Assembly: GCF_007752535.1 (NCBI RefSeq)
Contig: NZ_CP036426.1
Span: forward strand, 2,914,001 to 2,978,000
Source of the DNA: Tautonia plasticadhaerens
GTDB taxonomy: Bacteria > Planctomycetota > Planctomycetia > Isosphaerales > Isosphaeraceae
Length of the DNA stretch: 64,000 nucleotides
Reading direction: 5' to 3'
Shown piece after piece: positions 1 to 64,000 of this stretch; positions within the stretch are counted from its first letter, which is position 1; the number at the start of each line of letters is the position of its first letter. The notes under the pieces are model-generated. The model was given only the letters and a program-made list of their open reading frames with translations, was not told the origin of the DNA and made no database searches. The translations under genes and the position numbers were made by a program.

Positions 1-40
1 AGGACGCAGAGCCCCAGCCAGGGCAGGTGCAACTCGGGCA

Positions 41-1429
41 TCACGGCTCCTCGCCGATCGGAGCGGAGGGGGAGACCGAATCCGACTCGCGGGACGCGGT
101 TCCGGCCAGCAGGTCGGTCCAGCGGCGTTCCATCCGGTCGCACCAGCCGAAGGCGAGCACGAAGGGCCGGACGACGAACCGGTCCAGCGCCGCGTCGAAC
201 TGGCCCCGGTCGAAGCCCACGCGATAGAGGCCCCGGCGGACCCGTTCGGGGAACCGATGCGCCGCGGGGCCGTGCTCGACGCGGAGGTGCCCGCCGACGG
301 CGTCCTCGAGCAGGTGATAGTCGTGGAGCAGCGAGGGCGCCCGGAGCAGCTGGAGCGTCCGCAGGCAGGCGTGGCCGATGATGTGGACCAGCGGGATGTA
401 CCGCAGGCCCAGGCCGATCTCGGCCGTGATGATGCCGACCTGCGTCAGGGAGGCATAGGCCAGGGCCCCCTTGGCGTCGGCCTGGACGCGGCCGGCGACC
501 GCCGCGAACAAGGCCGTGCCCAGGCCGATCGCCACCACCGCGGCGCACAGCCAGGCCGAGCGATCGAGGATCGGGCTGACGCGGAGCAGCAGGAAGGCGC
601 CCAGGTGCACCGAGAGCGCCCCGTAGAAGACCGCGCTCGACGGCGTGGGCCCCTCCATCGCCCTCGGCAACCATCCCGAGAACGGGATGAGGGCCGACTT
701 ACCGGCGGCCGCGACCAGCAGCAGCGTCCCCACGCCCAGGGCCTGGCCGGGGGTGAGGGCCGCCTCCCCCCCCGGCCACGGCCCCGCCCCCATCAGCCCC
801 TCGAAGTCGCCCTCCCCCGAGACGTGGTGCAGGGCGACGGCCGCGAGCAGGAAGGCGGCGTCGGAGATCCGGTACACCGACCACACCCGCTGGGCGTTGA
901 GCACCGGCGCCGCCCGCTCGTGGAAGAACGCCACGAGCAGGGCCGAGGAGAGCCCGACCAGCTCCCAGCCGAGGAACAGCGTCTCGATCGTCCCGGCCAG
1001 CGAGGCGACGACCATCCCGAGCAGGAAGACGGCGAAGCAGCGGAAGAACCGGCCGTACCCGGGCTCGCGGTGCAGGTAGCGGTCGGCGAAGGCCCCAATC
1101 GTCCCCACGAGGACGAACGTGAGTAGGGCGAAGGGGACCGAGAGCCGGTCGAAGACGAACTTCAGGTGGAAGTGGAAGCGTTCCTGCGGGATCGCCACCC
1201 AGTCTCCCAGCTCGATGGGCACGAACCGGGAGCCCGAGGCGAGCATCAGGGCGAGCACCCCCAGGGCCGAGCCGAGCCCGAAGACGACGCACGAGCCGGT
1301 CCAGCGGGCCGTCGCGCCCTCGCCCAGCGGCCGGCCCAGCAGGGGGGCGGTCCCCAGGACCGCCAGCAGCAACGCCGGGGACGCGATGACGCAGGTGCCG
1401 AGGACGGCGTAGATCGCCTCGATAGTCAT
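41..1429 (-). CDS. dabB: DabB, NuoL-like proton-conducting subunit of a DIC uptake complex
   Basis: This 462-residue, highly hydrophobic protein belongs to the NuoL/MrpA proton-channel family. It shows the core of the family: '[16 protein letters not shown]' near residue 130, a conserved Lys in '[26 protein letters not shown]', and His residues in the later helices ('[17 protein letters not shown]'). It is shorter than respiratory NuoL (about 600 aa), as expected for DabB. The ATG overlaps the stop of dabA by 4 bp, so the two are surely co-transcribed and translationally coupled. In known DAB complexes DabB conducts cations across the inner membrane and energises DabA. A respiratory subunit is the alternative, but no other nuo gene is adjacent. 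Confidence 0.9.
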
Positions 1430-4400
1430 CGGGCGGCCCCCTCGGGGATCGGGTCGTGATCCCCCGCCTCGGGGGAGATGGTGGCGAACCCCAGGTGGCC
1501 CCGTCGGCCCCGGGACCACGCCGCGGAGGACGGGGCGACGGGCAGGTCGGCGTCCCCCGGCCGGTACGGCTCGAAGCCGCCGTCCCGGAAGACGTGGACG
1601 GCCGGGGAGGCGGGGTCGAGCGTCGCCAGCTGCACCCAGCCGTTGCGCACCAGGCGGCCGATCGGCCCCTCCCCGCCCAGGATGGCCATGAGGATCTCCG
1701 GCGTGGTCTCGACGACGAACAGGATCCGCATCGGCTCGTGGATCTCGACCATCTGCCAGGGGAGCCCGGGCCGCAGGTCGCTGGCCGCCCCGTCCATCAC
1801 GCCCAGGAGCGAGGTGATGTTGTGGGGCAGCTTGGTCCCGCAGCCATACCCCGAGGGATCGACGGACGAGAAGAAGTATTCGAGGTTGATCCCGGCGCAG
1901 ACCGGGATGACGGCCCCCAGCAGCGCCGCCAGGGTCGACCCCTCGGCGTCGTCCCGGGTCGGGTCGTACGAGGCGAGGAACGCCCGACGGTCGAGGAACA
2001 GGCCGCGCGTCCGCGACCGCCGGCCGACGACGCAGGCCGCGTTGGTGGCGTGGCCGTATTCCGGGCGCGTCTGGGAGAGGTCCTCCGCCCGGGCCTCGAC
2101 GTGGCGCAGGGCCTCGTCGGCCGTCGGCAGGGGACCGGCCGACTCGAAGCGCCGGCAGCGTTCCTGCGCGTTCCGCCGTCGCGCCTCCCCCGAGGCCGCC
2201 CTCGCCCGCTCGGAGAGCCCCCGGTGGGATGCCGGCAGTCGGTCGAGGTCGAAGTACGTCAGCCCGTCGTCGCAGGTGTTGTGGTAGGCGCCGACGAAGT
2301 GGACCTCGTCGGGGATCGGGAGCCCGTCCTCGGCCAGGAGGCGACGCACCCGGGGGTCGTTGGCCATCTGGGAGAAGGCCCGGGCGTTGGGCCCGCCGCG
2401 GGCCCCCCCGCAGGCCCCGCAGTCGTGGGCGGCCTCCTGGGGGTTGTTGAGGCTCGACGAGCCGTGCCCCATGACGACGACCAGGCGGGCATATTCCCCG
2501 GTGAGCCCGATGGTACGCAGGAGGCCCCCCACGACGCCCGCCATCTCGGCGACCGAGTAGCCGAGCCCGCCGTCGACGGGACCCGGCTCCGGATCGGAAC
2601 GTTCGAGCCGGAGCTGGGTCACCGGCGGGGTGACGACCCGCCCGAGGAGGCGCCGGATCCGGGCGGTCCGGCGGGGCAACAGGACTCGCATGAGCAGCGG
2701 GACGCCGGCCACCGCCCCCAGCAGGCCGGTCAGCAGGCCGCCGACGAAGGTGCGCGTGCCCAGGTGCAGCATATGCGAGAGCCGGCCGAGCCGGCGGCGG
2801 GCCTCCGCCTGGATCCGGCCGGCCCCCTCGAAGGAATGCGTCGGCTCCTCCTGCACGTAGTGTCGCGGCGTGACGCTGATCGGGCAGAGCGGGCGGAAGT
2901 GGGCCTCGGTGACGCCCCGATAGTACATCGCCACCCCGAAGTACCCCGCGACGCCGAAGGTCTCGCAGCCCGGCTCCACCTCCTCCAGGTGGCGGCGGAA
3001 GGACTCCTCGCGCTCGTCGAGGCAGCAGACGACCTGGAAGATCGCGCGGCCCTCGGGCACGGCCGCCGCCCCCGCGTGGGCCGTCAGCGCGTCGAGGACC
3101 CGATCGCGGTAGTGCCGCTCGTAGGCGAGGTGGTAGATCCGCCGCCGATCGAGGTCGCCGAAGGACTCGATCTCCTCGACGAGCCGCCCCCACTCGACCT
3201 TCGAGAGCCGATGCAGGTCGGCGGGGCCCCACCCCCGGACCTGGGCGAGCTGGAACACGAGGTAGGCCCGCTGATCGACGCTGACGCGCGACGGGCGCGG
3301 GATCCGGTGGCGGAGGGCGGCCCGAAGGTCTCGGAGGTCGGTCGCGCCCGGGAGCGCCTCGCGGGCGACGTGGCGCAGGGCGACCCGTTCGAGCAGCAGG
3401 CGGACGGCCAGGTACTCCCGGAGCGTCCCGGGCGGGGCCGGGTGGGCGGCCCATTCCGCGTTCGTCTCCATCTGCCGGAGCATCCCGGCCCAGCCGCGCA
3501 ACGCCAGCAGCGTCTCCGCGAGGTACCCCGCACGTTCGGGCTCGGCGACGCCCAGCAGTCGGAGCGACTCGTCGATTGATTCGATCGGGGACAGCCCCGC
3601 CCGCTCGACCCTCCGCAGCTCGTCCGGCAGCCCGCGGAGCCAGGGGTCGACGGGCCTCGCGTCCCGGTACAGGCCCGCGAAGGCGCGGAAGAACCCGGCC
3701 TCCCGGCCGGGGAGCGGCCAGGTGGCGAACCCCTGGTCCAGGAAGGCGGCGCAGAAGCGGATGAGCACCTCGTGGACCATCAGGTCGGTGTCCCGGCCGG
3801 TCGCCAGCACGACCAGGTCGCGATGGCGGGCGGGGGGCGGGACGGCGTCGCCGGGCCTCCTCACGCCGTGGACGCCGGCGTGGCAGATCCGCCAGAGCAG
3901 GTGCAGGGTGAACGACTCCCAGATCCGCGCGGGCCACCGCTCGACCGTCGACGCGCCGAAGCGGTCGAGCAGCGCGGCGACGACGGCGGCCCCGCGGCCC
4001 GCGCCGCCATCGCCGTCGCCGGTGGCATCCCCGAGGACCCACCGACGGGTCCGGTCGACGACCCGCCGCCTCGACTCGGGCGTGGCCTCGTCCCGGAACC
4101 GCACCAGCGCGTCGGTCTCGGCGACCAGCCACCGCAGCTCCGCGTCGGTGCCGAGGCGGAGCGGGTGCTCGAGCATGGCCAGGCGCAGGTGATACCTCGT
4201 CCCCATGAACCCGATCAGGACGTCGGCATCCTCGCCGAGGTCGTCGACCAGGGCCTCGGCGAGGTCGCCCGGGGTGATCCTCCCCCGGGCGACCTCGCCT
4301 CGGTAGGAGCCCTCGGGCAGGTAGGGATGGCAGCCGTAAGTGGCCGCCCCTCGCCTCACAGCCTCGTCGAACGGCAGATCCTCGAAGGCGTGCAGCGTGT

Positions 4401-4542
4401 TGTGGTGCACGAAGACCGTGATCGGGCCCTGCGACGGCAGCAGGTGCGCCGCGTGCTCGATCTGATGCGCCAGGTCGTGGGCCGGCCCGTGCCCGCCGAG
4501 GCCTGCCAGGTGTCTCGACTCGGGGGTCGATGCGTCGTGCAC
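1426..4542 (-). CDS. dabA: DabA, DUF2309 zinc protein, inorganic-carbon uptake
   Basis: The 1038-residue protein matches the DUF2309/UPF0753 family (DabA). The beta-carbonic-anhydrase-like zinc site is visible as 'VVCCLDERE' (about residues 506-511) and 'GHGSSSLNN...CGACGG' (about 690-710), giving the Cys, Asp, His and Cys ligand set of the family. The N-terminal '[16 protein letters not shown]' block is also typical. DabA with DabB takes up CO2 and traps it as bicarbonate at the cytoplasmic membrane. Next to it are dabB (4-bp overlap downstream) and an HTH-EIIA regulator 85 bp upstream on the same strand. The role in a planctomycete (anaplerosis, pH or low CO2) is not shown by the sequence. 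Confidence 0.92.
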
Positions 4543-4627
4543 GTCGGGATGGTCCGGTTCTCGGGGACGTCGCCCGGCTCGCCCGGCGTCGCGGGGCGGC
4601 GGGCCGGGGTGGCGGATCGACCGGCCC

Positions 4628-5347
4628 TCATCGCCCTTCGGATGCCGGGTCGGGGCCCAGGGCCGGCTCGGCGCCGCCCAGCTCCTCCTCGGCCCGCCGC
4701 ACGTGGGCGAGGATCCCTTGCCGCGAATCCTGGTCGCGCAGGGCGTGACGGACCTCGGGATCGCGCAGGACGAACGACAGCTTGGACATCAGGTGCAGGT
4801 GGGCCCGCGTCGTCGGGCTGATGATCGTGAACAGGGTATGCACCGGCTCGCCGTCCAGGCCGCCGTACGCGATCGGCCGGTCCAGGAAGCACAGGGCGAG
4901 GGTCGGCCGGTCGATGTGCAGCACGACGGGGTTGCGCACGTGCGGGATGGCGATGCCGTCGCCGATGGCCGTCGACGCCATCGCCTCTCGGGCCAGCAGG
5001 ACCCGCAGCAGGAACTCGCGGTCGACCTCCCCGGGGAGCCTCAGGAGCTGGACCACCTCGCGCAACGCCGACTCCTTGTCGGAGCCGGAGACGCGGTAAT
5101 GCACCCCGCCGGACTCCAGCGCCTCGACCAGCGACGGGACCGGCTGCCCGGCCGCCTCCGGCTCGGCGAAGATCTCGCTCGAGACGTTCAGCCGCCGGGA
5201 GGTGGCCCACTCGAGGATCTCGGCCCGGTTGAAGCGATACTGGTCCTGCACCCGGTAGGCGGGGATCGACTGCTGCTTGATCCAGCGGTAGATCGTCTTC
5301 TCGGAGACGCTCAGGATGCGGGCGGCGTCGCGTACGGAGAGGTTCAC
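4628..5347 (-). CDS. HTH (excisionase/MerR-like) fused to PTS EIIA(Ntr) domain
   Basis: A 239-residue fusion. Residues 1-55 form a helix-turn-helix of the excisionase/MerR type ('SVRDAARILSVSEKTIYRWIKQ' region, then 'RFNRAEILEWA'). Residues about 75-225 form an EIIA domain of the fructose/nitrogen PTS family with the phosphorylatable His at 136 ('GDGIAIPHVRNP'). I chose the GTG at 5347, which has AAGGA seven bases upstream. An in-frame ATG at 5392 adds 15 unlikely residues. It lies upstream of dabA on the same strand with an 85-bp gap, so it may control or be co-transcribed with dabAB. The family suggests phospho-signal-dependent regulation; the target is inference. Confidence 0.85.
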   Translation of the reverse strand: MNLSVRDAARILSVSEKTIYRWIKQQSIPAYRVQDQYRFNRAEILEWATSRRLNVSSEIFAEPEAAGQPVPSLVEALESGGVHYRVSGSDKESALREVVQLLRLPGEVDREFLLRVLLAREAMASTAIGDGIAIPHVRNPVVLHIDRPTLALCFLDRPIAYGGLDGEPVHTLFTIISPTTRAHLHLMSKLSFVLRDPEVRHALRDQDSRQGILAHVRRAEEELGGAEPALGPDPASEGR

Positions 5348-5422
5348 GGTCGCGTCCTTCGCGCCCCGGGTCCCGCCCGTGCAGGGCCCCACCGGAATGA
5401 GGCGACCGGCCCGGCGTCCCGC

Positions 5423-5608
5423 TCAGCCGGCGGTGATCGCCCCCGGGGACGCCGTCGTGCCGGCCGCCTCCCGACTCCCCTCGGCGTCCCGGAGGATGGC
5501 GACGATCAGCGCATTGAGCGAGGTCTTCTCCTCCCGGGCGCGGCTCGCCAGATACTCATGGAGGGGTGGGGGCATCCGGATCTGGAAGTGGACGACGGTC
5601 TCGGGCAT
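5423..5608 (-). CDS. Ribbon-helix-helix (Arc-type) DNA-binding protein
   Basis: A 61-residue protein whose first 45 residues fit a ribbon-helix-helix fold: a short strand 'VVHFQIRMP', then helix 'PLHEYLASRAREEKTS' and helix 'LNALIVAILRDAEGS'. The tail is disordered (Ala/Gly/Thr). Such proteins are dimeric repressors or antitoxins. No toxin gene is adjacent. A TTGACA-N18-GACAAT promoter about 80 bp upstream on its own strand has a GGACATTGTCC palindrome over the -10, so autoregulation is likely. It reads toward the HTH-EIIA and dabAB genes and could be their first gene, though the 75-bp gap to the HTH-EIIA start leaves this open. Confidence 0.7.
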   Translation of the reverse strand: MPETVVHFQIRMPPPLHEYLASRAREEKTSLNALIVAILRDAEGSREAAGTTASPGAITAG

Positions 5609-5682
5609 CTCAGACCTCGGGCGGGGCCGCGCCTGGCCAGGAATGGGAATCGATGGACATTCAGGACTCCCAGTGACATCTC

Positions 5683-5716
5683 AGGACATTGTCCCCCAGG
5701 TGACGCCTGTTGTCAA
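5683..5716 (-). promoter_or_regulatory. Putative sigma70-type promoter with overlapping palindromic operator
   Basis: On the minus strand TTGACA (5716-5711) is followed after 18 bases by GACAAT (5692-5687). The palindrome GGACATTGTCC (5683-5693) overlaps the -10 element, and a further GGACATTCAGGAC half-site lies about 25 bp downstream. It would drive the ribbon-helix-helix gene starting at 5608 and perhaps the genes after it. Repressors of that fold typically bind short repeats placed this way. This is a prediction by eye. Confidence 0.5.
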
Positions 5717-5970
5717 TGACGAAGGAGTTTTGCCGAGGCAGGGCCGAGACGCCGCACCCGAGCCTCGACGCCCGCCCCGGGCACACCCATCGCCTCGCGT
5801 GCCGCCCGCGGCGCCATCGGCCTCGGCGAGCGGGGGAGGCGACGGGCCTCGCCGCTCGAAGCCGACGCTCCTTGATTCTCGCGCGGGGGCGAGCGTTCCG
5901 CTCAAGTCGGACGGGCCGGGACCCGATACGACCGGCATAATCGTCAAACTTCGCCACAGGGGCCGGTGCA
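5717..5970. other. Non-coding stretch between divergent genes
   Basis: The gap separates the minus-strand ribbon-helix-helix gene from the plus-strand FadL-like gene. Apart from the promoter/operator described at 5683-5716, I see no gene, hairpin or repeat here. The last 30 bases before 5971 are AT-richer than average and may hold the start signals for the FadL-like gene, but no clear -10/-35 pair is visible. Confidence 0.5.
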
Positions 5971-7341
5971 ATGCGAGGAACCATACGGGCCGTGCTCGGG
6001 GCCGTCTTGGTGGCGAGCTGGGCCTCGACGGCCGGCGCCCAGGGGATCATCCTGCCCGGCGCGGGGCCGATCAACCGGTCGATGGCGGGGGCCTCGACGG
6101 CCGCCCCGATCGAGCTGGGCGGCACGTACTGGAACCCGGCGCTGCTGAGTGCCTTCGAGAGCAACCAGGTGCTGCTCGGCTCCGAATTGCTGATCCCGAG
6201 CACGCACTTCACCGGCACGCTGCCCGCCGGGGCGATCAACGGGACCTTCCCGCCGAACGACCGCTACGGGGTGTCCCGGAGCGACAGCGGGGTGGCCTCG
6301 AACCTGGCCACGGGCGTCTCGTTCAAGCTGAGGGAGGACTCGCCGACGACACTGGGCCTGCTGGTGGCCGGGTTCGTGGGCGGGAACGTGAACTACGCGG
6401 GCAGCTTCAGCACGCCGCTCCTGACCCCCCGGGTGCCGCCGGACTTCGCCGGGGTCGGGCCGATCTACGGCAACGCCTCGATGCTGGCGATCACGCCGAT
6501 GATCTCGACGCGGATCGGCGACCGCTTGCACGTCGGCGGCGGGCCGATCATCAGCACCCTGTCGCTCGCGATGGACCCGGCCTTCTTCGCGCCCGGCCCC
6601 CGGGACGAGTTCGGCCTGGTGACCTTCCCCTCGGCCACGCACTCCCGGCCGTTCTGGGGGGGCGGGTTCCAGTTCGGGCTGCTGTACGAGGTGAACGACT
6701 CCTGGAACGTCGGCTTCTCGTACAAGAGCCCGATCTGGCAGGAGCGCTGGAGCTTCAACTCCTCCACCCCGGACCTCGTGGGGCGGAGGATCGGCGTGGA
6801 CGCCGACATCCCCCAGATCTTCTCCTGGGGCGTGGCGTACAAGGGGATCGACCGGCTGCTGGTCGACGTCGACCTCCGCTATTTCGACTACCAGAACGCC
6901 GCCCTGTTCGGCCAGCGGGTCGTCGACGGCGGCCTCGGCTGGGACAGCATCTTCGCGGTGGCCTCCGGGGCCTCCTACCAGCTCTCCGACCGGCTGACCC
7001 TCCGCGGCGGCTATTCCTACAATGAGAACCCGATCCGGGACAACACCACGCTCTTCAACGTGCAGCTGCCCGGCATCCTCCAGCACAACCTGTCGCTCGG
7101 TGCCTCGCTGAAGGTGACCGAGAACGTCACGTTCACGGCCGGCTGGGTCCACTCCTTCCGGAACTCCTCGGAGGGCCAGGTGACCCAGGTCCCGGGCGCG
7201 ACGGCGAAGTTCGACACCCAGCTCGACTCGATCCTGGCCGGCATCAACATCGAGTGGGGCACCCGATGCCCGGAGTGCCACCGGCACCACGTCGACCACG
7301 GCCACGGCTCCGGGGCCGGGGCCGAACCGGCCTCCAACTGA
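5971..7341 (+). CDS. FadL/OMPP1-like outer-membrane beta-barrel protein
   Basis: A 456-residue secreted protein with a signal peptide cleaved after 'ASTAGA-QG'. The mature N-terminus carries the FadL-like pattern 'GAGPINRSMAGASTAAPIELGGTYWNPALLSAFESNQV', and the rest alternates as amphipathic beta strands ('VGFSYKSPIWQERWSFN', 'LDSILAGINIEWG'). FadL/TodX proteins are monomeric channels for hydrophobic compounds in the outer membrane. A His-rich tail (CPECHRHHVDHGHG) follows the last strand and could bind metal; this is unusual for the family. The next gene encodes a secreted esterase in the same direction 150 bp downstream. The substrate is unknown. Confidence 0.75.
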   Translation: MRGTIRAVLGAVLVASWASTAGAQGIILPGAGPINRSMAGASTAAPIELGGTYWNPALLSAFESNQVLLGSELLIPSTHFTGTLPAGAINGTFPPNDRYGVSRSDSGVASNLATGVSFKLREDSPTTLGLLVAGFVGGNVNYAGSFSTPLLTPRVPPDFAGVGPIYGNASMLAITPMISTRIGDRLHVGGGPIISTLSLAMDPAFFAPGPRDEFGLVTFPSATHSRPFWGGGFQFGLLYEVNDSWNVGFSYKSPIWQERWSFNSSTPDLVGRRIGVDADIPQIFSWGVAYKGIDRLLVDVDLRYFDYQNAALFGQRVVDGGLGWDSIFAVASGASYQLSDRLTLRGGYSYNENPIRDNTTLFNVQLPGILQHNLSLGASLKVTENVTFTAGWVHSFRNSSEGQVTQVPGATAKFDTQLDSILAGINIEWGTRCPECHRHHVDHGHGSGAGAEPASN

Positions 7342-7491
7342 TCGCCCAGCCAGTCGGCATTGCATCGCACCGGCACCTTCCCCCGCCACCCGGCGACTGC
7401 GACAATCCGGGGCAGTCGTCGCGAGCCGGACGACGCCCCCTCGGACGCCGTCGGCTCGGGTCGCCCTCGCACCGATCCCGGGGACCCTGCC

Positions 7492-8874
7492 ATGCCGATC
7501 CTCGCCCTCGTGGCGGCCCTGTCCGCCTCGATCGCCGCCGCCCAGGAACAAACCGGGCTGCCGGAGCTGACCGCCCAGCAGGATCACGCGCTGATGATGC
7601 GGGCCCTGGGCATCGCATCGCTCCGCCCCGGGGCGAACGGCCTGGACCCGGACGCCCCGAACGCCGCCAACTACGACGAGTCGAAGGCCAACCCCTACCC
7701 GGGCCTGCCCGACCCCCTGGTGACCGACGACGGCGACCCGGTCACGACCCCGGAGCAGTGGTGGCAGGTCCGACGCCCGGAGATCGTCGAGCACTTCGAC
7801 CGGGAGGTCTACGGCCGGGTCCCCGACGACGTGCCCGCCGTCTCCTGGGAGGTGGTCGAGACCGTCGAGGAGGAGGTCGGCGGCGTGCCGGCCGTGACGA
7901 AGCGGCTCCTGGGCCACGTCGACAACGTCAGGTGCCCGGAGATCTCGGTCGACATCCAGCTCTCCCTGACCACCCCGGCCGACGCCGAGGGCCCGGTCCC
8001 GGTCATCCTCGAATTCGGCTTCGGCGGGTTCGGCCCCCGGCCGGGAGGCCCGCCGAGACGGGGCCCGGGCCCTCCCCGAGGCGGCCCCCCCTGGCGGGAG
8101 CAGGTCCTCGATCGGGGCTGGGGCTTCGCCGTGGTCGTGCCGGTCAGCATCCAGGCCGACGACGGCTCGGGCCTGACCCGGGGGATCATCGGCCTCTGCA
8201 ACGAGGGACGGCCCCGGGACCCCGACGACTGGGGAGCCCTCCGGGCCTGGGCCTGGGGGGCCAGCCGGGCCCTGGACTACTTCGAGGCCGACCCGGCCGT
8301 CGACGCCGATCGGGTCGGCATCGAGGGGCTCTCCCGGTACGGCAAGGCGGCGCTCGTGGCGATGGCCTACGACCCCCGGTTCGCCGTCGGCTTCATCGGC
8401 TCCTCCGGCGCCGGGGGCGCCAAGCCGTTCCGCCGGACCTTCGGCGAGCTGGTCGAGAACCTCGCGAGTTCGGGCGAGTATCACTGGATGGCCGGGAACT
8501 TCCTGAAGTACGCGGGCCCGCTCACGCCCGGCGACCTGCCGGTCGACTCCCACGAGCTGATCGCCCTGTGCGCCCCCCGGCCCGTCTTCGTCAGCTACGG
8601 GGCGTCGACCGGCCCGGGGGCCGAGGGCCAGTGGGTCGACCAGCGCGGCAGCTTCATGGCCGCCGTGGCGGCGGGCCCGGTCTATGAGCTGCTCGGCGCC
8701 CGGGGGCTGGGCACCGCCGAGTTCCCCGAGGTCGGCACGGCCCTGGTCGACGGCGAGCTGACCTGGAGGCAGCACGAGGGCGGCCACACGACCGGCCCGA
8801 ACTGGCCGACCTTCCTCGACTTCGCCGCCCGACGGATCACGGACGGTCCCCCACCCGACCCCGAAGGCCCCTGA
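7492..8874 (+). CDS. Secreted CE15-like glucuronoyl esterase (alpha/beta hydrolase)
   Basis: A 460-residue protein. The ATG at 7492 gives a clean signal peptide 'MPILALVAALSASIAAAQ'; a longer upstream reading lacks one. The nucleophile elbow 'GLSRYGKAALV' (about residue 282) resembles the GxSRxGK motif of CE15 4-O-methyl-glucuronoyl methylesterases, and 'GHTTGPNWPTF' near the end supplies the likely catalytic His. These enzymes cleave lignin-glucuronoxylan ester links, but many planctomycete homologues have no proven substrate. A Gly/Pro/Arg-rich insertion (about 183-200) sits between strands. It could be another acetylxylan-esterase-like hydrolase. Confidence 0.72.
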   Translation: MPILALVAALSASIAAAQEQTGLPELTAQQDHALMMRALGIASLRPGANGLDPDAPNAANYDESKANPYPGLPDPLVTDDGDPVTTPEQWWQVRRPEIVEHFDREVYGRVPDDVPAVSWEVVETVEEEVGGVPAVTKRLLGHVDNVRCPEISVDIQLSLTTPADAEGPVPVILEFGFGGFGPRPGGPPRRGPGPPRGGPPWREQVLDRGWGFAVVVPVSIQADDGSGLTRGIIGLCNEGRPRDPDDWGALRAWAWGASRALDYFEADPAVDADRVGIEGLSRYGKAALVAMAYDPRFAVGFIGSSGAGGAKPFRRTFGELVENLASSGEYHWMAGNFLKYAGPLTPGDLPVDSHELIALCAPRPVFVSYGASTGPGAEGQWVDQRGSFMAAVAAGPVYELLGARGLGTAEFPEVGTALVDGELTWRQHEGGHTTGPNWPTFLDFAARRITDGPPPDPEGP

Positions 8875-9084
8875 GATCGACTCGCCCGGCAGGCTGGCCG
8901 TCGGGTCCGCCCGGTTCAGGCGCGGCCGGCCCTGAAGTGCGCCCCTGGGATTGGACCACCATTTCTGGGGGCGTCATCTGGTCGGCACCACCTTGGAAGC
9001 TCCAGCACGGGACATGAGCGAAGCGGGTGACGTTCTTCGGGTCTCCGCCCCCGCAGTGAGGGACGATCGCCGACCAGCGATCTC

Positions 9085-9608
9085 GCCTCCAGCCCCGGCC
9101 GGGGGCTCGGCTCGACCTTCCGGATCGAGCTGCCCACGGTCCCCGCCCCCCGGCCTCCCGATCCGACGCCCCCCCCGCCCGGGGCCGAGGCCGTGCGGCC
9201 CGCCGTCCGCATCCCGCTCGTCGAGGACGACGACGACCTCCGCTCGATCGTCTCCCGGATGCTCCGCAAGGAGGGCCTCGCCGTCGAGGCCGCCGGGGAC
9301 CTCCGATCGGCGATCGCCTCGGCGAGTTCTCCCCCGTCGACGTGCTCGTCACAGATGTCGGCCTGCCCGACGGCTCGGGCCTCGACCTGCTCCGGGAGGT
9401 CCGGGACCGCTGCCCCGGTCCGGTCTCCGGCATCACCATGAGCGGCTACCGCTCTCGCGGCGACCTCGACGGCAGCTGTCGGGCCGGATTCGATGCCCAC
9501 CTGACCAAGCCCGTCGAGTTCGACGACCTGCTCGCCTCCATCCGGCGGATCTGCCCGGCTTCTCGGGACCGGGCAGCCGGCGTTGCGGGAAATCGGCCGC
9601 GAGGGTAG
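9085..9608 (+). pseudogene. Frameshifted remnant: histidine-kinase tail plus receiver domain
   Basis: One frame (from about 9085) reads 'SSPGRGLGSTFRIELP', the last strand of a histidine-kinase HATPase domain. After a Pro-rich linker comes 'VRIPLVEDDDDLRSIVSRMLRKEGL', the start of a receiver domain. The receiver then continues one frame over: 'FSPVDVLVTDVGLPDGSGLDLLREV' (phospho-acceptor Asp), 'ITMSGY' and 'AHLTKPVEFDDLLASIRRIC' to a stop at 9608. The shift lies near 9320-9340. The upstream kinase body is missing, with stop codons just before. This is the decayed 3' end of a hybrid kinase; a sequencing error would explain the shift but not the missing kinase. Confidence 0.75.
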
Positions 9609-9747
9609 AGTCCCGGGCGATCCGCCCGGGACCGACGACCGGCCCGGGATCTCGGGCCTTCCGCCCCCCGAACGCTGCTCGATCGGGCGGCCGACGCCGA
9701 CAACCGGCTCGGCGACCGGCCCTCGACTCCATGGATGGAGCGGACGC

Positions 9748-10665
9748 ATGCGTCTCCGGCCCCTCCTGCTCTCCCTGCCGGCCCTGGCCTCCCTGGGCTG
9801 CGTCGGCATGGATCTCTCCCAGTTCGACGACGACGAGCTGGCCCGGCTCCTCGACGAGCCCGCCGCCGTAGCCCCCGAAGGCCCCGACCGGGACAAGCCG
9901 GCCCCCGGTGCCGGGGAACCCGGCCCCTCGACCGTCGTCGACGACGTCCCCGAGTTCGAGCCCCCGGCCCCCGATCCCCCCCGAGATGAGGCGATCATCC
10001 GGGCCTCCGAGGTCGCCGAGGACCAGGAACGACGCCAGGCCCGGGACCAGGACCAGGCCCGGGACCAGCCCCCCGGCCGGGACGACCGGTTGGAAACCAC
10101 CCTGCTCGATCGTGCCCTCCAGGAAGACGCCGAGCCGGCGCGGGACGACGAGCCCGAGCGAGCCCGGGGGGCCGTCGTCGCCTCGGTCGGCGAGGAGGAG
10201 ATCCGGCTCCCCGAGCTGACCCGATCCGTCCGGCGTCGGATCGATCGGCTCCCCGAGGGACGGCCCCCGAACCGGAGGCTGGTGATCGGCATGGTCCGGG
10301 CCGAGATGGAGTCCCGCATCCTCTCCTCGCTCGTCGAGCAGCAGGCGGCCCAGGTAATCGGCGACGACTCCGAGCGGGCCGTGCTCCGGGCGTCCCTCGC
10401 CCGTGACTGGTCGGAAGACGAGCTTCCCGGCATCCTCCACCGAGAAGGCCTGCCCGACCCCGACGCCCTCGACGCCCGGCTCGCCGAGGACGGCCGGTCC
10501 CTCGACGACCTCCGGACCGCCTTCGAGGCCCGGGCCCTGGCCCGGGAGCTGATCCGCCGGGAGGGCCTCGACGTCGAGGACGTTGACGACTACCTCGACC
10601 GGCTCCGGGACCGCTTCCCGATCGCCTCCGACCTGATCCCCCCCGGGCGACTCCCCGCCGAATGA
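9748..10665 (+). CDS. SurA-N-like chaperone-type secreted protein, putative lipoprotein
   Basis: A 305-residue protein starting at the ATG that gives 'MRLRPLLLSLPALASLGC', a signal peptide with a possible lipobox ending in Cys18. Residues about 25-130 are Asp/Pro/Glu/Arg-rich and probably disordered. From 'ARGAVVASVGEEEIRLPELTRSVRRRIDRL' the C-terminal half resembles the helical SurA/trigger-factor N-domain seen in periplasmic folding factors, with 'RDWSEDELPGILHREGL' repeats of helices. No PPIase (parvulin) domain follows. It precedes an ABC exporter by 43 bp in the same direction. A folding role is inferred from fold resemblance only. Confidence 0.55.
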   Translation: MRLRPLLLSLPALASLGCVGMDLSQFDDDELARLLDEPAAVAPEGPDRDKPAPGAGEPGPSTVVDDVPEFEPPAPDPPRDEAIIRASEVAEDQERRQARDQDQARDQPPGRDDRLETTLLDRALQEDAEPARDDEPERARGAVVASVGEEEIRLPELTRSVRRRIDRLPEGRPPNRRLVIGMVRAEMESRILSSLVEQQAAQVIGDDSERAVLRASLARDWSEDELPGILHREGLPDPDALDARLAEDGRSLDDLRTAFEARALARELIRREGLDVEDVDDYLDRLRDRFPIASDLIPPGRLPAE

Positions 10666-10708
10666 GCCGGGAGGGCCAACTTCGATCGGCACCCGTCGAG
10701 GAGCACGG

Positions 10709-11800
10709 ATGATCGGATCTGCGAACCAGACGCCCGTCGACCTGGGAGATCTCGGAGACCTGATCCGTCGCCGAGCACCACGCCCGGCCGATCGACCGTC
10801 TCGGCCCGCCCCAGCACCGGAACCGGAGCAGGGGCCGGGGCCGGAATCGGGGCGAATCGTCAAACCGGCGCTGGAGGTCTGCGGCCTGGTCAAGCGGTTT
10901 GGCGGCCTGACCGCCGTGGCCGGCGTCTCCTTCCACGTCGACCGGGGAGAGGCGGTCGCCCTGCTCGGGCCCAACGGCGCGGGCAAGACGACCACCGTCT
11001 CGATGATCTGCGGCCTGCTCCGCCCCGACGACGGCTGCGTCCGGTTCGACGGCCTCCCCATCCGGGGGGACACCGACCCGAACAAGCGCCTGCTCGGACT
11101 GGTCCCCCAGGAGCTGGCACTGGTCGAGGAGCTGACGGCCCGGGAGAACCTCCGCTTCTTCGGCGCCCTCCAGGGGCTCGGCGGCCGGGCCCTGGAGCGG
11201 GCGATCGCCGACGGCCTCGCCCTGGTCGGCCTGACCGACCGAGCCGGCTCGGTCGTCTCCTCCTACAGTGGCGGCATGAAGCGTCGGCTGAACCTGGCGG
11301 TGGCCCTGCTCCACGACCCCCGGGTGATCCTGCTCGACGAGCCGACCGTCGGCGTCGACCCCCAGAGCCGCAACGCCATCTTCGACGGCCTTGAGGCGCT
11401 GAAGGCCCGGGGCAAGTCCCTGCTCTACACGACCCACTACATGGAGGAGGCCGAGCGCCTCTGCGACCGGATCGTCATCGTCGACCACGGCCGTGTGATC
11501 GCCGACGGCAGCCTCAAGGGCCTCTCCGGCCTGATCCACCGGGACACACGCCTCCGACTGGAGCTGGACTCCCCCGGCGACGGCCCCTGGCTCGACCGGG
11601 TCTCGGCCCTGCCGGGCGTGACCTCGGCGCGGCTGGACGACGCCACGCTCGTGCTCGACCTGGCCGGGCTGTCCGACGCCCCGGCCGTCCTCGGCGCCCT
11701 GGGGGGCCTCGGCCTGGTGGTCACGCACCTGGAGAGCGAGCGGGCGGACCTGGCCACCATCTTCCTGAACCTGACCGGGAGCACCCTGCGCGACTCATGA
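10709..11800 (+). CDS. ABC-2 type exporter, ATP-binding protein
   Basis: A 363-residue ATPase with all ABC motifs: Walker A 'GPNGAGKTT' (about residue 87), Q-loop 'LVPQELALVEELTARENL', signature 'YSGGMKRRLNLA', Walker B 'VILLDEPTVGVDP' and the switch His in 'LLYTTHYMEEAERLC'. This is the NatA/CcmA-like drug or polysaccharide export class. A Pro/Arg-rich extension of about 50 residues precedes the ATPase domain; the ATG at 10709 has GAGGAG just upstream and no better start exists inside. The permease gene overlaps by 4 bp (ATGA). It powers export by the following permease; the substrate is unknown. Confidence 0.93.
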   Translation: MIGSANQTPVDLGDLGDLIRRRAPRPADRPSRPAPAPEPEQGPGPESGRIVKPALEVCGLVKRFGGLTAVAGVSFHVDRGEAVALLGPNGAGKTTTVSMICGLLRPDDGCVRFDGLPIRGDTDPNKRLLGLVPQELALVEELTARENLRFFGALQGLGGRALERAIADGLALVGLTDRAGSVVSSYSGGMKRRLNLAVALLHDPRVILLDEPTVGVDPQSRNAIFDGLEALKARGKSLLYTTHYMEEAERLCDRIVIVDHGRVIADGSLKGLSGLIHRDTRLRLELDSPGDGPWLDRVSALPGVTSARLDDATLVLDLAGLSDAPAVLGALGGLGLVVTHLESERADLATIFLNLTGSTLRDS

Positions 11801-13203
11801 GCGCCCGACCCCTGCTGGCCCTGGTGGCGAAGGACCTGAAGGTCTTCCTCTCGGACCGCTACGCGCTGGTCCTCTCCTTCCTCGCGCCGGTGGCGCTGGC
11901 CAGCTTCATGGCCCTGATCTTCGGCGGTGCGGGGGCCGCGCCCCCCAGCCGGATCCCGATCCGCCTGACCGACGAGGACGGATCGGCCATCGCCCGCCGG
12001 ATCGTCTCCGGCTCGGCGGCCGACGACCGCCTCGACGCCGTCGAGCAGCCCCGGGACCTCGCCCGGTCGGCCGTCCGGACCGGGGACGCCGTGCTCTCGG
12101 TCGTCATCCCCCCCGGCTTCGGCGAGGCCGCAGCGGACGCCCTTTACGGCGACGCCGAGCCCCCCGAGCTCCACTTCCTGCACGACCCGATGAGCCAGTC
12201 CGACGTCAGCCTCGCCCGAGGGCTGCTCACCCGGGTCATCCTGGAGGCCGTCACCTCCGAGGCCCTCTCCCCGGGCGACCGGCAGGACGGCCTGATCGAC
12301 CTGTTGAGCGAAGAACTGCTCAACAATGACGTTACCTCACCTGATTCTGATGAGGATATTCAGCGGGCCGAGTTCCTCGCCCTCTTCGACGGGGGCGACT
12401 CCTGGTGGCAATCCCCCGCCCCCGAGGCCGAGGCCGGCCGCGCCGAGCTGGTCGAGGCCTTCCCCGGCCTCGCCGACTGGTTCGAGCCCGTGCCCGGGGA
12501 GCCGATCGAGGCCGAGGCCGATCCCCCTGGCGACCGAGGCTTAACGCTCCCCTACGCCACCCGGGAGGAGTCGATCGCCCCGGGGGGATCGGAGGGAGAA
12601 CAGGCCTCGCTGGCGGCCCATGCCTTCGCGGGCATGGTGGTGCAGTTCGTCCTCTTCTCGGCGGTGGAGTGGGGCGTGGTGCTCTTGCAAGAACGCCAGC
12701 GCGGCCTGTGGAAGCGGCTGAGGTCGGCCCCGGTGTCCCGGTCGACGCTGATGCTGAGCAAGATCCTCGGCTGTGCGACCGTCTCCCTGGCGATCATCCT
12801 CTCGGTCTTCGCCGCCGGGGCGCTGCTCTTCGGCTACCGGATCGCCGGCGACCCGATCGCCTTCGCCGCCACCGCCGTCGTCTTCGCCCTGATGGCCTCG
12901 GCCTTCGGCCTGACGGTCGCCTCGCTCGGCCGGACGCCCCAGGGGGCCCGCTCGGTGGCCCTGCTCGGCGTGCTGGTGATGGTGATGCTCGGCGGCTGCT
13001 GGATCCCCAGCTTCCTCTTCCCCGACTGGCTCCAGTCCCTCACCCCGGCCATCCCCACCCGGTGGGCCATCGACGGCTTCGACGGCGTCTTCACCCGGGG
13101 CTACTCCCTCGCCGAGACCCTCCCCGCCCTCGCCGCCCTCGCCGCCTTCGCCGCCGGCTTCGGCCTCTTCTCGACGCTCGCCTTCCGATGGTCCGAGCCT
13201 TGA
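11797..13203 (+). CDS. ABC-2 type exporter, permease protein
   Basis: A 468-residue membrane protein of the ABC-2 permease family. One N-terminal TM helix ('YALVLSFLAPVALASFMALIFG', residues about 27-48) is followed by an extracytoplasmic domain of about 230 residues rich in Asp/Glu. Five more helices lie between residues 270 and 465 ('FVLFSAVEWGVVLLQERQRGLWKRLRSAPVS' contains the typical cytoplasmic coupling segment). The start overlaps the stop of the ATPase gene. The two subunits form the exporter. It ends 19 bp before the convergent epimerase gene with no visible terminator in between. Confidence 0.9.
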   Translation: MSARPLLALVAKDLKVFLSDRYALVLSFLAPVALASFMALIFGGAGAAPPSRIPIRLTDEDGSAIARRIVSGSAADDRLDAVEQPRDLARSAVRTGDAVLSVVIPPGFGEAAADALYGDAEPPELHFLHDPMSQSDVSLARGLLTRVILEAVTSEALSPGDRQDGLIDLLSEELLNNDVTSPDSDEDIQRAEFLALFDGGDSWWQSPAPEAEAGRAELVEAFPGLADWFEPVPGEPIEAEADPPGDRGLTLPYATREESIAPGGSEGEQASLAAHAFAGMVVQFVLFSAVEWGVVLLQERQRGLWKRLRSAPVSRSTLMLSKILGCATVSLAIILSVFAAGALLFGYRIAGDPIAFAATAVVFALMASAFGLTVASLGRTPQGARSVALLGVLVMVMLGGCWIPSFLFPDWLQSLTPAIPTRWAIDGFDGVFTRGYSLAETLPALAALAAFAAGFGLFSTLAFRWSEP

Positions 13204-13222
13204 CCCCGGGGACCGCCATCGT

Positions 13223-14263
13223 TCATCGATCTCCCGAGCCCTCGTCGACCAGCCGCAGACCCGGCGCCCTGCCCGACCTCCGGGCGTCCTCCAGCGCGGC
13301 CCGGATCGACCCCGACGCCGCCGGGTGGACGAGCCCGAAGGCCGCGTCGGCCCGGCTCCCGCTGACGTGAAGGCGCAAGAACGCCCCCGAGACGACCGCC
13401 GGCGAGCCGTACTCCCGGACCCGCCGCACCACCCGGCCCGCCGCCGCGTAGGCCAGCCGCATCGGCCCCTCGGCCGCGTCGGGCAGGGTCCGCACGACCC
13501 GGGGCCATCCGGCCATCCGGCCGACGATCCGGGCCATCTCCGCGTAGCTGAGGTACGGCCCGACCGCAGCATACCGCCGTCCCGGTTCCCCGGACTCCAA
13601 CGACCGCCGATGTGCCTGCGCAATCACTCCCGCGTCGATCACCGGGATGCCTCCGCCCGGCACGATCGCCACCGGCACCCGGGCCATCAGCAGCAGGAGG
13701 CCCGTCGAGGTCGGCCGCACGTCCCTCGGGCCGACCACCATCCCCGGGCAGATCGCCAGGCAGCCGAGCCGATCGCCGGCCCAGCCCAGCACCATCGCTT
13801 CGGCCTCCCGCTTGGTCCGGCAGTAGGGAGAGTCGACGACCCGGAGGTTCCAAGGCGCCTCCTCGTCGGCCGGCCCCTCGGCGGTGCCGCAGGCGATCGT
13901 GTGCAGGGTGGAGGTGTAGACGAACCGCTCGACCCCGGCGGCCTCGGCCTCGACCAGCAGGGCACGGGTCGCCTCGACGTTCACCGCCCGCGCCCGGCCG
14001 TCGTCCGGCCCCAGGCTCACCCAAGCCGCCGCGTGCACGACCGCCCGCATCCCCCGGACGGCCCGGCGTCGGTCGCCCGGCTCCAGCAGGTCGCCGATCC
14101 TCCAGTCGACCTCGGGGTCGCCGGGCTCGACCGGCGGCGGCCTCCGCACCAGGCCCCGGACCGGGTGGCCCGCCCTCGCCAATTCTCGGGCGACGTGCCC
14201 GCCGACGAACCCGCCCGCGCCCGTCACCAGCACCGGCCAATCCCCCGGCACGACCCCGGGCAC
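13223..14263 (-). CDS. NAD-dependent epimerase/dehydratase (extended SDR)
   Basis: A 346-residue Rossmann-fold protein. The nucleotide motif 'VTGAGGFVGGHVARELA' lies at the N-terminus and the catalytic Tyr-Lys pair in 'SPYCRTKREAEAM' (about residue 143). 'VVHAAAWVS' and 'VNVEATRALL' are standard extended-SDR blocks. Similarity is to the hopanoid-associated HpnA/dihydroflavonol-reductase-like group, but the substrate cannot be read. I placed the start at the GTG (14263) that begins 2 bp after the stop of the SppA-like gene; a second GTG at 14251 is possible. Tight spacing makes an operon with that gene. Confidence 0.85.
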   Translation of the reverse strand: MPGVVPGDWPVLVTGAGGFVGGHVARELARAGHPVRGLVRRPPPVEPGDPEVDWRIGDLLEPGDRRRAVRGMRAVVHAAAWVSLGPDDGRARAVNVEATRALLVEAEAAGVERFVYTSTLHTIACGTAEGPADEEAPWNLRVVDSPYCRTKREAEAMVLGWAGDRLGCLAICPGMVVGPRDVRPTSTGLLLLMARVPVAIVPGGGIPVIDAGVIAQAHRRSLESGEPGRRYAAVGPYLSYAEMARIVGRMAGWPRVVRTLPDAAEGPMRLAYAAAGRVVRRVREYGSPAVVSGAFLRLHVSGSRADAAFGLVHPAASGSIRAALEDARRSGRAPGLRLVDEGSGDR

Positions 14264-14265
14264 GG

Positions 14266-15387
14266 TCAGGAGCCCCCGAGCGTCAGCAGCGTCGGATCCG
14301 GCGCCCAGACATACAGGAATGTCGGCATCTTCGCCCGGTCGAGGCCCGGGTAGCTGATCGGGAAGAACTCCCGCTGGATCGGCCGGTTCGGCGTCTCGGC
14401 GTAGATCGACCGCGCGGGGTCCCCCCGGCGCTTCAGCAGCACGACCTCCGCCCCCCCGCCGGCCACCCCGGCCCGGCGCTCGGCCTCGGCGATCGCGTCG
14501 TCCAGATAGCCGATCGCGTCGATGAGCTGCCGGTCGATCGCCTCGCTCGCGGCCACGACCCGGCCGTCGGCGAGGACCTCCCAGTCCTCGTCGCCGACCC
14601 CGGGGCGACGCAAGGCCACCCGCCCCCGGAACCGCGCGGCGAAGCCGTCGGCCATGTCCCGGAGCAGGCGTTCGGCCTCGTCGGAGAGCGGCCCGGCCAG
14701 GCTCCCCATGTCGACCATCGGCCCGGAGGCGATCGGCTCGGCCACGATGTTGAACTGGGCCATCGCGTCCCGGAGGTTGTATCGATTGATCAACGCGCCA
14801 ATGCCCCCCGTCACCGTCGTCGGGTGGGCCAGCACGTGGTCGGCCCCCACGGCGAGGTAGTAGGCCCCGGAGGTCCCCAGGTCCATCAGGCAGGCGACGA
14901 CCGGCAGGCCGGTACGCTCCCGGAAGCGCCTGAGGTCCTCGGCCATGACGTCGCAGGCCGTCACCGAGCCCCCCGGGCTGTTGATCCGCAGGACGACCGC
15001 CCGGATCGTCGGGTCGCGGCCGATGGCGTCCAGCCGCTCCCGGAAGCCCGACACCGGGTTCTCCCCGGCCGAGTACGGCCCGCTCGGGCGGTCGTTCAGC
15101 AGCAGGCCGTCCACGTCGACGATCGCCACCCTCGCCCCCGTCGAGCCCTCCCGGACGGGCACGACCCGCACCGGGCCGGGGTCGGTGACCGTCGGCACGG
15201 TGACCTCGATCGGGCCCGTCAGCGCCGCCTCGACCCGGGCCGCCACGTCGGCATGCCCCCGGAACGTCGACCTCGTGTCGACCGTCCCGGCCAGTGGGAT
15301 CTGCCCGCATCCGGCCGCCAGCAGGGCGACGGCCGCCAGGAATGTCATCGCCCCCCGACGCCCGGCGGGCCGCTCGTCCTGGGCCAC
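14266..15387 (-). CDS. SppA-like S49 peptidase lipoprotein, catalytic Lys apparently missing
   Basis: A 373-residue protein starting at GTG 15387, with GAGGGG about seven bases upstream. 'MTFLAAVALLAAGC' gives a lipoprotein signal with Cys27. The S49 fold is clear: 'VVLRINSPGGSVTACDVMAEDL', the nucleophile Ser173 in 'LGTSGAYYLAVGAD', and 'RQLIDAIGYLDDAIAEAE'. SppA enzymes cut leftover signal peptides in the membrane with a Ser/Lys dyad. The usual 'SGxxKDxxS' segment reads 'SGPMVDMGS' here, so the dyad Lys is Val225. It may be inactive or use another base. It is transcribed with the epimerase gene downstream. Confidence 0.83.
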   Translation of the reverse strand: MAQDERPAGRRGAMTFLAAVALLAAGCGQIPLAGTVDTRSTFRGHADVAARVEAALTGPIEVTVPTVTDPGPVRVVPVREGSTGARVAIVDVDGLLLNDRPSGPYSAGENPVSGFRERLDAIGRDPTIRAVVLRINSPGGSVTACDVMAEDLRRFRERTGLPVVACLMDLGTSGAYYLAVGADHVLAHPTTVTGGIGALINRYNLRDAMAQFNIVAEPIASGPMVDMGSLAGPLSDEAERLLRDMADGFAARFRGRVALRRPGVGDEDWEVLADGRVVAASEAIDRQLIDAIGYLDDAIAEAERRAGVAGGGAEVVLLKRRGDPARSIYAETPNRPIQREFFPISYPGLDRAKMPTFLYVWAPDPTLLTLGGS

Positions 15388-15526
15388 GTCGATCCCCCTC
15401 GACTCGGGCCGACTCGGGACGGACTCGGGCCCCGCGACCGGCGGGGCACCCTGGTACAATCCCAATTATCGGCCCGACCCGGGCGAAACTTGCACCCGGA
15501 CCCGCTCCCCGGAGGCCCGACGGCCC

Positions 15527-16411
15527 ATGTCGATCCCCCTGTTCCTCGGCCTGCTCTCGACCACGTTGGGCAGCCCCGACGGCCCCCCCCACGCGGAGAA
15601 CGCCGTCTTCCGGGCGGTCGTCGACGAGGGCCTCGCCGTCGGCGACCGGGCCGTCCGGCTCCCGGCCCCCACCTTCCCCGACGGCCAGGCCGCCGACGAC
15701 CGGCGGTCGGCGCTCCGGGAGCTGGCCGGGTCGGATCGGGCCGTCGAGGACTTCTTGCGCGACTCCGTGACCGCCCCGTTCCTGCTCTCCCTCGACGACC
15801 GCAAGGCCGAGGGGGCGATCGTCCGCACCGGCCACCTCTACTTCTCCCTCCGGGTCGACCTGGACGAGATCGACCCCGCCGACCTGTTCACGAACGCCGA
15901 CCCCGACGCCGGGCCCGTCGAGGCCGGCAACATGCGCTTCGAGGCCCGGGTGCTCGGGCCCGAGGAAGCGCCAGACGCCGACGACGCCCCCCCCGGGGCC
16001 CGCCTCGTGCACTCGACCGGGAGGCTGCTGGACCGGATCGCGGTCGAGTCGACCTCGGTCGTCCTCGGCTCCCGGTCGGCCGAGTCGATGGTCGTCGCCT
16101 CGATGACCGACCGCCGCCTCGACGGCGACGACCGCCGCCCGAATCGCTGGGCGACGATCGAGGGCCGGGGCGACGACGAGAAGACCGGCCCCCCCCACCC
16201 CTACGCCGGGGGGATCGGCTATGCGAAGCTCACCCGGCTGGAGGACCGGCCGGGCACGGTGCTCGTCGAGCTGCACTTCGCCTTCGCCGAGCCGACCGAA
16301 TGGTTCGACGGCGCCCCGATCCTCCGCTCGAAATTCAGCCTCATCGCCCAGGACCAGATCCGCCGCCTCCGGAGGGAATTGCAGTCGGCCCGGCCCTCGT
16401 CGGAAGACTGA
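15527..16411 (+). CDS. Hypothetical protein, possibly secreted
   Basis: A 294-residue protein I do not recognise. The ATG at 15527 follows GGAGG by 12 bases and gives a short hydrophobic start 'MSIPLFLGLLSTTLG' that may act as a weak signal peptide. The remainder is mixed alpha/beta with a conserved-looking 'PYAGGIGYAKLTRLEDRPGTVLVELHFAFAEPTEWFDGAPILRSKFSL' block, suggesting a real folded domain. It is divergent from the SppA-like gene, with a TACAAT hexamer at 15455-15460 in the shared upstream gap. No function can be given. Confidence 0.65.
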   Translation: MSIPLFLGLLSTTLGSPDGPPHAENAVFRAVVDEGLAVGDRAVRLPAPTFPDGQAADDRRSALRELAGSDRAVEDFLRDSVTAPFLLSLDDRKAEGAIVRTGHLYFSLRVDLDEIDPADLFTNADPDAGPVEAGNMRFEARVLGPEEAPDADDAPPGARLVHSTGRLLDRIAVESTSVVLGSRSAESMVVASMTDRRLDGDDRRPNRWATIEGRGDDEKTGPPHPYAGGIGYAKLTRLEDRPGTVLVELHFAFAEPTEWFDGAPILRSKFSLIAQDQIRRLRRELQSARPSSED

Positions 16412-16467
16412 GCCGCGACGGCCACCGAATCCCCGGGCCGCCGCGGCCGAGAATTGTCCGGGTCGGG

Positions 16468-17241
16468 TCAGCCCCGGGCCCGCCGCCTCCGGCGACGGAG
16501 GGCCAGCCCGGCGAGCGAGGCGATGCCGATCGAGAGCATCGCCACCGAGCCCGGCTCGGGCACGACGGCCGCGTCGTTGGTCAAGAGAACATTGAAGCCG
16601 AAGTCCGGGTCGGTCGACCCGACCAGGCCGATCGCGAAGGCGGTCGAAACCTGACGGCTGGTCAGCTCCAGCTGGCTGAAGGCGGCCAGCGTGTCTCCCG
16701 TCGAGGCCTGGACGATCTCGATGTCGTAGAGGCCCGCCGCCAGGCCGAGGTAACCGGTCGCCGAGCCGAAGGCGAAGTCGTCGAGGGCCAGGCCGCCGTC
16801 GACGAAGATGTCGACCAGGCCGGCGTCGGGCGAGGCGTGGACGATCCGGAGCTGTGCCAGGTCGCTGACGACCGCGTTATCCTCCAGCAGCAGGGCCGTC
16901 AGCGGGACGTCGTCGCTGTCGTCCAGGGTGCCGATGGCGGCCGCCGTGTAGGAAGTGGCGCCGTCGAGGGCGATGTCGTTCAGGTCGATGGCGACCATGC
17001 TCGGCATCCCGGCCGGGGTGACGTCGATGAAGTAATTCCCGGTCGGGACCGGCAGGTAGCCGGTGCCGTTGGGGTATGAGAGCCCTTCGACGATCGGCGC
17101 CTTCGTGTCCTCGCTCGCGCCGGCCAGCACGTCGACGGCCGGGGTGTCCGGCGAGAGGTGGAAGAACCGGACATCGGCGAGCGCAGGGGAGGAAAGAACC
17201 ACCATCGCCAGGGCGACGGCGGCCGAGTGGGTGCGAATCAT
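16468..17241 (-). CDS. DUF4397 protein with PEP-CTERM sorting signal
   Basis: A 257-residue exported protein. The ATG at 17241 gives the signal peptide 'MIRTHSAAVALAMVVLSSPALA'. Two DUF4397 repeats follow ('VRFFHLSPDTPAVDVLAG' and 'LRIVHASPDAGLVDIFVDG'). The C-terminus is a standard PEP-CTERM tail: 'VPEPGSVAML', a hydrophobic helix, and an Arg cluster. PEP-CTERM proteins are processed by an exosortase and placed in the outer envelope or exopolysaccharide matrix. No exosortase gene is in the window. Surface role is inferred from the tail; the ligand is unknown. Confidence 0.88.
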   Translation of the reverse strand: MIRTHSAAVALAMVVLSSPALADVRFFHLSPDTPAVDVLAGASEDTKAPIVEGLSYPNGTGYLPVPTGNYFIDVTPAGMPSMVAIDLNDIALDGATSYTAAAIGTLDDSDDVPLTALLLEDNAVVSDLAQLRIVHASPDAGLVDIFVDGGLALDDFAFGSATGYLGLAAGLYDIEIVQASTGDTLAAFSQLELTSRQVSTAFAIGLVGSTDPDFGFNVLLTNDAAVVPEPGSVAMLSIGIASLAGLALRRRRRRARG

Positions 17242-17474
17242 GGGGACGCGACTCGACTCGGTGGGCGGAAGTTCGGAATCCATCAAACCGGAGATCGAGG
17301 CCCGATCCTGGGATCGGGCCGGAGGGACTGTAGCCACGCGCCCCCGATCGTCAACCCGCGATTCAAGGCCTCCCCGGGCGTGATCGCCTCCCCCGCGTAC
17401 GAGTCTCCGGGCATTTCCCCCGGGCAGGCCGACCCCCTCGACGAGGAGGGTGCCCGCCCGGGAGGCGAGACAGG

Positions 17475-18890
17475 TCAGGGGCCGGTCACGCCCGGCCAGT
17501 TGTCGGTGCGGAAGGGGGAGGCGGGCAGGCCGCCCTCGTTCCAGAGGTTGACGACCGGGAAGTTGGCCCAGCCGAATCGGACGGAGGCGGGGCGGTCGAC
17601 CTCGGGGCTGGAGACCTCGATCGTGTCCTCGGAGACGATCTCGGCCTCGGCGTCCACGAACTTCTTGTCGGCCCCGGCGACGGTGAAGCCGGTGAGCGAG
17701 CCGTCCTTGGCGACCAGGCCGCCGCAGGTGTGGTCGAACGTGAGGATGGCCTTGCCGTCCTCGAACTTCGCCTCCTTCAGCGTCGGGCCGGAGTAGCAGA
17801 CGTCCTGGCCGTAGGCCAGCGCGAGGGCCGCCAGGGCGAGCCGCTGGCCGACCGGCTCCTTGGCCTTCGGGTGGATGTCGTCCTCCTCCCCCACGTCGGT
17901 GATCACGGCCATGCCGACGTTGCGGAGCCGCTGGGTGGCCATGAGCTGGGCCTCCCTCAGCTCGGCCCAGGCGGAGTCATTGGGCTGCTCCTCGATCTTC
18001 ATGAACGGCGCGAGCTGCACCAGCAGGAACGGGAAGTCGCCCCGCTCCCAGGCGTTCCGCCAGTCCTGGATCATGGCCGGGAAGAGGGTCCGGTACTCGT
18101 AGGCCTGTCCGGCGTTCGACTCGCCCTGGTACCAGATGGCCCCCTCGATGGCATACGGGACGATCGGGTGGATCATCGCGTTGTAGAGCCAGGCGGGGCG
18201 GTGCGACTCCCGCTCGTTGAGCGGCCGGTCGAGGATCGGCTTGAGCTGGGGGTCGGCGGCCAGCGCCTCCCGGGAGGTCCAGGCCTCGGCCGGGGTGCCG
18301 CCGAAGTTGGTGCTGATCAGGCCGACCGGCACGCCGAGATCCTCGCGGAGCTTCTTGCCGAAGTGATACGCCACGGCCGAGAAGCCGGGGATCGTCTCCG
18401 GGGTCGTCGGCGACCAGCCGATCTCGACCGTCTCCTGGGGCTCGGCCGTGCCGACCCGGGGGACGGTCAGCAGCCGGAGCTGGTCGTCGTTGGCGCCGGC
18501 GATGACCTCCTCCGGGTTGGCGCTGGCGGAGACGGTCCACTGCATGTTCGACTGGCCGGAGCAGATCCAGACCTCGCCGACGAGCACGTCCTTGATCGTG
18601 ACCGTCTCGTCCCCGGCGGCGATCGTCAGCTCGTCGGGGCCGCCGGCCTCCAGGGCGCCGAGGTGTGCCTGCCACCGGCCGCCCTCGGCGGTGGCGGTGG
18701 CGGTCTGGCCCCGGAAGGAGACGGTGACCTCGTCGCCGTCGTCGGCGAGGCCCCAGATGGGGACGGTGGTGTCGCGCTGGAGCACCATGCCGTCGGAGAA
18801 GATCGGGTTCGGCTTCAGCTCGGCCAGGGCGGGGACGGCCGCGACGAGCCAGGCGGCCGCCGCGAAGGCCAGGGAAGATCGGCGCAACAT
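17475..18890 (-). CDS. Sialate O-acetylesterase-like SGNH hydrolase
   Basis: A 471-residue secreted enzyme with signal peptide 'MLRRSSLAFAAAAWLVAAVPALA'. The SGNH/SASA blocks are 'ICSGQSNMQW' (nucleophile Ser), 'IWYQGESNAG' (Asn/Gly block) and 'EEDDIHPKAKEPVGQRLA' (Asp-His). An N-terminal beta-sandwich ('IFSDGMVLQRDTTVPIWGLADDGDEVTV') is typical of this family. These enzymes remove O-acetyl groups from sialic acid or plant/algal glycans; planctomycetes encode many. It lies 124 bp upstream of, and co-directional with, no obvious partner; its neighbours appear unrelated in function. Confidence 0.9.
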   Translation of the reverse strand: MLRRSSLAFAAAAWLVAAVPALAELKPNPIFSDGMVLQRDTTVPIWGLADDGDEVTVSFRGQTATATAEGGRWQAHLGALEAGGPDELTIAAGDETVTIKDVLVGEVWICSGQSNMQWTVSASANPEEVIAGANDDQLRLLTVPRVGTAEPQETVEIGWSPTTPETIPGFSAVAYHFGKKLREDLGVPVGLISTNFGGTPAEAWTSREALAADPQLKPILDRPLNERESHRPAWLYNAMIHPIVPYAIEGAIWYQGESNAGQAYEYRTLFPAMIQDWRNAWERGDFPFLLVQLAPFMKIEEQPNDSAWAELREAQLMATQRLRNVGMAVITDVGEEDDIHPKAKEPVGQRLALAALALAYGQDVCYSGPTLKEAKFEDGKAILTFDHTCGGLVAKDGSLTGFTVAGADKKFVDAEAEIVSEDTIEVSSPEVDRPASVRFGWANFPVVNLWNEGGLPASPFRTDNWPGVTGP

Positions 18891-19013
18891 CGGGTTGCCT
18901 TCCTCCTCGATGGTTGACCCGGTGGGGGGGATTCCCGCGAGAGTCGCGGTGTCGACCGCGATGATAGCGGCCCCCCCAGGGGCATGCCATGACCCGCCGG
19001 GTCCCCCTCGGGC

Positions 19014-20027
19014 TCAGCGGCCGGGGCCGGCCAGGGGCCGATGGGTGCGGAGGGCGTCGAGCACCGCCTCCATGTCGGCGGGCAGGGGGGAGGTCAGCTC
19101 CATCGGCGCGCCGGTCCGGGGGTGGGTCAGCTTCAGGTGGTGGGCGTGCAGGGCCTGCCGGGCGATCAGCACGCGGTCGGCGTCGGGTGCGTCGGGGCCG
19201 AGCAGGTCGCCGAGCGTCAGCCGGTCCCGGCCGGAGTAGAGCTTGTCGGCGACGATCGGACAGCCGATGTGGGCCATGTGGACCCGGATCTGGTGGGTCC
19301 GGCCGGTCTTCGGCTCGCAGAGGATCAGGGAGTAGCCCCGGAACCGCTCGACCACCCGGTAGAAGGTGCTGGCGACCTTGCCGCCGTCCTCGGGGCGGCG
19401 GATGGCCATCTTCTCCCGGTGCGTGGGGTGGGGGCCGATGAGCTTCTCGACGTAGTCGCTGTCGCGCCCGGGGTCCCCGGAGACGATGGCGAGGTACTGC
19501 TTGTGGATCGTCCGCTCCTCGAACTGCTTCGCCAGGGCCCAGTGGGCGCCGTCGGCCTTGGCGACGAGGATCAGGCCGGAGGTGTCCCGGTCCAGCCGGT
19601 GGACGATCCCCGGGCGGTGCTCGCCGGAGACGCTGGATAGCTGGTCGAGGTGGTGTTGCAGGGCGTTGACCAGCGTGCCCGACCAGTTCCCCTTGGCCGG
19701 GTGGACCACCATGCCCGGCGGCTTGTCGACCACGGCGAACGCCTCGTCCTCGAAGACGAAGCGGAGGGGGATCGCCTCGGCCTGGGGGACGTCGTGGTCG
19801 AGCACCGGCAGCCAGACCCGGATCACGTCCTCCTGCTGGACCCGGTACGACGCCTTCACCGCCTGGCCGTTGACGAGCACCGCCCCGGCGTCGATCACCT
19901 TCTGGAAGACGCTCCTCGAATAGTCGGGGAAGCGGCTGTGCAGGTAATGATCGATCCGGCGGGCCTCGACCCGGGCCCTGACGGTGAACTCGGTCGGCTC
20001 CTCGGAGAGCGAATGCTCGCGGGACAT
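19014..20027 (-). CDS. RluA-family pseudouridine synthase (RluD-like)
   Basis: A 337-residue enzyme with an N-terminal S4 RNA-binding domain ('RRIDHYLHSRFPDYSRSVFQKVIDAGAVLVNG') and the synthase domain. The catalytic Asp lies in 'GIVHRLDRDTSGLILVAK' (about residue 145), and 'PKTGRTHQIRVHMAHIGCPIVADKLY' is the second RluA hallmark. RluD converts uridines in 23S rRNA helix 69; RluA/RluC subtypes cannot be ruled out by eye. A 32-bp perfect palindrome lies 33 bp upstream of the start. Confidence 0.92.
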   Translation of the reverse strand: MSREHSLSEEPTEFTVRARVEARRIDHYLHSRFPDYSRSVFQKVIDAGAVLVNGQAVKASYRVQQEDVIRVWLPVLDHDVPQAEAIPLRFVFEDEAFAVVDKPPGMVVHPAKGNWSGTLVNALQHHLDQLSSVSGEHRPGIVHRLDRDTSGLILVAKADGAHWALAKQFEERTIHKQYLAIVSGDPGRDSDYVEKLIGPHPTHREKMAIRRPEDGGKVASTFYRVVERFRGYSLILCEPKTGRTHQIRVHMAHIGCPIVADKLYSGRDRLTLGDLLGPDAPDADRVLIARQALHAHHLKLTHPRTGAPMELTSPLPADMEAVLDALRTHRPLAGPGR

Positions 20028-20059
20028 GCGCGGGTCGGTCCCTCGATGGAGGAGCCGGG

Positions 20060-20091
20060 GGCCGGCCTGCCGATCGATCGGCAGGCCGGCC
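20060..20091. terminator. 32-bp perfect palindrome, probable terminator or cruciform
   Basis: The left arm GGCCGGCCTGCCGATC is followed immediately by its exact reverse complement, so the arms are 16 bp with no loop. It stands between the stop of the TPR-like gene (20109, minus strand) and the start of the RluA-family gene (20027, minus strand). In that place it could end the first transcript, though no T-run follows. It could instead be a protein-binding site. Confidence 0.55.
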
Positions 20092-20108
20092 GACCGACCG
20101 GGGCGAGG

Positions 20109-21350
20109 TCAGCCGTTCGGGCCGCCCGAGGGGAAGACGCTCTCCGGCAGGCCGTCGGCCTCCGGCTCCGGCCCGGGTGTCGGTGCGGGCTCCGCGTCGG
20201 GCGCGGGGGGAGGGGACGGCTCGGCCGACGGGGCGGGGGTGCCGAACGGGTCGTCGGGGACGACGGGGGAGTCGGGAGCCGGGGCCGGGGTCGGAGGATC
20301 GGCCGGGGGCTCGGTGCCGGCCGGCTCGGGGGCGGGCTCGACGGGGACGGGCTCGGGGGCCGGGTCGGCGGGGACGACCTCCGGCAGCGGGACCGGCGCG
20401 GGCATCTCATCCGAGTCCCCCGGGGCGGGCAGCTCGATGCCCGAGCCCGAGCCCGTCGAGGGCGTCGGGGCGCCCGGCAGGCCGGGGATCGAGCCGCCGG
20501 GCAGGCCGGGGAACGCGCCCCCGGGCGTGCCGAAGGGGGACGGGCCGAGCAGGCCCTCCAGGGGGGAGGAGCTGCCCGAGGGCAGGTCGATGCCGGGGAA
20601 GCTCGGGGCGCCCGGGATGGAGGCGTTGGGGTCGAACGCGGCGAGCTGCTCGTAGAAGGCGATGCTCTCGCTCCGCTGGAGCCGCCGCGTCTGCCGCTCG
20701 GCCTGCTCGGCCTCGGGGGTGTCGGGGAACTGCTCGACGACCCGGTCGTAGAGGGCGAGGACCTCGTCGAGGTCGGCGTGGTCGGTGTCGTCGGCGTCGA
20801 GCCCCATGCGGGCCTCGGCGGCCCGGGCGACGCCCAGGGTGGCCATGCGGCGGAGGGACTCGTCCCCGGGGGCGTCGGCCAGCTCGGCGAACAGGTCGCC
20901 GGCCTCGACGACCTTCCCGGCCCCGGCGCTGCGGCGGGTGGTGGCCAGCTCCCCGGATCCCTCGTTGAGCAGCAGCGAGGCGGCCCGGAGCCGGGCCCAC
21001 CGGGCGGCGGCGGTCTCCGGGTTCAGCTCGGCGATCTCCAGGAGCCGGTCGGGCAGCCCGGCGTTGGGGTCCGGGCCGAAGGGGGTCATCGACGAGGGGG
21101 CCGTGGCGACCGACGCCAGCTCGGTCCAGGCCTCCACCGCCTCCCGGCCCGGGCCCGAGGCCCGCTGCAGCAGGATGAAGGCGGCCGCCGCGGCGGCCGC
21201 CACCAGGCCGATGGTCGCCCAGAACGACCAGCCGCGCTCCAGGATCCGGCGGAACCACTGCTCCAGGAGCGTCGGCTCCTCGTGGTGGATCAGGGACTCG
21301 GGGGGCGGCTCGCCCTCGTGGTGCTGGCGCGGGTGGGGCTCGGTCTTCAT
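20109..21350 (-). CDS. Membrane-anchored TPR-like protein with Pro-rich tail
   Basis: A 413-residue protein starting at ATG 21350. Residues 1-45 are hydrophilic, then one TM helix ('FWATIGLVAAAAAAAFILLQ') anchors a helical region (about 65-235) that looks like degenerate TPR units ('VVEAGDLFAELADAPGDESLRRMATLGVARAAEARMGL', 'VLALYDRVVEQFPDTPEAEQAERQTRRL'), as in YfgM-type ancillary factors. Residues about 245-413 are Pro/Gly/Ser/Glu low-complexity sequence, probably disordered. Cytoplasmic N-terminus and periplasmic bulk are inferred. It diverges from the radical SAM gene. Function unknown; a YfgM-like role in secretion is only an analogy. Confidence 0.68.
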   Translation of the reverse strand: MKTEPHPRQHHEGEPPPESLIHHEEPTLLEQWFRRILERGWSFWATIGLVAAAAAAAFILLQRASGPGREAVEAWTELASVATAPSSMTPFGPDPNAGLPDRLLEIAELNPETAAARWARLRAASLLLNEGSGELATTRRSAGAGKVVEAGDLFAELADAPGDESLRRMATLGVARAAEARMGLDADDTDHADLDEVLALYDRVVEQFPDTPEAEQAERQTRRLQRSESIAFYEQLAAFDPNASIPGAPSFPGIDLPSGSSSPLEGLLGPSPFGTPGGAFPGLPGGSIPGLPGAPTPSTGSGSGIELPAPGDSDEMPAPVPLPEVVPADPAPEPVPVEPAPEPAGTEPPADPPTPAPAPDSPVVPDDPFGTPAPSAEPSPPPAPDAEPAPTPGPEPEADGLPESVFPSGGPNG

Positions 21351-21669
21351 GGTCGCTCGGCGGGCTCCGCCCCCGCCCGGCCCGGCCGGGACGGCGGCTG
21401 TGTGCGGGGAAGTCCTGGGATTCGACCCCATCGAACCGGCCATCTTATCGGCCCCCCGTCGGGCCGGTCAAGCGAACCGGCCGCGCCGCCACGGCACCGA
21501 ACTTGCCCGGATTCCCCGGGCCCCCCAGGCGGCCCCCCTCGGCCGATTCCGGCGGATTCCCGGTGGAAAGCCGGGGCGATCGCGGGTAGCTTCAAGCACC
21601 CCTCCGACGCCCATCGTCTGGCGAGTCGTCTGGCGAGACCCCGGACCACCCGAAGGATCGGACCCCCAC
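21351..21669. other. Divergent intergenic region with a small tandem repeat
   Basis: This gap separates the TPR-like gene (minus) from the radical SAM gene (plus). I see one short direct repeat, TCGTCTGGCGAG twice at 21614-21637, about 35 bp upstream of the radical SAM start, which could be a regulator site. No convincing -10/-35 pair, hairpin or small gene is visible. Confidence 0.4.
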
Positions 21670-23244
21670 ATGGCCCGCATCTGCCTGATCAATCCCCGCT
21701 TCCCCACGTCGTTCTGGGGGCTCAATCACGGCCTCCCGCTGCTCGGCAAGTCGTGCAACATGCCCGTGCTGGCGCTGCCGACGATCGCCGGGCTGACGCC
21801 CGAGGAGCACGAGATCGTCGTCATCGACGAGAACATCGAGGACCTGGACCTCGACGCCCTCGGCGACTTCGACCTCGTCGGCGTCACGGGGATGACGGTC
21901 CAGCGCGACCGGATGGTCGAGATCCTCCGGGGCCTCAAGGACCGGGGGCACACCACCGTCGTCGGCGGGCCCTGGATCACCGTCGCCGAGGGCTGGGACC
22001 GCTTCGAGGGGCTCGTCGACGTCGCCTTCATCGGCGAGGCCGAGGAGACCTGGCCGCGGTTCCTCCGGGAGTGGGAGGCGGGCACCCACGCCGCCCGCTA
22101 CGAGCAGGCCGAGAAGACCGACATGACCAAGGTCCCCATGCCGCGCTACGACCTCGTCAAGTTCGAGGAGTACGCCATGGGATGCGTCCAGACCTCGCGC
22201 GGCTGCCCCTTCCAGTGCGAGTTCTGCGACATCATCGTCATCTTCGGCCGCCGCCCCCGGGTGAAGACCCCCGAGATGGTCGTCGCCGAGGTCGACCACC
22301 AGTACCGCCAGGGGGCCCGGATGATCTTCCTGGTCGACGACAACTTCATCGGCAACAAGAAGGCCGCCAAGGAGATCCTCCGCGCCCTGGTCCAATGGCA
22401 GCGCACCAACGGCTACCCCGTCGTCTTCGGCACCGAGGCCAGCCTGAACCTCTCCGAGGACGACGAGCTGCTGGAGCTGATGGCCCAGGCCAGCATGAAC
22501 ACCGTCTTCGTCGGCATCGAGAGCCCCGACGAGGACGCCCTGATGGAGACCAAGAAGATCCAGAACGTGAAGAAGGGCGTCACGATGCTGGACCGGATCC
22601 ACAAGATCCAGGACGCCGGCATCGAGATCTACGCCGGCATGATCGTCGGCTTCGACTCCGACGACCTCGGCGTCTTCGACCGCCAGTACGAGTTCCTCAC
22701 CGCCGCCCGCATCCCCGCCGTCATGGCCGGCATGCTCTCGGCCATCCCCAGCACCCCGCTCTACGACCGCCTCCAGGCCGAGGGCCGCCTCGACAACGAG
22801 GCCGCCGACGACCCCGCCATCGCCACCAACGTCGTCCCCCTGCAGATGTCCGTCCACGAGATGCGCGACGGCTGGCTCGACCTGATGGACCGCCTCTACG
22901 ACCCCGAGGAATACTTCAAGCGGTTCGACGCCCTCTACGTCGACGGCGACGTCCCCCTCGGCGCCGCCAAGATGGGCTGGATGAGGAAGCACCGCCCCGT
23001 CTCCTACGTGCTCCAGCACATCGGCATCGTGATCGCCTCGCTGACGATCCTCGCGCGGATCTGGCGGGACCCCCGCACCGAGCCCTTCCGACCCGTCTAT
23101 GCCCGCACCCTCCGCAAGCTCATCACCCGTCGCAAGCCGATCCGCCTCCTGTTCACCTTCGCCACCCGATGCGTCATGCACACCCACTTCGCCGTCATGA
23201 CGAGGCAGATGGTCCGGGGCGAGTCCCGGCTCGTGAACACCTGA
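21670..23244 (+). CDS. B12-binding-type radical SAM enzyme with DUF4070
   Basis: A 524-residue enzyme. Residues 1-150 form a cobalamin-binding-like Rossmann domain ('LINPRFPTSFWGLNHGLPLLGK', 'GVTGMTVQRDRMVEILRGLKDRG', 'VVGGPWITVAEG'). The radical SAM cluster is 'TSRGCPFQCEFCD' (CxxxCxxC, about residue 180). The C-terminal region ('AAKMGWMRKHRPVSYVLQHIGIVIASLTILARIWRDPR') fits DUF4070 and has a hydrophobic stretch that may sit at the membrane. Family members include hopanoid and lipid-modifying methylases and cyclisation enzymes; the substrate here is not evident. The ATG at 21670 is the first Met of the conserved domain. Confidence 0.88.
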   Translation: MARICLINPRFPTSFWGLNHGLPLLGKSCNMPVLALPTIAGLTPEEHEIVVIDENIEDLDLDALGDFDLVGVTGMTVQRDRMVEILRGLKDRGHTTVVGGPWITVAEGWDRFEGLVDVAFIGEAEETWPRFLREWEAGTHAARYEQAEKTDMTKVPMPRYDLVKFEEYAMGCVQTSRGCPFQCEFCDIIVIFGRRPRVKTPEMVVAEVDHQYRQGARMIFLVDDNFIGNKKAAKEILRALVQWQRTNGYPVVFGTEASLNLSEDDELLELMAQASMNTVFVGIESPDEDALMETKKIQNVKKGVTMLDRIHKIQDAGIEIYAGMIVGFDSDDLGVFDRQYEFLTAARIPAVMAGMLSAIPSTPLYDRLQAEGRLDNEAADDPAIATNVVPLQMSVHEMRDGWLDLMDRLYDPEEYFKRFDALYVDGDVPLGAAKMGWMRKHRPVSYVLQHIGIVIASLTILARIWRDPRTEPFRPVYARTLRKLITRRKPIRLLFTFATRCVMHTHFAVMTRQMVRGESRLVNT

Positions 23245-23359
23245 GCGGCACGGGCCGACACCCGGGGGAGGGGGCGGTGCGGACCCTCCCCACGCCCCCA
23301 CGGGGAGTCCCGCACCTCAGCGCCCGCGAGACCCGGGACACGTCACCGGAGGCCGACCC

Positions 23360-24739
23360 ATGAACCTCCATCGGCCCCTGATCCTCTCGATCGCCGCGCT
23401 GATCCCCCCGGCCGACGGCCGGGCCGGGGACGACGCGACCCGGATCGCCCTGCAATACGCCCCGTCCCCGGCGGACAACCCGCTCAAGGGGCTGGTGCCC
23501 TACGCCGGGCAGGGGGGGCGGTTCCCGCACTCCCTGGAGTTCGACTACGTCGGCCTCGGCGAGGTGATGACCGGATACGACGCGTTCGACTGGGCCCCGC
23601 TCGACGCCCGGCTCGACGCGATCGCCGGCCGGGGCCACCAGGCCATCTTCCGCGTCTACCTCGAATACCCGGGGCGGCTCGGCATCCTCCCCGAGTTCCT
23701 CCTCCGGGACGGCCTGGCCGTCCACCGCTACGAGGTCGCCGACACCGACGGCAAGCAGGTCGAGACGCCCGACTACGAGGACGAGCGCCTGCGACGCGCC
23801 CTCGCCTCGTTCATCGCCGCGATGGGGGACCGATACGACGGCGACCCCCGCCTCGGGTTCCTCACCGCCGGGCTGCTCGGGCACTGGGGGGAGTGGCACA
23901 CCTACCCCCGCGAGGAGCTGTTCGCCTCGCGGGAGGTCCAGCGCGAGGTGCTCGACGCCTTCGAGGCCGCCTTCGAGTCCACCCCCGTGCTGCTCCGCTA
24001 CCCGGCCGGGGACGACGACGGCCGCATGGCCCCGAACGCCCGTCGCCCGTTCGGCTACCACGACGACTCCTTCGCCTGGGCGACCCTGGAGACCGGCCGC
24101 CGCCAGGACTCCTGGTTCTACATGGCCCTGCTCCGGGCCGCCGGCCCCGAGGCCCTCGACGCGTGGAAGACCCGTCCCATCGGCGGCGAGATCCGCCCCG
24201 AGGCCTGGGGCAGGGTCTTCGACGAGGACCCCGGCGACCCCCGCATCCAGGACTTCCGCCGCTGCGTCGAGCAGACGCACGCCTCCTGGCTGATGGACAG
24301 CGGCATGTCCCGCCGGGGCGTCCCGGACGACCGCCGCCGCCGCGCCGAGGCGGAGGTCCGCCGCATGGGCTACGAGTTCCACGCCACCACCTTCGAGCAC
24401 GGCCCCGCCCAATCCGGCAAGATCCCCGTCGCCGTGACGATCGAGAACCGCGGCGTCGCCCCCTTCTACGCCGACTGGCGCCCCGAGTTCGGCCTCATCG
24501 CCGACGGCCGGGAGGTCGTCCCGATCCCCGCCGACGGTTCGCTCGCCGGTCTGCTCCCCGGCGATCCCCCCCGCCGCTGGTCCGCCTCGATCGCCACCGC
24601 CTCCCTCCCCGAAGGGGGCGTCACCCTGGCCCTCCGCGTCCCGAACCCGATGCCCGGCGGCCTCCCCGTCCGCTTCGCCAACGCCTCGCAGGACCTCGAC
24701 CGCCCCGGCTGGCTCTCGCTCGGCCCGATCGGCAGGTGA
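23360..24739 (+). CDS. DUF4832 secreted protein, glycosidase-like fold
   Basis: A 459-residue protein preceded by GGAGG at 23348. It has a weak signal peptide ('LHRPLILSIAALIPPADG'). The DUF4832 signature is visible: 'NPLKGLVPYAGQGGRFPHSLEFDYVGLGEVM' near the start and 'GLLGHWGEWHTYP' in the middle, with a C-terminal beta-sandwich ('IPVAVTIENRGVAPFYADWRPEFGLI'). The family resembles TIM-barrel glycosidases, and the 'EWH' Glu could be catalytic. It follows the radical SAM gene by 115 bp, but shared function is not evident. It ends just before the repeat block and low-GC operon. Confidence 0.78.
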   Translation: MNLHRPLILSIAALIPPADGRAGDDATRIALQYAPSPADNPLKGLVPYAGQGGRFPHSLEFDYVGLGEVMTGYDAFDWAPLDARLDAIAGRGHQAIFRVYLEYPGRLGILPEFLLRDGLAVHRYEVADTDGKQVETPDYEDERLRRALASFIAAMGDRYDGDPRLGFLTAGLLGHWGEWHTYPREELFASREVQREVLDAFEAAFESTPVLLRYPAGDDDGRMAPNARRPFGYHDDSFAWATLETGRRQDSWFYMALLRAAGPEALDAWKTRPIGGEIRPEAWGRVFDEDPGDPRIQDFRRCVEQTHASWLMDSGMSRRGVPDDRRRRAEAEVRRMGYEFHATTFEHGPAQSGKIPVAVTIENRGVAPFYADWRPEFGLIADGREVVPIPADGSLAGLLPGDPPRRWSASIATASLPEGGVTLALRVPNPMPGGLPVRFANASQDLDRPGWLSLGPIGR

Positions 24740-24785
24740 CTCCCCCCCGGGCCCCCCACCCACCCGGCGGGGCCGGGGGGTGGCC

Positions 24786-24863
24786 GGGGTCGTCCTCGAC
24801 CCCAGTATCAGATCCCCTCGGCCGATCCGGCCGGGGGGCACTGGTGGCTTGCCCACCAGTGCC
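24786..24863. repeat. Composite palindromic repeat, copy 1
   Basis: Two hairpins in order: GGGGTCGTCCTCGACCCC (24786-24803), then a 9-bp stem CACTGGTGG/CCACCAGTG around CTTGC (24839-24861; stem extends two GC pairs to 24837-24863). The same two-hairpin order recurs at 26957-27011. Copies lie on each side of the GTPase/two-TM operon. This looks like a REP/MITE-type family. Confidence 0.75.
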
Positions 24864-24894
24864 ACCCGCCGAGCCTGAGTGGAAGCCGTCGGGG

Positions 24895-24922
24895 TTCGAA
24901 TCGCGTTGCATCGTGCTATCAT
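24895..24922 (+). promoter_or_regulatory. Putative promoter of the GTPase/two-TM operon
   Basis: A TATCAT hexamer (24917-24922, five of six matches to TATAAT) stands about 50 bp upstream of the GTPase start. The -35 region (TTCGAA, 24895-24900, spacing 16) is weak. TTGCA occurs three times between 24906 and 24950, which may be an operator repeat. Low certainty. Confidence 0.35.
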
Positions 24923-24973
24923 GTCAGGCTTTGCAGGCAACTGATTGCATCTATCGGCTGTGGAGATGAGTCG

Positions 24974-25777
24974 ATGGAACTCCTGGGTTGGCTCTGGCGG
25001 CTGTTCCGTTACCGAAAGGATCTGGCGCTAGTCTATGAGGGTGGCCTCAACCTAGTCCTGGGGAGAAAGACGACTATCGCCGTGACCGGCATGCAGGGCG
25101 CCGGCAAGACCGTCCTACTCGATCACCTCACGGGAAGGGCTCTCAGACCGGATTATCAGCCCCCGGGGCAGTCAACGAGGTCCGAGAGCTATAGAATCAA
25201 GGATAAGCGGTCGCGACTGATCGTGGACGTCGTCCCAGGCCAGAAGGCCAACCCGCGGCTCCTGATGCTCGATGAACTTTTCGCCGGATCGAAAAAGGTG
25301 GATCTAGTGCTCCACATCGTCGCCAACGGCTTCGCCACGATCCGCAACGAAGACGCCCGCCGGATCCTGATCGAGGACCAGGGGATTACGACCATCGACC
25401 AACTGAGGGCGTATCAAAAGGCGAGGGAGTTGGAGGACCTCGCAGAGACGTGCCAGTTCATCAGGCAGGCCCACCGGAAGAATCGCGCGCCAACATCCAT
25501 GCTTGTTACCATGGACAAGGTGGACCTTTATCACGATCAACTACCCGCCGCACGCCGTTACTACGGCACCCAAGCCGATTCTCCCTTCGCCGAACAACTC
25601 AGGGAAACAGCTAGGAGCATTGGCACCGACTTCTTCGCCTGGGATGCTATACCGGTCTGCACCCGGCTGGAGCAATACGAATGGAATGGAGCGGTCACAA
25701 AGCCGCAGATAAGAAACGGCAAGCGAGACAAACACTTGGCGGAGCTTCTGTCGAAAATTAAGGAATTCTGCAAGTGA
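24974..25777 (+). CDS. P-loop GTPase-like protein
   Basis: A 267-residue nucleotide-binding protein. The P-loop GMQGAGKT is at residues 39-46. 'IVDVVPGQ' (about 77-84) fits a G3-type DxxPG motif, and 'LVTMDKVDLY' (about 177-186) fits G4 with Asp replacing the usual Asn of NKxD. The N-terminus 'MELLGWLWRLFRYR' is amphipathic and may touch the membrane. A GGAGATGAG element precedes the start. GC content is well below the neighbours, and palindromic repeats flank the operon, suggesting transfer. It is followed after 11 bp by a two-TM protein, so the two probably act together as a switch and membrane partner. I cannot assign a known family; function unknown. Confidence 0.75.
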   Translation: MELLGWLWRLFRYRKDLALVYEGGLNLVLGRKTTIAVTGMQGAGKTVLLDHLTGRALRPDYQPPGQSTRSESYRIKDKRSRLIVDVVPGQKANPRLLMLDELFAGSKKVDLVLHIVANGFATIRNEDARRILIEDQGITTIDQLRAYQKARELEDLAETCQFIRQAHRKNRAPTSMLVTMDKVDLYHDQLPAARRYYGTQADSPFAEQLRETARSIGTDFFAWDAIPVCTRLEQYEWNGAVTKPQIRNGKRDKHLAELLSKIKEFCK

Positions 25778-25788
25778 GGTAGAACGCA

Positions 25789-26310
25789 ATGAACGAGAAA
25801 CCGGAGGTCAAGAAGGGGCCAAGAATCAATTCCAGCACGCGGCCCTCGCTTCTGAGCCGGGACCTGCGAACCCTGCTTTCACTGGCCGAAAGGTACCAGG
25901 AAGACATTGAGACGAGCCGCCGCCGGCTATACATGACGACTGTAATTTCATATGCTATCATGTCCTTATTCATTATTTTGTTCGTTTTTATTACATCAGA
26001 ACAACAACATCATTCAAAATATCTATATCTTTCAATTAGTGCTATTATTGCCGTAACCACTTTAGCTAGCGCAGCACATTACAAAATGACAAAATTAGGA
26101 TACGATTCTTTAAGAAGAGATGGACGCGCACTGATGTCGCTGATCGACTTGCTTCGAGAAATCGAGGCGTCTGCATCCGATCGGAAAAACCTCACAAATC
26201 TTCAGAGGGCTGAGCTTCGCATTCGACTCTCACGATTCGACATCGGCCCCATGCGAGAGCCCCACAACGATTCAATCGTAAATACAATTCGCTCTGAAGT
26301 TCAGCAATGA
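25789..26310 (+). CDS. Two-TM membrane protein, SLATT-like topology
   Basis: A 173-residue protein. Residues 1-45 are polar and helical ('LSRDLRTLLSLAERYQEDIETSRRRL'). Two TM helices with a short loop follow (about 48-68 'TTVISYAIMSLFIILFVFIT' and 78-95), then a long polar helical tail of about 75 residues. This topology resembles SLATT-type two-TM effectors of nucleotide-controlled conflict systems, but I see no diagnostic motif. The coding sequence is strikingly AT-rich over the TM region (25930-26110), unlike every neighbour. It starts 11 bp after the GTPase-like gene and is surely co-transcribed. Membrane perforation on a signal from the GTPase is a hypothesis. Confidence 0.72.
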   Translation: MNEKPEVKKGPRINSSTRPSLLSRDLRTLLSLAERYQEDIETSRRRLYMTTVISYAIMSLFIILFVFITSEQQHHSKYLYLSISAIIAVTTLASAAHYKMTKLGYDSLRRDGRALMSLIDLLREIEASASDRKNLTNLQRAELRIRLSRFDIGPMREPHNDSIVNTIRSEVQQ

Positions 26311-26602
26311 TTACGTCCTTGTGCAATTCCTAGGCGGCCTCCGGCGTCGGACGGCGTGCCACCCATGGCGTCGTCCCCCGAGGACGGGCACGAACCCGAG
26401 CACGACGACGTGAGGGGCTGCGCGCGACCTTCATCACCCGACGGCCATCGCACGCAATCGAGATGGGCGGGGCCAGGGGGTGAGGCCCCGGGGCCACGTG
26501 CCCCCCCGGGAAGAAAATACTGCCCCCCCTATGACATTTGTCACAGATCGGAGATACTAAGGAATACGGGGTGGGTTGCCCCGGCACGGGGGGAGGACTG
26601 CC
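26311..26602. other. Gap with putative promoter and small dyad
   Basis: After the low-GC operon the sequence returns to high GC. ATGACA (26531-26536), 16 bases, then GATACT (26553-26558) could form a promoter for the small lipoprotein gene at 26603. The dyad TGACA-TT-TGTCA (26532-26543) overlaps its -35 and could be an operator. Nothing else is visible. Confidence 0.35.
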
Positions 26603-26908
26603 ATGGTGAGGAGACTGACCGGCCCGGCGGCCTACGTGCTGCTCGGGGGCGCCGTGCTCGCCTGCGTCGCGAGCCATCGGCACCGGCCCGAGTCGCCGGG
26701 GGATGTCATCTCGCGGGCGGCCCGGCCCTGCGACCTGCCGGGATGCGTCGTGTGCGAGGCGGAGCGTGCGCGGCTCCGTGACGCCCCCTGGGAGGAGCCC
26801 GGGGCGATCTGGGACGCGATCGAGGTCGGCCGACCGCTGACCGTCGCGCAGGGGGACCCCGATGGGCCCGAGCCCCGGCCGGGCGGCCCGGGACCTCCGT
26901 CGCCTTAG
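26603..26908 (+). CDS. Small putative lipoprotein with Cys motif
   Basis: A 101-residue protein preceded by GGGGGGAGGA. The N-terminus 'MVRRLTGPAAYVLLGGAVLAC' looks like a lipoprotein signal with Cys21. The mature part has 'CDLPGCVVCEAER' (C-x4-C-x2-C), which could hold metal or a disulphide, and a Gly/Pro-rich tail. No family is recognised. It sits between the low-GC operon and the second palindromic repeat. The good ribosome site and signal support a real gene, but composition alone does not prove it. Confidence 0.45.
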   Translation: MVRRLTGPAAYVLLGGAVLACVASHRHRPESPGDVISRAARPCDLPGCVVCEAERARLRDAPWEEPGAIWDAIEVGRPLTVAQGDPDGPEPRPGGPGPPSP

Positions 26909-27352
26909 CCACGCGCCGCCGGCCAGCAGGACTCTGATGCCCGCCGGTGGGTGGCTGGGGTCTCGTCCGCGAGACCCCGGCGGGTGGCACTGGTGGCTTG
27001 CCCACCAGTGCTCCCAGGCGTTCCGGACGCCTCGGGCGGGGGGCCCCTGGAGACGCCCGCCGGTCACGAGGTACGGATGAGGACACCGGTACCTCTCGAT
27101 CGAATCGATCCCGGCCCCTCGCCCTCCCTCGGGGACGGGATCGGTTGCGGGTCGACGATCGGCCGGGCGGGGGGCGGCGGCGCGTCCGGGTCGTCGGGCC
27201 CCGGCCGACCCCGCGTCGCCCGGCCGGCCTCCGGCATGGGAATTGCCCTGGAAACTGCCGCCGAAAACCGTCGGGACGTCCCGCCGATCCGACACGTGTC
27301 GGCATGCAGGGGCCCCGATTTCCCGCACGCCTCTCCCAACAGGAGTCCCACC
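26909..27352. other. Intergenic region carrying repeat copy 2
   Basis: The first 100 bases hold the composite palindromic repeat (26957-27011). The remaining 340 bases are GC-rich and of no clear coding character on either strand. An AGGAG at 27341-27345 serves the next gene. I see no promoter that I would defend. Confidence 0.4.
26957..27011. repeat. Composite palindromic repeat, copy 2
   Basis: GGGGTCTCGTCCGCGAGACCCC (hairpin 26957-26978, stem 9 bp) is followed by the 23-bp element CACTGGTGG-CTTGC-CCACCAGTG (26988-27010), identical to that at 24839-24861. Order and orientation match copy 1, while the first hairpin has changed sequence on both arms together, which points to selection for the stem. 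Confidence 0.75.
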
Positions 27353-27706
27353 ATGGCCGCCAAATCGGATTTCTACACGGATGACGACCTGAGCACCTGG
27401 GAACGCATCAAGAAGGCCTTCGCCAACGACTGGGAGCAGACCAAGTCCGACTTCGGCTCCGACACCGCGCGCGACATGGACCAGGACGTCGACGACACGG
27501 TGAAGCAGATGGCCGGCTCCGCGGACTCGTTCGAGAACCGCGAGCAGGCGTTCCGTTTCGGCTACACGGCCCAGACGCGCTACCAGTCCGACTATCCCGC
27601 GTGGAACGACGACCTCGACACCCGCCTGCGCTCGGAGTACCCCGGCGACTACGAGGCCGACCGGGCCTACATCCGCCACGCATACGGCTACCGCACCTCG
27701 AAGTGA
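27353..27706 (+). CDS. Small acidic hypothetical protein
   Basis: A 117-residue soluble protein with AGGAG eight bases upstream. It is rich in Asp, Lys, Arg and aromatic residues: 'DLSTWERIKKAFANDWEQTKSDFGSDTARDMDQDVDDTVKQMAGS' then 'AFRFGYTAQTRYQSDYPAWNDDLDTRLRSEYPGDYEADRAYIRHAYGYR'. The pattern 'DWEQTKxD...DQDVDDTVKQ' is one I associate with uncharacterised, possibly stress-related, proteins in planctomycetes and Deinococcus. No domain of known function is visible and there is no signal peptide. Function unknown. Confidence 0.72.
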   Translation: MAAKSDFYTDDDLSTWERIKKAFANDWEQTKSDFGSDTARDMDQDVDDTVKQMAGSADSFENREQAFRFGYTAQTRYQSDYPAWNDDLDTRLRSEYPGDYEADRAYIRHAYGYRTSK

Positions 27707-27721
27707 TCCGGCGAGACGGCT

Positions 27722-27789
27722 GGGGTCGTCCCCGACCCCAGCCCGGCCCGCCGCGCCGCATCGGCCGCACCGGGGTCGAGGACGACCCC
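27722..27789. repeat. Two further copies of the GGGGTCG hairpin
   Basis: GGGGTCGTCCCCGACCCC lies at 27722-27739 and GGGGTCGAGGACGACCCC at 27772-27789. The second is the exact reverse complement of the hairpin at 24786-24803. The CACTGGTGG hairpin is absent here. Lying just downstream of a gene end, these may act as transcription terminators or REP-like elements. Confidence 0.65.
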
Positions 27790-27904
27790 GGCCTCATCGT
27801 CGCTTGCCCTGGGCTCGATCGGGCCGGCCGGCTATCCTGGATGTGGGGTGTTCGCGCCCGCGAACGACTCAAGCTCCTTCTCCCATCCCCGGCGAGGTGA
27901 CGGC

Positions 27905-28132
27905 GTGGATCTCCGCACGGTGCTCAGCGCGGTCGAGTCCTGGTCGGCCGAAGATCGCCTCCGGCTCATCGAGGAGGTCTGGGAGAGTTTGGAGGCCGAC
28001 CCCCAGGGGACCACGCTCACCGAGTCGCAGACGCAGGATCTGCAACGTCGCCTGGATGCCTACCGAGACGACCCCAAGGCGGGCTCCCCGTGGAGGGAGG
28101 TCAAGGACCGCCTGCGGCGGAGCGGGACGTGA
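27905..28132 (+). CDS. Antitoxin of a type II system, addiction-module component family
   Basis: A 75-residue protein matching the short addiction-module antitoxin family (TIGR02574-like): 'AVESWSAEDRLRLIEEVWESLEAD' followed by 'LTESQTQDLQRRLDAYRDDPKAGSPWREVKDRL'. I chose GTG 27905, preceded by GAGGTGA at about five bases. An ATG at 27848 would add 19 residues not seen in the family. Its stop overlaps the toxin start (GTGA), as is usual. It should bind and neutralise the ParE/RelE-like partner and repress the operon. Confidence 0.88.
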   Translation: MDLRTVLSAVESWSAEDRLRLIEEVWESLEADPQGTTLTESQTQDLQRRLDAYRDDPKAGSPWREVKDRLRRSGT

Positions 28133-28425
28133 ATCTGCCCCTGATCGTCAACCCCGAAGCGGAGGCCGATCTGGCCGACGCCTGGGCGTGGTATGACGGT
28201 CGGCGTGCCGGGCTCGGCGACGTGTTCCTCGAGCGCGTCGAGGAGGTCTTCGCCCGCATCCAGCAATCGCCCGGCCTCTACGCCATGGTCTTCCAGGACC
28301 TCCGGCTCGAGCGCGTCCGTCGCTTCCCGTATGTCGTGGTCTACCCGGTCGACGCCGACCAGATCACGATCCTCGCGGTGTATCACACGAGTCGAGACCC
28401 GCGCGGGTGGCAGCATCGGGCTTGA
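28129..28425 (+). CDS. ParE/RelE-family toxin
   Basis: A 98-residue protein with the ParE/RelE pattern: 'IVNPEAEADLADAWAWYDGRRAGLGDVFLERVEEVFARIQQSPGLYAMV', then 'VRRFPYVVVYPVDADQITILAVYHTSRDPRGW', including the conserved RRFPY strand and the terminal 'HTSRDP' segment. It begins with GTG overlapping the antitoxin stop by 4 bp. ParE members poison gyrase and RelE members cut mRNA on the ribosome; the 'RxxPYxVVY' and 'VxHxxRDPxxW' pattern favours ParE. It looks full length and intact. Confidence 0.9.
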   Translation: MNLPLIVNPEAEADLADAWAWYDGRRAGLGDVFLERVEEVFARIQQSPGLYAMVFQDLRLERVRRFPYVVVYPVDADQITILAVYHTSRDPRGWQHRA

Positions 28426-28656
28426 CCTCGGACCTTATCGGCAGGGTGGCCAACGTCTCCCCGATCCCCGGGTCGATCCCCTGCGACCTCGATCGAGACG
28501 ACCACCCCGGGCGGAGTCATGTCTCTCGGCCTGCGCCGAATGTCCGGAAAAAGTGACTGCGGCGGGAGATTTCCTCGATGGTTATGGGTATGGGGATCGT
28601 GCGCCCTGGCGCAGGTCCCCCGGCCGCACCCCGAGCCCCCATCCTGGAACCGCACC

Positions 28657-29805
28657 ATGGCCAGCCTGAAGCAGACGATCGCCAACCGGATCAACAGCCT
28701 CAAGTCCACCGGGCCCCGGTCGGCGGGAGGGAAGGAGCGGGCCTCGCGGAACGCCACCGCGCACGGGCTGTCCCGGCTGCCGAGCACGCCACCGGCCCTG
28801 ATGGCGAAGGCCATCGCCGATCGGATGGCCGCCTGGAAGGGGGCGTATCGGCCGGTCGGGGAGGCCCAGGAGTGGCACTTCGAGCAGTTCTGCGCCGAGT
28901 CGGTCCGGCTCGACGCCTGCCGGTTCCGCATCCTCGCCGCCCGGGCCGAGGCGGCCGAGCGGGTCTCGGAGAGCTGGGACGACGACCGGTCGGCCGAGGT
29001 CGCCGCCCTGGCGGCCAGGCTGGCCGACGCGCCGGAGGTCATCCAGCCGAAGCTCTTGCAGTCGAGGCACGGCGTCCTCTGGCTCATCGAGCGCTGGGGG
29101 GACGTGGCCGCCGAGGTGGCCCGGCTCGACGGCTGGACGCCGGAAAACTGGTTCCTCGCCCTGGACCTGCTGGGCGTGCCGGTCGAGGGCCGTCGGCACT
29201 CGGGCCCGTGGGACCTGGACCCGGAGGACGGCACCGCCGGGCCCGGCCTGGAGCTGGCCCGGAGCGGCGTCGAGGCGCTCAAGGCCCGGCTGGAAGACTA
29301 TCTCGACGCCCGGGACGCCCGCCACCGCGAGGCCGCCGAGGCCGGGCTCGACCCCGACCGGTGCCGTGAGGTCCGCCTGCTGGAACGCTACGCGGCCGAC
29401 GCCCGCCGCCAGGTCGCCCGCAACCGGGACGAGCTGCGGCGCCTCCAGGCCGAGGCCGCCCGGGCCCCGTCGGCCCCCGCCCCGTCGGCCTCCGGCTCCC
29501 CGAGGCCGACCCCCGACGGCCCCCCCGGCCCCCGCCCCGACCGAACGGCCCGGTGGCCCCGGCCGACACCGGCGACCGTCATCCCCGAGCCCCGATCGGC
29601 CCCCTCGTCGGCCTCACCCGATCCGAACCCGGGCCCGAGCCCGAGCCCGGCCCCGATCGTCGCGGAGCCCGGCCGCGTCGGGGCCGCGTCCCCGTCCCGC
29701 CCGTCGACGGCCCCGGCCCCGCTCGGCGACCGCTTCCGCGAGCGCACCGCCCCGGGCAACCGACGGGCCCGACGCGCCCTGGCCGCCGCCGCCCGACGCT
29801 CCTGA
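28657..29805 (+). CDS. Hypothetical protein with N-terminal STGP-GK-NA-HGL motif
   Basis: A 382-residue soluble protein. The first 40 residues carry 'NRINSLKSTGPRSAGGKERA' and 'NATAHGLS', a motif I recognise from numerous uncharacterised planctomycete and acidobacterial proteins; it looks like a nucleic-acid or peptide binding segment but its role is not known. Residues about 60-270 are alpha-helical, with 'WHFEQFCAESVRLDACRFR' and 'RLLERYAADARRQVARNRDELRRLQAEA' coiled coils. Residues 275-382 are Pro/Ser/Ala low complexity with a basic end ('RRARRALAAAARRS'). The ATG at 28657 places the motif at the N-terminus. Function unknown. Confidence 0.65.
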   Translation: MASLKQTIANRINSLKSTGPRSAGGKERASRNATAHGLSRLPSTPPALMAKAIADRMAAWKGAYRPVGEAQEWHFEQFCAESVRLDACRFRILAARAEAAERVSESWDDDRSAEVAALAARLADAPEVIQPKLLQSRHGVLWLIERWGDVAAEVARLDGWTPENWFLALDLLGVPVEGRRHSGPWDLDPEDGTAGPGLELARSGVEALKARLEDYLDARDARHREAAEAGLDPDRCREVRLLERYAADARRQVARNRDELRRLQAEAARAPSAPAPSASGSPRPTPDGPPGPRPDRTARWPRPTPATVIPEPRSAPSSASPDPNPGPSPSPAPIVAEPGRVGAASPSRPSTAPAPLGDRFRERTAPGNRRARRALAAAARRS

Positions 29806-30124
29806 GGGCCGGGCCCGCCCGCCGCACCCCGGCGCTCGGCCCCCCCGACCGATCCGCCCCCGACCGCCCCCGGACACCGTCTCCCTCCACCGGCCGAGCC
29901 CCCCGGGCCCGTCCCCCGGGGATCCTCCGCGCCCGAGGGCCCTCGCCCCCGAGACGAAACCCCCGGAGGCCCCCGACGGGACCGGCGCCGTCCCCCCGGC
30001 CGCCGATCGATCGGCCCGAAGACCCCCGGCCCTCCACCGTCTCGAATCGAAGCCAATGCGCCGGACGGTCCCATCCGGGATCGCCCGGAGGCCCAACCCA
30101 TGCCCCCCGGGGGCGGGGGAGGGA
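29806..30124. other. GC-rich non-coding spacer before the insertion sequence
   Basis: The stretch is dominated by C- and G-runs and reads as low-complexity in all frames. I see no gene, promoter or repeat. It ends at the left inverted repeat of the ISKra4-like element. Confidence 0.4.
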
Positions 30125-30145
30125 GGGCGTCTCGTTTGTAGGTGG
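30125..30145. repeat. Terminal inverted repeat of the IS (distal to transposase start)
   Basis: Eighteen of 21 positions pair with the repeat at 31623-31643. The three mismatches are the adjacent TTT/TTT in the middle. It lies 2 bp beyond the transposase stop codon. Confidence 0.85.
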
Positions 30146-30147
30146 AA

Positions 30148-31550
30148 TCAGTTCGGTGTGGGGCACCAGAAGGCGTCCCACTGCCGATCTCCGCTCTTGA
30201 ACAACGCCCGCAAGTGGCTCAGGGCGTCGGCCCCGTCGGCGCCCCACCTCATCCCCGAGCCCTTCATCCGCTGCCCGATGACCGTCTTGCACGCCGCCTC
30301 CACCGGCCCCGAGCCGATCGCCCAACCCTTGGCCACGTAGCCCGGGTAGTCCATGCGGTGCGCCTGGTTGGTGAAGTACCGCACCACCTCCGCTCGTGCT
30401 TCCTTCGCCGCGTGGCCGCGCACCTCCAGGCCTCGCAACGCCTCGAGTACGGTCGGGCCGCCCTCGTATTTCAGCCGGTGGCACCAGTCGCCCAGCCAGC
30501 CCTCCCGCGCTTCGTCGTCGCCCGGGAACAGGGCGCGGGCCAGGCCCCCCAGGTATTCGGCGGCGTGGTAGAAGTCGAGGATCACCGCCTCGACCCTCCC
30601 GAAGTTGGCACGCGCCCAGCCCTCCAGCCCGCTGCCCCCGTCGGTCAGCGCGATCCACCGCTCGGCCCGGTCCATCCCCACCTGCGCCGCCTGCCGCCGG
30701 AGCGGCTCGCCCAGGGGGGCCACGCCGCACAGCCCCGCCACGTAGCGGGCCCGGAACCGGGGCGGCGGGCCGTCGGGCCGCGCCCGGCGGGCGGACACCT
30801 CGGGGACCGGGTTGTAGACCATCGCCACGGTGGCCATCCGCCCCTCGGCCGACGACCCGCCCTCGCCCTGCTGCCCGACCCCGGTCGCGTCCGCCGCCAC
30901 GTACGCGCAGGTCTTGCCCTCGGCGTCCTTGTGCCAGTGCCAGGCGCGGGCCCCGCCGAAGACCTCCCCGGCGGCCAGCCGCCGGCCGACCTCGGCCCCG
31001 GCCGCCTCGGCGGCCCGCTCGACCGTCGACTCGGCCAGGCGCAGCCCGGCCATCTTCGGCAAGGTCACCTCGGCCGCCTCGGCGAACGCCGAGAGCGCCC
31101 CGGCCAGGCAGGCGACCTCGTAGGCCGCCGGGGTCAGCGCCGCCTCGGGCACCCGCATCACGGCGTCGCCGGGGGCGAAGCCGCCGTGGCAGTGGGGGCA
31201 GTGGTAGTACGCCCGGGTGACCCGTACCGCCCCGAGCAGGCTGACCACCCGGCGGGGACGGTGGCCCATGAACTTGGCCGGCTCGAGGCAGGTCGGGCAG
31301 CTCACGCTCGACCCCCGGTACCCCCCTTTTTCCGCCCGTCGAGGGCGGCCTGAATCGCCTTGGCCCCGGTCTTGTGGACGAGGTCGCGGACCTCGTGCTC
31401 GGTCTGCCCGAAGAGTCGGTCGTCGCCCCGCGAGGCGAGGAGCTGGGCGATCCGCCAATGGTCCTCCTCGGAGGCGGCGTGGAGGGCCTGGTAGATCCGC
31501 TCGGCGTCGGCGGCCTGCTCCGGGGTCAGGCCCGAATCGGGGGTGCGCAT
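30148..31550 (-). CDS. ISKra4-family transposase, two frames joined by -1 frameshift
   Basis: ORF1 (31550 to 31302, 82 aa, ATG) encodes a helical N-terminal part ending '...ALDGRKKGG'. The main DDE part is in the -1 frame from about 31330 to 30148. The run AAAAAGGGGGG (31331-31321 on the minus strand) contains the slippery heptamer A AAG GGG in the right phase, giving a continuous '...LDGRKKGGYRGSSVSCPTC' product. Catalytic residues are visible in 'VAADATGVGQQ' (D), 'VILDFYHAAEYL' (D) and 'GSGPVEAACKTVIGQRMKG' (E). A CxxC pair (CPTC, CPHC) forms a zinc site. Frameshifted expression is known in parts of this IS family. Confidence 0.87.
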
Positions 31551-31622
31551 GGCGGGATGTCCGTGCGAGGTTGTGGGTGAAATCCGTCGATCCCATCAGC
31601 CACCCCTGTTGTACGGGATTTC

Positions 31623-31643
31623 CCACCTACTTTCGAGACGCCC
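31623..31643. repeat. Terminal inverted repeat of the IS (transposase-start side)
   Basis: Reverse complement reads GGGCGTCTCG-AAA-GTAGGTGG, pairing with the repeat at 30125-30145. It lies about 70 bp upstream of the ORF1 start, leaving room for a promoter. Confidence 0.85.
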
Positions 31644-31848
31644 ACCCGGCGGGGGAGGATTGCGTTAAAAAAGCTTGAAGTTCGTTACAAACGTTGCTAG
31701 CGTTTCGGTCGCTGTCCAATGCACCGAATCCCTCACGGATTCCGGCCGACATTTCCCTGCGGAAGGGTCGTACTCAACGACCCCCTCTCCGTCCCAGGAT
31801 CGACCTCCCCTTATCCGTCTCGTGATCGACGAACAAGGTGCCAGATTC

Positions 31849-32316
31849 ATGAGGATGCAGGCGCGAGCCAGATCGATCGTTGCGGCCGCGGCCGCGATGG
31901 CCTCCCTGTTGGTCCAGGGGGGCGGTTGCGGCGGGGACGGCCTGCCCCGGGAGGCCGTGTCCGGCACGGTGACGCTCGGGACCGAGCCCCTGAAAACGGG
32001 GATCATCACCTTCGTCCCCAGCGGACCCGACATCCCGACCCAGGGCGGCACGACGGTCGCCGATGGGGCGTATTCGATCCCGAGGGCCCAGGGGCTCGTC
32101 CCCGGCAAGTACAAGGTCGTGATCTCGTCGGGGGAGGGCTCCCCGGAGAAGCCGGTCGAGAACCTCGAGGAGCTGGGCCCCGGCATGCCCCCCGTCCCGT
32201 CGACCGAGGCGATCCCCCCGCAATTCAGCGCGAACTCGGTGCTGGAGGCGACCGTCACCTCGGGGGGCAGCAACCAGTTCGACTTCACCCTGAACAAGGC
32301 GGGAGGCGCGGGCTGA
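31849..32316 (+). CDS. Planctomycete lipoprotein, carboxypeptidase-regulatory-like
   Basis: A 155-residue secreted protein with a signal peptide ending near 'LLVQGGGC', probably a lipoprotein. The mature part begins 'VSGTVTLGTEPLKTGIITFVPSGP', a transthyretin/carboxypeptidase-regulatory-like beta-sandwich strand set, followed by 'ADGAYSIPRAQGLVPGKYKVVISS'. Similar proteins occur twice more in this window (39318 and 39921), each near a DUF1559 gene. It precedes the DUF1559 gene by 171 bp. A role at the cell surface together with the pseudopilin-like protein is inferred from this recurring pairing. Confidence 0.75.
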   Translation: MRMQARARSIVAAAAAMASLLVQGGGCGGDGLPREAVSGTVTLGTEPLKTGIITFVPSGPDIPTQGGTTVADGAYSIPRAQGLVPGKYKVVISSGEGSPEKPVENLEELGPGMPPVPSTEAIPPQFSANSVLEATVTSGGSNQFDFTLNKAGGAG

Positions 32317-32487
32317 GGGCCCGGACCGGGCCTCCCGCGTCCCCCGACCTTCCCGGTCCCGGGCTCCGCACGCCCCTCTCCCCCCCTCTCTCGGGCGGCC
32401 CGGGTTCGGCCTGCCTCGTCGCTCGCCCCGCCAGGGGCGCGGCCGTTCCTCGTCCCCACATCGGATCCGAATCCCGGAGGATCGTTC

Positions 32488-33513
32488 ATGTTCATGAGGT
32501 CTCGTGATCGTCGCGGGTTCACGCTGATCGAGCTGCTGGTGGTGATCGCCATCATCGGCGTGCTGATCGCCCTGCTGCTGCCCGCGGTGCAGAGCGCCCG
32601 CGAGGCGGCCCGGCGCGCCCAGTGCACCAACAACCTGAAGCAGGTCGGCCTGGGGATGCACAACTACCACGACACGCACCAGGTCTTCCCCTCGGGGACG
32701 AATTCCTGCTGCTGGGGCACGTGGATCCTGTTCACGCTGCCCTACGTCGAGCAGCAGAACCTCTTCAACGCCTGGAACTTCGGCGGCTGGTCGTACGACA
32801 CGACCGCCACCTTCCGCTACGCCGGCCCGCTGAACTGCACGGTCAGCGCGACCCGGGTCTCCGGGTACCTGTGCCCCAGCGACCCCCAGGCCGAGAACCT
32901 GACGAACATCGGCCCCACGATCAACGGCATCAAGTACGCCACCACGTCGCAGAACTACGTCGTCAACTTCGGCAACACGACGACCGCGCAGACCGCGACC
33001 TATGACAACGCGATCTACCCGGGCACGCCGTTCCAGTTCGGGGGCGCGCCCTTCGCCGACCTCCGGGCGCCCGGCAACGGCAACGGCGGCAAGAAGAACT
33101 TCGGGATCAGCACCATCAAGGACGGCACGACCAACACCCTGCTGGTCTCGGAGATCCTGGTGGGCACCGGCTCGGGCGGCGGGGCCTACGCCGCCCCCTA
33201 CGACCTGCGGGGCTTCTCCTGGTGGGGCAGCGCCGCCGTGTTCTCGGGCCTGATGCCCCCGAACACGACCTACCCGGACGTCACCGAGAGCAACAGCTAC
33301 TGCATCTACCCGTTCCAGAACAACCCGCCGTGCACGGGCCCGACGACCGAACTGCCGCGGGTCAACTTCGCCCGGAGCACCCACCCCGGCGGCGTCAACG
33401 CCGCGATGGCCGACGGCAGCGTCAAGTTCTTTAAGAACACGGTCGCGGTGAACGTCTGGCGGGCCCTGTCCACCACCCGGGGCGGCGAGGTCGTGAGCGC
33501 CGACCAGTATTGA
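32488..33513 (+). CDS. DUF1559 pseudopilin-like protein
   Basis: A 341-residue protein with a type IV pilin/pseudopilin N-terminus: after a basic leader of nine residues, '[10 protein letters not shown]' begins the conserved hydrophobic helix, with Glu at mature position 5. '[39 protein letters not shown]' is the DUF1559 signature, and the C-terminus '[21 protein letters not shown]' is its second hallmark. Planctomycetes encode dozens of these. They are processed by prepilin peptidase; the filament or matrix role is not established. A hairpin follows about 45 bp after the stop. Confidence 0.93.
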
Positions 33514-33558
33514 TCGGCGGCCCGATCCGCCATCCCTCCCCCTCCGCTCCCTCCCGAG

Positions 33559-33579
33559 GGGGGCCTCGACGAGGCCCCC
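33559..33579 (+). terminator. Probable terminator hairpin after DUF1559 gene
   Basis: GGGGGCCTC-GAC-GAGGCCCCC forms a 9-bp stem with a three-base loop, 46 bp after the stop at 33513, followed by TTCGGGG. No long T-run, which is usual in such GC-rich genomes. Confidence 0.6.
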
Positions 33580-33788
33580 TTCGGGGCCCGGCCGGACGCC
33601 CGGCCGGGCAACCCGCCGCGGGTTCTCGCCCCACCGCGGCGAGGCCGGGGGCCTCGAAGGGCACGACCCGGGGCACGCTCGACGCCCCGGGCGACCCTCC
33701 CCCGCCCGAGACGGGCCCTTTCCCTGGCACCCCGGGATCCCGGCAGTCCTCCCGCCGGCGACTCCCGGGAGGTGGAGGGACCCGGCGG

Positions 33789-34826
33789 CTAGGAGATGTG
33801 CGTCTCGTTGGGCCCGAGGGTGCCGAGGGCGGCGGGGTGGGGGCCGTGGCCGGAGGGGTCTCCCAGGAGCATGCCCAGGAGGTTGCGCTCGATGGTCGAG
33901 CAGATGTCGTCGATGGGGAGGTGGTCGATGCGCCGGGTGTCGAAGGGGTTCTGCAGCTCCATGCCGATGCGGTCGAGCGACAGCAGCGGGTAGGAGACGA
34001 GCATGACGTAGAGCGGGATCAGCCAGTCGTAGGAGCCGAGGGCGCGGTCCATGAAGCTCATGTCGGGGTCGGCCTGGAACTCGTGCAGCAGCGCGAAGGG
34101 GAGCGAGGAGAGGAACAGCAGGATGAAGCGCCGGACCTGGATGGCCGAGGAGCGGGCCAGGGGGGTGGCGAGGATGCGCTCGCAGCCGCCGAGGTGGTCG
34201 ACGAGCAGGCCGCGCTGGTGCTCGGCCTGGTAGAAGGCCATGGGGTCCATGCCCCGGTCCCGGGCCTCCCGGAGCATCCGGGCCAGCTCGACGGCGACGA
34301 CGTCGGGCATGTGGTCGGCCGAGGCGATGCGGTCGGCCTCGGCCTCGCCGAGCAGGACGGCGACCTCGGGCAGGGACCTGCGGCCCCGGAGGCTGCTGCG
34401 CATGACGTGGGGGAAGGCGGCGGCCCACCGGATGAACTGGGTGCGCCAGGCCTCGTCGTCGGGGCCGTAGCAGAGGGCCGAAGAGGCGAGGTTGCGGGAC
34501 TGGTTGACGATGCCCCCCCAGAGCTTGCGGGCCTCCCACCAGCGGTCGTACCCGGCGTTGGAGCGGAGCACCAGCAGCAGGCCGAGCACCGTGCCGGCGG
34601 CCTCGAAGGGCCCGACGGTCACTCCCACGTGGATGTCGAAGCGGTGCTCGGCGTATCGGGAGGCGAGCACCACCAGGGCGGACAGGACGCCGAAGGAGAT
34701 CACGTCGCCGAGGACCCGGAGCGTGACCGCCCCCCGGATCTGCAGCGCCCCGGCCCAGAAGGAGTAGCGGAGGGGGCGGCCCTGCACGTCGGCGTAGTGG
34801 TCGTTCGAGCGGCTCATCGGGTCCAT
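33789..34826 (-). CDS. Bestrophin-like anion channel (UPF0187)
   Basis: A 345-residue membrane protein of the bestrophin/UPF0187 family. Hydrophobic helices lie at about 45-65 and 75-95 ('VGPFEAAGTVLGLLLVLRSNAGYDRWWEARKLWG', the family signature), 225-245 ('RFILLFLSSLPFALLHEF') and 265-285 ('SYDWLIPLYVMLVSYPLLSLDRIG'). 'ELQNPFDTRRIDHLPIDDICSTIERNLLG' is the conserved C-terminal block. Bacterial members are pentameric channels of the inner membrane. The start is uncertain between ATG 34826 and ATG 34817; neither has a strong ribosome site. Confidence 0.9.
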   Translation of the reverse strand: MDPMSRSNDHYADVQGRPLRYSFWAGALQIRGAVTLRVLGDVISFGVLSALVVLASRYAEHRFDIHVGVTVGPFEAAGTVLGLLLVLRSNAGYDRWWEARKLWGGIVNQSRNLASSALCYGPDDEAWRTQFIRWAAAFPHVMRSSLRGRRSLPEVAVLLGEAEADRIASADHMPDVVAVELARMLREARDRGMDPMAFYQAEHQRGLLVDHLGGCERILATPLARSSAIQVRRFILLFLSSLPFALLHEFQADPDMSFMDRALGSYDWLIPLYVMLVSYPLLSLDRIGMELQNPFDTRRIDHLPIDDICSTIERNLLGMLLGDPSGHGPHPAALGTLGPNETHIS

Positions 34827-35016
34827 CGGGTTGCGTCGCCTCGCCTCGGCCCGGCCCGATCGTCGGCCGGTCGCCCCCGATCCCCCGGGGCACCCGACGC
34901 GGTCCGGCCCGCGTCTCCGGCCCCCGGGGCGGGGGGAAGGGAGGCCCCCATGATCCGGGGACGGGGCGGGGGATCGCAAGCCCGATCCGAGCGGCGGCCT
35001 CGCGGGGGCCGTTGGC

Positions 35017-35976
35017 CTACTTCTGGCGCCACCAGCAGGAGGGCGGCGGATCGGGCTCGGGGAGGCGGTCGAGCAGCTCCCGGCGGAACCGGGCCGCGTC
35101 GACCGGGTAGCCGGCGCTGGCCTTCAGTCCGGGCACCCTCGACGCCCAGTAGGCGTTGAAGGCGGCCATCCAGTGCTCCCGGACGAGCTTGCAGGCGATC
35201 GAGGCCAGGGCGACGAGGCCGTCGTCGGCGTCGGCCCGGGGCAGCAGCTCGACGGCGATCGCCCGGCCCTCCCCCCGGATGGCGTACCGGCTGAGGCCCG
35301 GCCCCTCGGCCTCGGCGACCACGGAGCACGGGGGCAGGGCGGCCCGGATCAGGGGGCCGTAGAAGTGCCGGCCGCCGTGCTTGTCGCCCCGGATGAGCGT
35401 CGGCTCGCCGTCGGCCGAGCGGTCCCAGGCCCACCGCAGCAGCCCGGCGAAGGCGGAGGCGTGGACGCTCGCCTTGCTGCCGGACTCCCCCAGGAGGTGG
35501 TTGAACCGCCTCGGGCCGAGCACGACGCCCCGGATCGCCTCGATCCGCCAGGGGCGTCCCGAGAAGGCCCCGAGCCGGATCGCCGAGGCGACCCGCCCGG
35601 CCGACGACGGCCGGGGGACGGGCGGATCCCCCCCCTCGGGGATCCAGGGGCGCAGCTCGGCCTCACGCTCGGGGTCGACGCCGAGCGCCCGGAGCAGGCC
35701 CGAGAGCGTGCCGGGCCCGGGGAGGCCGCAGGCGTCGATCGCGGCGAGGGCGGCGGCCTCCAGCCGGTCGAGGCCGACGCCCCCTCGGTAGAGGCGCTTG
35801 GAGTCGTCGACCCAGAGCCGGGGGCCCCGGACCCCGGCCCGGCAGACGCCGAGGGCGCAGTCCCCCCAGAGGTCGGGGCGAGCGGGGCCGGGCCCCTCGG
35901 CGGCGACGGCGGCCATCACCATCGGGCCGAGGTTGGGGCCGTATCCGGCCTCGTCGATGCCGATCCATCGCATCAA
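35017..35976 (-). CDS. RNase HII-like ribonuclease
   Basis: A 319-residue protein with the RNase H II/III hallmark at the N-terminus, 'WIGIDEAGYGPNLGPMV' (Asp8, Glu9), then 'VDDSKRLYR', 'IRGDKHGGRHFYGPLI' and 'LVALASIACKLVREHWM', and the C-terminal 'SAGYPVDAARFRRELL'. It is longer than typical RNase HII (about 200-230 aa) because of a central insertion, and the Tyr in GYGP replaces the usual Arg-Gly pattern. It should cleave RNA in RNA-DNA hybrids. It starts 19 bp after the stop of the parA-like gene, so the two form an operon. Confidence 0.8.
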   Translation of the reverse strand: MMRWIGIDEAGYGPNLGPMVMAAVAAEGPGPARPDLWGDCALGVCRAGVRGPRLWVDDSKRLYRGGVGLDRLEAAALAAIDACGLPGPGTLSGLLRALGVDPEREAELRPWIPEGGDPPVPRPSSAGRVASAIRLGAFSGRPWRIEAIRGVVLGPRRFNHLLGESGSKASVHASAFAGLLRWAWDRSADGEPTLIRGDKHGGRHFYGPLIRAALPPCSVVAEAEGPGLSRYAIRGEGRAIAVELLPRADADDGLVALASIACKLVREHWMAAFNAYWASRVPGLKASAGYPVDAARFRRELLDRLPEPDPPPSCWWRQK

Positions 35977-35994
35977 ACTGCCTTCACATCGACA

Positions 35995-36906
35995 TCAGGC
36001 GGCCGGGGCCGAGGCGGGGTCGCCCGCCGGCCGCCCGGCGGCGGGGACCTCCCCGTCGGAGTCGGGCTCGGCCGGGGCGGCGGGGCGGTCGGCCGCCGCC
36101 CAGGTGCCGGAGGGGGCCCGGCCCTGGATCTCCCCGGCGAGCGAGGCGTAGTCGGAGGCCCCCCGGCTGGAGGGGGCGTACTGGAAGATCGACTGGCCGA
36201 AGCTGGGGCACTCGGCCAGCCGGATGTTGCGGCGGATCCGGGACCGGAAGACCTCGGCCTCGGACCAGGGGGAGCTGGGGGCCCGCTTCCTCGCCTCGAA
36301 GAACTTCTCCAGGTCCTCCACCACCTCGGCCCCGAGCCGGGTGCCCGACTCGTAGAGGCAGAGCACCACGCCGGAGACCCGGAGGTCCCGGTTCACCCGC
36401 TTGCTGACCAGGTGGATCGTCTCCAGCAGCTTCGACAGGCCGTGCAGCGCCAGGAAGTGCGCCTGCAGCGGGATGAAGACCTCCCGGGCGGCGCAGAGCG
36501 CATTGAGGGTGAGGATGCCGAGCGAGGGGGGGCAGTCCATCAGCACGAATTCATACGACTCCTCGTCGGCGGCGAGCTGGTCGCGGAGGATGACCTCCCG
36601 GCCGACGGTGCCGATCAGCTCGACCTCGGCGGCGGCGAGGTCGATGTGGCTGCCGCAGACGAACAGGTCGTCGGCCACCTGCCGGCGGACGTCGGCCAGG
36701 GGAAGCCCCTGGGTGAGCACCTCGTAGAGCGACGGCCCCGACCGGCCGGGCATCAGGCCGAGGTGCAGCGTGGCGTGGGCCTGGGGGTCGAGGTCCAGCA
36801 CCAGCGTCCGGTGCCCCTCCCTGGCCAGGGCGGCGGCGAGGTTGACCGTGGTGGTCGTCTTGCCAACGCCCCCCTTCTGGTTCAGGACCGCGATCCGGCG
36901 CGTCAT
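35995..36906 (-). CDS. ParA-family partition-type ATPase
   Basis: A 303-residue ATPase with the deviant Walker A 'LNQKGGVGKTTTTVNLAAAL' at the N-terminus, 'LDLDPQAHATLHLG', and 'VLMDCPPSLGILTLNAL' as Walker B, followed by 'FIPLQAHFLALHGLSKLLETI'. This is the Soj/ParA branch, which positions DNA or protein cargo. The last 45 residues are Ala/Pro/Asp-rich and look disordered. No parB or parS-like repeats are seen next to it, and the RNase HII-like gene follows immediately. A role as an orphan cargo-positioning ATPase is as likely as chromosome segregation. Confidence 0.88.
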   Translation of the reverse strand: MTRRIAVLNQKGGVGKTTTTVNLAAALAREGHRTLVLDLDPQAHATLHLGLMPGRSGPSLYEVLTQGLPLADVRRQVADDLFVCGSHIDLAAAEVELIGTVGREVILRDQLAADEESYEFVLMDCPPSLGILTLNALCAAREVFIPLQAHFLALHGLSKLLETIHLVSKRVNRDLRVSGVVLCLYESGTRLGAEVVEDLEKFFEARKRAPSSPWSEAEVFRSRIRRNIRLAECPSFGQSIFQYAPSSRGASDYASLAGEIQGRAPSGTWAAADRPAAPAEPDSDGEVPAAGRPAGDPASAPAA

Positions 36907-37059
36907 CGGGTTCCCTCCCTCGATCGATGCGGATTCCGTCCGACGGGCGTCCGGCGCCGCGCGCGGCGGCACCCCGAGTCGAGGCCGCACTCTAACCGGC
37001 CCCGCCGGCGGCGCGAACCCGAGTCCCGGGCCCGGCGATCGGGGACGGCGGTGGGCGGC

Positions 37060-37368
37060 TCAGGCCGGCTCGAGGATGGTGAGCGACGTGCCGGCGACGA
37101 TCTCCTTGACCCGGGAGCGGAACTCCTCCATGTGTGGCGCCTTCAGGTGGGCCTTGAGGTGGTCGAGGCTCTCCCACTTCTCGACCACCGTGACGACGTC
37201 GGGGCGGCCGGGGGCCTGGGCCGGGATGTCGGTGTCGAGGTCGACGGCGGTGCCGTACTCGATGCAGCCATCCTCGGCCCGGACGGGCTCGAGGATCGAG
37301 CGGAAGCCGGCGATCAGCTCGTCCCTCCGGCCGGGCCGGGCGGTGATCGCGGCGATGACGTGGATCAT
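37060..37368 (-). CDS. ABM-type (antibiotic biosynthesis) monooxygenase
   Basis: A 102-residue protein with the dimeric ferredoxin-like ABM fold: 'MIHVIAAITARPGRRDELIAGFRSILEPVRAEDGCIEYGTAVD', then 'VTVVEKWESLDHLKAHLKAPHMEEF'. Related proteins include YgiN quinol monooxygenases, but many are uncharacterised. It is a single gene, on the minus strand, with 153 bp between its stop and the parA-like gene. The reaction cannot be assigned. Confidence 0.87.
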   Translation of the reverse strand: MIHVIAAITARPGRRDELIAGFRSILEPVRAEDGCIEYGTAVDLDTDIPAQAPGRPDVVTVVEKWESLDHLKAHLKAPHMEEFRSRVKEIVAGTSLTILEPA

Positions 37369-38030
37369 GGTCGGTCCTGCGAGGAAGCCGGTCGTTGCGG
37401 GGGGCGGGCCGGCGCTTCGGGTCCCGTCGCGACGGCTCGACCGGACCAGTGTACCCCGATCGGCCCCGGCAGTTCAGCCGTCGGGCGGCCGGGGCCTCGA
37501 CTCGACCCGGGGATCGGGGGTCGGCCGGGAGGCCGAGGACCGCGGCCGCCACCGAATTTCCCGGCCGGTGGGGCCCCTGCGGGCGGCGGCCGGGAGGCTC
37601 CAATCCTTGTGCAAGAATCCTGTTGACAGACCTTATCCTCCATGAGAAGTTAATCCTCGATCGGTCGTCTCATTAAGCTCGACGGCCGATTCCGGCGATC
37701 ACATTCCGGTCGCCGGAAGACATCCTCGAAGACTGACGCCCAGACCCGAGGTCACCCACCCCCCGATCGTCCGGCTCGCCTCGTCTCGTGGCCCAAGGAC
37801 GTGCGGGAGGATTGCGATGGCCGGAATCGGTCCGAGTCCTTCCTGACATCACCACTCGGTGCGTCCCTCTCCGACGCACCCGGCATGATCGCCGATGTTC
37901 CCACCGGGCCGACCCGCCCTCCCGCGGTGTCGCCCAGATTGCTCCCAGAATCGGACGTCCGCCGGGCTTCCCGTCCGTGAGGGCACCCGTAGGGCCGTTC
38001 CACCCCGTCCTGAAACCGGAGCACATTCGC
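37369..38030. other. Long regulatory/leader region upstream of DUF1559 gene
   Basis: No gene is credible here. A perfect TTGACA lies at 37623-37628 on the plus strand within an AT-richer patch (37605-37680), but only poor -10 candidates (AAGTTA, GTTAAT) follow at 18-20 bp. If it is the promoter for the DUF1559 gene at 38031, its transcript would have a leader of about 370 bases. Confidence 0.35.
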
Positions 38031-39086
38031 ATGATCCGATCAGGTCACACCCGACCCCGCACCCGGATCGCCCGCGGCTTCACGCTGATCGAGCTGCTCG
38101 TGGTCATCGCCATCATCGGCGTGCTCATCGCCCTGCTGCTGCCGGCCGTCCAGGCGGCGCGCGAGGCCGCCCGCCGGGCCCAGTGCACCAACAACATGAA
38201 GCAGATCGGCCTGGCGCTGCACAACTATGAGTCGAGCAACCAGGCGCTGCCGCCGCCGAAGATCCGCTCGGGTTCGTGCACGGGCACTTACTCGAGCAAC
38301 ACGACCGGGACGATCCTCAACACCACGGCCTTCTCCATGATCCTCGGCTATGTGGAGCAGTCGCAGTTATTCAACGCCTACAACTTCCAGCAGACGTCGT
38401 CCAACAGTTCGTGGTACGGGGCGCCCGGCCAGGCGGCCCTGGCCGGCAGCGCGTTCGTGAACACCACCGTGGTCGGCTCCCTCGTGTCGTCGTATGCCTG
38501 CCCGTCCGACCAGGAGGCACGCGTCGAGAACTACGACGTGACCAACTTCGGCCCGTACAGCATGCAGGAGGCCCGTCGGAGCAACTACGGCACCGCGACC
38601 GGGCAATACACCGAGTACAACTGCCTCACCCCAGGCACGCCGAGCCTGCCCACCGACCGGGCCATGTTCTACTCCGACGCCTCGACCGGCCTGAGGGATG
38701 TCAAGGACGGCCTGAGCAACACGGTGATGATCGGCGAGAAATCCCAGAACACGATCAACTGGTGCGCCAGCTTCTTCTACTTCGGCCCCTACTGGGGGTC
38801 CGGCACGCACACCTCGACCCACCTGGTGGTCTGGCCGCCGACCTCGACTCTCGCCCCGAAGTCGACCCCGAACGCCCCCTGGGGCAATCAGGACGGAACG
38901 CTGAGTTGCGAGAAGAACAAGCGCGGTTCCTACGCCTGGGTGATGTCGAGCGAGCACCCCGGAGGGATCAACGTCTGCATGGGTGACGGGAGCGTCCGGT
39001 TCATCAAGGACACGATCAACCCGTACACGTGGTATTCGTTGCAGACGATCCGCGGTGGTGAGGTGCTCAGCGCCGACACGTACTGA
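38031..39086 (+). CDS. DUF1559 pseudopilin-like protein
   Basis: A 351-residue protein starting at ATG 38031. The basic leader '[15 protein letters not shown]' is followed by '[10 protein letters not shown]' with Glu at mature position 5, then the DUF1559 run '[36 protein letters not shown]'. The C-terminus '[44 protein letters not shown]' ends like the paralogue at 32488. The two share N- and C-terminal blocks but diverge in the middle. Two lipoprotein genes follow in the same direction (231 and 129 bp gaps). Exported through a type II/IV-pilus-like route is inferred. Confidence 0.93.
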
Positions 39087-39317
39087 CGAGCCTCCCGGGT
39101 GGGGGCGTCCCCCCTGTCCACGCCGTTCAGCCGCCCGAGGGCCCCCGTCCTGCCTGTTCGGTGGCCGGGGGCCCGATGCGATGGCCGTGGGCGCGTTCGT
39201 CGATCGCGTCCACGGCCCGACACGGTCGGGGGGCCGGAAGCCCAGGCCGACCCCCTCCTCCGCCGGGGAATGTGGGTCGGGGGCCTCGGGCCGAATGGAG
39301 CAATCAAGGAATCCACC

Positions 39318-39791
39318 ATGTCGCTACGATCCATCGCAATCCGCCTCTCCGTGACTGTATCCGTAATCGTGGCCCTCATCGTCGCCGGCTGCGGAGGGGG
39401 CCCAAAGCTCGTCCCGGTTTCCGGCGTCGTGACCCTGGACGGAGAGCCGCTCGAGGGCGCCACGCTCTCCTTCGTCCCGGCCGCGGGCAACGTGTTGGCG
39501 ACCGCGGGGTCAGACGTCTCCGGCCCCAACGGCAACTTCATGATGACCTACAAGGGCCGCAATGGCCTGTCCCCGGGGACCTACCGAGTCCTGGTCAGCA
39601 AGACCGAGGAGATCGAGCCCCCGAAGAACTTCCAGGTCCCGCCCGAATTCGCGAAGGCCTCCTTCGAGAAGCAACTGATGGGGCTGACGAAGGAAACCAT
39701 CCCCCCCCAAAGCTTCGAGCACGAGATCGAGGTCCCCGAGGACGGAGCGACTGACTTCGCCCTGGACTTCAAGTCCAAGGAAAAGAGCTGA
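39318..39791 (+). CDS. Planctomycete lipoprotein, carboxypeptidase-regulatory-like
   Basis: A 157-residue lipoprotein: signal peptide with lipobox 'LIVAGC', then 'VSGVVTLDGEPLEGATLSFVPAAGN', 'GPNGNFMMTYKGRNGLSPGTYRVLVSKTEE' and a short acidic C-terminus. AAGGA lies eight bases before the ATG. It shares the 'SGxVTLxxEPLxxxxxxFVP' strand pair with the lipoproteins at 31849 and 39921. It follows a DUF1559 gene and may be part of the same transcription unit. Confidence 0.78.
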   Translation: MSLRSIAIRLSVTVSVIVALIVAGCGGGPKLVPVSGVVTLDGEPLEGATLSFVPAAGNVLATAGSDVSGPNGNFMMTYKGRNGLSPGTYRVLVSKTEEIEPPKNFQVPPEFAKASFEKQLMGLTKETIPPQSFEHEIEVPEDGATDFALDFKSKEKS

Positions 39792-39920
39792 TCCGGGGAC
39801 CCACACGAACGTGAGGCCTCGTTCGTCCCGAGTCACCCCCCCGGCCCTTCGGGAGGGGCATGTCTCGGGACCTCTCCGCATGTCGATGATCGATCCGTTG
39901 CGAAAGGAGTGTTCGCCTCG

Positions 39921-40613
39921 ATGAACGACCGATGGTGGATCGCCCTCGCGCTCGGTCTGGCGAGCGGCCTCCTGGGGGGCTGTGGGGTGGAGGACTCGCT
40001 CCCTTCGCCGCCCGAGCTCTTTCCCGTCACCGGCAAGGTGACCGTCCAGGGAGAACCGCTGGCCGAGGCCGTGGTCACATTCCTGCAAGTCGATGAGAAG
40101 GGGACCCTGGCCGTCGGCGAAACCCAGGAGGACGGCACCTACATCCTCAGCCACGTCGGCACCCCCGGCGCGGCCGCCGCCTCTTACAAGGTGGCGATCA
40201 GTTACCTCGTGGGGGAGGACGGTACCATTTACGGGCTAGGGCCCCGCTCCGGCTTGGCCAAGCCCCATGGGATGCTCTCCGCGAAGGAACTCATCCCCCA
40301 GGAGTGGAGCGACCTCGGCATCGCGGAACATGTGGTCGAGGTCCCCGAGGGCGGAGGGGTCATTGACCTCGACATCGATGTCCCGCTGCTCCCCCCTCCT
40401 CCTCCGGCGAGTCCCTCGGGATTCGAAACGTCCGCCGAGCCGAGCCCAGAGGCCGACTCGCCCGAGTCCGAGGACGATGCGGATCACGACGAGCCCCCGG
40501 CCCCCGACCTCGGTGCCGAGCCCGCAGCCGAATCCGCCGATTCGCCCGAGGGGGCCCCCTCCCCGGAACCGGACGAGTCCCCGGCAGCCGATGAGGCCAC
40601 CGGATCCCCCTGA
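39921..40613 (+). CDS. Planctomycete lipoprotein with acidic Pro-rich tail
   Basis: A 230-residue lipoprotein with signal 'MNDRWWIALALGLASGLLGGC' and the beta-sandwich block 'VTGKVTVQGEPLAEAVVTFLQVDEKGTLAVGETQEDGTYIL'. Residues about 155-230 are Pro/Glu/Asp/Ser repeats, likely disordered. AAAGGAG lies 11 bases before ATG 39921; a GTG at 39909 would add four residues. It is the third gene in line after the DUF1559 gene at 38031. Confidence 0.72.
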   Translation: MNDRWWIALALGLASGLLGGCGVEDSLPSPPELFPVTGKVTVQGEPLAEAVVTFLQVDEKGTLAVGETQEDGTYILSHVGTPGAAAASYKVAISYLVGEDGTIYGLGPRSGLAKPHGMLSAKELIPQEWSDLGIAEHVVEVPEGGGVIDLDIDVPLLPPPPPASPSGFETSAEPSPEADSPESEDDADHDEPPAPDLGAEPAAESADSPEGAPSPEPDESPAADEATGSP

Positions 40614-41179
40614 GCCGTGCCCCGGCTCCAATTCCCCTCTCCCTCCGGGCGGCCCCCGCTCCCCAAGCGGACGGTCGCCCTCTTCGTCACGCCTGAGATG
40701 ATCGCCACTCCCCGGATCCCCCGGACATCGGCCCTGGACCGATCGGTCCGGGGCCGTCGCGCCCTTGCCAAGTCGCCGGGGCCGCCCGCCAAGGCCATGT
40801 CGTCCCGGCCGCATCCAAGGTCCGATCGTCCGGGACATCCGGGATGACCGGCCCGCTCGAGTTTCAACGCACCGGGCAGCCACCCTGGCCTGCTGCATGA
40901 CCCCGTTCATGGGCCGGCATTGGACCGGAGACTTCCCAAAAAAATCGGCCGTCGGCGTGTTAGGCTATTGACGAAGCCGCTGATGTCCGAGTGTATTATT
41001 GGAATCTCGAATACCGCGGCGCCCTCCTCGCGAGGCGGGGGCGATCGGCCGAGGGGGCGACCCCGGGGCGGGGGCGGGTCGAGGTCAGCGGCGGAGGCCC
41101 GATTCGGGCCCCGCCAACGGGATCGAGCGGACGAGCGGGGCCCGCCGGGGCCTCCCGCGATCGAGGTATCACCGCGACG
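40614..41179. other. Intergenic region upstream of the LysR-gltBD genes
   Basis: The first 300 bases look featureless. From 40930 the sequence becomes AT-richer and holds TTGACG (40968-40973), TATTAT (40994-40999) and the dyad at 40997-41013. This is probably the promoter and operator region for the LysR gene and perhaps gltBD. No small gene is visible. Confidence 0.5.
40997..41013 (+). promoter_or_regulatory. Putative LysR-type operator (T-N11-A dyad)
   Basis: TATTGGAATCTCGAATA is an interrupted dyad (TATTgGA-atc-TCgAATA) containing the LysR-family T-N11-A arrangement at 40999-41011. It overlaps the likely -10 region (TATTAT) and lies about 167 bp upstream of the LysR start. Such a site fits autoregulation. 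Its use in gltBD control is inferred. Confidence 0.5.
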
Positions 41180-42187
41180 ATGCAGTTCGAGGCCCTGAAA
41201 ATCTTCTGCGACGTCGTCCGGCTCGCCAGCTTCTCCCGGGGCGCGACCGAGAACGGCGTCTCCCAATCGACGGCCAGCCAGGCGGTCCACAACCTGGAGG
41301 ACCGGCTGGGGGCGAAGCTGATCGACCGCTCCAAGCGGCCCCTGAAGCCGACGCCGCACGGGAAGGTCTACTACGAGGGGTGCCTGGAGCTGGTCGAGCG
41401 GTATCAGGAAGTCGAGCGGAGGGTCCGGGCGCTGGGGCGGGAGGACCGGATCGAGGGGGTGGTGCGGGTGGCGGCGATCTACTCGGTCGGCCTGGGCCAC
41501 CTGACCGGCCACATCGCCGCCTTCCGGGCCCGGCACCCGCTGGCCGACTGCCGGCTGGAGTGCATGCACCCCAGCGAGGTCGTCGAGCGGGTCCGGGACG
41601 GCGAGGCCGACCTGGGGATCGTCTCCTTCCCGAAGAAGTGGCCGGGGCTGGACGTGGTCCCCTGGCGGGACGAGGAGATGGTGCTGGCCGTGCCCCCCGG
41701 CCATCCGCTGGCGGATCCGGCCGGGGTCGCCGCCGGCCGGCTCGACGGGGCCCGGTTCGTGCACTACGATCGGGAGCTGCCGATCCGACGCGCGATCGAC
41801 CGGCACCTGAAGCGTCGGGGGGTCCAGGTCGAACCCGGCCTGGAGTTCGACAGCATCGAGAACATCAAGCGGGCCGTCGAGGTCGGCGCCGGGGCGGCGA
41901 TCCTGCCCCGGGCGACGCTCGACCGCGAGGTCGCCTCGGGCAGCCTCGTCGCCGTCCCGCTGGCCGACCACCCGCTCGTCCGCCCGCTGGCGATCATCCA
42001 CCGGGGGGAGGCGACGCTGGGCCTGGCGGGTGCCCGGTTCCTCCGGGCCCTCCGAGACGAAGACGAGGCCGGCGAGCGGCCCGGCCTCCCCGATCCGGCC
42101 GCCTCCCCCCCGGTCAACGGGGCGGCGAGGCACGAGAACGGCCGGGTCCCCCGGGACGGGCGGGCCCCGGTTTCGAAGAAAAGCTGA
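41180..42187 (+). CDS. LysR-family transcriptional regulator, GltC-like by context
   Basis: A 335-residue regulator starting at ATG 41180. Residues 1-60 are the winged HTH ('[49 protein letters not shown]'). The effector-binding domain follows ('[35 protein letters not shown]', '[19 protein letters not shown]', '[19 protein letters not shown]'). A 40-residue polar tail is extra to the usual 300 aa. It lies 143 bp upstream of gltB in the same direction, unlike the divergent gltC-gltAB order of Bacillus. Control of glutamate synthase is inferred from position; the effector is not known. Confidence 0.88.
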
Positions 42188-42330
42188 GCAGATGCTGGTG
42201 CATCGGCCCGAGGATCGGGGCCGGGCGCCGGCCCCGGGGCGGCCCCTCGACGCGTGCGAGCGGGGCCGCCCCGGGGCCGGCGCCTCCCGGCCGAACCGAG
42301 GGCCGTCCGGAGTCCGGAGGAGCAAGATCG

Positions 42331-45300
42331 ATGAGCACGAGTCAGCCGCCCCGACAGGGCCTCTACGACCCCGCCCTCGAGCACGACGCCTGCGGCGTCG
42401 GGTTCGTCGTCGACCTGGAGGGCCGCCGGTCGTTCAAACTCGTGCGCGACGGATTGCGCGCCCTCTGCAACCTCGACCACCGGGGCGCCCGGGGCTGCGA
42501 GCCCAACACCGGGGACGGCGCCGGCATCCTCATCCAGATCCCCCACGAATTCCTCAGGGCCCGCTGCGCCCCGCTGGGGATCGACCTGCCCGGGCCGGGG
42601 CGATACGGCGTCGGCGCCATGTTCGCCTCGCCGGTCCCCGAACGCCGGGACGCCGGCAAGGCGATCTTCGAGAAGATCCTCGAGGAGGAGCGCCTGCCGC
42701 TGCTCGGCTGGCGGGAGCTCGTCACCGACAACTCCTCGCTGGGCGCCACGGCGAGGGCCGTCGAGCCCGGCGTCTGGCACGCGATCGTCGGCTCCCGCTT
42801 CGGCGACGACACCGACGCCTTCGAGCGGAAGCTGTTCGTCGTCCGCAAGCGGTTCGAGCACGCCGTCGAGGCCGCCGGGCTGGACGACCGGGCGTTCTTC
42901 TACTTCTCCAGCCTCTCCTGCCGGACGCTGGTGTATAAGGGGATGCTCACCCCCGAGCAGGTCATCGACTACTACGCCGACGACCTGGGGGACGAGCGGG
43001 TCGACAGCGCCCTCTGCATGTTCCACTCCCGGTTCAGCACCAACACCTTCCCGAGCTGGGAGCTGGCCCACCCCTACCGGATGATCGCCCACAACGGCGA
43101 GATCAACACGCTGCGGGGGAACATCAACTGGATGCGGGCCCGCGAGGCGCTGTTCGCCTCCGACCTGTTCGAGCCCGGCGACCTGGAGCACCTCAGGCCG
43201 GTCATCCGCGAGGGGCTCTCCGACACCGCCAGCCTCGACGCCGCCATCGAGCTGCTGGTGAAGGCCGGCTACAGCCTGCCGCACGCGATGATGATGCTCG
43301 TGCCCGAGGCCTGGGAGAACCACGAGACCATGTCCCGGGAGAAGAAGGACTTCTACGCCTTCCACTCCTGCCTGATGGAGCCCTGGGACGGGCCCGCGTC
43401 GATCGCCTGCACCGACGGCCGGGTCATCGGCGCCACGCTCGACCGCAACGGCCTGAGGCCCAGCCGGTACACCGTCACCAAGGACGGCCTGGTGGTGATG
43501 GGGTCGGAGACCGGGATGCTCGACGAGATCGCGCCGGAGGACGTGGTCCTCAAGGGGCGGCTGGAGCCGGGCAAGATGTTCCTGGTGGACATGGAGCAGG
43601 GCCTGATCGTCGGCGACGAGGAGCTGAAGCACGCCCTCGCCTCGGCCAAACCCTACGGCGAGTGGGTCGAGCGGGGGATGCCCCGGCTGTCGGAGGTCCC
43701 CCGGCGTGGCGAGGTCCCCGGTCCCGACCACGACACCCTGCTGCACCGGCAGCTCGCCTACGGCTACACGCTCGAGGACCTCAAGTACATCCTCAGCCCG
43801 ATGGGAGAGCGGGGGGAGGAGGCGATCGGCTCGATGGGCACGGACACCCCCCTGGCGGTGCTCTCCGACCGGCCCCAGCCGATCTTCAACTACTTCAAGC
43901 AGCTGTTCGCGCAGGTGACCAACCCGCCGCTGGACGCGATCCGGGAGGAGCTGGTCACCTCGGTCCTGACCGGCCTGGGGGGCGAGGGGAACCTGCTGGC
44001 CCCCGGCCCGGAGAACGCCCGGCAGATCCGGCTCGACACCCCGGTGCTCGACAACGACGAGACCGAGGCGATCAAGGTCCTGGAGGGCTGGCGGGGGTTC
44101 AAGTCCGCCACCATCTCGATGCTCTTCCCCGCCTCCGAGGGGGCCGGGGGGATGGCACGCCGCCTGGAGGAGATCTTCCAGGAGGCCAAGCGGGCGATCG
44201 AGGACGGGGCGAACATCATCGTCCTCTCGCACCGGTCGGTGACGAGGGACCTGGCGCCGATCCCCTCGCTGCTGGCCACCTCGGGCCTGCACCACTTCAT
44301 GGTGCGGGAAGGCCTGCGGATGCGGTGCGGGTTCGTGGTCGAGTGCGGCGACGCGAGGGAGGTGCACCACTTCGCCCTGCTGCTCGGCTACGGCGCCGGG
44401 GCGATCAACCCCTACGTCGCCTTCGAGACGCTCGACGACATGATCGCCACCGGCTACCTCCGGGGCCTGACCCACGAGGAGGCGGTGGCCCGCTACCGCA
44501 AGGCGATCAAGAAGGGGGTCGTGAAGGTGATGTCCAAGATGGGCATCAGCACGATCCAGAGCTACCGGGGGGCCCAGATCTTCGAGGCGATCGGCCTGAA
44601 CTCGGCGTTCGTGGCCAAGTACTTCGACAAGACGGCGTCGCGGATCGAGGGCATCGGCCTGGCCGAGGTCGCCGAGGAGACGCTCTTCCACCACCGCCGG
44701 GCCTTCGCCGAGCGCGAGGTCGGGCCGGTGATGCTGGAGGAGGGGGGCCAGTACCAGTGGCGCCGGGACGGCGAGTTCCACCTGTTCAACCCGGAGACGG
44801 TCTTCCGACTGCAGCACGCCACCAAGGCGGGCCGGCTGGACGTCTTCAAGTCGTACTCGAAGCGGGTCGACGAGCAGAACGAGCGGCTCTGCACGCTCCG
44901 GGGGCTGTTCGAGTTCAAGTTCGGCGACCGGACGCCGGTGCCCATCGAGGAGGTCGAGCCGGTCGAGTCGATCGTCCGGCGGTTCGCCACCGGGGCGATG
45001 AGCTACGGGTCGATCTCGGCCGAGGCGCACGAGACGCTGGCGATCGCCATGAACCGGCTCGGCGGCAAGTCGAACACCGGGGAGGGGGGCGAGAACCCCG
45101 AGCGGTTCACGCCCCTGCCCGGCGGCGACAGCAAGCGGTCGGCGATCAAGCAGGTGGCCTCCGGCCGGTTCGGGGTGACGAGCGAATACCTCGTCAACGC
45201 GGACGAGATCCAGATCAAGATGGCCCAGGGGGCCAAGCCCGGCGAGGGGGGACAGCTCCCCGGCCATAAGGTCTGGCCCTGGATCGCCAAGGTCCGGTTC

Positions 45301-47173
45301 TCGACCCCCGGCGTGGGGCTCATCAGCCCGCCGCCGCACCACGACATCTACTCGATCGAGGACCTGGCGCAGCTCATCCACGACCTGAAGAACGCCAACC
45401 CCAGGGCCCGGATCAGCGTGAAGCTGGTGGCCGAGGTCGGCGTGGGCACCGTCGCGGCGGGCGTCTCCAAGGCGCACAGCGACGTGGTGCTCATCTCCGG
45501 CTTCGACGGCGGCACCGGGGCCAGCCCGCTGACCTCCCTGAAGCACGCGGGCATCCCCTGGGAGCTGGGCCTGGCCGAGACGCAGCAGACGCTGGTCCTG
45601 AACAACCTCCGGGACCGGATCGTCGTGCAGGCCGACGGCCAGATGAAGACCGGCCGGGACGTGGTGATCGCGGCCCTGCTGGGGGCCGAGGAGTACGGCT
45701 TCGCCACCGCGCCGCTGGTGGTGATGGGCTGCATCATGATGCGGGTCTGCCACCTGGACACCTGCCCGGTCGGGATCGCCACGCAGAACCCGAAGCTGCG
45801 GGCCAAGTTCGCCGGCAAGGCCGATCACGTGGTCAACTACTTCAAATTCGTCGCCGAGGAGATCCGGGGGCTGATGGCGCAGCTCGGCTTCCGGACGATG
45901 GACGAGATGATCGGCCGCAGCGACGCGCTCGACATGCGGAAGGCCATCGACCACTACAAGGCGAAGGGCCTGGACTTCTCGAAGATCCTCCACCGCCCCG
46001 AGACCCCGCCGGGGGTGGCCGTCCGCCGGGTCGTCGAGCAGGACCACGGCCTCGACCGGTCGCTCGACCAGACCTTCCTCGTGCCGAAGTGCGAGCCCGC
46101 CCTGGAGCGGGGAGAGCCGGTCGCCTTCGAGGTGCCGATCCGCAACATTAACCGGACCGTGGGGACGATCCTCGGCAGCGAAGTCACCCGCCGGTACGGC
46201 GGCGCCGGCCTGCCGGACGACACCATCCACATCAAGTTCGACGGCTCCGCCGGCCAGAGCTTCGGCGCCTTCGTCCCCCGGGGGATCACCCTGGAGCTGG
46301 AGGGGGACGCCAACGACTACACCGGCAAGGGCCTCTCCGGCGGCAAGGTGGTCGTCTACCCGCCGAGGGAGGCGACCTTCAAGGCCGAGGAGAACATCCT
46401 CGTCGGCAACGTCGTCCTCTACGGCGCCACCGCCGGCCGGGCCTTCTTCCGGGGGAGGGCCGGCGAGCGGTTCTGCGTCCGGAACTCGGGGGCCCTGGCG
46501 GTGGTGGAAGGGATCGGCGACCACGGGTGTGAATACATGACGGGCGGCGTGGCCGTGGTGCTCGGCCCGACCGGCCGCAACTTCGCGGCGGGCATGAGCG
46601 GCGGCATGGCCTTCGTGCTCGACGAGGCGGGCGACTTCCGCTCGCGCTGCAACGCCGAGATGGTGGACGTCGAGCCGTTCTCCGAGTCGGAGGACCTGGA
46701 ACTCGTCCGGGACCTGCTCATCCAGCACGCCGGTTACACCGGCAGCGTGGTGGCCGCCCGGGTGCTGAACGACTGGGACTCGGCCGTCCCGCAATTCGTC
46801 AAGGTCATGCCGCGGGACTATCGCCGCGTGCTCGACCGCCAGAAGCAGGTCATGGCCTCGCTCTTCGAGGAGGCCACCGGCCTGAGGCGTTCCCGGGGCG
46901 AGTTCGAGCTGGACGACCTGCGGCACAAGGCCGAGCCGAACGACTTCGCCTTCGTCGAGGACATGCTCTCGAGGTTCGCCCGCCCGGCCACGCTCGACGA
47001 GGTCGACGGCCTGCTCGTCCCCCGCAACGGCCACGACTGGGACTGGCCGTTCACCAACTTCGTCAAGGTGCTGCCCGAGGGCAACCGCCGGCTCCTGCTG
47101 GAGCGCAAGCGGCTCGGCGCCGACGCCGCCCCGAACCGCCCGAGCGACCCGGGCCTGACGCTGGAGGTCAACC

Positions 47174-47181
<8 letters not shown>
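42331..47181 (+). CDS. gltB: Glutamate synthase large subunit, GltB
   Basis: A 1616-residue enzyme. The glutaminase domain begins at Cys21 ('[12 protein letters not shown]'), exposed after removal of a short propeptide; '[29 protein letters not shown]' is its substrate loop. The FMN-binding synthase domain has '[34 protein letters not shown]', and the 3Fe-4S cluster cysteines are in '[19 protein letters not shown]'. The C-terminal GxGxG beta-helix includes '[17 protein letters not shown]'. With GltD it makes two glutamates from glutamine and 2-oxoglutarate. ATG 42331 follows GGAGGAG by 9 bases. It is about 90 residues longer than usual, because the end carries a second 'NFVKVLP..RRLL' segment. 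Confidence 0.96.
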
Positions 47182-48652
<1,471 letters not shown>

Positions 48653-48659
48653 ACCGGGT

Positions 48660-48683
48660 CCCGGGGGTAACCGCTCCCCCGGG
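48660..48683 (+). terminator. Probable terminator of the gltBD operon
   Basis: CCCGGGGG (48660-48667), an eight-base loop, and CCCCCGGG (48676-48683), followed by GCCTTCT. It lies 8 bp after the gltD stop. Confidence 0.65.
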
Positions 48684-48755
48684 GCCTTCTCGTCGAATCG
48701 ACGCGCGATGCCCCGCCCCCGCTGATGCGAGATGACGAGGGACGTGGAGGCAGCG

Positions 48756-49001
48756 ATGATCGAGATTACCATGGACCTCCCGGACGAGGTGCTTTCGGCC
48801 CTTCGGATGACGCCGGAGCAGGTCGGCGTCGAGCCCCGGCTGGCGGGGGCCGTGAAGCTGTTCGAACTCGGTCGGCTCTCGACCGGGGCGGCGCTGGCGG
48901 GGGTGCCGAAGCCGGTCTTCCTCCAGAATCTGGGGGAGTACGACGTCGCCGCATTCGACCTGACCGACGAGGAACTGGGTCGGGAATCCCGGCTTGGCTG
49001 A
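48756..49001 (+). CDS. UPF0175-family small protein (antitoxin-like)
   Basis: An 81-residue protein with the UPF0175 pattern: 'MIEITMDLPDEVLSALRMTPEQVGVEPRLAGAVKLFELGRLSTGAALAGVPKPVFLQNLGEYDV' and an acidic end 'DLTDEELGRESRL'. The middle is an HTH-like helix pair ('STGAALAGVPKPVFLQNL'). I chose ATG 48756, with GGAGG six bases upstream. UPF0175 proteins usually pair with a PIN-type (DUF3368) toxin; the 100 bp after the stop hold no such gene, so this is an orphan or a free regulator. Confidence 0.82.
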   Translation: MIEITMDLPDEVLSALRMTPEQVGVEPRLAGAVKLFELGRLSTGAALAGVPKPVFLQNLGEYDVAAFDLTDEELGRESRLG

Positions 49002-49105
49002 GTCGACCGGGCGCGATCGGCTTCCAGCAACGCGAACGGGCCCGGGCGGCCGTCCTCCGGCTCGCGGGAGAGTCACCGTGATCGGTCGCGTCGGGACCGG
49101 GCCCT

Positions 49106-50965
49106 TCAGCCCGGCGCCGGGCAGGGCGTCATCGGCCTGACGGCGTGCTCGGGAAGGATGACGGTGAACCGGGAGCCGCCCCCGGGGACCGGCTCGAAGG
49201 CGATCGAGCCGCCGTGGTCCCGGACGATGCCGTAGCTCATCGACAGGCCCAGCCCGGTCCCCTGGCCGATGGGCTTGGTGGTGAAGAAGGGCTCGAAGAT
49301 CTTCTCGCGCAAGGAGGGGTCGATGCCGGATCCGGTGTCGGCCACGGCGATCTCGACGGCCCCCTCGGCGGCCCGGGTGGAGACGACCACCTCGCCCCCG
49401 GGGGGGCAGGCGTCGACGGCGTTGGAGACGAGGTTCTGGACGACCAGGTTGACCTTGGCCGGGTAGCAGACGACCCGGGGCAGGGGGCGCAGGTCGGACT
49501 TCAGGGAGACGCCCTGGCGGTCGGCCAGGCACTGCATGATGTTCAGGGTGGCGACGATGCCGGTGTTGAGGTCGGCGTCCTGGAAGTCGGAGTCGTCGAT
49601 CCGGGCGAAGTCCCGGAGGTCCTCGACGATCTTCTGGATCCGCTTGAGCCCGGCGGTGGAGCGGTCGAGGATGCGGTCGAGGTTGTCGAGGACGTAGGGC
49701 AGGTCGACCTGCTCGCAGAGGTCCCGGATCCGGGCGTGCAGCTCGCCCCGGTACTGGGCCAGGGTCTGCTCGGCCTCCCGGTAGAGGCAGAGGACGTCGT
49801 GCAGGCTGGCGACCTCCCGCCTGAGCACGAACATGTTGCTGGAGACGAAGGCCAGCGGGTTGTTGATCTCGTGGGCAACGCCGGCGGCCGTCTGGCCGAG
49901 GCTGGCCATCTTGGCCTGCTCCAGCATCCGGCCCTGGGCCTGCTGCAGCTCGTCGTGGGCGCGGCGGAGGGCCTCGTGGCCGACGCTCAGCTCGTCGAAG
50001 GCGCGGCGGAGCTCGGCGGTGCGCCCGGCGACCTTCACCTCCAGGTCGTCCCGGGCCCTCCTTAGCTCGTCCTCGACCCGGTCGATCTGGCCGCCGACGT
50101 GGGAGGCGATCCGGCCGCAGATCACCCCGAAGACGACGGTCGCCGCCGTGGCCAGTGCGGCCGAGGAGAGGGCCGAGGAGGCGCCCCCGGCCCTCCGGGA
50201 CACCTCCGGCGTCAGCCAGGCGACGAGGCAGACCGTCGCCGCCACCGGCGGCAGGAAGGCCCGCATCAGCCTCGACCGCACCGAAGGGCCCGAGAACCGG
50301 TCCAGGGGGAACGACCGGGGACCGGCCGAGGCCACCAGCCCGCCCCCCAGCAGCAGGAAGCCGACCGCGGTGTTCAGGGCCATCGGGATCGTGCCCGAGC
50401 CATACAGCAGCGGGGCGTTCGGGCTGTAGAGGTAGCCCAGCGCGAAGACCAGTCCCATCGCCCCGGCCGACAGCCCGCAGATCCCCGCCGCGTGCCCGGC
50501 GGCCGGCAGGGGCCGGGGGATCGCGAGCATCCCCAGCCCCACGCTCGACGCCAGGAACGCCGCCGCCGTGGTGAAGGCCATCTCCCCCACCGGGGCCAGG
50601 TCGAGCACCTCGGCCGGCACCTGGAGGAACCAGCGGTCGACCCCGAAGTCGTAGCGCGAGACGAATTCGAGGAACCGCAGGGCACAGACCGCCCCGGCCA
50701 GCAGCGCCGACGCCCCGGCATATCGCCTCCGCCAGGCCGAGGACGGGGCCGCACCCCCCTCGGACACGACCAGGGCGATCCCCAGGGTCAGGAACCCGAG
50801 CGCCGTGTTCGGGGCCATCGGGATGTAGTCCTCCCGGATCCCCATGAGCGCGGGCCGGCCGGTCGCCCAGCCGATCAGCGCCGCCGTCGCCAGCGTCGCC
50901 GACGCCACGCCACAGCCGAGGGCGATCCGACCGGAGGCCGTCCTCGGACGCTTCGATGCCTGCAC
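49106..50965 (-). CDS. Membrane sensor histidine kinase, orphan
   Basis: A 619-residue kinase starting at GTG 50965 (GGAGG six bases upstream). About eight hydrophobic segments over residues 10-275 form a MASE-like membrane sensor ('[20 protein letters not shown]' and '[21 protein letters not shown]' look like an internal duplication). A coiled coil ('[27 protein letters not shown]') leads to HisKA with '[21 protein letters not shown]' (His about 365) and the HATPase ('[14 protein letters not shown]', 'DTGSGI', '[13 protein letters not shown]'). No response-regulator gene is adjacent. The signal is unknown. Confidence 0.88.
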
Positions 50966-51057
50966 GGGAGGCCTCCGGGATGTCCTGGCAGATCCGACCC
51001 CGCCCCATTCTACCGGCCCCGGGCCCGGGATCACGCGACGAATCGGCCCGGGGCCGG

Positions 51058-51702
51058 TCAGCCGTCCCCGTCGTCGAGGAAGACCGGGTCGCGTCGGATC
51101 TCCCGGCCGGTGCGGACCTCGTAGACGCGGACGGCCAGCGAGGGGACCTCCAGCACGGCGAAGCTGTAGGAGGTCTGCACGCCGGGGATCCCCATCAGGG
51201 AGCCGGGGTTGATGATCGTGCCCTGGCCGTCGAGGCGGTCGATCATCGGCAGGTGGGTGTGACCCAGAACCAGGACCGAGGCGTCGGTCCGGTCCCAGAA
51301 TTGCACGATGGAGTCCGGCAGCGGCCGGTACGGGGTGATGAACTCGGTGTCGCTCGCCGGCGAACCGTGGTGGACCTCGAGGACGACGCCGCCGGAGGTC
51401 CAGGAGAGGGCCGCCGGCATGCCGTCGAGGTACTCCCAGGTGGCGTCGGCCAGCGTCGCCGGCTTCCAGCCCCGGGCGCCGATCACCTGGCGGCGCTCCA
51501 GCGCCCAGCGGTCGTGGTTGCCCCGGGCGCAGGGGATCGCCAGCTCGCGGACGCGGTCGACCACCGCGTCGGACTGGTAGCCGTAGCCGATCAGGTCCCC
51601 GGTGCAGAGGATCTGGTCGACGCGCAGCGTCTCCAGGTGCCGCAGGGCCGAGTCCAGGGCGCGAAGGTCTCCGTGGATGTCGCCGATGAGCCCGAGCTTC
51701 AT
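51058..51702 (-). CDS. Metallophosphoesterase (YfcE/MJ0936-like)
   Basis: A 214-residue phosphoesterase with all calcineurin-like metal motifs: 'GLIGDIHGDLRAL' (D, H), 'ILCTGDLIGYG' (D), 'CARGNHDRWALE' (N, H), 'EVHHGSP' and 'LGHTHLPMI' (H, H). The ATG at 51702 begins the conserved strand. Family members hydrolyse phosphodiesters or phosphomonoesters. It lies 92 bp downstream of nothing recognisable as a partner and is divergent from the GlnE-like gene; the substrate is not evident. Confidence 0.9.
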   Translation of the reverse strand: MKLGLIGDIHGDLRALDSALRHLETLRVDQILCTGDLIGYGYQSDAVVDRVRELAIPCARGNHDRWALERRQVIGARGWKPATLADATWEYLDGMPAALSWTSGGVVLEVHHGSPASDTEFITPYRPLPDSIVQFWDRTDASVLVLGHTHLPMIDRLDGQGTIINPGSLMGIPGVQTSYSFAVLEVPSLAVRVYEVRTGREIRRDPVFLDDGDG

Positions 51703-51850
51703 GACGATGACCGATCGCGACCACCCCCGGGGGGCGGCCGGGGCGGATTCTGTTACAGTGGACGACACCCGACCGCCGCCCGCCGCGACCCGGTCGTGCG
51801 AGGTCAGTGCTCGGCGGGCGAAGGTCTCATTATCGTCCGGGGCAGCACCG

Positions 51851-54145
51851 ATGGCCACGCCAATCCCGGCGGACCTGCGCCGGGCACTCGCCCGATCGCA
51901 CCCCGAAGCCTGGGTCGACCACCTGCTCGGCTCCTTCCCCGGGGACTACCTCGCCCGGTTCGACGCCGAGGCGCTGTCCCGGCACCTGGGCCTGATCCGG
52001 GAGCTGGGGGCCGACCGGCCCGTCCGGGTCTGGGCCGGGCCGGCCGACGACGAGGGGACCTGCCGGGTCGAGATCGTCGGCTACGACGCCTTCCAGCTGC
52101 TCTCGACCGTCTGCTCGCTGCTGGCGATCCACCGCCTCTCGGTGGTCGAGGCGCGGATCTACACCTCCGAGCCGCCGGAGGAGGAGGAGTCGGCGTCGGC
52201 GGGCCCGGGCCCGGCCCGTCCCCGTCCCCGGGGCCCGGGGGGGAGGCCGGGGGGACTCCCCGGGCGGGTCGGCCCGCCGAGGGCGTCGGCCAAGGGGCCG
52301 GTGGGGCCGGATCGCCGCAGGAAGATCGTCGACGTGTTCCTCGTCCGGCCGGTCGACGGCGGCGGCCCCCCCGACTGGGGGGCGTTCGAGCAGGAGCTGT
52401 GCGACCTGGCCCATCGGCTCCGGCAGGGGCAGCACGACGAGGTCCACCACCGGCTCATCGGCCGGTTCGCCGCCGCCCTGGGGGACCGCACCCCGCCGGG
52501 GGCGCCGCTGGAGTCGATCTGGCTGGAGATCACCCCCGGCGGCCCCGACGCGCCGACCCGGGTCGACGTGCAGTCCCGGGACAGCTTCGGCTTCCTCTCG
52601 CTGACGGCCGGCGCCCTGGCGCTGAGCGGGCTGCGGATCGTCCGGGCCGACGTCCGGACCGACCCCGAGGACGGCTTCGCCCGGGACACGCTCTGGATCA
52701 CCGACCGCTCCGGCAAGCCCGTGGTCGACCCGGATCGGGTGCTCGCCCTGAAGTACGCCCTGATCCTGATCGAGCACTTCAGCTCCCGGCTGCCCCGGGC
52801 CACCGACCCGGAGGCGGCCCTAGTGCACTTCAGCCGGTTCGCCAACGACCTGATGGCCCGGCCCGACCGCGCCCGGGAGTTCGCCGCGCTGGACCGGCCC
52901 GAGGTGATCGACGCGCTGGTCAAGGTGCTGGGGGAGAGCCGGTTCCTCTGGGAGGACTTCCTGCTGGCCCAGCCGGAGAACGTCCTGCCCCTGATCGGCG
53001 ACCCCCGGCGCTGGGCCACCAGCCCCGATCGGGGCGAGCTGACCGCCGACCTGGCCGACCGCCTCTCCTGGGCCGACGACCCGGATGCCCGGGTCCGGGC
53101 CCTCCGACGGTTCAAGGACCGGGAGATCTTCCGGGCCGACGTGCGGTCGATCCTCGGCCTCAGCGGCGGCCCCGAGGGGTTCGCCAACGAGCTGACCGAC
53201 GTGGCCGAGGTCGTCATCGCCGCCGCGCTGGACCTGGCCGCCCTGCGGCTGGGGGCCGAACCCCCGGCCCGCAACGACGGGCAGCCGGTGCCGGTCTCCG
53301 TCTGCGCCCTGGGCAAGTTCGGCGGCCGGGAGCTGGGCTTCGCCTCGGACCTGGAGCTGATGGTCGTCTGGGACGACCGGGACGCCGCCGATCGGCCCGG
53401 GGGCCCGCCGGCCTCCGACTACTTCGACCGCCTCGTCGCCGGGCTCCGCCAGGTGCTCGGCGTCCGGCACGGCGCGACCTTCGAGCCGGATTTCCGCCTC
53501 CGCCCCTACGGCAAGGGGGGCCCCCCGGCCACGGCGCTCTCGCTCTTCGAGTCGTACTATCAGGCCGGGGGCCCCGCCTGGTCTTACGAGCGTCAGGCCC
53601 TGATCCGCCTGCGGGCCGTGGCCGGAGACCCGGCGCTCGGCCGGTTGCTGGAGCGGCGGCGAGACCGCTTCGTCTTCGGCCCCGAGCCGTTCGACGTCGA
53701 CGGCCTGAAGAAGATGCGAGCGCAGCAGGTCCGCCAGCTCGTCCGGCCGGGCACCGTCAACGCCAAGCTGAGCCCGGGGGCCCTGGTCGACATCGAATAC
53801 ACCGTGCAGGCGATGCAGATCACCTACGGCCGGGCCGATCCCGGCCTGAGGGCCACCAGCACGCTGGACGCGATCGCCGCGCTGGAGGCCGCCGGTCGGC
53901 TCGACGCGCCGACGGCGAACCTCCTGCGAGAGGGCTGCCGCTTCTTCCGGTCGCTGATCGGCGCGCTGCGGGTGGTCCGGGGCAACGCCGAGGACCTGAC
54001 CGTCCCCCCCGCCGACTCGGAGGACTTCGCCCTGCTGGCCCGTCGCCTCCGCATGGACGGCCCGGGGACGCTCCACCGCCGGATCGAAGATCGGCTCCGG
54101 GAGACGCGGGCGGCCGTCGACCGCCTGCTCGCGACGCTGGCCTGA
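51851..54145 (+). CDS. GlnE-like adenylyltransferase with two N-terminal ACT-like domains
   Basis: A 764-residue protein. An ACT-like domain lies at about 60-108 ('VEIVGYDAFQLLSTVCSLLAIHRLSVVEARIYT'), a Pro/Gly linker follows, and a second ACT-like domain at about 236-300 ends 'ARDTLWITDRSGKPVVDPDRV', as in GlnD. The GlnE nucleotidyltransferase motif is 'ALGKFGGRELGFASDLELMVVWDD' (about 485-508), followed by 'RPYGKGGPPATALSLFESYYQAGGPAWSYERQALIRLR'. 'RPGTVNAKLSPGALVDIEYTVQAMQI' is the C-terminal GlnE block. Only one transferase domain is present, against two in E. coli GlnE. It probably adenylylates or de-adenylylates GlnA, with glutamine sensed by the ACT domains; that role is inference. The second catalytic acidic residue is Glu instead of Asp. 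Confidence 0.8.
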   Translation: MATPIPADLRRALARSHPEAWVDHLLGSFPGDYLARFDAEALSRHLGLIRELGADRPVRVWAGPADDEGTCRVEIVGYDAFQLLSTVCSLLAIHRLSVVEARIYTSEPPEEEESASAGPGPARPRPRGPGGRPGGLPGRVGPPRASAKGPVGPDRRRKIVDVFLVRPVDGGGPPDWGAFEQELCDLAHRLRQGQHDEVHHRLIGRFAAALGDRTPPGAPLESIWLEITPGGPDAPTRVDVQSRDSFGFLSLTAGALALSGLRIVRADVRTDPEDGFARDTLWITDRSGKPVVDPDRVLALKYALILIEHFSSRLPRATDPEAALVHFSRFANDLMARPDRAREFAALDRPEVIDALVKVLGESRFLWEDFLLAQPENVLPLIGDPRRWATSPDRGELTADLADRLSWADDPDARVRALRRFKDREIFRADVRSILGLSGGPEGFANELTDVAEVVIAAALDLAALRLGAEPPARNDGQPVPVSVCALGKFGGRELGFASDLELMVVWDDRDAADRPGGPPASDYFDRLVAGLRQVLGVRHGATFEPDFRLRPYGKGGPPATALSLFESYYQAGGPAWSYERQALIRLRAVAGDPALGRLLERRRDRFVFGPEPFDVDGLKKMRAQQVRQLVRPGTVNAKLSPGALVDIEYTVQAMQITYGRADPGLRATSTLDAIAALEAAGRLDAPTANLLREGCRFFRSLIGALRVVRGNAEDLTVPPADSEDFALLARRLRMDGPGTLHRRIEDRLRETRAAVDRLLATLA

Positions 54146-54353
54146 GGCCGGACGGCCCGGATCGCGAACGCCCGGGAGGCCGGGGCCCCCTCGGCGGCGT
54201 GAGCCGGCGGACCCCGTCCCCCACCCGCACGATCCCCGGACGACAAGGTCCCGGGCCCGGGGTGACCGGGGGCGGGTCGAGGGGGAATGGCCGGGGAGCG
54301 GGGGCGGATGCCCGGCATCGGCCATTCGCCCCCGGTGCCCGGCCCCCCGGCGG

Positions 54354-54701
54354 TCAGATGGCGTCGGGGCCGCGCTCGCCGGTGCGGATGCGGATGCAGT
54401 CGTCCAGGGGGAGGACGAAGATCTTGCCGTCGCCGATTTCCCCCTCGGGCCCGGATCGGGCGGCGTCGATGATGGCGGTGATGGCCGGCTCGATGAACTC
54501 GTCGTTCACGGCGATCTGCAGCTCGATCTTGCGGAGCAGGTTCACGGTGAACTCGTGGCCCCGGTAGACCTCGGTGAATCCCTTCTGCCGGCCGAAGCCC
54601 TGCACGTCCATGACGGTGAGGCGATAGACCTCGACCTTCGACAGGGCGAGCTTGACCGTCTCGAGCTTGGTGGGCTGGATGATCGCGATGATCAGCTTCA
54701 T
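54354..54701 (-). CDS. PII nitrogen regulatory protein, T-loop Phe51
   Basis: A 115-residue PII protein (GlnB/GlnK family). The ATG at 54701 gives 'MKLIIAIIQPTKLETVKLALSKV'. The T-loop reads 'GFGRQKGFTEVYRGHEFTV' with Tyr46 kept but Phe at 51, the place of the uridylylated Tyr. The B- and C-loops are intact ('RSGPEGEIGDGKIFVLPL', 'RIRTGERG'). PII senses ATP/ADP and 2-oxoglutarate and typically plugs the ammonium channel. It lies downstream of amt on the same strand with a 273-bp gap. Without Tyr51, control by uridylylation is unlikely. Confidence 0.93.
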   Translation of the reverse strand: MKLIIAIIQPTKLETVKLALSKVEVYRLTVMDVQGFGRQKGFTEVYRGHEFTVNLLRKIELQIAVNDEFIEPAITAIIDAARSGPEGEIGDGKIFVLPLDDCIRIRTGERGPDAI

Positions 54702-54974
54702 GGTGGGGTCGGGGGCCGCTCCCATCGCCGACGGCCGGTGCGGCCCGGGCCAGCCTCGTCGTGCTGGCCCGGGCCGGGCAGGGCCGCGGGCGTCGGTTGA
54801 ATCGGGGTGGTGAAGCCGACCCCGGGGGGGATCGGCGCTCGACTTCGGGTGGATCAGGCCGACGGACGGGACGGGACGGGACGGGAAGGACGAGGCCGGT
54901 CCCCAGGGCCTCCCAACGCCTCGTCGCGTCGGGGGGCCCTTCGGGGCGCCGGTCCGGGTCGCCGACCGGTCGCG
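54702..54974. other. amt-PII intergenic gap with pentamer repeat
   Basis: The gap holds a short tandem repeat, ACGGG four times at 54866-54885. I see no hairpin or promoter that I would defend. A separate promoter for the PII gene could lie here given the gap length. Confidence 0.4.
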
Positions 54975-56474
54975 TCACCGGGCCGAGGCGACCTCGACCG
55001 GCCGGGTGGCCGAGGGCTCGGACTTCGGGGAGACCTTGCGGGCGGCCATCGGGTAGTCCTCGTAGGGGACCGACGCCTTGACCGTGGGGGCGAAGTCGGG
55101 GTAGGCCTCCATCCCGTGCTCGCCGATGTCCAGGCCGTTGACCTCCTCGTCGGCCGAGACCCTCAGGCCGAGCGTCAGCTTGAGGGCGCCGAAGAGGATG
55201 CCGCCGACCACCACGCAGAAGCCGAAGACGGCCGCCACGCCGATGAGTTGGTGGATCAGGAGCCCGGCCCCGCCGCCGAAGAGCAGGCCGTCGCCGGTGG
55301 TGTCGGGGGCGAAGCGGTCCTCGGCGAAGAGGCCCAGGGCGAGGGTGCCGAAGGCGCCGCAGACGCCGTGCACGGAGACGGCGCCGACCGGGTCGTCGAC
55401 CCCGACCTTGTCGAAGAAGAGGATCGCCGCGACCACCAGCAGGCCCGCCACCAGGCCGATCAGGGCGGCCGACCACGGCGCGATGAAGGCGCAGGGGGCG
55501 GTGACCGCCACCAGGCCGGCGAGCACGCCGTTGAGGGTCATGCTGATGTCCGCCTTCCGGAACAGGGCCCAGGAGAGCACCATCGCGCCGATGGCCCCGG
55601 TGACGGCCGCCAGGTTGGTGGTCATGGCGATGTGGGCGATGTCCGGCGTGGCGGCCATCGTCGAGCCGGGGTTGAAGCCGAACCAGCCGAGCCAGAGGAT
55701 GAAGACGCCCAGCGCCGCCATCGGGATCGAGTGGCCGGGGATCGGGTTGACCTTGCCGTCCTTGGTGTACTTGCCGATCCGGGGGCCGAGGAAGATCGCC
55801 CCCATCAGGGCCAGCCAGGCTCCGGTCGAGTGCACGACCGTCGAGCCGGCGAAGTCCCACATGCCGAGGCCCGCCAGCCAGCCGCCGCCCCAGATCCAGT
55901 GGCCGACGACCGGATAGATGAAGGCGCTGATGAAGAACGAGTAGATCATGTAGGAGTGGAACTTCGTCCGCTCGGCCATCGCCCCGGAGACGATCGTGGC
56001 CGCCGTGCCGGCGAAGACCAGCTGGAACATGAACTTTGCCGCCAGGGGGACGCCCGACCAGGCGATCGAGCCATACACGCCCTCGTAGTCGTCGATCGCC
56101 GGGGAGTTGTCGGCCCCCTGGAGCAGCCATCCGGAGTGGCCGAACAGGCCGTTGCCGTCGCCGAACATGATGGCGAAGCCGAAGAACCAGAAGCCCAGGG
56201 TCGCCAGGGCGAAGTCGCCCAGGTTCTTCATCATGATGTTATTCGTGTTCTTCGACCGGGTCAGCCCGCCCTCGACGTAGGCGAATCCGGCCTGCATGAA
56301 GAACACGAGGAAGGCGGCGAGCATGACCCAGAGGGTGTCCAGCGCGACCTTCTGGCCGGCCACGACGGAGGCCAGGTCCTCCTCCTGGCCCATCGCGGGG
56401 GGGGCCAGGGCGAGCCAAAGGCCGGTCGTCGCGCCCAGCGCGAGCAAGAGGGTCCGGTTCCGGCGGCGTTGCAT
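54975..56474 (-). CDS. amt: Ammonium transporter, Amt family
   Basis: A 499-residue transporter with a signal peptide ('LALAPPAMGQ') and about 11 TM helices. The twin channel histidines are seen in 'GSTVVHSTGAWLALMG' and 'VSVHGVCGAFGTLALGLF', and the substrate-gate region in 'FVFFMQAGFAYVEGGLTRSKNTNNIMMKNLGDF' form. The C-terminal cytoplasmic tail ('DEEVNGLDIGEHGMEAYPDF') holds the conserved region that binds PII. It imports ammonium at the inner membrane. A PII gene follows 273 bp downstream, the standard amtB-glnK order. The lengthy tail after 'EAYPDF' is extra. Confidence 0.95.
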   Translation of the reverse strand: MQRRRNRTLLLALGATTGLWLALAPPAMGQEEDLASVVAGQKVALDTLWVMLAAFLVFFMQAGFAYVEGGLTRSKNTNNIMMKNLGDFALATLGFWFFGFAIMFGDGNGLFGHSGWLLQGADNSPAIDDYEGVYGSIAWSGVPLAAKFMFQLVFAGTAATIVSGAMAERTKFHSYMIYSFFISAFIYPVVGHWIWGGGWLAGLGMWDFAGSTVVHSTGAWLALMGAIFLGPRIGKYTKDGKVNPIPGHSIPMAALGVFILWLGWFGFNPGSTMAATPDIAHIAMTTNLAAVTGAIGAMVLSWALFRKADISMTLNGVLAGLVAVTAPCAFIAPWSAALIGLVAGLLVVAAILFFDKVGVDDPVGAVSVHGVCGAFGTLALGLFAEDRFAPDTTGDGLLFGGGAGLLIHQLIGVAAVFGFCVVVGGILFGALKLTLGLRVSADEEVNGLDIGEHGMEAYPDFAPTVKASVPYEDYPMAARKVSPKSEPSATRPVEVASAR

Positions 56475-56918
56475 CGGTCAGTTCCCTCGGGGGATGGCGA
56501 TCGTCGGCGACCTTCGGCGGGGGCCCCGTCCGGGCGTCCCCGCCGCGTCCCCTCGCGTCGGCGACGCCCGGCCGGGGCCGGGCTCGCGCGATCGATCGAT
56601 CGAGATGGATGTCATCGGGGACAGTCGGGCGCGGCTTTGAGAGCGCATCGGTGCGTCCCGCGCCCGAGATCGCCGTCTCGGCAGAGAATATTCCGTGCCA
56701 TCCGCCCCGAGCCGACCCGGGACGATCGCCCCTATCCGTGACACGACCATGAGTTGCGTCCCGATTTCCGGCGTCGGGGTGGCCGGGACGGCCGCCATGC
56801 TCGCCTGCCGATCGGGCAGCGCCGCCGCAATGGCGCGCACCGAGGCCCGCGGCCGTCCGGGATTCCCCGGGTGGCCGCGGGCCTCGATGTCCGGCAGCGA
56901 TCGGCCCCGCTCGCCCGC
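56475..56918. other. Upstream region of amt
   Basis: The gap separates the amt start from the stop of the porin gene, both minus-strand. An AT-rich spot with GAATATTC (56686-56693) lies about 215 bp upstream of amt, next to TGGCAC on the minus strand, but the -12 GC of a sigma54 promoter is missing. No gene is visible. Confidence 0.4.
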
Positions 56919-58367
56919 TCAGTAGAGCAGGATCACGTCCAGGCCGTAGGTGAACTGGCTGCCCGAGACGCCGCCGTTGTAGGGTGAGCCGTACTGGGCC
57001 CAGTCCCACCGGGTCTCGGGGCGGATCCAGAGGTTGGGGCAGGGCTTGTAGATCATGCCGAGGGTCTGCTCGTAGTAGCGGTCGGCGGTCCCGGTGCGGA
57101 CGCCGTCGGTGTCCCAGAAGATTTCGCTCCGCCAGACGCCGGTGAGGTTGTCGCCCAGCTCATAGAGGAACCAGTTGCCGAAGCTGTACCAGGTGCCATT
57201 CCCCCGGCGGACGAAGGCGACGTCGTCGTCGGGCGAGGCGTCGAAGGGGACGCCATACTCGATCCCCTGGTCGGTCTCCATCACCTGGGTCAGCCGGTCG
57301 GTCCACTGGTAGGAGAGGACCGTGGTCCAGAGGTTGGTCGAGTCGTCGGTGTAATCGGCATTCGACCCGAGGGTCGGGGTGTCGCCGATCGCGACGTTGA
57401 AGAACCTCGGATAGACGTTGGCGTTGCTGCTGAAGACGAAGGTGAGGTTGAGCTTGTCCTCCATCCCGGTGTAGCTGAAGCCTCCCATGTAGCCCCACGG
57501 GGCATTCTCGTTCTGGAAGCGGTCCCAGCCCTGGGGGATGCCGTTGTAGACGACCAGGTTGTCGCTCACGTTCCAGGTCGTCATCAGCCCCCAGTGGGTG
57601 AACGGCTGGCCGAAGGTGAACATGTAGGGGACCGACAGCAAGGGGCGGCCGATCGCCGGCACCACCTCATAGCCGTGCAGCGTGTACCAGCGGCCGAACT
57701 TGAGGTCGAGGCCGCCCTCCGTCAGCACGGGCAGGTGCATCTCGGCGTAGAACTGGGCCAGGTCGATGCCGGCGAACTGGGTGGCGCCGAAGGCGCCGTC
57801 GAAGACGCCCCGCATCTTGTTGAACGAGTGGTCGTGCCCGAAGAGGAAGTCCAGCCGGCCGCCGAAGTTGACCTCGCCGTCGTGGTCGAGCGGGCGTTCG
57901 AAGACGGTGTAATACTGGTTGCCCATCCAGTCGTTGGACTTGTAGTTCGGGGTGACGCCGAAGTTGATGCCGTCGGAGGGGAAGGCGGGGTTGGCGGTGA
58001 AGCTGTTCTGAATCCAGCCGTAGATCTGGAACTTGCTGTCCTCAGCCCCGAAGAGTTCCATGATGTAGCGGCGGGGCTCGCCCTCGGCGGCGGCCTCGCC
58101 CGCGGCGGCCTCGAGCGTGGGCTGCTCGCCGGCCAGGACGTTCTCGGCGGCGGGCAGTGCATAGGGCTGGACGGGGTCGACGGCCGGGGCGGGGGCCTCG
58201 GCCATCGGCAGGGGGGCGACCGGGGAGGGGGCGGCGGAGGGGGGTAGCGGGGGGAGGCCGTCGGGGCCGACCTGGGCGTCGACCCTCCCGGCGACCCCGA
58301 GCCCGGCCAGCGCGGCCGCCATCGCCCATCCCGGCCGCCACGGTCGAGATCGCGTCGTCTTGAGCAC
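56919..58367 (-). CDS. Outer-membrane beta-barrel porin (BBP2/OmpL-like)
   Basis: A 482-residue exported protein starting at GTG 58367, with AGGAGG eight bases upstream. The signal peptide is 'LKTTRSRPWRPGWAMAAALAGLGVAGRVDA'. Residues about 30-95 are Pro/Ala/Glu-rich. Beta strands dominate afterwards ('FQIYGWIQNSFTANPAFPSDGINFGVTPNYKSNDWMGNQYYTVFERPL', 'DLKFGRWYTLHGYEVVPAIGRPLLSVPYMFTFGQPFTHWGLMTTWNV', ending 'FTYGLDVILLY'), the pattern of the planctomycete BBP2-like outer-membrane family. It is flanked by amt and glnA, so uptake of a nitrogen-related solute is possible but not shown. Confidence 0.82.
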   Translation of the reverse strand: MLKTTRSRPWRPGWAMAAALAGLGVAGRVDAQVGPDGLPPLPPSAAPSPVAPLPMAEAPAPAVDPVQPYALPAAENVLAGEQPTLEAAAGEAAAEGEPRRYIMELFGAEDSKFQIYGWIQNSFTANPAFPSDGINFGVTPNYKSNDWMGNQYYTVFERPLDHDGEVNFGGRLDFLFGHDHSFNKMRGVFDGAFGATQFAGIDLAQFYAEMHLPVLTEGGLDLKFGRWYTLHGYEVVPAIGRPLLSVPYMFTFGQPFTHWGLMTTWNVSDNLVVYNGIPQGWDRFQNENAPWGYMGGFSYTGMEDKLNLTFVFSSNANVYPRFFNVAIGDTPTLGSNADYTDDSTNLWTTVLSYQWTDRLTQVMETDQGIEYGVPFDASPDDDVAFVRRGNGTWYSFGNWFLYELGDNLTGVWRSEIFWDTDGVRTGTADRYYEQTLGMIYKPCPNLWIRPETRWDWAQYGSPYNGGVSGSQFTYGLDVILLY

Positions 58368-58799
58368 TGCGGTGGACCTCCTGTCCAGTGCGAGGGATAT
58401 CCTGGTCGGGGGGACACCGGCGGGAGAGGTACCGGGACGGGGCCGGGCCGATCGGGGGCGCCTCATCCTTCGGCGGCCCCCGCGGCGTCCGGGCAAGGCG
58501 ACCGCCCCCGCACCTCCGCGGGCGCGACGCCAAACCCCGTGAGACAGATCATCGGATCCGGACGGGACCCGACGTGAGCCCCCGGCGGCGGCCGCCCGGG
58601 CCGGGGGCGGCCCGGGGGAGGGGAGGATTGGCGGACTGGCCCCTTGCGTCGGCGGCGCCGAACGGGTATTTCTCCTTCCCAAGCCAGGACCATGGGCACG
58701 GTCTCGCGCCGCGCGCCGACGACCGTGCGGGAGAACGCCGCCCGCCGACCGACCGACCCATCCCCCCTCTCCCCCGCTAGCACGGAGCCCGTCTCAGCA
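58368..58799. other. Divergent porin/glnA control region
   Basis: This 432-bp gap should hold promoters for the porin gene (minus) and glnA (plus). The only AT-rich patch is TATTTC near 58670. No hairpin, small gene or clear -10/-35 pair is visible, and I find no glnA ribosome site stronger than GGAG. A long leader is likely. Confidence 0.4.
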
Positions 58800-60221
58800 A
58801 TGGCTATGACCCCCGCCGACGTTCAGAAGATGGCCAAGGACGCCGGAGTCCAGATCGTCGACCTGCGGTTCATCGACCTCCCCGGTGTCTGGCAGCACTT
58901 CTCGATCCCGGTGCGCAACCTGGAAGCCGACCTGTTCGAGGACGGGCTGGGATTCGACGGCTCGAGCGTCCGCGGCTATCAGCAGATCCAAGAAAGCGAC
59001 ATGCTGCTGAAGCCGGACCCCGACACGGCCAAGATCGACCCCTTCATGGCCGTGCCGACGCTCACCCTGATCTGCAACGTCTACGACCCGGTGACGCTGG
59101 AGTCCTACAGCCGGGACCCGAGGTACATCGCCACCAAGGCCGAGGAATATCTCAAGTCGACCGGCATCGCCGACACCTCCTACTGGGGGCCCGAGGCCGA
59201 GTTCTTCATCTTCGACGATGTCCGGTATGAGCAGACCGCCAGCACCGGCTTCTACAAGGTCGACTCCAAGGAGGCGATCTGGAACTCGGCCCGGGACGAG
59301 GGCCCGAACCTCGGCTACAAGATCCGCCACAAGGAGGGGTACTTCCCCGTCCCGCCGGCCGACTCGCTGCAGGACATCCGCAGCGAGATGATCATCGAGA
59401 TGGAGAAGCTCGACATCCCGATCGACCTGCACCACCACGAGGTCGGCACCTCGGGGCAGGGCGAGATCGGCATGCGCTTCGACACCCTCCGCGCGATGGC
59501 CGACAAGGTCCTCTACTACAAGTACGTCATCAAGAACGTCGCCCGCCGCCACGGCAAGACCGCGACGTTCATGCCCAAGCCGATCTTCGGCGACAACGGC
59601 TCGGGCATGCACACCCACCAGAGCCTCTGGAAGGACGGGACCAACCTGTTCTTCGACGAGACCAAGTACGCCGGCCTCTCCGACACCGCCCGCTACTACA
59701 TCGGCGGCCTCCTCAAGCACGCCCCGGCGCTCCTGGCCCTGACCAACCCCACCACCAACTCCTACCGCCGCCTGGTCCCCGGCTACGAGGCCCCAGTGAA
59801 CCTGGTCTACAGCCAGCGGAACCGCTCGGCCGCCATCCGCATCCCCCTCTACAGCAAGAGCGCCAAGGGCAAGCGGATCGAGTTCCGCTGCCCCGACCCC
59901 TCCTGCAACCCCTACCTCGCCTTCCCCGCCCTGATGATGGCCGGGCTCGACGGCATCCAGAACAAGATCGACCCGGGCGAGCCGATGGACCGGGACCTCT
60001 ACGACCTGGAGCCCGAGGAGGCCGTGAAGATCAGGAGCACCCCCGGGAGCCTCGCCGAGGTGCTCGACGCCCTGGAGAAGGACCACGAGTTCCTCCTCAG
60101 GGGGGACGTCTTCACCCCCGACGTCATCGAGACCTGGATCCACTACAAGCGCGAGCGCGAGTTGCAGCAGGTCAACCTCCGGCCCGTCCCCTACGAGTTC
60201 TACCTCTACTTCGACATCTGA
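58800..60221 (+). CDS. glnA: Glutamine synthetase type I, GlnA
   Basis: A 473-residue enzyme of type I size and sequence: '[24 protein letters not shown]' (Asp/Gly loop), '[11 protein letters not shown]', '[18 protein letters not shown]', '[24 protein letters not shown]' (ATP site) and '[34 protein letters not shown]'. The adenylylation Tyr is present at 401 ('[13 protein letters not shown]'), so control by a GlnE-type enzyme is possible. It condenses glutamate and ammonium. A tandem hairpin follows the gene. It lies near amt, PII and the GlnE-like gene. Confidence 0.97.
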
Positions 60222-60246
60222 GCCGGGCCGGAACCCCGGGCGAATC

Positions 60247-60305
60247 GGCCCGATCGCATCGGGCCCAATCGGGCCGCCGCCGACCCCCATCGGCGGCGGC
60301 CCGAT
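60247..60305. terminator. Bidirectional terminator, tandem hairpins
   Basis: GGCCCGAT-CGC-ATCGGGCC (60247-60265) is followed by a 15-bp perfect stem TCGGGCCGCCGCCGA/TCGGCGGCGGCCCGA with a six-base loop (60269-60304). It lies between the convergent glnA (plus) and lipoprotein (minus) genes. Confidence 0.75.
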
Positions 60306-60353
60306 CTCGTTCCCGGCCTCGGCCATGGCCCGGCCGACGCGACTCGACTCGAC

Positions 60354-60794
60354 TCAGGAACCCTCACCCTCGGGGGCCGGGGCCTCGGCGGCGGCGGGCT
60401 CGCCCTGGGGCAACTTGGCGAGGAACGCCGCGGGGTCGGCCTCCACCTCCCCCTTGCAGCCGGCGCAGCAGACGAAGACGGGGGTGCCGTCGGCATCCAC
60501 CTTGATCGGCACGCCCATCGAGCCGAGCGGTTCCTCGGAGACGGGGCAGACCGTCTGGGCCAGGGCGAGCTCGGCGTCCTCGGGGGGGAGCTGGTTGATC
60601 AGCTCGCGTTGCTCGTCGTCCAGCTCGACCTGGGCGAGGGCGGCGTCCTCCGCGGCGAAGACGTCGCCGGGCATCTCGGGGCCGGCCCCGGTCGTCTCGA
60701 CGGGCTCGACCTCGGCGTCGGGCGAGGAGCAGCCGGTGAACAGGGCCCAGGCCAGGGCCGAGGCGGCCAGGGGGGCGGTCAGTCGGGTCGTCAT
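60354..60794 (-). CDS. Lipoprotein with TRASH/YHS-like metal-binding motif
   Basis: A 146-residue lipoprotein: signal 'MTTRLTAPLAASALAWALFTGC', with Cys22 as lipid site. The C-terminal half holds 'CPVSEEPLGSMGVPIKVDADGTPVFVCCAGCKGEVEADPAAFLAKL', the C...CCxxC pattern of heavy-metal-binding TRASH/YHS-like domains. The tail is Ala/Pro/Glu-rich. It may bind copper or another metal in the periplasm. Transcribed towards glnA with a shared terminator. Its stop is at the window position where the second hairpin ends about 50 bp away. Confidence 0.8.
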   Translation of the reverse strand: MTTRLTAPLAASALAWALFTGCSSPDAEVEPVETTGAGPEMPGDVFAAEDAALAQVELDDEQRELINQLPPEDAELALAQTVCPVSEEPLGSMGVPIKVDADGTPVFVCCAGCKGEVEADPAAFLAKLPQGEPAAAEAPAPEGEGS

Positions 60795-60934
60795 GTCGTG
60801 ATCCTTTGGTGCGACCAGCGGGGCGGGGTGGGGGGGCGATCCCGGGTCCGTCGCCCGGCCCCGATGGTCGCCCCTCGATGTCCGCCCCCGATTGTAATAC
60901 CCCTCCCCAACCCGGGCCAGCGCGGCCCTCGTCG

Positions 60935-61984
60935 TCAGAACGGCGGCTGGTCCTGGTCGGGCAGCGGCAGGGGGGTGCCCCGGTAGAACCTCCGGTTCTC
61001 GACGGCCCAGATCTTGGAGGTGAACGGCTCCTCGCCGTCGGCGGTGCGGAGCACCTTGGCGACGGCGTTGAACTTGGCGTCCAGCTCGTCGGCGTAGTGC
61101 AGGATCATCGCCTCCAGCGTGGCCGGGGGCTTGGGGGAGCCGAACTCGGTCTTGCCGTGGTGGGCGAGGATGGCGTGCTCCAGCAGCAGGAGCGTCTCGA
61201 CCGGGAAGTCGCCGATCTCCCGGGCGGTGTCGCGGACGAGGTCCCGGCCCATGAGGATGTGGCCGATCAGGTTCCCCTCGGTGGTGTACTTCGCCTCGAT
61301 CGGGTGGTACTCCAGCTCCCGGAGCTTGCCGATGTCGTGCAGGATCGCGGCGGCGACGATCACGTCCCGGTTCAGCGGCGGGTTCAGCTCCTCGTAATAG
61401 CGGCCGTAATGCTCGGCCAGCAGGATGCTGACCCGGGTGACGCTCCAGAGGTGCTCGACCAACCCCCCGGTGACGTTGTGGTGCATGTGGGAGGCGGCCG
61501 GCATCAGCTCCAGGGCCGGGGCGTGCGCCTCCAGGATCCGCCGGACCAGCTCCGAGAGCTTCTCGTCCTCGATGTAGCGGCCGACGAATTCCAGGATCTT
61601 CCCCAGGCGGTCCCCCTGGGGGTACTTCGACCGCTCGACGAGCGTGCCGATGTCGAAGCCGTCGGCCTCGTCGTCGGGGCCGCCGGCGGGGCGGAGGTCG
61701 ATCAGCTCCAGTTGCAGGCCGTACCGGGCGTTGAACCGGCCCCGGGCCCGGAGCCGGTAGGCCAGCCCCTCGGTCCAGCCGTCGGCCTGCCTGAGGAACC
61801 GGCTGTCGGCCCAGAGGGGGGCCTCGACCGTCAGGTGCCGGTCCCGGAAATAGCACTTCACGAACGGCTCGTTCTTCTTCGTCGTACCCTTCTCGCGGGT
61901 CGCGAGCACGGCGAAGCACTCGGCCTCCTGGCCGTCCTGGAATTCGCCGAGCCGGATCAGGGTGGTCTCGGTGCCGCTGGCCAT
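60935..61984 (-). CDS. YhaM-like 3'-5' exoribonuclease, OB fold plus HD domain
   Basis: A 349-residue protein. Residues about 1-110 form an OB-fold ('RLGEFQDGQEAECFAVLATREKGTTKKNEPFVKCYFRDRHLTVEAPLWAD'), and residues 150-310 an HD domain with 'ASHMHHNVTGGLVEHLWSV', 'VAAAILHDIGKL' and 'LEHAILAHHGK' metal ligands. This order matches YhaM/CbfI enzymes that degrade RNA or DNA from the 3' end. ATG 61984 has GGGGGAG eight bases upstream. Transcribed toward the metal-binding lipoprotein gene with a 140-bp gap. Confidence 0.9.
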   Translation of the reverse strand: MASGTETTLIRLGEFQDGQEAECFAVLATREKGTTKKNEPFVKCYFRDRHLTVEAPLWADSRFLRQADGWTEGLAYRLRARGRFNARYGLQLELIDLRPAGGPDDEADGFDIGTLVERSKYPQGDRLGKILEFVGRYIEDEKLSELVRRILEAHAPALELMPAASHMHHNVTGGLVEHLWSVTRVSILLAEHYGRYYEELNPPLNRDVIVAAAILHDIGKLRELEYHPIEAKYTTEGNLIGHILMGRDLVRDTAREIGDFPVETLLLLEHAILAHHGKTEFGSPKPPATLEAMILHYADELDAKFNAVAKVLRTADGEEPFTSKIWAVENRRFYRGTPLPLPDQDQPPF

Positions 61985-62704
61985 TGGGGTCGCTCCCCCT
62001 TCTTGACGGTGGGTCCGGGTGTGGGTGCGGGTCGATTCGACTCGGTCGGCGCGGGGCGCCATTCCTCCCTGCATCGGATCCGGGGCGGCCCCGACTGAAG
62101 CCAACCCGGCCCGGCTCCACCGGATGGAAGCGTACCATCCGTCGACTACGATGCAAACTGATACACTGGTCGTTTGTTGATTGCAACCTGATCAAAATAC
62201 CACTATATCCTCCCCAGGCGTCAGATCGCGTCCGACCCGATCGTCCGTCAGGTCCGCCCCGTCCGACGCCCCGGCCGGCGATTCGGCCCCGATCGGGGAG
62301 GGCCGGGCCGCACGGGAGGCCGATCTTCGATGGCGACCCGAGGTCGGGCCGGGTGGCCCGATTTCGATCGTCCCTGGGACGAAGGCGGTCGGGCCGGGGC
62401 CGGATGGCGGAGGAGGGATGGCGAGAGGCGGGGTCTTCATCGTAGGGTGGGTCCTCGCCGAGGGACCCAGCCCCGGGCCGCCCCCCTGGTCCGTGGCGAG
62501 TCTCGCGGCGCGGGCCCGCCTCACGGATCGGATTCCGCCCCCCGCCCCCGAAGGGTTCCGGAGTTGCTCCACCCCGATGGCACGGATCGGGGGCGTTCCC
62601 GCATCGGAGGGGATGCCAGGCGGGATCGCGGCGGGAGGCCGGGCCGGGAGGGCCCGGGCTCGGAGGATGTCCGCCGTGGCGGACCACGACACGGAGGTCA
62701 GGGA
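61985..62704. other. Long divergent region with possible back-to-back promoters
   Basis: An AT-rich patch (62150-62210) holds the palindromic TTGCAA (62181-62186) which could serve two promoters: TATATC 17 bases downstream on the plus strand (62204-62209) and TATCAG 17 bases away on the minus strand (62158-62163). The remaining 490 bases before 62705 read as low-complexity GC-rich sequence on both strands; I find no gene there. Confidence 0.4.
62158..62209. promoter_or_regulatory. Putative divergent promoter pair sharing TTGCAA
   Basis: Plus strand: TTGCAA (62181-62186), 17 bases, TATATC (62204-62209). Minus strand: TTGCAA (same bases), 17 bases, TATCAG (62163-62158). The pair would serve the GH5-type gene to the right and the YhaM-like gene to the left (leader about 170 bases). 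Each hexamer matches only partly; low certainty. Confidence 0.3.
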
Positions 62705-64000
62705 ATGGCATCCTCGGCATCGAGGGACGAGGTCGGGGACGGACGCCCGGCCCGGGGGCGGCGGGACTCCCGGGCCGGATGGGCCTGGACCTGGGTCCTG
62801 GCCCTGGGGCTCGTGGGGACGGCGATCGGGCCGTCGGGCCGGGCCGCGGCCCAGCCCGGGGCGGACCCGGTCCGGCCCTCTCCCCAATCGGCCCCGGCGG
62901 CCCTGCGGGTCTCGGGGCGGCACTTCGTCGACCCGGCGGGCCGGGTGGTCCTGCTCCGGGGGGTGAACCTGTCGGGGGACTCCAAGGTCCCGCCCTTCCA
63001 CCCGGCGATCAGCCCCGAGGACCTCGACCGGGTCGCGGCGATGGGCTTCAACGTCATCCGCCTGCTGTTCGTCTGGGAGGCGTACGAGCCGAGCCCCGGC
63101 GTCTACGACGAGTCGTACCTGGAGGCCGAGCTGGCCGTCGCGGCCGAGGCGGCCCGCCGGGGGATCTCCACGGTCGTCGACGTCCACCAGGACGGCTTCT
63201 CCCGGTTCGCCTCCCGGGGCAGCGGCGACGGCTTCCCCGCCTGGGCCGTCTCCCCCCGGGGGACGCCGTCGGTCCCCGACAACAGCCCGGACTGCGCCGC
63301 CTGGCCGTTGAAGATGTTCTCGGACCCGACCACGCACAAGTCGTTCGCCGACTTCTTCGACGACGCCCACGGCGTCCGCACCCGATACCTGCTCATGCTC
63401 TCCCGGGTGGCCGCCGCCTTCTCGGGGGAGCCGGGCGTGATCGGCTACGACCCGATCAACGAGCCCTGGGGGCACGAGCGCAGGGAGCTGGCCCCGCTCT
63501 ACCGGGACGCCGCCGCCGTCATCCGGGCCCGGCACCCCTCGGCCATCCTGTTCCTGGAGGGGCACATCACCACGAACACGGGGCTGCAGACGAGGCTGCC
63601 CCGCCCCGACGACGGCCCGATGGCCTACGCGCCGCACTACTACAACCCGACGACCATCGTGCTGAAGCGGTGGCACGGCCTGACCGCCACCATGGACAAC
63701 GCCTTCCGGCACATGACCGCGACCTCGGCCCGCTGGGACGCCCCGCTGTTCGTGGGGGAGTTCGGCATGGACGCCCGGGTCGTCGGCGTCGGGGCCTACG
63801 TGGACGAGGTGTACGACCGGCTCGACGCCGCGCTCGCCTCCGGGGCCCAGTGGAACCTGACGCCGGACTGGTCGCCGACGCTCAAGGACCGCTGGAACGG
63901 CGAGGACTTCAGCATCCTCCTGCCCGACGGCCGCCCTCGCCCCAACTTCCGCCCCCGGCCCTACCCCCGGGCCACCGCCGGAATGCCCGTCCGGTTCTCC
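62705..64000 (+). CDS. GH5-type cellulase-family glycosidase, partial at window edge
   Basis: At least 432 residues; the frame is open to the last base. ATG 62705 gives an Arg-rich start and a TM/signal segment ('[23 protein letters not shown]'). GH5 hallmarks follow: '[26 protein letters not shown]', '[26 protein letters not shown]', the acid/base Glu in '[11 protein letters not shown]', and the nucleophile Glu in '[12 protein letters not shown]'. The pattern, with '[11 protein letters not shown]', is closest to endoglycoceramidase-like GH5 enzymes, which cut glycans from glycolipids. The C-terminus lies beyond the window. Confidence 0.88.

Follow-up and report, generated by a model that had tools for sequence, protein, structure and literature searches.

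The locus studied here lies at the start of a 64,000-nucleotide stretch of the Tautonia plasticadhaerens genome (contig NZ_CP036426.1, positions 2,914,001 to 2,978,000; hereafter the window), where genes for a DabAB inorganic-carbon pump follow a gene for a protein that joins a helix-turn-helix (HTH) to an EIIA domain. It raises the question of whether the HTH-EIIA protein controls the pump, and whether the two belong together beyond this genome. An earlier note on this DNA had proposed a phospho-switch for CO2 uptake in a non-autotroph.

Results

Gene content of the dabABC unit

The presence of DabAB genes behind an HTH-EIIA regulator was confirmed. All features map to the minus strand (Table 1), in the order promoter/operator (5672-5716), a ribbon-helix-helix (RHH) gene, the HTH-EIIA gene, dabA, dabB and a NuoM-like third gene, here called dabC, followed by a convergent beta-carbonic anhydrase gene. 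The unit is longer than previously described, as it includes the RHH gene upstream and dabC, which overlaps the dabB stop and extends past the window. The RHH gene had been missed in the earlier note.

Table 1. Features of the dabABC unit, with positions in the window
Feature	Position	Strand	Evidence
Sigma-70-like promoter, TTGACA-17-GACAAT	5688-5716	(-)	single promoter-like site in 1-6100, shuffle mean 0.1
Candidate operator, TGTCC-N4-ATGTC as a direct repeat with a period of 10 bp, overlaps the -10 box	5672-5693	(-)	PWM 32.6
RHH protein (HicB/Arc-like, 61 aa), encoded first in the unit	5423-5608	(-)	PF05534 4.9e-6, PF03869 8.4e-6
HTH-EIIA regulator, 239 aa, GTG start	4628-5347	(-)	Pfam, alignment, AlphaFold, fold search
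HTH_17/excisionase-type domain	5192-5341	(-)	residues 3-52, Pfam 6.1e-16
PTS_EIIA_2 domain	4700-5104	(-)	residues 82-216, Pfam 9.2e-26
dabA, 1038 aa	1426-4542	(-)	PF10070, 5.8e-238, 792 bits
dabB, 462 aa, NuoL-like	41-1429	(-)	PF00361 (Proton_antipo_M) 1.1e-33, also PF00662
dabC, first codons, NuoM-like, 515 aa, leaves the window	1-41; full gene L033:16494-18041	(-)	reading frame; PF00361 1.3e-22

The identity of dabA and dabB held up: the PF10070 protein carries five active-site residues (C507, D509, R511, H693 and C708, aligned through 9rd0 with C351, D353, R355, H524 and C539 of DabA2, the zinc/active-site residues as named and numbered in PMC13144422), and a NuoL-type DabB adjoins it. The coordinates also agree with the 4-bp overlap of dabA and dabB (1426-1429) and the 85-bp gap behind the HTH-EIIA gene reported before, the latter if dabA starts at GTG 4542. 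The dabA-dabB-dabC order was found in all 24 dabAB loci of the order that were read past dabB. An RHH homologue was present upstream of the A-type HTH-EIIA gene in eight of the nine other loci of the order having such a gene, and was not detected in the remaining one (L040). A beta-carbonic anhydrase gene was found near dabA in 7/28 genomes with a long-form dabA, and is the next gene after the orphan A-type regulator in G038 and G039.

The HTH-EIIA protein and a possible phospho-relay

The fusion of an excisionase-type HTH to an EIIA domain with a phosphorylatable histidine was upheld by Pfam, by a match to the TIGR01764 excisionase domain and by an alignment of 18 sequences, in which His136 (codon 4940-4942, inside an IPH motif) and its IPH-R context are invariant. 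Neither PRD nor EIIB domains were found by Pfam. The protein scored 63.4 bits against the PtsN equivalog TIGR01419, far below the cut-off of 138.7 bits, and is for that reason regarded as an EIIA-domain fusion and not as PtsN. Its AlphaFold model (pLDDT 86) had PtsN/EIIA-Ntr chains (3urr and 1a6j) as best PDB matches. Band 3/AE2 cytoplasmic domains, which have an EIIA-like fold, also turned up in the fold search.

An EIIA-HPr-EI cluster lies within 2.7 kb of the T. plasticadhaerens genome, which has six HPr matches; judging from these genes, a PTS-Ntr-like relay is encoded. The EIIA domain could instead serve for dimerisation or docking, for example holding the regulator at the membrane through a NuoL-type complex, with operon and autoregulation unchanged. 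This is compatible with NuoL-type membrane complexes being the neighbours of HTH-EIIA genes at most loci, and with the band 3/AE2 fold, but the invariant His136 and IPH-R context and the encoded EI/HPr relay argue against it, and we consider it doubtful.

No CBB RuBisCO was found in the genome: the strong PF00016 match lies in a form-IV-like ORF, which adjoins a sugar-acid kinase-like ORF, and another match was weak (52 bits). These results fit the view of the host as a non-autotroph. PEP carboxylase would readily explain a coupling of PEP to bicarbonate. This anaplerotic link was dropped, as PF00311 was not found in this genome although it had matches in 7/14 control genomes, and the negative result counts against the model given below.

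A predicted operator upstream of the regulator

Neither a terminator-like site within positions 1-6100 nor a promoter-like site in the gap between the HTH-EIIA gene and dabA was found. The predicted operator aligned in nine A-type loci, from which a matrix was built, and is also present in a tenth (L040) that was left out of it; in all ten close-relative loci it precedes the regulator, together with the RHH gene where found. When applied to held-out loci with HTH-EIIA proteins of at least 53% identity, the stretch upstream of the regulator gene ranked first in 29/42, against 0.6 expected, 0-4 with permuted matrices and 1 with the reversed matrix. These upstream stretches are often AT-rich (the richest window in 14/42 held-out loci), which may account for part of the signal. 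The signal fades as HTH-EIIA diverges, with 5/41 loci at 43-53% identity.

A core-pattern scan gave one site above 20 bits in each of six genomes with an A-type gene, always at the promoter before the regulator, and none in G041, which has no A-type gene. In T. plasticadhaerens no strong intergenic site other than the predicted operator was found, which makes it most likely that HTH-EIIA acts on the operon it belongs to, including dabABC. A regulon beyond its own promoter was rejected for this core pattern, since the other core-pattern sites reached at most 19.3 and were mostly inside called genes. Together, the single promoter, the tight packing with no terminator-like site and an operator without another strong intergenic site suggest that the regulator likely controls dabABC, as had been claimed for dabAB; it is the generality of the pairing that did not stand (see below).

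The Arc/HicB-like RHH protein, whose gene opens the unit and is conserved along with it, might be the operator binder, with HTH-EIIA acting elsewhere and dabABC a mere passenger. This seems quite unlikely, considering that loci from many phyla show the motif immediately before HTH-EIIA where no such RHH homologue was detected (tblastn, 1e-4), and that the motif fades as HTH-EIIA diverges.

Distribution of the dabA pairing

HTH-EIIA lies beside dabA in three of the four genomes of the genus. Across the order, a long-form dabA is present in 28 genomes, and three of these show the pairing. The dabA pairing is limited to one genus, and the view of it as a general one failed in this survey of dabA neighbours. 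A general pairing across Planctomycetota, where dabA occurs in 59/392 genomes, was likewise rejected: among the HTH-EIIA matches listed, only that of G000 lies beside dabA. In G010, a divergent HTH-EIIA-like protein encoded after dabA, without dabB (L072), was treated as a lead and left out of the count of pairings because it had no Pfam match. Mobile spread was also rejected, with no plasmid or viral contig match. No paper on HTH-EIIA with either DabA or the complexes described below was found by title or abstract, most subscription journals being outside coverage.

The regulator is located away from dabABC in G028, G038 and G039, where no predicted operator was found close before dabA. The dab-linked HTH-EIIA proteins form one clade (support 100/96, in a tree with weak deep branches). 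In the DabA tree, the three dab-linked DabA proteins do not group separately from those of the neighbouring genus g18, in which no HTH-EIIA-type regulator was seen beside dabA.

The 85-bp gap could hold an unrecognised promoter, and the neighbourhood could then be accidental, dabABC having its own promoter there and the regulator being a remnant after loss of an Ehr-type operon (described below). The restriction to one genus would fit this, as would the orphan A-type gene in G028 and the DabA relatives without the regulator, which share no common upstream gap or orientation. However, the pairing is kept in three species whose DabA proteins are 62-72% identical, with HTH-EIIA/dabA gaps of 77-97 bp, neither the long dabA nor the regulator is present in the genus member G041, and the gap contains no promoter-like site, making this explanation improbable.

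Hydrogenase-4-like complexes as the usual partner

HTH-EIIA proteins of the same kind precede hydrogenase-4-like complexes, which we take to be Ehr-type, in 77/95 loci from many phyla; the fusion is thus found mostly elsewhere than beside dabA, which is the first of the two outcomes that the earlier note had named as counting against its proposal. The CxxC nickel-ligand motifs of [NiFe] group 4 hydrogenases were absent in 4/4 large subunits read. The better reading is that HTH-EIIA regulates ion-coupled complexes of the NuoL type in general, with DabABC as one cargo. Because the deep branches of the HTH-EIIA tree are weak, the direction of a cargo change, from Ehr to dab, is deduced from how often each occurs instead of from a rooted tree.

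In the order, a long-form dabA and an HTH-EIIA-linked NuoH occurred together in 0/45 genomes and singly in 28 and 9, respectively (Fisher 2.7e-5, kinship ignored); one genus has both states in different genomes. No NuoH-like subunit matched in the four genomes of the present genus (G000, G040, G041 and G042). Whichever cargo follows, an operator of the same kind precedes the regulator, and the carbonic anhydrase family that neighbours dabABC and the orphan regulator also adjoins the Ehr-type operon in G043. The mutual exclusion, the shared operator and the carbonic anhydrase would fit a regulator dedicated to NuoL-based inorganic-carbon machines, in which an Ehr-type complex without NiFe ligands does a job that DabABC can replace. 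A general association of carbonic anhydrase with Ehr operons was rejected, as the remaining Ehr loci that were read yielded no homologue; this speaks against such a role, which we regard as very unlikely.

Discussion

We favour, with moderate confidence, a model in which RHH, HTH-EIIA, dabA, dabB and dabC would form one autoregulated operon. HTH-EIIA, perhaps sharing the operator with the RHH protein, would bind the TGTC direct repeats at its own promoter, where they overlap the -10 box, presumably as a repressor, and so set the level of a DabABC pump predicted to carry out vectorial CO2 hydration driven by an ion gradient. Phosphorylation of His136 by the PTS-Ntr-like EI/HPr relay would probably toggle DNA binding, so that pump synthesis would follow the PEP/energy state of the cell. 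The cassette would represent a widespread regulator type normally placed before an Ehr-type complex, with dabABC as its cargo in this genus.

This would provide a concrete, testable switch for inorganic-carbon uptake, consisting of a predicted 22-bp operator and one histidine, in a host in which no CBB RuBisCO was found, and would link PTS signalling to DAB pumps. It would also give hydrogenase-like complexes of unknown function in many phyla a conserved regulator and operator, which could be used to find their role.

The unit resembles the DAB/DAC pumps (DabAB of Halothiobacillus and MpsAB of Staphylococcus) in its PF10070 DabA with zinc/active-site C, D, R, H and C and in its NuoL-like DabB; MpsAB shows that such pumps serve non-autotrophs too (PMC6689103). 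It differs in that RHH and HTH-EIIA precede dabABC, and in that the third gene encodes a second antiporter-like (NuoM-like) protein, whereas the third subunit of DAB1 is a small transmembrane protein (PMC13144422) and S. aureus mpsC is dispensable (PMC6689103). The NuoL-type subunits of Ehr-type complexes resemble DabB and DabC, but here no such complex lies beside HTH-EIIA, and dabA is directly downstream instead. HTH-EIIA shares with EIIA-Ntr (PtsN) the fold and the IPH phospho-histidine, but has an N-terminal HTH fused on, and another EIIA, encoded separately, accompanies HPr and EI in this genome. MtlR and LicR are PTS-domain transcription factors, and Chlamydia has an HTH-EIIA protein; all combine an HTH with an EIIA-type domain and are thought to control the adjacent operon. 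In contrast to MtlR and LicR, the present regulator has no PRD or EIIB domain detectable by Pfam, and its predicted target is an ion-coupled pump instead of a sugar permease.

Organization of the dab operon

The operon's end opens the window on the minus strand. A ribbon-helix-helix (RHH) gene, absent from the earlier note, lies upstream of the regulator gene HTH-EIIA, and an RHH homologue precedes the regulator's close relatives (A-type genes) at eight of the nine other loci of the order carrying one (L034, L035, L038, L041-L045); none was detected upstream of the A-type gene of L040. Past the window start, dabB is followed by a third gene ('dabC'), with NuoM as its top match among the NCBIfam models. 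The order dabA-dabB-third gene was found in all 24 dabAB loci of the order read past dabB, one of them cut by a contig end. A NuoM-like gene downstream of dabB, as in L033 and these 24 loci, is a feature of DAB operons in the family of DabABC, a putative inorganic-carbon pump. In G030, a GntR/FCD regulator stands at the place that HTH-EIIA holds in the window's genus.

Features of the window and of other loci read
Feature	Location	Strand	Description
dabB	41-1429	-	Pfam proton-antiporter protein
dabA	1426-4542	-	Pfam DabA
HTH-EIIA	4628-5347	-	239 residues; HTH_17 + PTS_EIIA_2 on one protein (Pfam)
RHH gene	5423-5608	-	61 residues; upstream of HTH-EIIA
Predicted operator	5672-5693	-	direct repeat
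Third gene ('dabC')	L033 (window locus, extended) 16494-18041	-	515 residues; PF00361; overlaps dabB stop
Beta-carbonic anhydrase gene	L033 15539-16477	convergent	after third gene; C-x-D-x-R and H-x-x-C motifs
GntR/FCD regulator	L065 (G030) 8678-9379		upstream of dabABC
RuBisCO-like (form IV-like) and sugar-acid kinase-like genes	L202 110-2751		adjoining
Long-branch dabA and divergent HTH-EIIA-like gene	L072 2584-6578		HTH-EIIA-like gene directly after dabA

The HTH-EIIA regulator and its possible phosphorylation

The fusion of an HTH and an EIIA domain with His136, claimed in the earlier note, was borne out by the Pfam domains and by the invariance of His136 in 18/18 aligned sequences (17 relatives and the window). 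An excisionase-domain model matches as well, the EIIA part scores under the PtsN equivalog cut-off, and PtsN structures were the best structural matches of the AlphaFold model (pLDDT 86). HTH-EIIA probably begins with the GTG at 5347, in agreement with the start of most of the 17 aligned relatives.

On contig 1, matches to EIIA, HPr and EI fall in a 2.7-kb stretch; the genome has six HPr matches in total. We infer that the encoded EI/HPr relay could phosphorylate His136, and phospho-control of the regulator is plausible. Two RuBisCO-family matches were found in the genome, one weak and one strong; the strong one, in an ORF adjoining a sugar-acid kinase-like ORF, looks form-IV-like from its translation; PEP carboxylase was not found in the genome. 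The RuBisCO-like and kinase-like genes of L202 perhaps serve an apionate-type breakdown.

Predicted operator and promoter

Nine loci share TTGACA, ~21 bases and TGTCC-N4-ATGTC upstream of the RHH gene, and the window site scored 32.6 bits with the matrix from these loci. In loci unused for the matrix, the 160 bases upstream of HTH-EIIA contained the whole-locus best site in 29/42 at ≥53% identity (0.6 expected), falling to 5/41 at 43-53% and 1/19 below 43%. Column-permuted matrices gave 0-4/42 and the reversed matrix 1/42, while AT-richness alone selected the same stretch in 14/42. A core-pattern search of seven genomes returned sites >20 bits only upstream of the regulator: each of the six gene-bearing genomes has a single such site, and the regulator-less G041 has none.

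A single promoter-like site was found in 1-6100, and the predicted operator overlaps its -10 box; the same stretch gave no terminator-like site. As a prediction from sequence, an operon with self-regulation is well supported.

Neighbors of the regulator within and beyond the order

DabA and EIIA matches were present in 36 and 43 of the 45 genomes of the order, respectively. Among the four genomes of the window's genus, HTH-EIIA adjoins dabA in three (G000, G040 and G042); G041 lacks long-form dabA as well as the regulator. Relatives at 71-79% identity are followed by a second HTH-EIIA gene and an operon for an Ehr-type (hydrogenase-4-like) complex in G016, G021, G022 and G023, have a carbonic anhydrase gene downstream in G038 and G039, and stand alone in G028. 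In another genus, the HTH-EIIA-like protein of L072 (25% identity, His kept) accompanies a dabA without dabB.

The wider survey covered 80 loci from named genomes (Planctomycetota, Myxococcota, Thermodesulfobacteriota, Spirochaetota, Acidobacteriota, Gemmatimonadota, Lentisphaerota and others) and 40 loci among the matches listed from 392 Planctomycetota genomes. Neighbors were counted for 95 full-length relatives at ≥43% identity, with three duplicates removed and the window left out. Among the matches listed, 77/95 had a NuoL-type gene of an Ehr-type operon ≤1 kb downstream, some past a second HTH-EIIA gene; the others had dabA (2), carbonic anhydrase (2), something else (10) or a contig end (4). 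Below 43% identity, NuoL-type genes were near 3/19 of the matches listed. The earlier notion of a dedicated dab regulator ought to be broadened: HTH-EIIA would regulate complexes of the NuoL type, with dabABC as its target in the window's genus.

Across many phyla (L073-L130, L162-L184), HTH-EIIA genes lie directly upstream of Ehr-type operons that lack NiFe ligands, and the operator motif often recurs there. In Geobacter-like genomes (L101, L105, L109, L110), HTH-EIIA precedes a single NuoL-like gene and is itself oriented divergently from an Ehr-type operon.

History of the pairing

The three regulators linked to dab group together in a clade of their own (100/96), inside a ten-member clade of the HTH-EIIA family (100/97). 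In the DabA tree, proteins of the window's genus share a clade with those of the neighboring genus g18, and the three regulator-linked DabA are not set apart there; therefore, the pairing may predate the genus, with later loss in g18. None of the 45 genomes has both long-form dabA (28 genomes) and HTH-EIIA-linked NuoH (9) (Fisher 2.7e-5; 0.0055 at genus level; both uncorrected for kinship and genome incompleteness); with three weaker NuoH matches included, one genome has both.

Comparison with characterized complexes

The CxxC motif was absent from all four large subunits read of the Ehr-type partner complex, which, judged by these sequences, is therefore not a classical NiFe hydrogenase. The sole solved sequence matching DabA was DabA2 (9rd0): C507, D509, R511, H693 and C708 of DabA align opposite C351, D353, R355, H524 and C539 of DabA2, the residues mutated in PMC13144422.

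Follow-up and report, generated by a model that had tools for sequence, protein, structure and literature searches.

In the textbook scheme, GlnD, PII and GlnE form a bicyclic cascade, and the locus described here raises the question of what becomes of this relay when ACT domains of the kind found in GlnD stand directly in front of a GlnE transferase. The window, a 64,000-nucleotide stretch of the Tautonia plasticadhaerens genome, holds such a gene together with genes for PII, an ammonium transporter and glutamine synthetase (Table 1). A reading made from the sequence alone had claimed two ACT-like domains ahead of one GlnE domain in this protein, and profiles and the predicted fold bear this out, with adjusted domain ends: ACT1 does not stop at 108 after starting near 60 but is longer, is split by an insert and reaches about residue 191, and ACT2 covers about 224-316 instead of 236-300. 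The gene is real and conserved, as its product is 72-78% identical over its whole length to proteins of three congeners and about 55-58% identical to that of another genus (G014). It contains exactly one PF03710 domain (E 8.6e-38; curated cut-off 24 bits). The best NCBIfam equivalog model for two-headed GlnE scores 182.5 bits (cut-off 625), and TIGR01693 for GlnD gives 49.3 bits against 519, with matches to the ACT-region pieces of the GlnD models alone.

Table 1. Features of the ACT-GlnE locus in window coordinates, with the basis of each assignment
Feature	Position	Strand	Basis
YfcE-family phosphodiesterase, divergent neighbour	51058..51702	-	TIGR00040
ACT1-ACT2-GlnE single-headed transferase, 764 aa	51851..54145	+	ORF intact
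GlnD-type linker before ACT1, residues 13-57	51887..52021	+	NCBIfam GlnD models, hhalign
Predicted ACT1, residues about 58-191, Gln82 instead of canonical Gly	52022..52423	+	hhalign, AlphaFold2 model, alignment
Pro/Arg-rich disordered insert within ACT1, residues 111-155	52181..52315	+	low pLDDT, poor conservation
Predicted ACT2, residues about 224-316, D244-S-F-G247 retained	52520..52798	+	hhalign, AlphaFold2 model, alignment
GlnE nucleotidyltransferase domain, residues 355-598	52913..53644	+	PF03710, 130.6 bits
Catalytic D500-L-E502 (D-x-E, not D-x-D)	53348..53356	+	alignment
Third carboxylate, D547	53489-53491	+	
C-terminal helical domain, residues 635-763	53753..54139	+	PF08335, Pfam E 2e-9
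PII protein, Phe at position 51	54354..54701	-	PF00543
Ammonium transporter Amt	54975..56474	-	profile matches
GlnA, type I glutamine synthetase	58800..60221	+	TIGR00653, 687 bits
GlnA target Tyr401	60000-60002	+	counted from ATG at 58800

Pfam gives only a weak hint of the ACT domains (PF01842, E 0.002, under the cut-off), and the NCBIfam GlnD models match residues 13-107, comprising the linker and ACT1, and 226-305. In hhalign, a profile of nine ACT-linked GlnE N-terminal regions aligns with one of nine planctomycete GlnD C-terminal regions at 99.7% probability (E 8.4e-26), collinearly over 233 columns. The AlphaFold2 model of the protein (mean pLDDT 84.6, pTM 0.78) places beta-alpha-beta-beta-alpha units at 71-191 and 224-316, with pLDDT below 50 at residues 111-151, a stretch that interrupts ACT1 and is poorly conserved among relatives. 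The N-terminal part of the model resembles the ACT regions of large GDH, aspartate kinase, threonine deaminase and CASTOR1 with Z scores of 6.8-10.5, which are middling, yet the matches all belong to one fold class; a single-sequence model of residues 1-318 (pLDDT 53) was set aside as poor. The ACT fold on which the sequence-only reading depended is present both by structure prediction and by profile comparison with GlnD, and residues 58-316 are, as judged from profiles and model, an ACT pair of the GlnD type. The ACT domains of GlnD are considered glutamine sensors (PMC3173338). In the alignment, the canonical glycine of the first strand-helix loop is present in ACT2 (Gly247), a domain that is strongly conserved across the genus and G014, and is replaced in ACT1, which makes ACT2 the better candidate for a glutamine site; the ACT2 glycine is missing in some relatives.

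The rest of the genome (9.4 Mb, 99.3% complete) provides neither a separate glnD nor a full-length glnE, so that canonical enzymes encoded elsewhere do not account for control. One PF03710 and one PF08335 match are present in the genome, both within the ACT-GlnE gene, which rules out a second GlnE head elsewhere, and the GlnD model matches only the ACT region of the same gene, which rules out a hidden GlnD. No genome of the order carries a complete GlnD; in G006, itself incomplete, a C-terminal piece is all that is present. The uridylylation site of PII is Tyr51 of the T-loop (PMC4285133). In a survey confined to the main PII of each genome and not extending to weaker PII-like paralogues, position 51 is Phe or Val throughout the genomes read for this order (PII loci L113-L127), which fits its lack of GlnD, and GlnD-bearing class-mates keep Tyr51. 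Both PII copies in the genome of the window have Phe at this position. GlnA in the window does retain its target tyrosine, as the earlier reading had it. An Rfam search of the window from 40 to 64 kb returned no match.

The wider distribution of the ACT region indicates where the Tautonia protein comes from. Of 45 genomes searched in the order, just five have homologues with this region, namely G014 and the four of the genus, and other genera have a plain two-headed GlnE of about 1050 aa with no ACT domains; G014, whose draft assembly is 9% contaminated, holds such a plain two-headed GlnE (L073) in addition to its ACT-GlnE. The nearest named relative is T. sociabilis (77% identity), which was also the sole match of a contig scan by short peptide patterns, and plasmid records contain ordinary GlnE heads only. 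When 199 genomes of the phylum were searched with the ACT region, nine genomes of family f2 and one further genome (G048) were found to encode a GlnE of about 1200-1280 aa with the order head1-ACT1-ACT2-head2. Here, a GlnD-type linker and the ACT pair lie between the heads (loci L057-L062 and L066-L068 in f2, L063 in G048), and two PF03710 domains are present in every protein of this type tested. The form with ACT1-ACT2 and a single head occurs in Tautonia, G014, G121, G155 and G081. A fusion confined to Tautonia was rejected, as several planctomycete families possess ACT-linked heads. The f2 proteins were also considered as GlnD-GlnE fusions, their N-terminal head matching a GlnD model at 16-304, and this too was rejected because Pfam shows two PF03710 domains in them and no HD match. 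In G155 (L069), the ACT-GlnE frame runs about 190 residues beyond its single head; Pfam recognises nothing in this extension, whose alignment with the segment after a GlnE N-terminal head is weak.

In E. coli GlnE a central regulatory domain lies between the heads, at the position of the ACT pair in the f2-type proteins, and the C-terminal head AMPylates glutamine synthetase (GS) while the N-terminal head reverses the reaction (PMC12409994). By sequence comparison, the Tautonia protein corresponds to only the C-terminal part of the head1-ACT1-ACT2-head2 design. The catalytic carboxylates of its head are kept across all relatives in the alignment, and the first catalytic motif is D-L-E in all five Tautonia-type proteins. 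More broadly, D-x-E is found in 18 of 18 ACT-linked heads and D-x-D in all 48 other rows (46 distinct), and D-x-E is read from this alignment as a derived mark common to the ACT-linked heads. In a tree of 66 heads, the same 18 fall into one clade (SH-aLRT 100), within which those of Tautonia and G014 form one subclade (SH-aLRT 99). After removal of long branches, the tree does not separate AT-C from AT-N ancestry of the ACT-linked heads and neither favours nor excludes that head1 was lost just once (AU p 0.24), and an AT-C assignment from the tree alone was therefore dropped. With the tree indecisive, the head is best read from its position and shared motif as the C-terminal, adenylylating head of GlnE.

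The loss of the other head coincides with the loss of GlnD within the ACT lineage. GlnE is present in 78 of the 199 phylum genomes, and single-headed forms occur in G000, G081, G121 and G155 (a truncated frame in G191 excepted), all four ACT-linked and none accompanied by GlnD. GlnD is found in 10/10 genomes with ACT-linked two-headed GlnE versus 0/4 with single-headed GlnE (exact p 0.001, uncorrected for relatedness, with counts that rest on perhaps five lineages). The link is limited to the ACT lineage, since a plain two-headed GlnE persists in many genomes that lack GlnD (27 of the 73 with a two-headed enzyme), and GlnD loss alone does not demand an ACT-GlnE, as most GlnD-less genomes of the order retain the plain two-headed form. 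Nor is ACT insertion tied to the absence of GlnD, for the nine f2 genomes and G048 have both an ACT-GlnE and a full GlnD. PII-UMP, the product of GlnD, drives the deadenylylating head of GlnE (PMC12409994), so that loss of GlnD would deprive this head of its activator, which fits the occurrence of single-headed forms in GlnD-less genomes.

The gene neighbourhood adds a further component. The phosphodiesterase frame upstream is open as far as 51858, and the conserved start is Met53 at 51702, which if used leaves about 150 bp between the starts of the two divergent genes. The encoded protein scores 60.1 bits against a TIGR00040 cut-off of 56.25, with intact metal motifs. A divergent copy adjoins ACT-GlnE in all five genomes with a Tautonia-type protein, and these copies are 64-83% identical to that of the window and form one clade. 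None of the other 40 genomes in the order has a member of this subfamily; their best match is a 44% paralogue that the five also possess, and no phosphoesterase lies next to the single-headed GlnE of G121, G155 or G081. The GlnA gene is found beside ACT-GlnE in all relatives with enough sequence, and in G014 (L072) the phosphodiesterase, ACT-GlnE and GlnA are grouped among unrelated genes, including those for a purine permease and an adenine deaminase. This arrangement suggests that the three form a functional unit. Genes for PII and Amt accompany ACT-GlnE in both the window and T. sociabilis; in G040, G041 and G014 no PII gene adjoins it. A histidine kinase gene (49106-51724, minus strand) stands between the glutamate synthase and phosphodiesterase genes of the window and was not seen there in T. 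sociabilis (L035). A porin-like gene (56919-58682, minus strand) separates Amt from GlnA, is shared with T. sociabilis (71% identity) and was not found at the locus in G041 or G014.

On balance, the protein is probably a single-headed GS AMPylase under the direct control of its ACT pair. Glutamine would bind the ACT pair, more likely at ACT2, and switch on the head, which would place AMP on Tyr401 of GlnA, allowing glutamine to feed back on GS while bypassing the GlnD/PII-UMP relay; PII, unmodified, may still have a modulating effect. This reading is supported by the GlnE family and fold of the head, the GlnD-type ACT pair and the conserved carboxylates, by the correspondence of the head to the C-terminal head of the head1-ACT1-ACT2-head2 proteins, and by the fact that every single-headed GlnE sampled is ACT-linked and lacks GlnD. 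Also in its favour are the absence of GlnD and of a second head, PII without Tyr51 and the proximity of GlnA with Tyr401. Weighing against the AMPylase reading are the lack of the canonical glycine in ACT1, the D-x-E motif versus the D-x-D of characterised GlnE, and the indecision of the tree between AT-C and AT-N. The unusual active site could also mean that the target is PII or another protein and not GlnA, which is very improbable given that GlnA with its Tyr401 is the constant neighbour and that PII has no Tyr51. It is likewise unlikely, if less remote, that the ACT pair responds to a different ligand or just positions the head, with control exerted through PII or expression: ACT domains bind varied amino acids, the canonical glycine is missing from ACT1 and from ACT2 of some relatives, and PII and Amt are neighbours in two of the genomes, but the linker and both ACT domains are specifically of the GlnD type, ACT2 is strongly conserved in the genus and G014, and PII is not adjacent in the other three.

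With the N-terminal deadenylylating head gone, AMP must be removed by an activity from elsewhere or by this head in reverse. The leading candidate, put forward tentatively, is the divergent YfcE-type phosphodiesterase, which would hydrolyse from GlnA the AMP added by the ACT-AMPylase and so replace the phosphorolytic N-terminal head, a proposal that extends the single-headed AMPylase reading and is not exclusive of it. Its adjacency in five of five genomes, the restriction of its subfamily to these, the retention of the three genes together in G014 and the intact metal motifs of a protein above the family cut-off make such an eraser possible, although the five genomes represent two genera only and the single-headed enzymes of G121, G155 and G081 lack an adjoining phosphoesterase. 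No YfcE-type enzyme is known to take AMP off a protein, which also counts against it. The full combination, in which a glutamine-sensing AMPylase and a dedicated hydrolytic deAMPylase of the YfcE type are encoded back to back and GlnD, PII uridylylation and the phosphorolytic head have been abandoned, is marginally more doubtful than the eraser proposal itself. Alternatively, the same head, run backwards, or another activity could reverse the modification. A head that the ACT pair switches between adenylylating GlnA when glutamine is high and reversing the transfer when it is low is chemically plausible in that the transfer is reversible, and the other head was dropped in three or so lineages that have no partner gene in common. 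E. coli splits the two activities between heads (PMC12409994), however, and the conserved Tautonia phosphodiesterase would be left without an evident role, which makes one head for both tasks an unlikely solution.

Compared with E. coli GlnE, the Tautonia protein has the same nucleotidyltransferase and helical domains, aligns structurally in its AlphaFold2 model with both E. coli heads (Z 36.6 to 1v4a and 35.0 to 3k7d) and is encoded near a GlnA with the target tyrosine, but it has one head and not two, a GlnD-type ACT pair in front and D-x-E in place of D-x-D. From the linker through ACT1 to ACT2 it runs collinear with the C-terminus of GlnD, but it lacks the nucleotidyltransferase and HD domains of GlnD and has a GlnE head attached to the sensor. 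The proposal that it merges the roles of GlnD and GlnE goes too far, since the protein has the sensor of GlnD but no uridylyltransferase and no HD domain, and a single GlnE head. With the ACT-inserted two-headed GlnE of f2 and G048 it shares the ACT pair, the D-x-E head and membership of one clade, while those genomes keep the N-terminal head and a full GlnD, both lost in Tautonia. The neighbouring phosphodiesterase scores above the YfcE family threshold with its metal motifs retained, but belongs to its own subfamily tied to ACT-GlnE, and its putative protein substrate would be new. We found no description of an ACT-linked single-headed GlnE in the open-access literature on GlnE with ACT domains or planctomycetes.

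Taken together, the data suggest that a GlnD sensor was seemingly inserted into GlnE between its heads, and that the deadenylylating head, GlnD and Tyr51 of PII disappeared later in one lineage. A two-step bacterial control cascade may thereby have been condensed into one protein in Tautonia. This would provide a compact natural system in which direct glutamine control of GS AMPylation and a putative new deAMPylase are addressable with three proteins.
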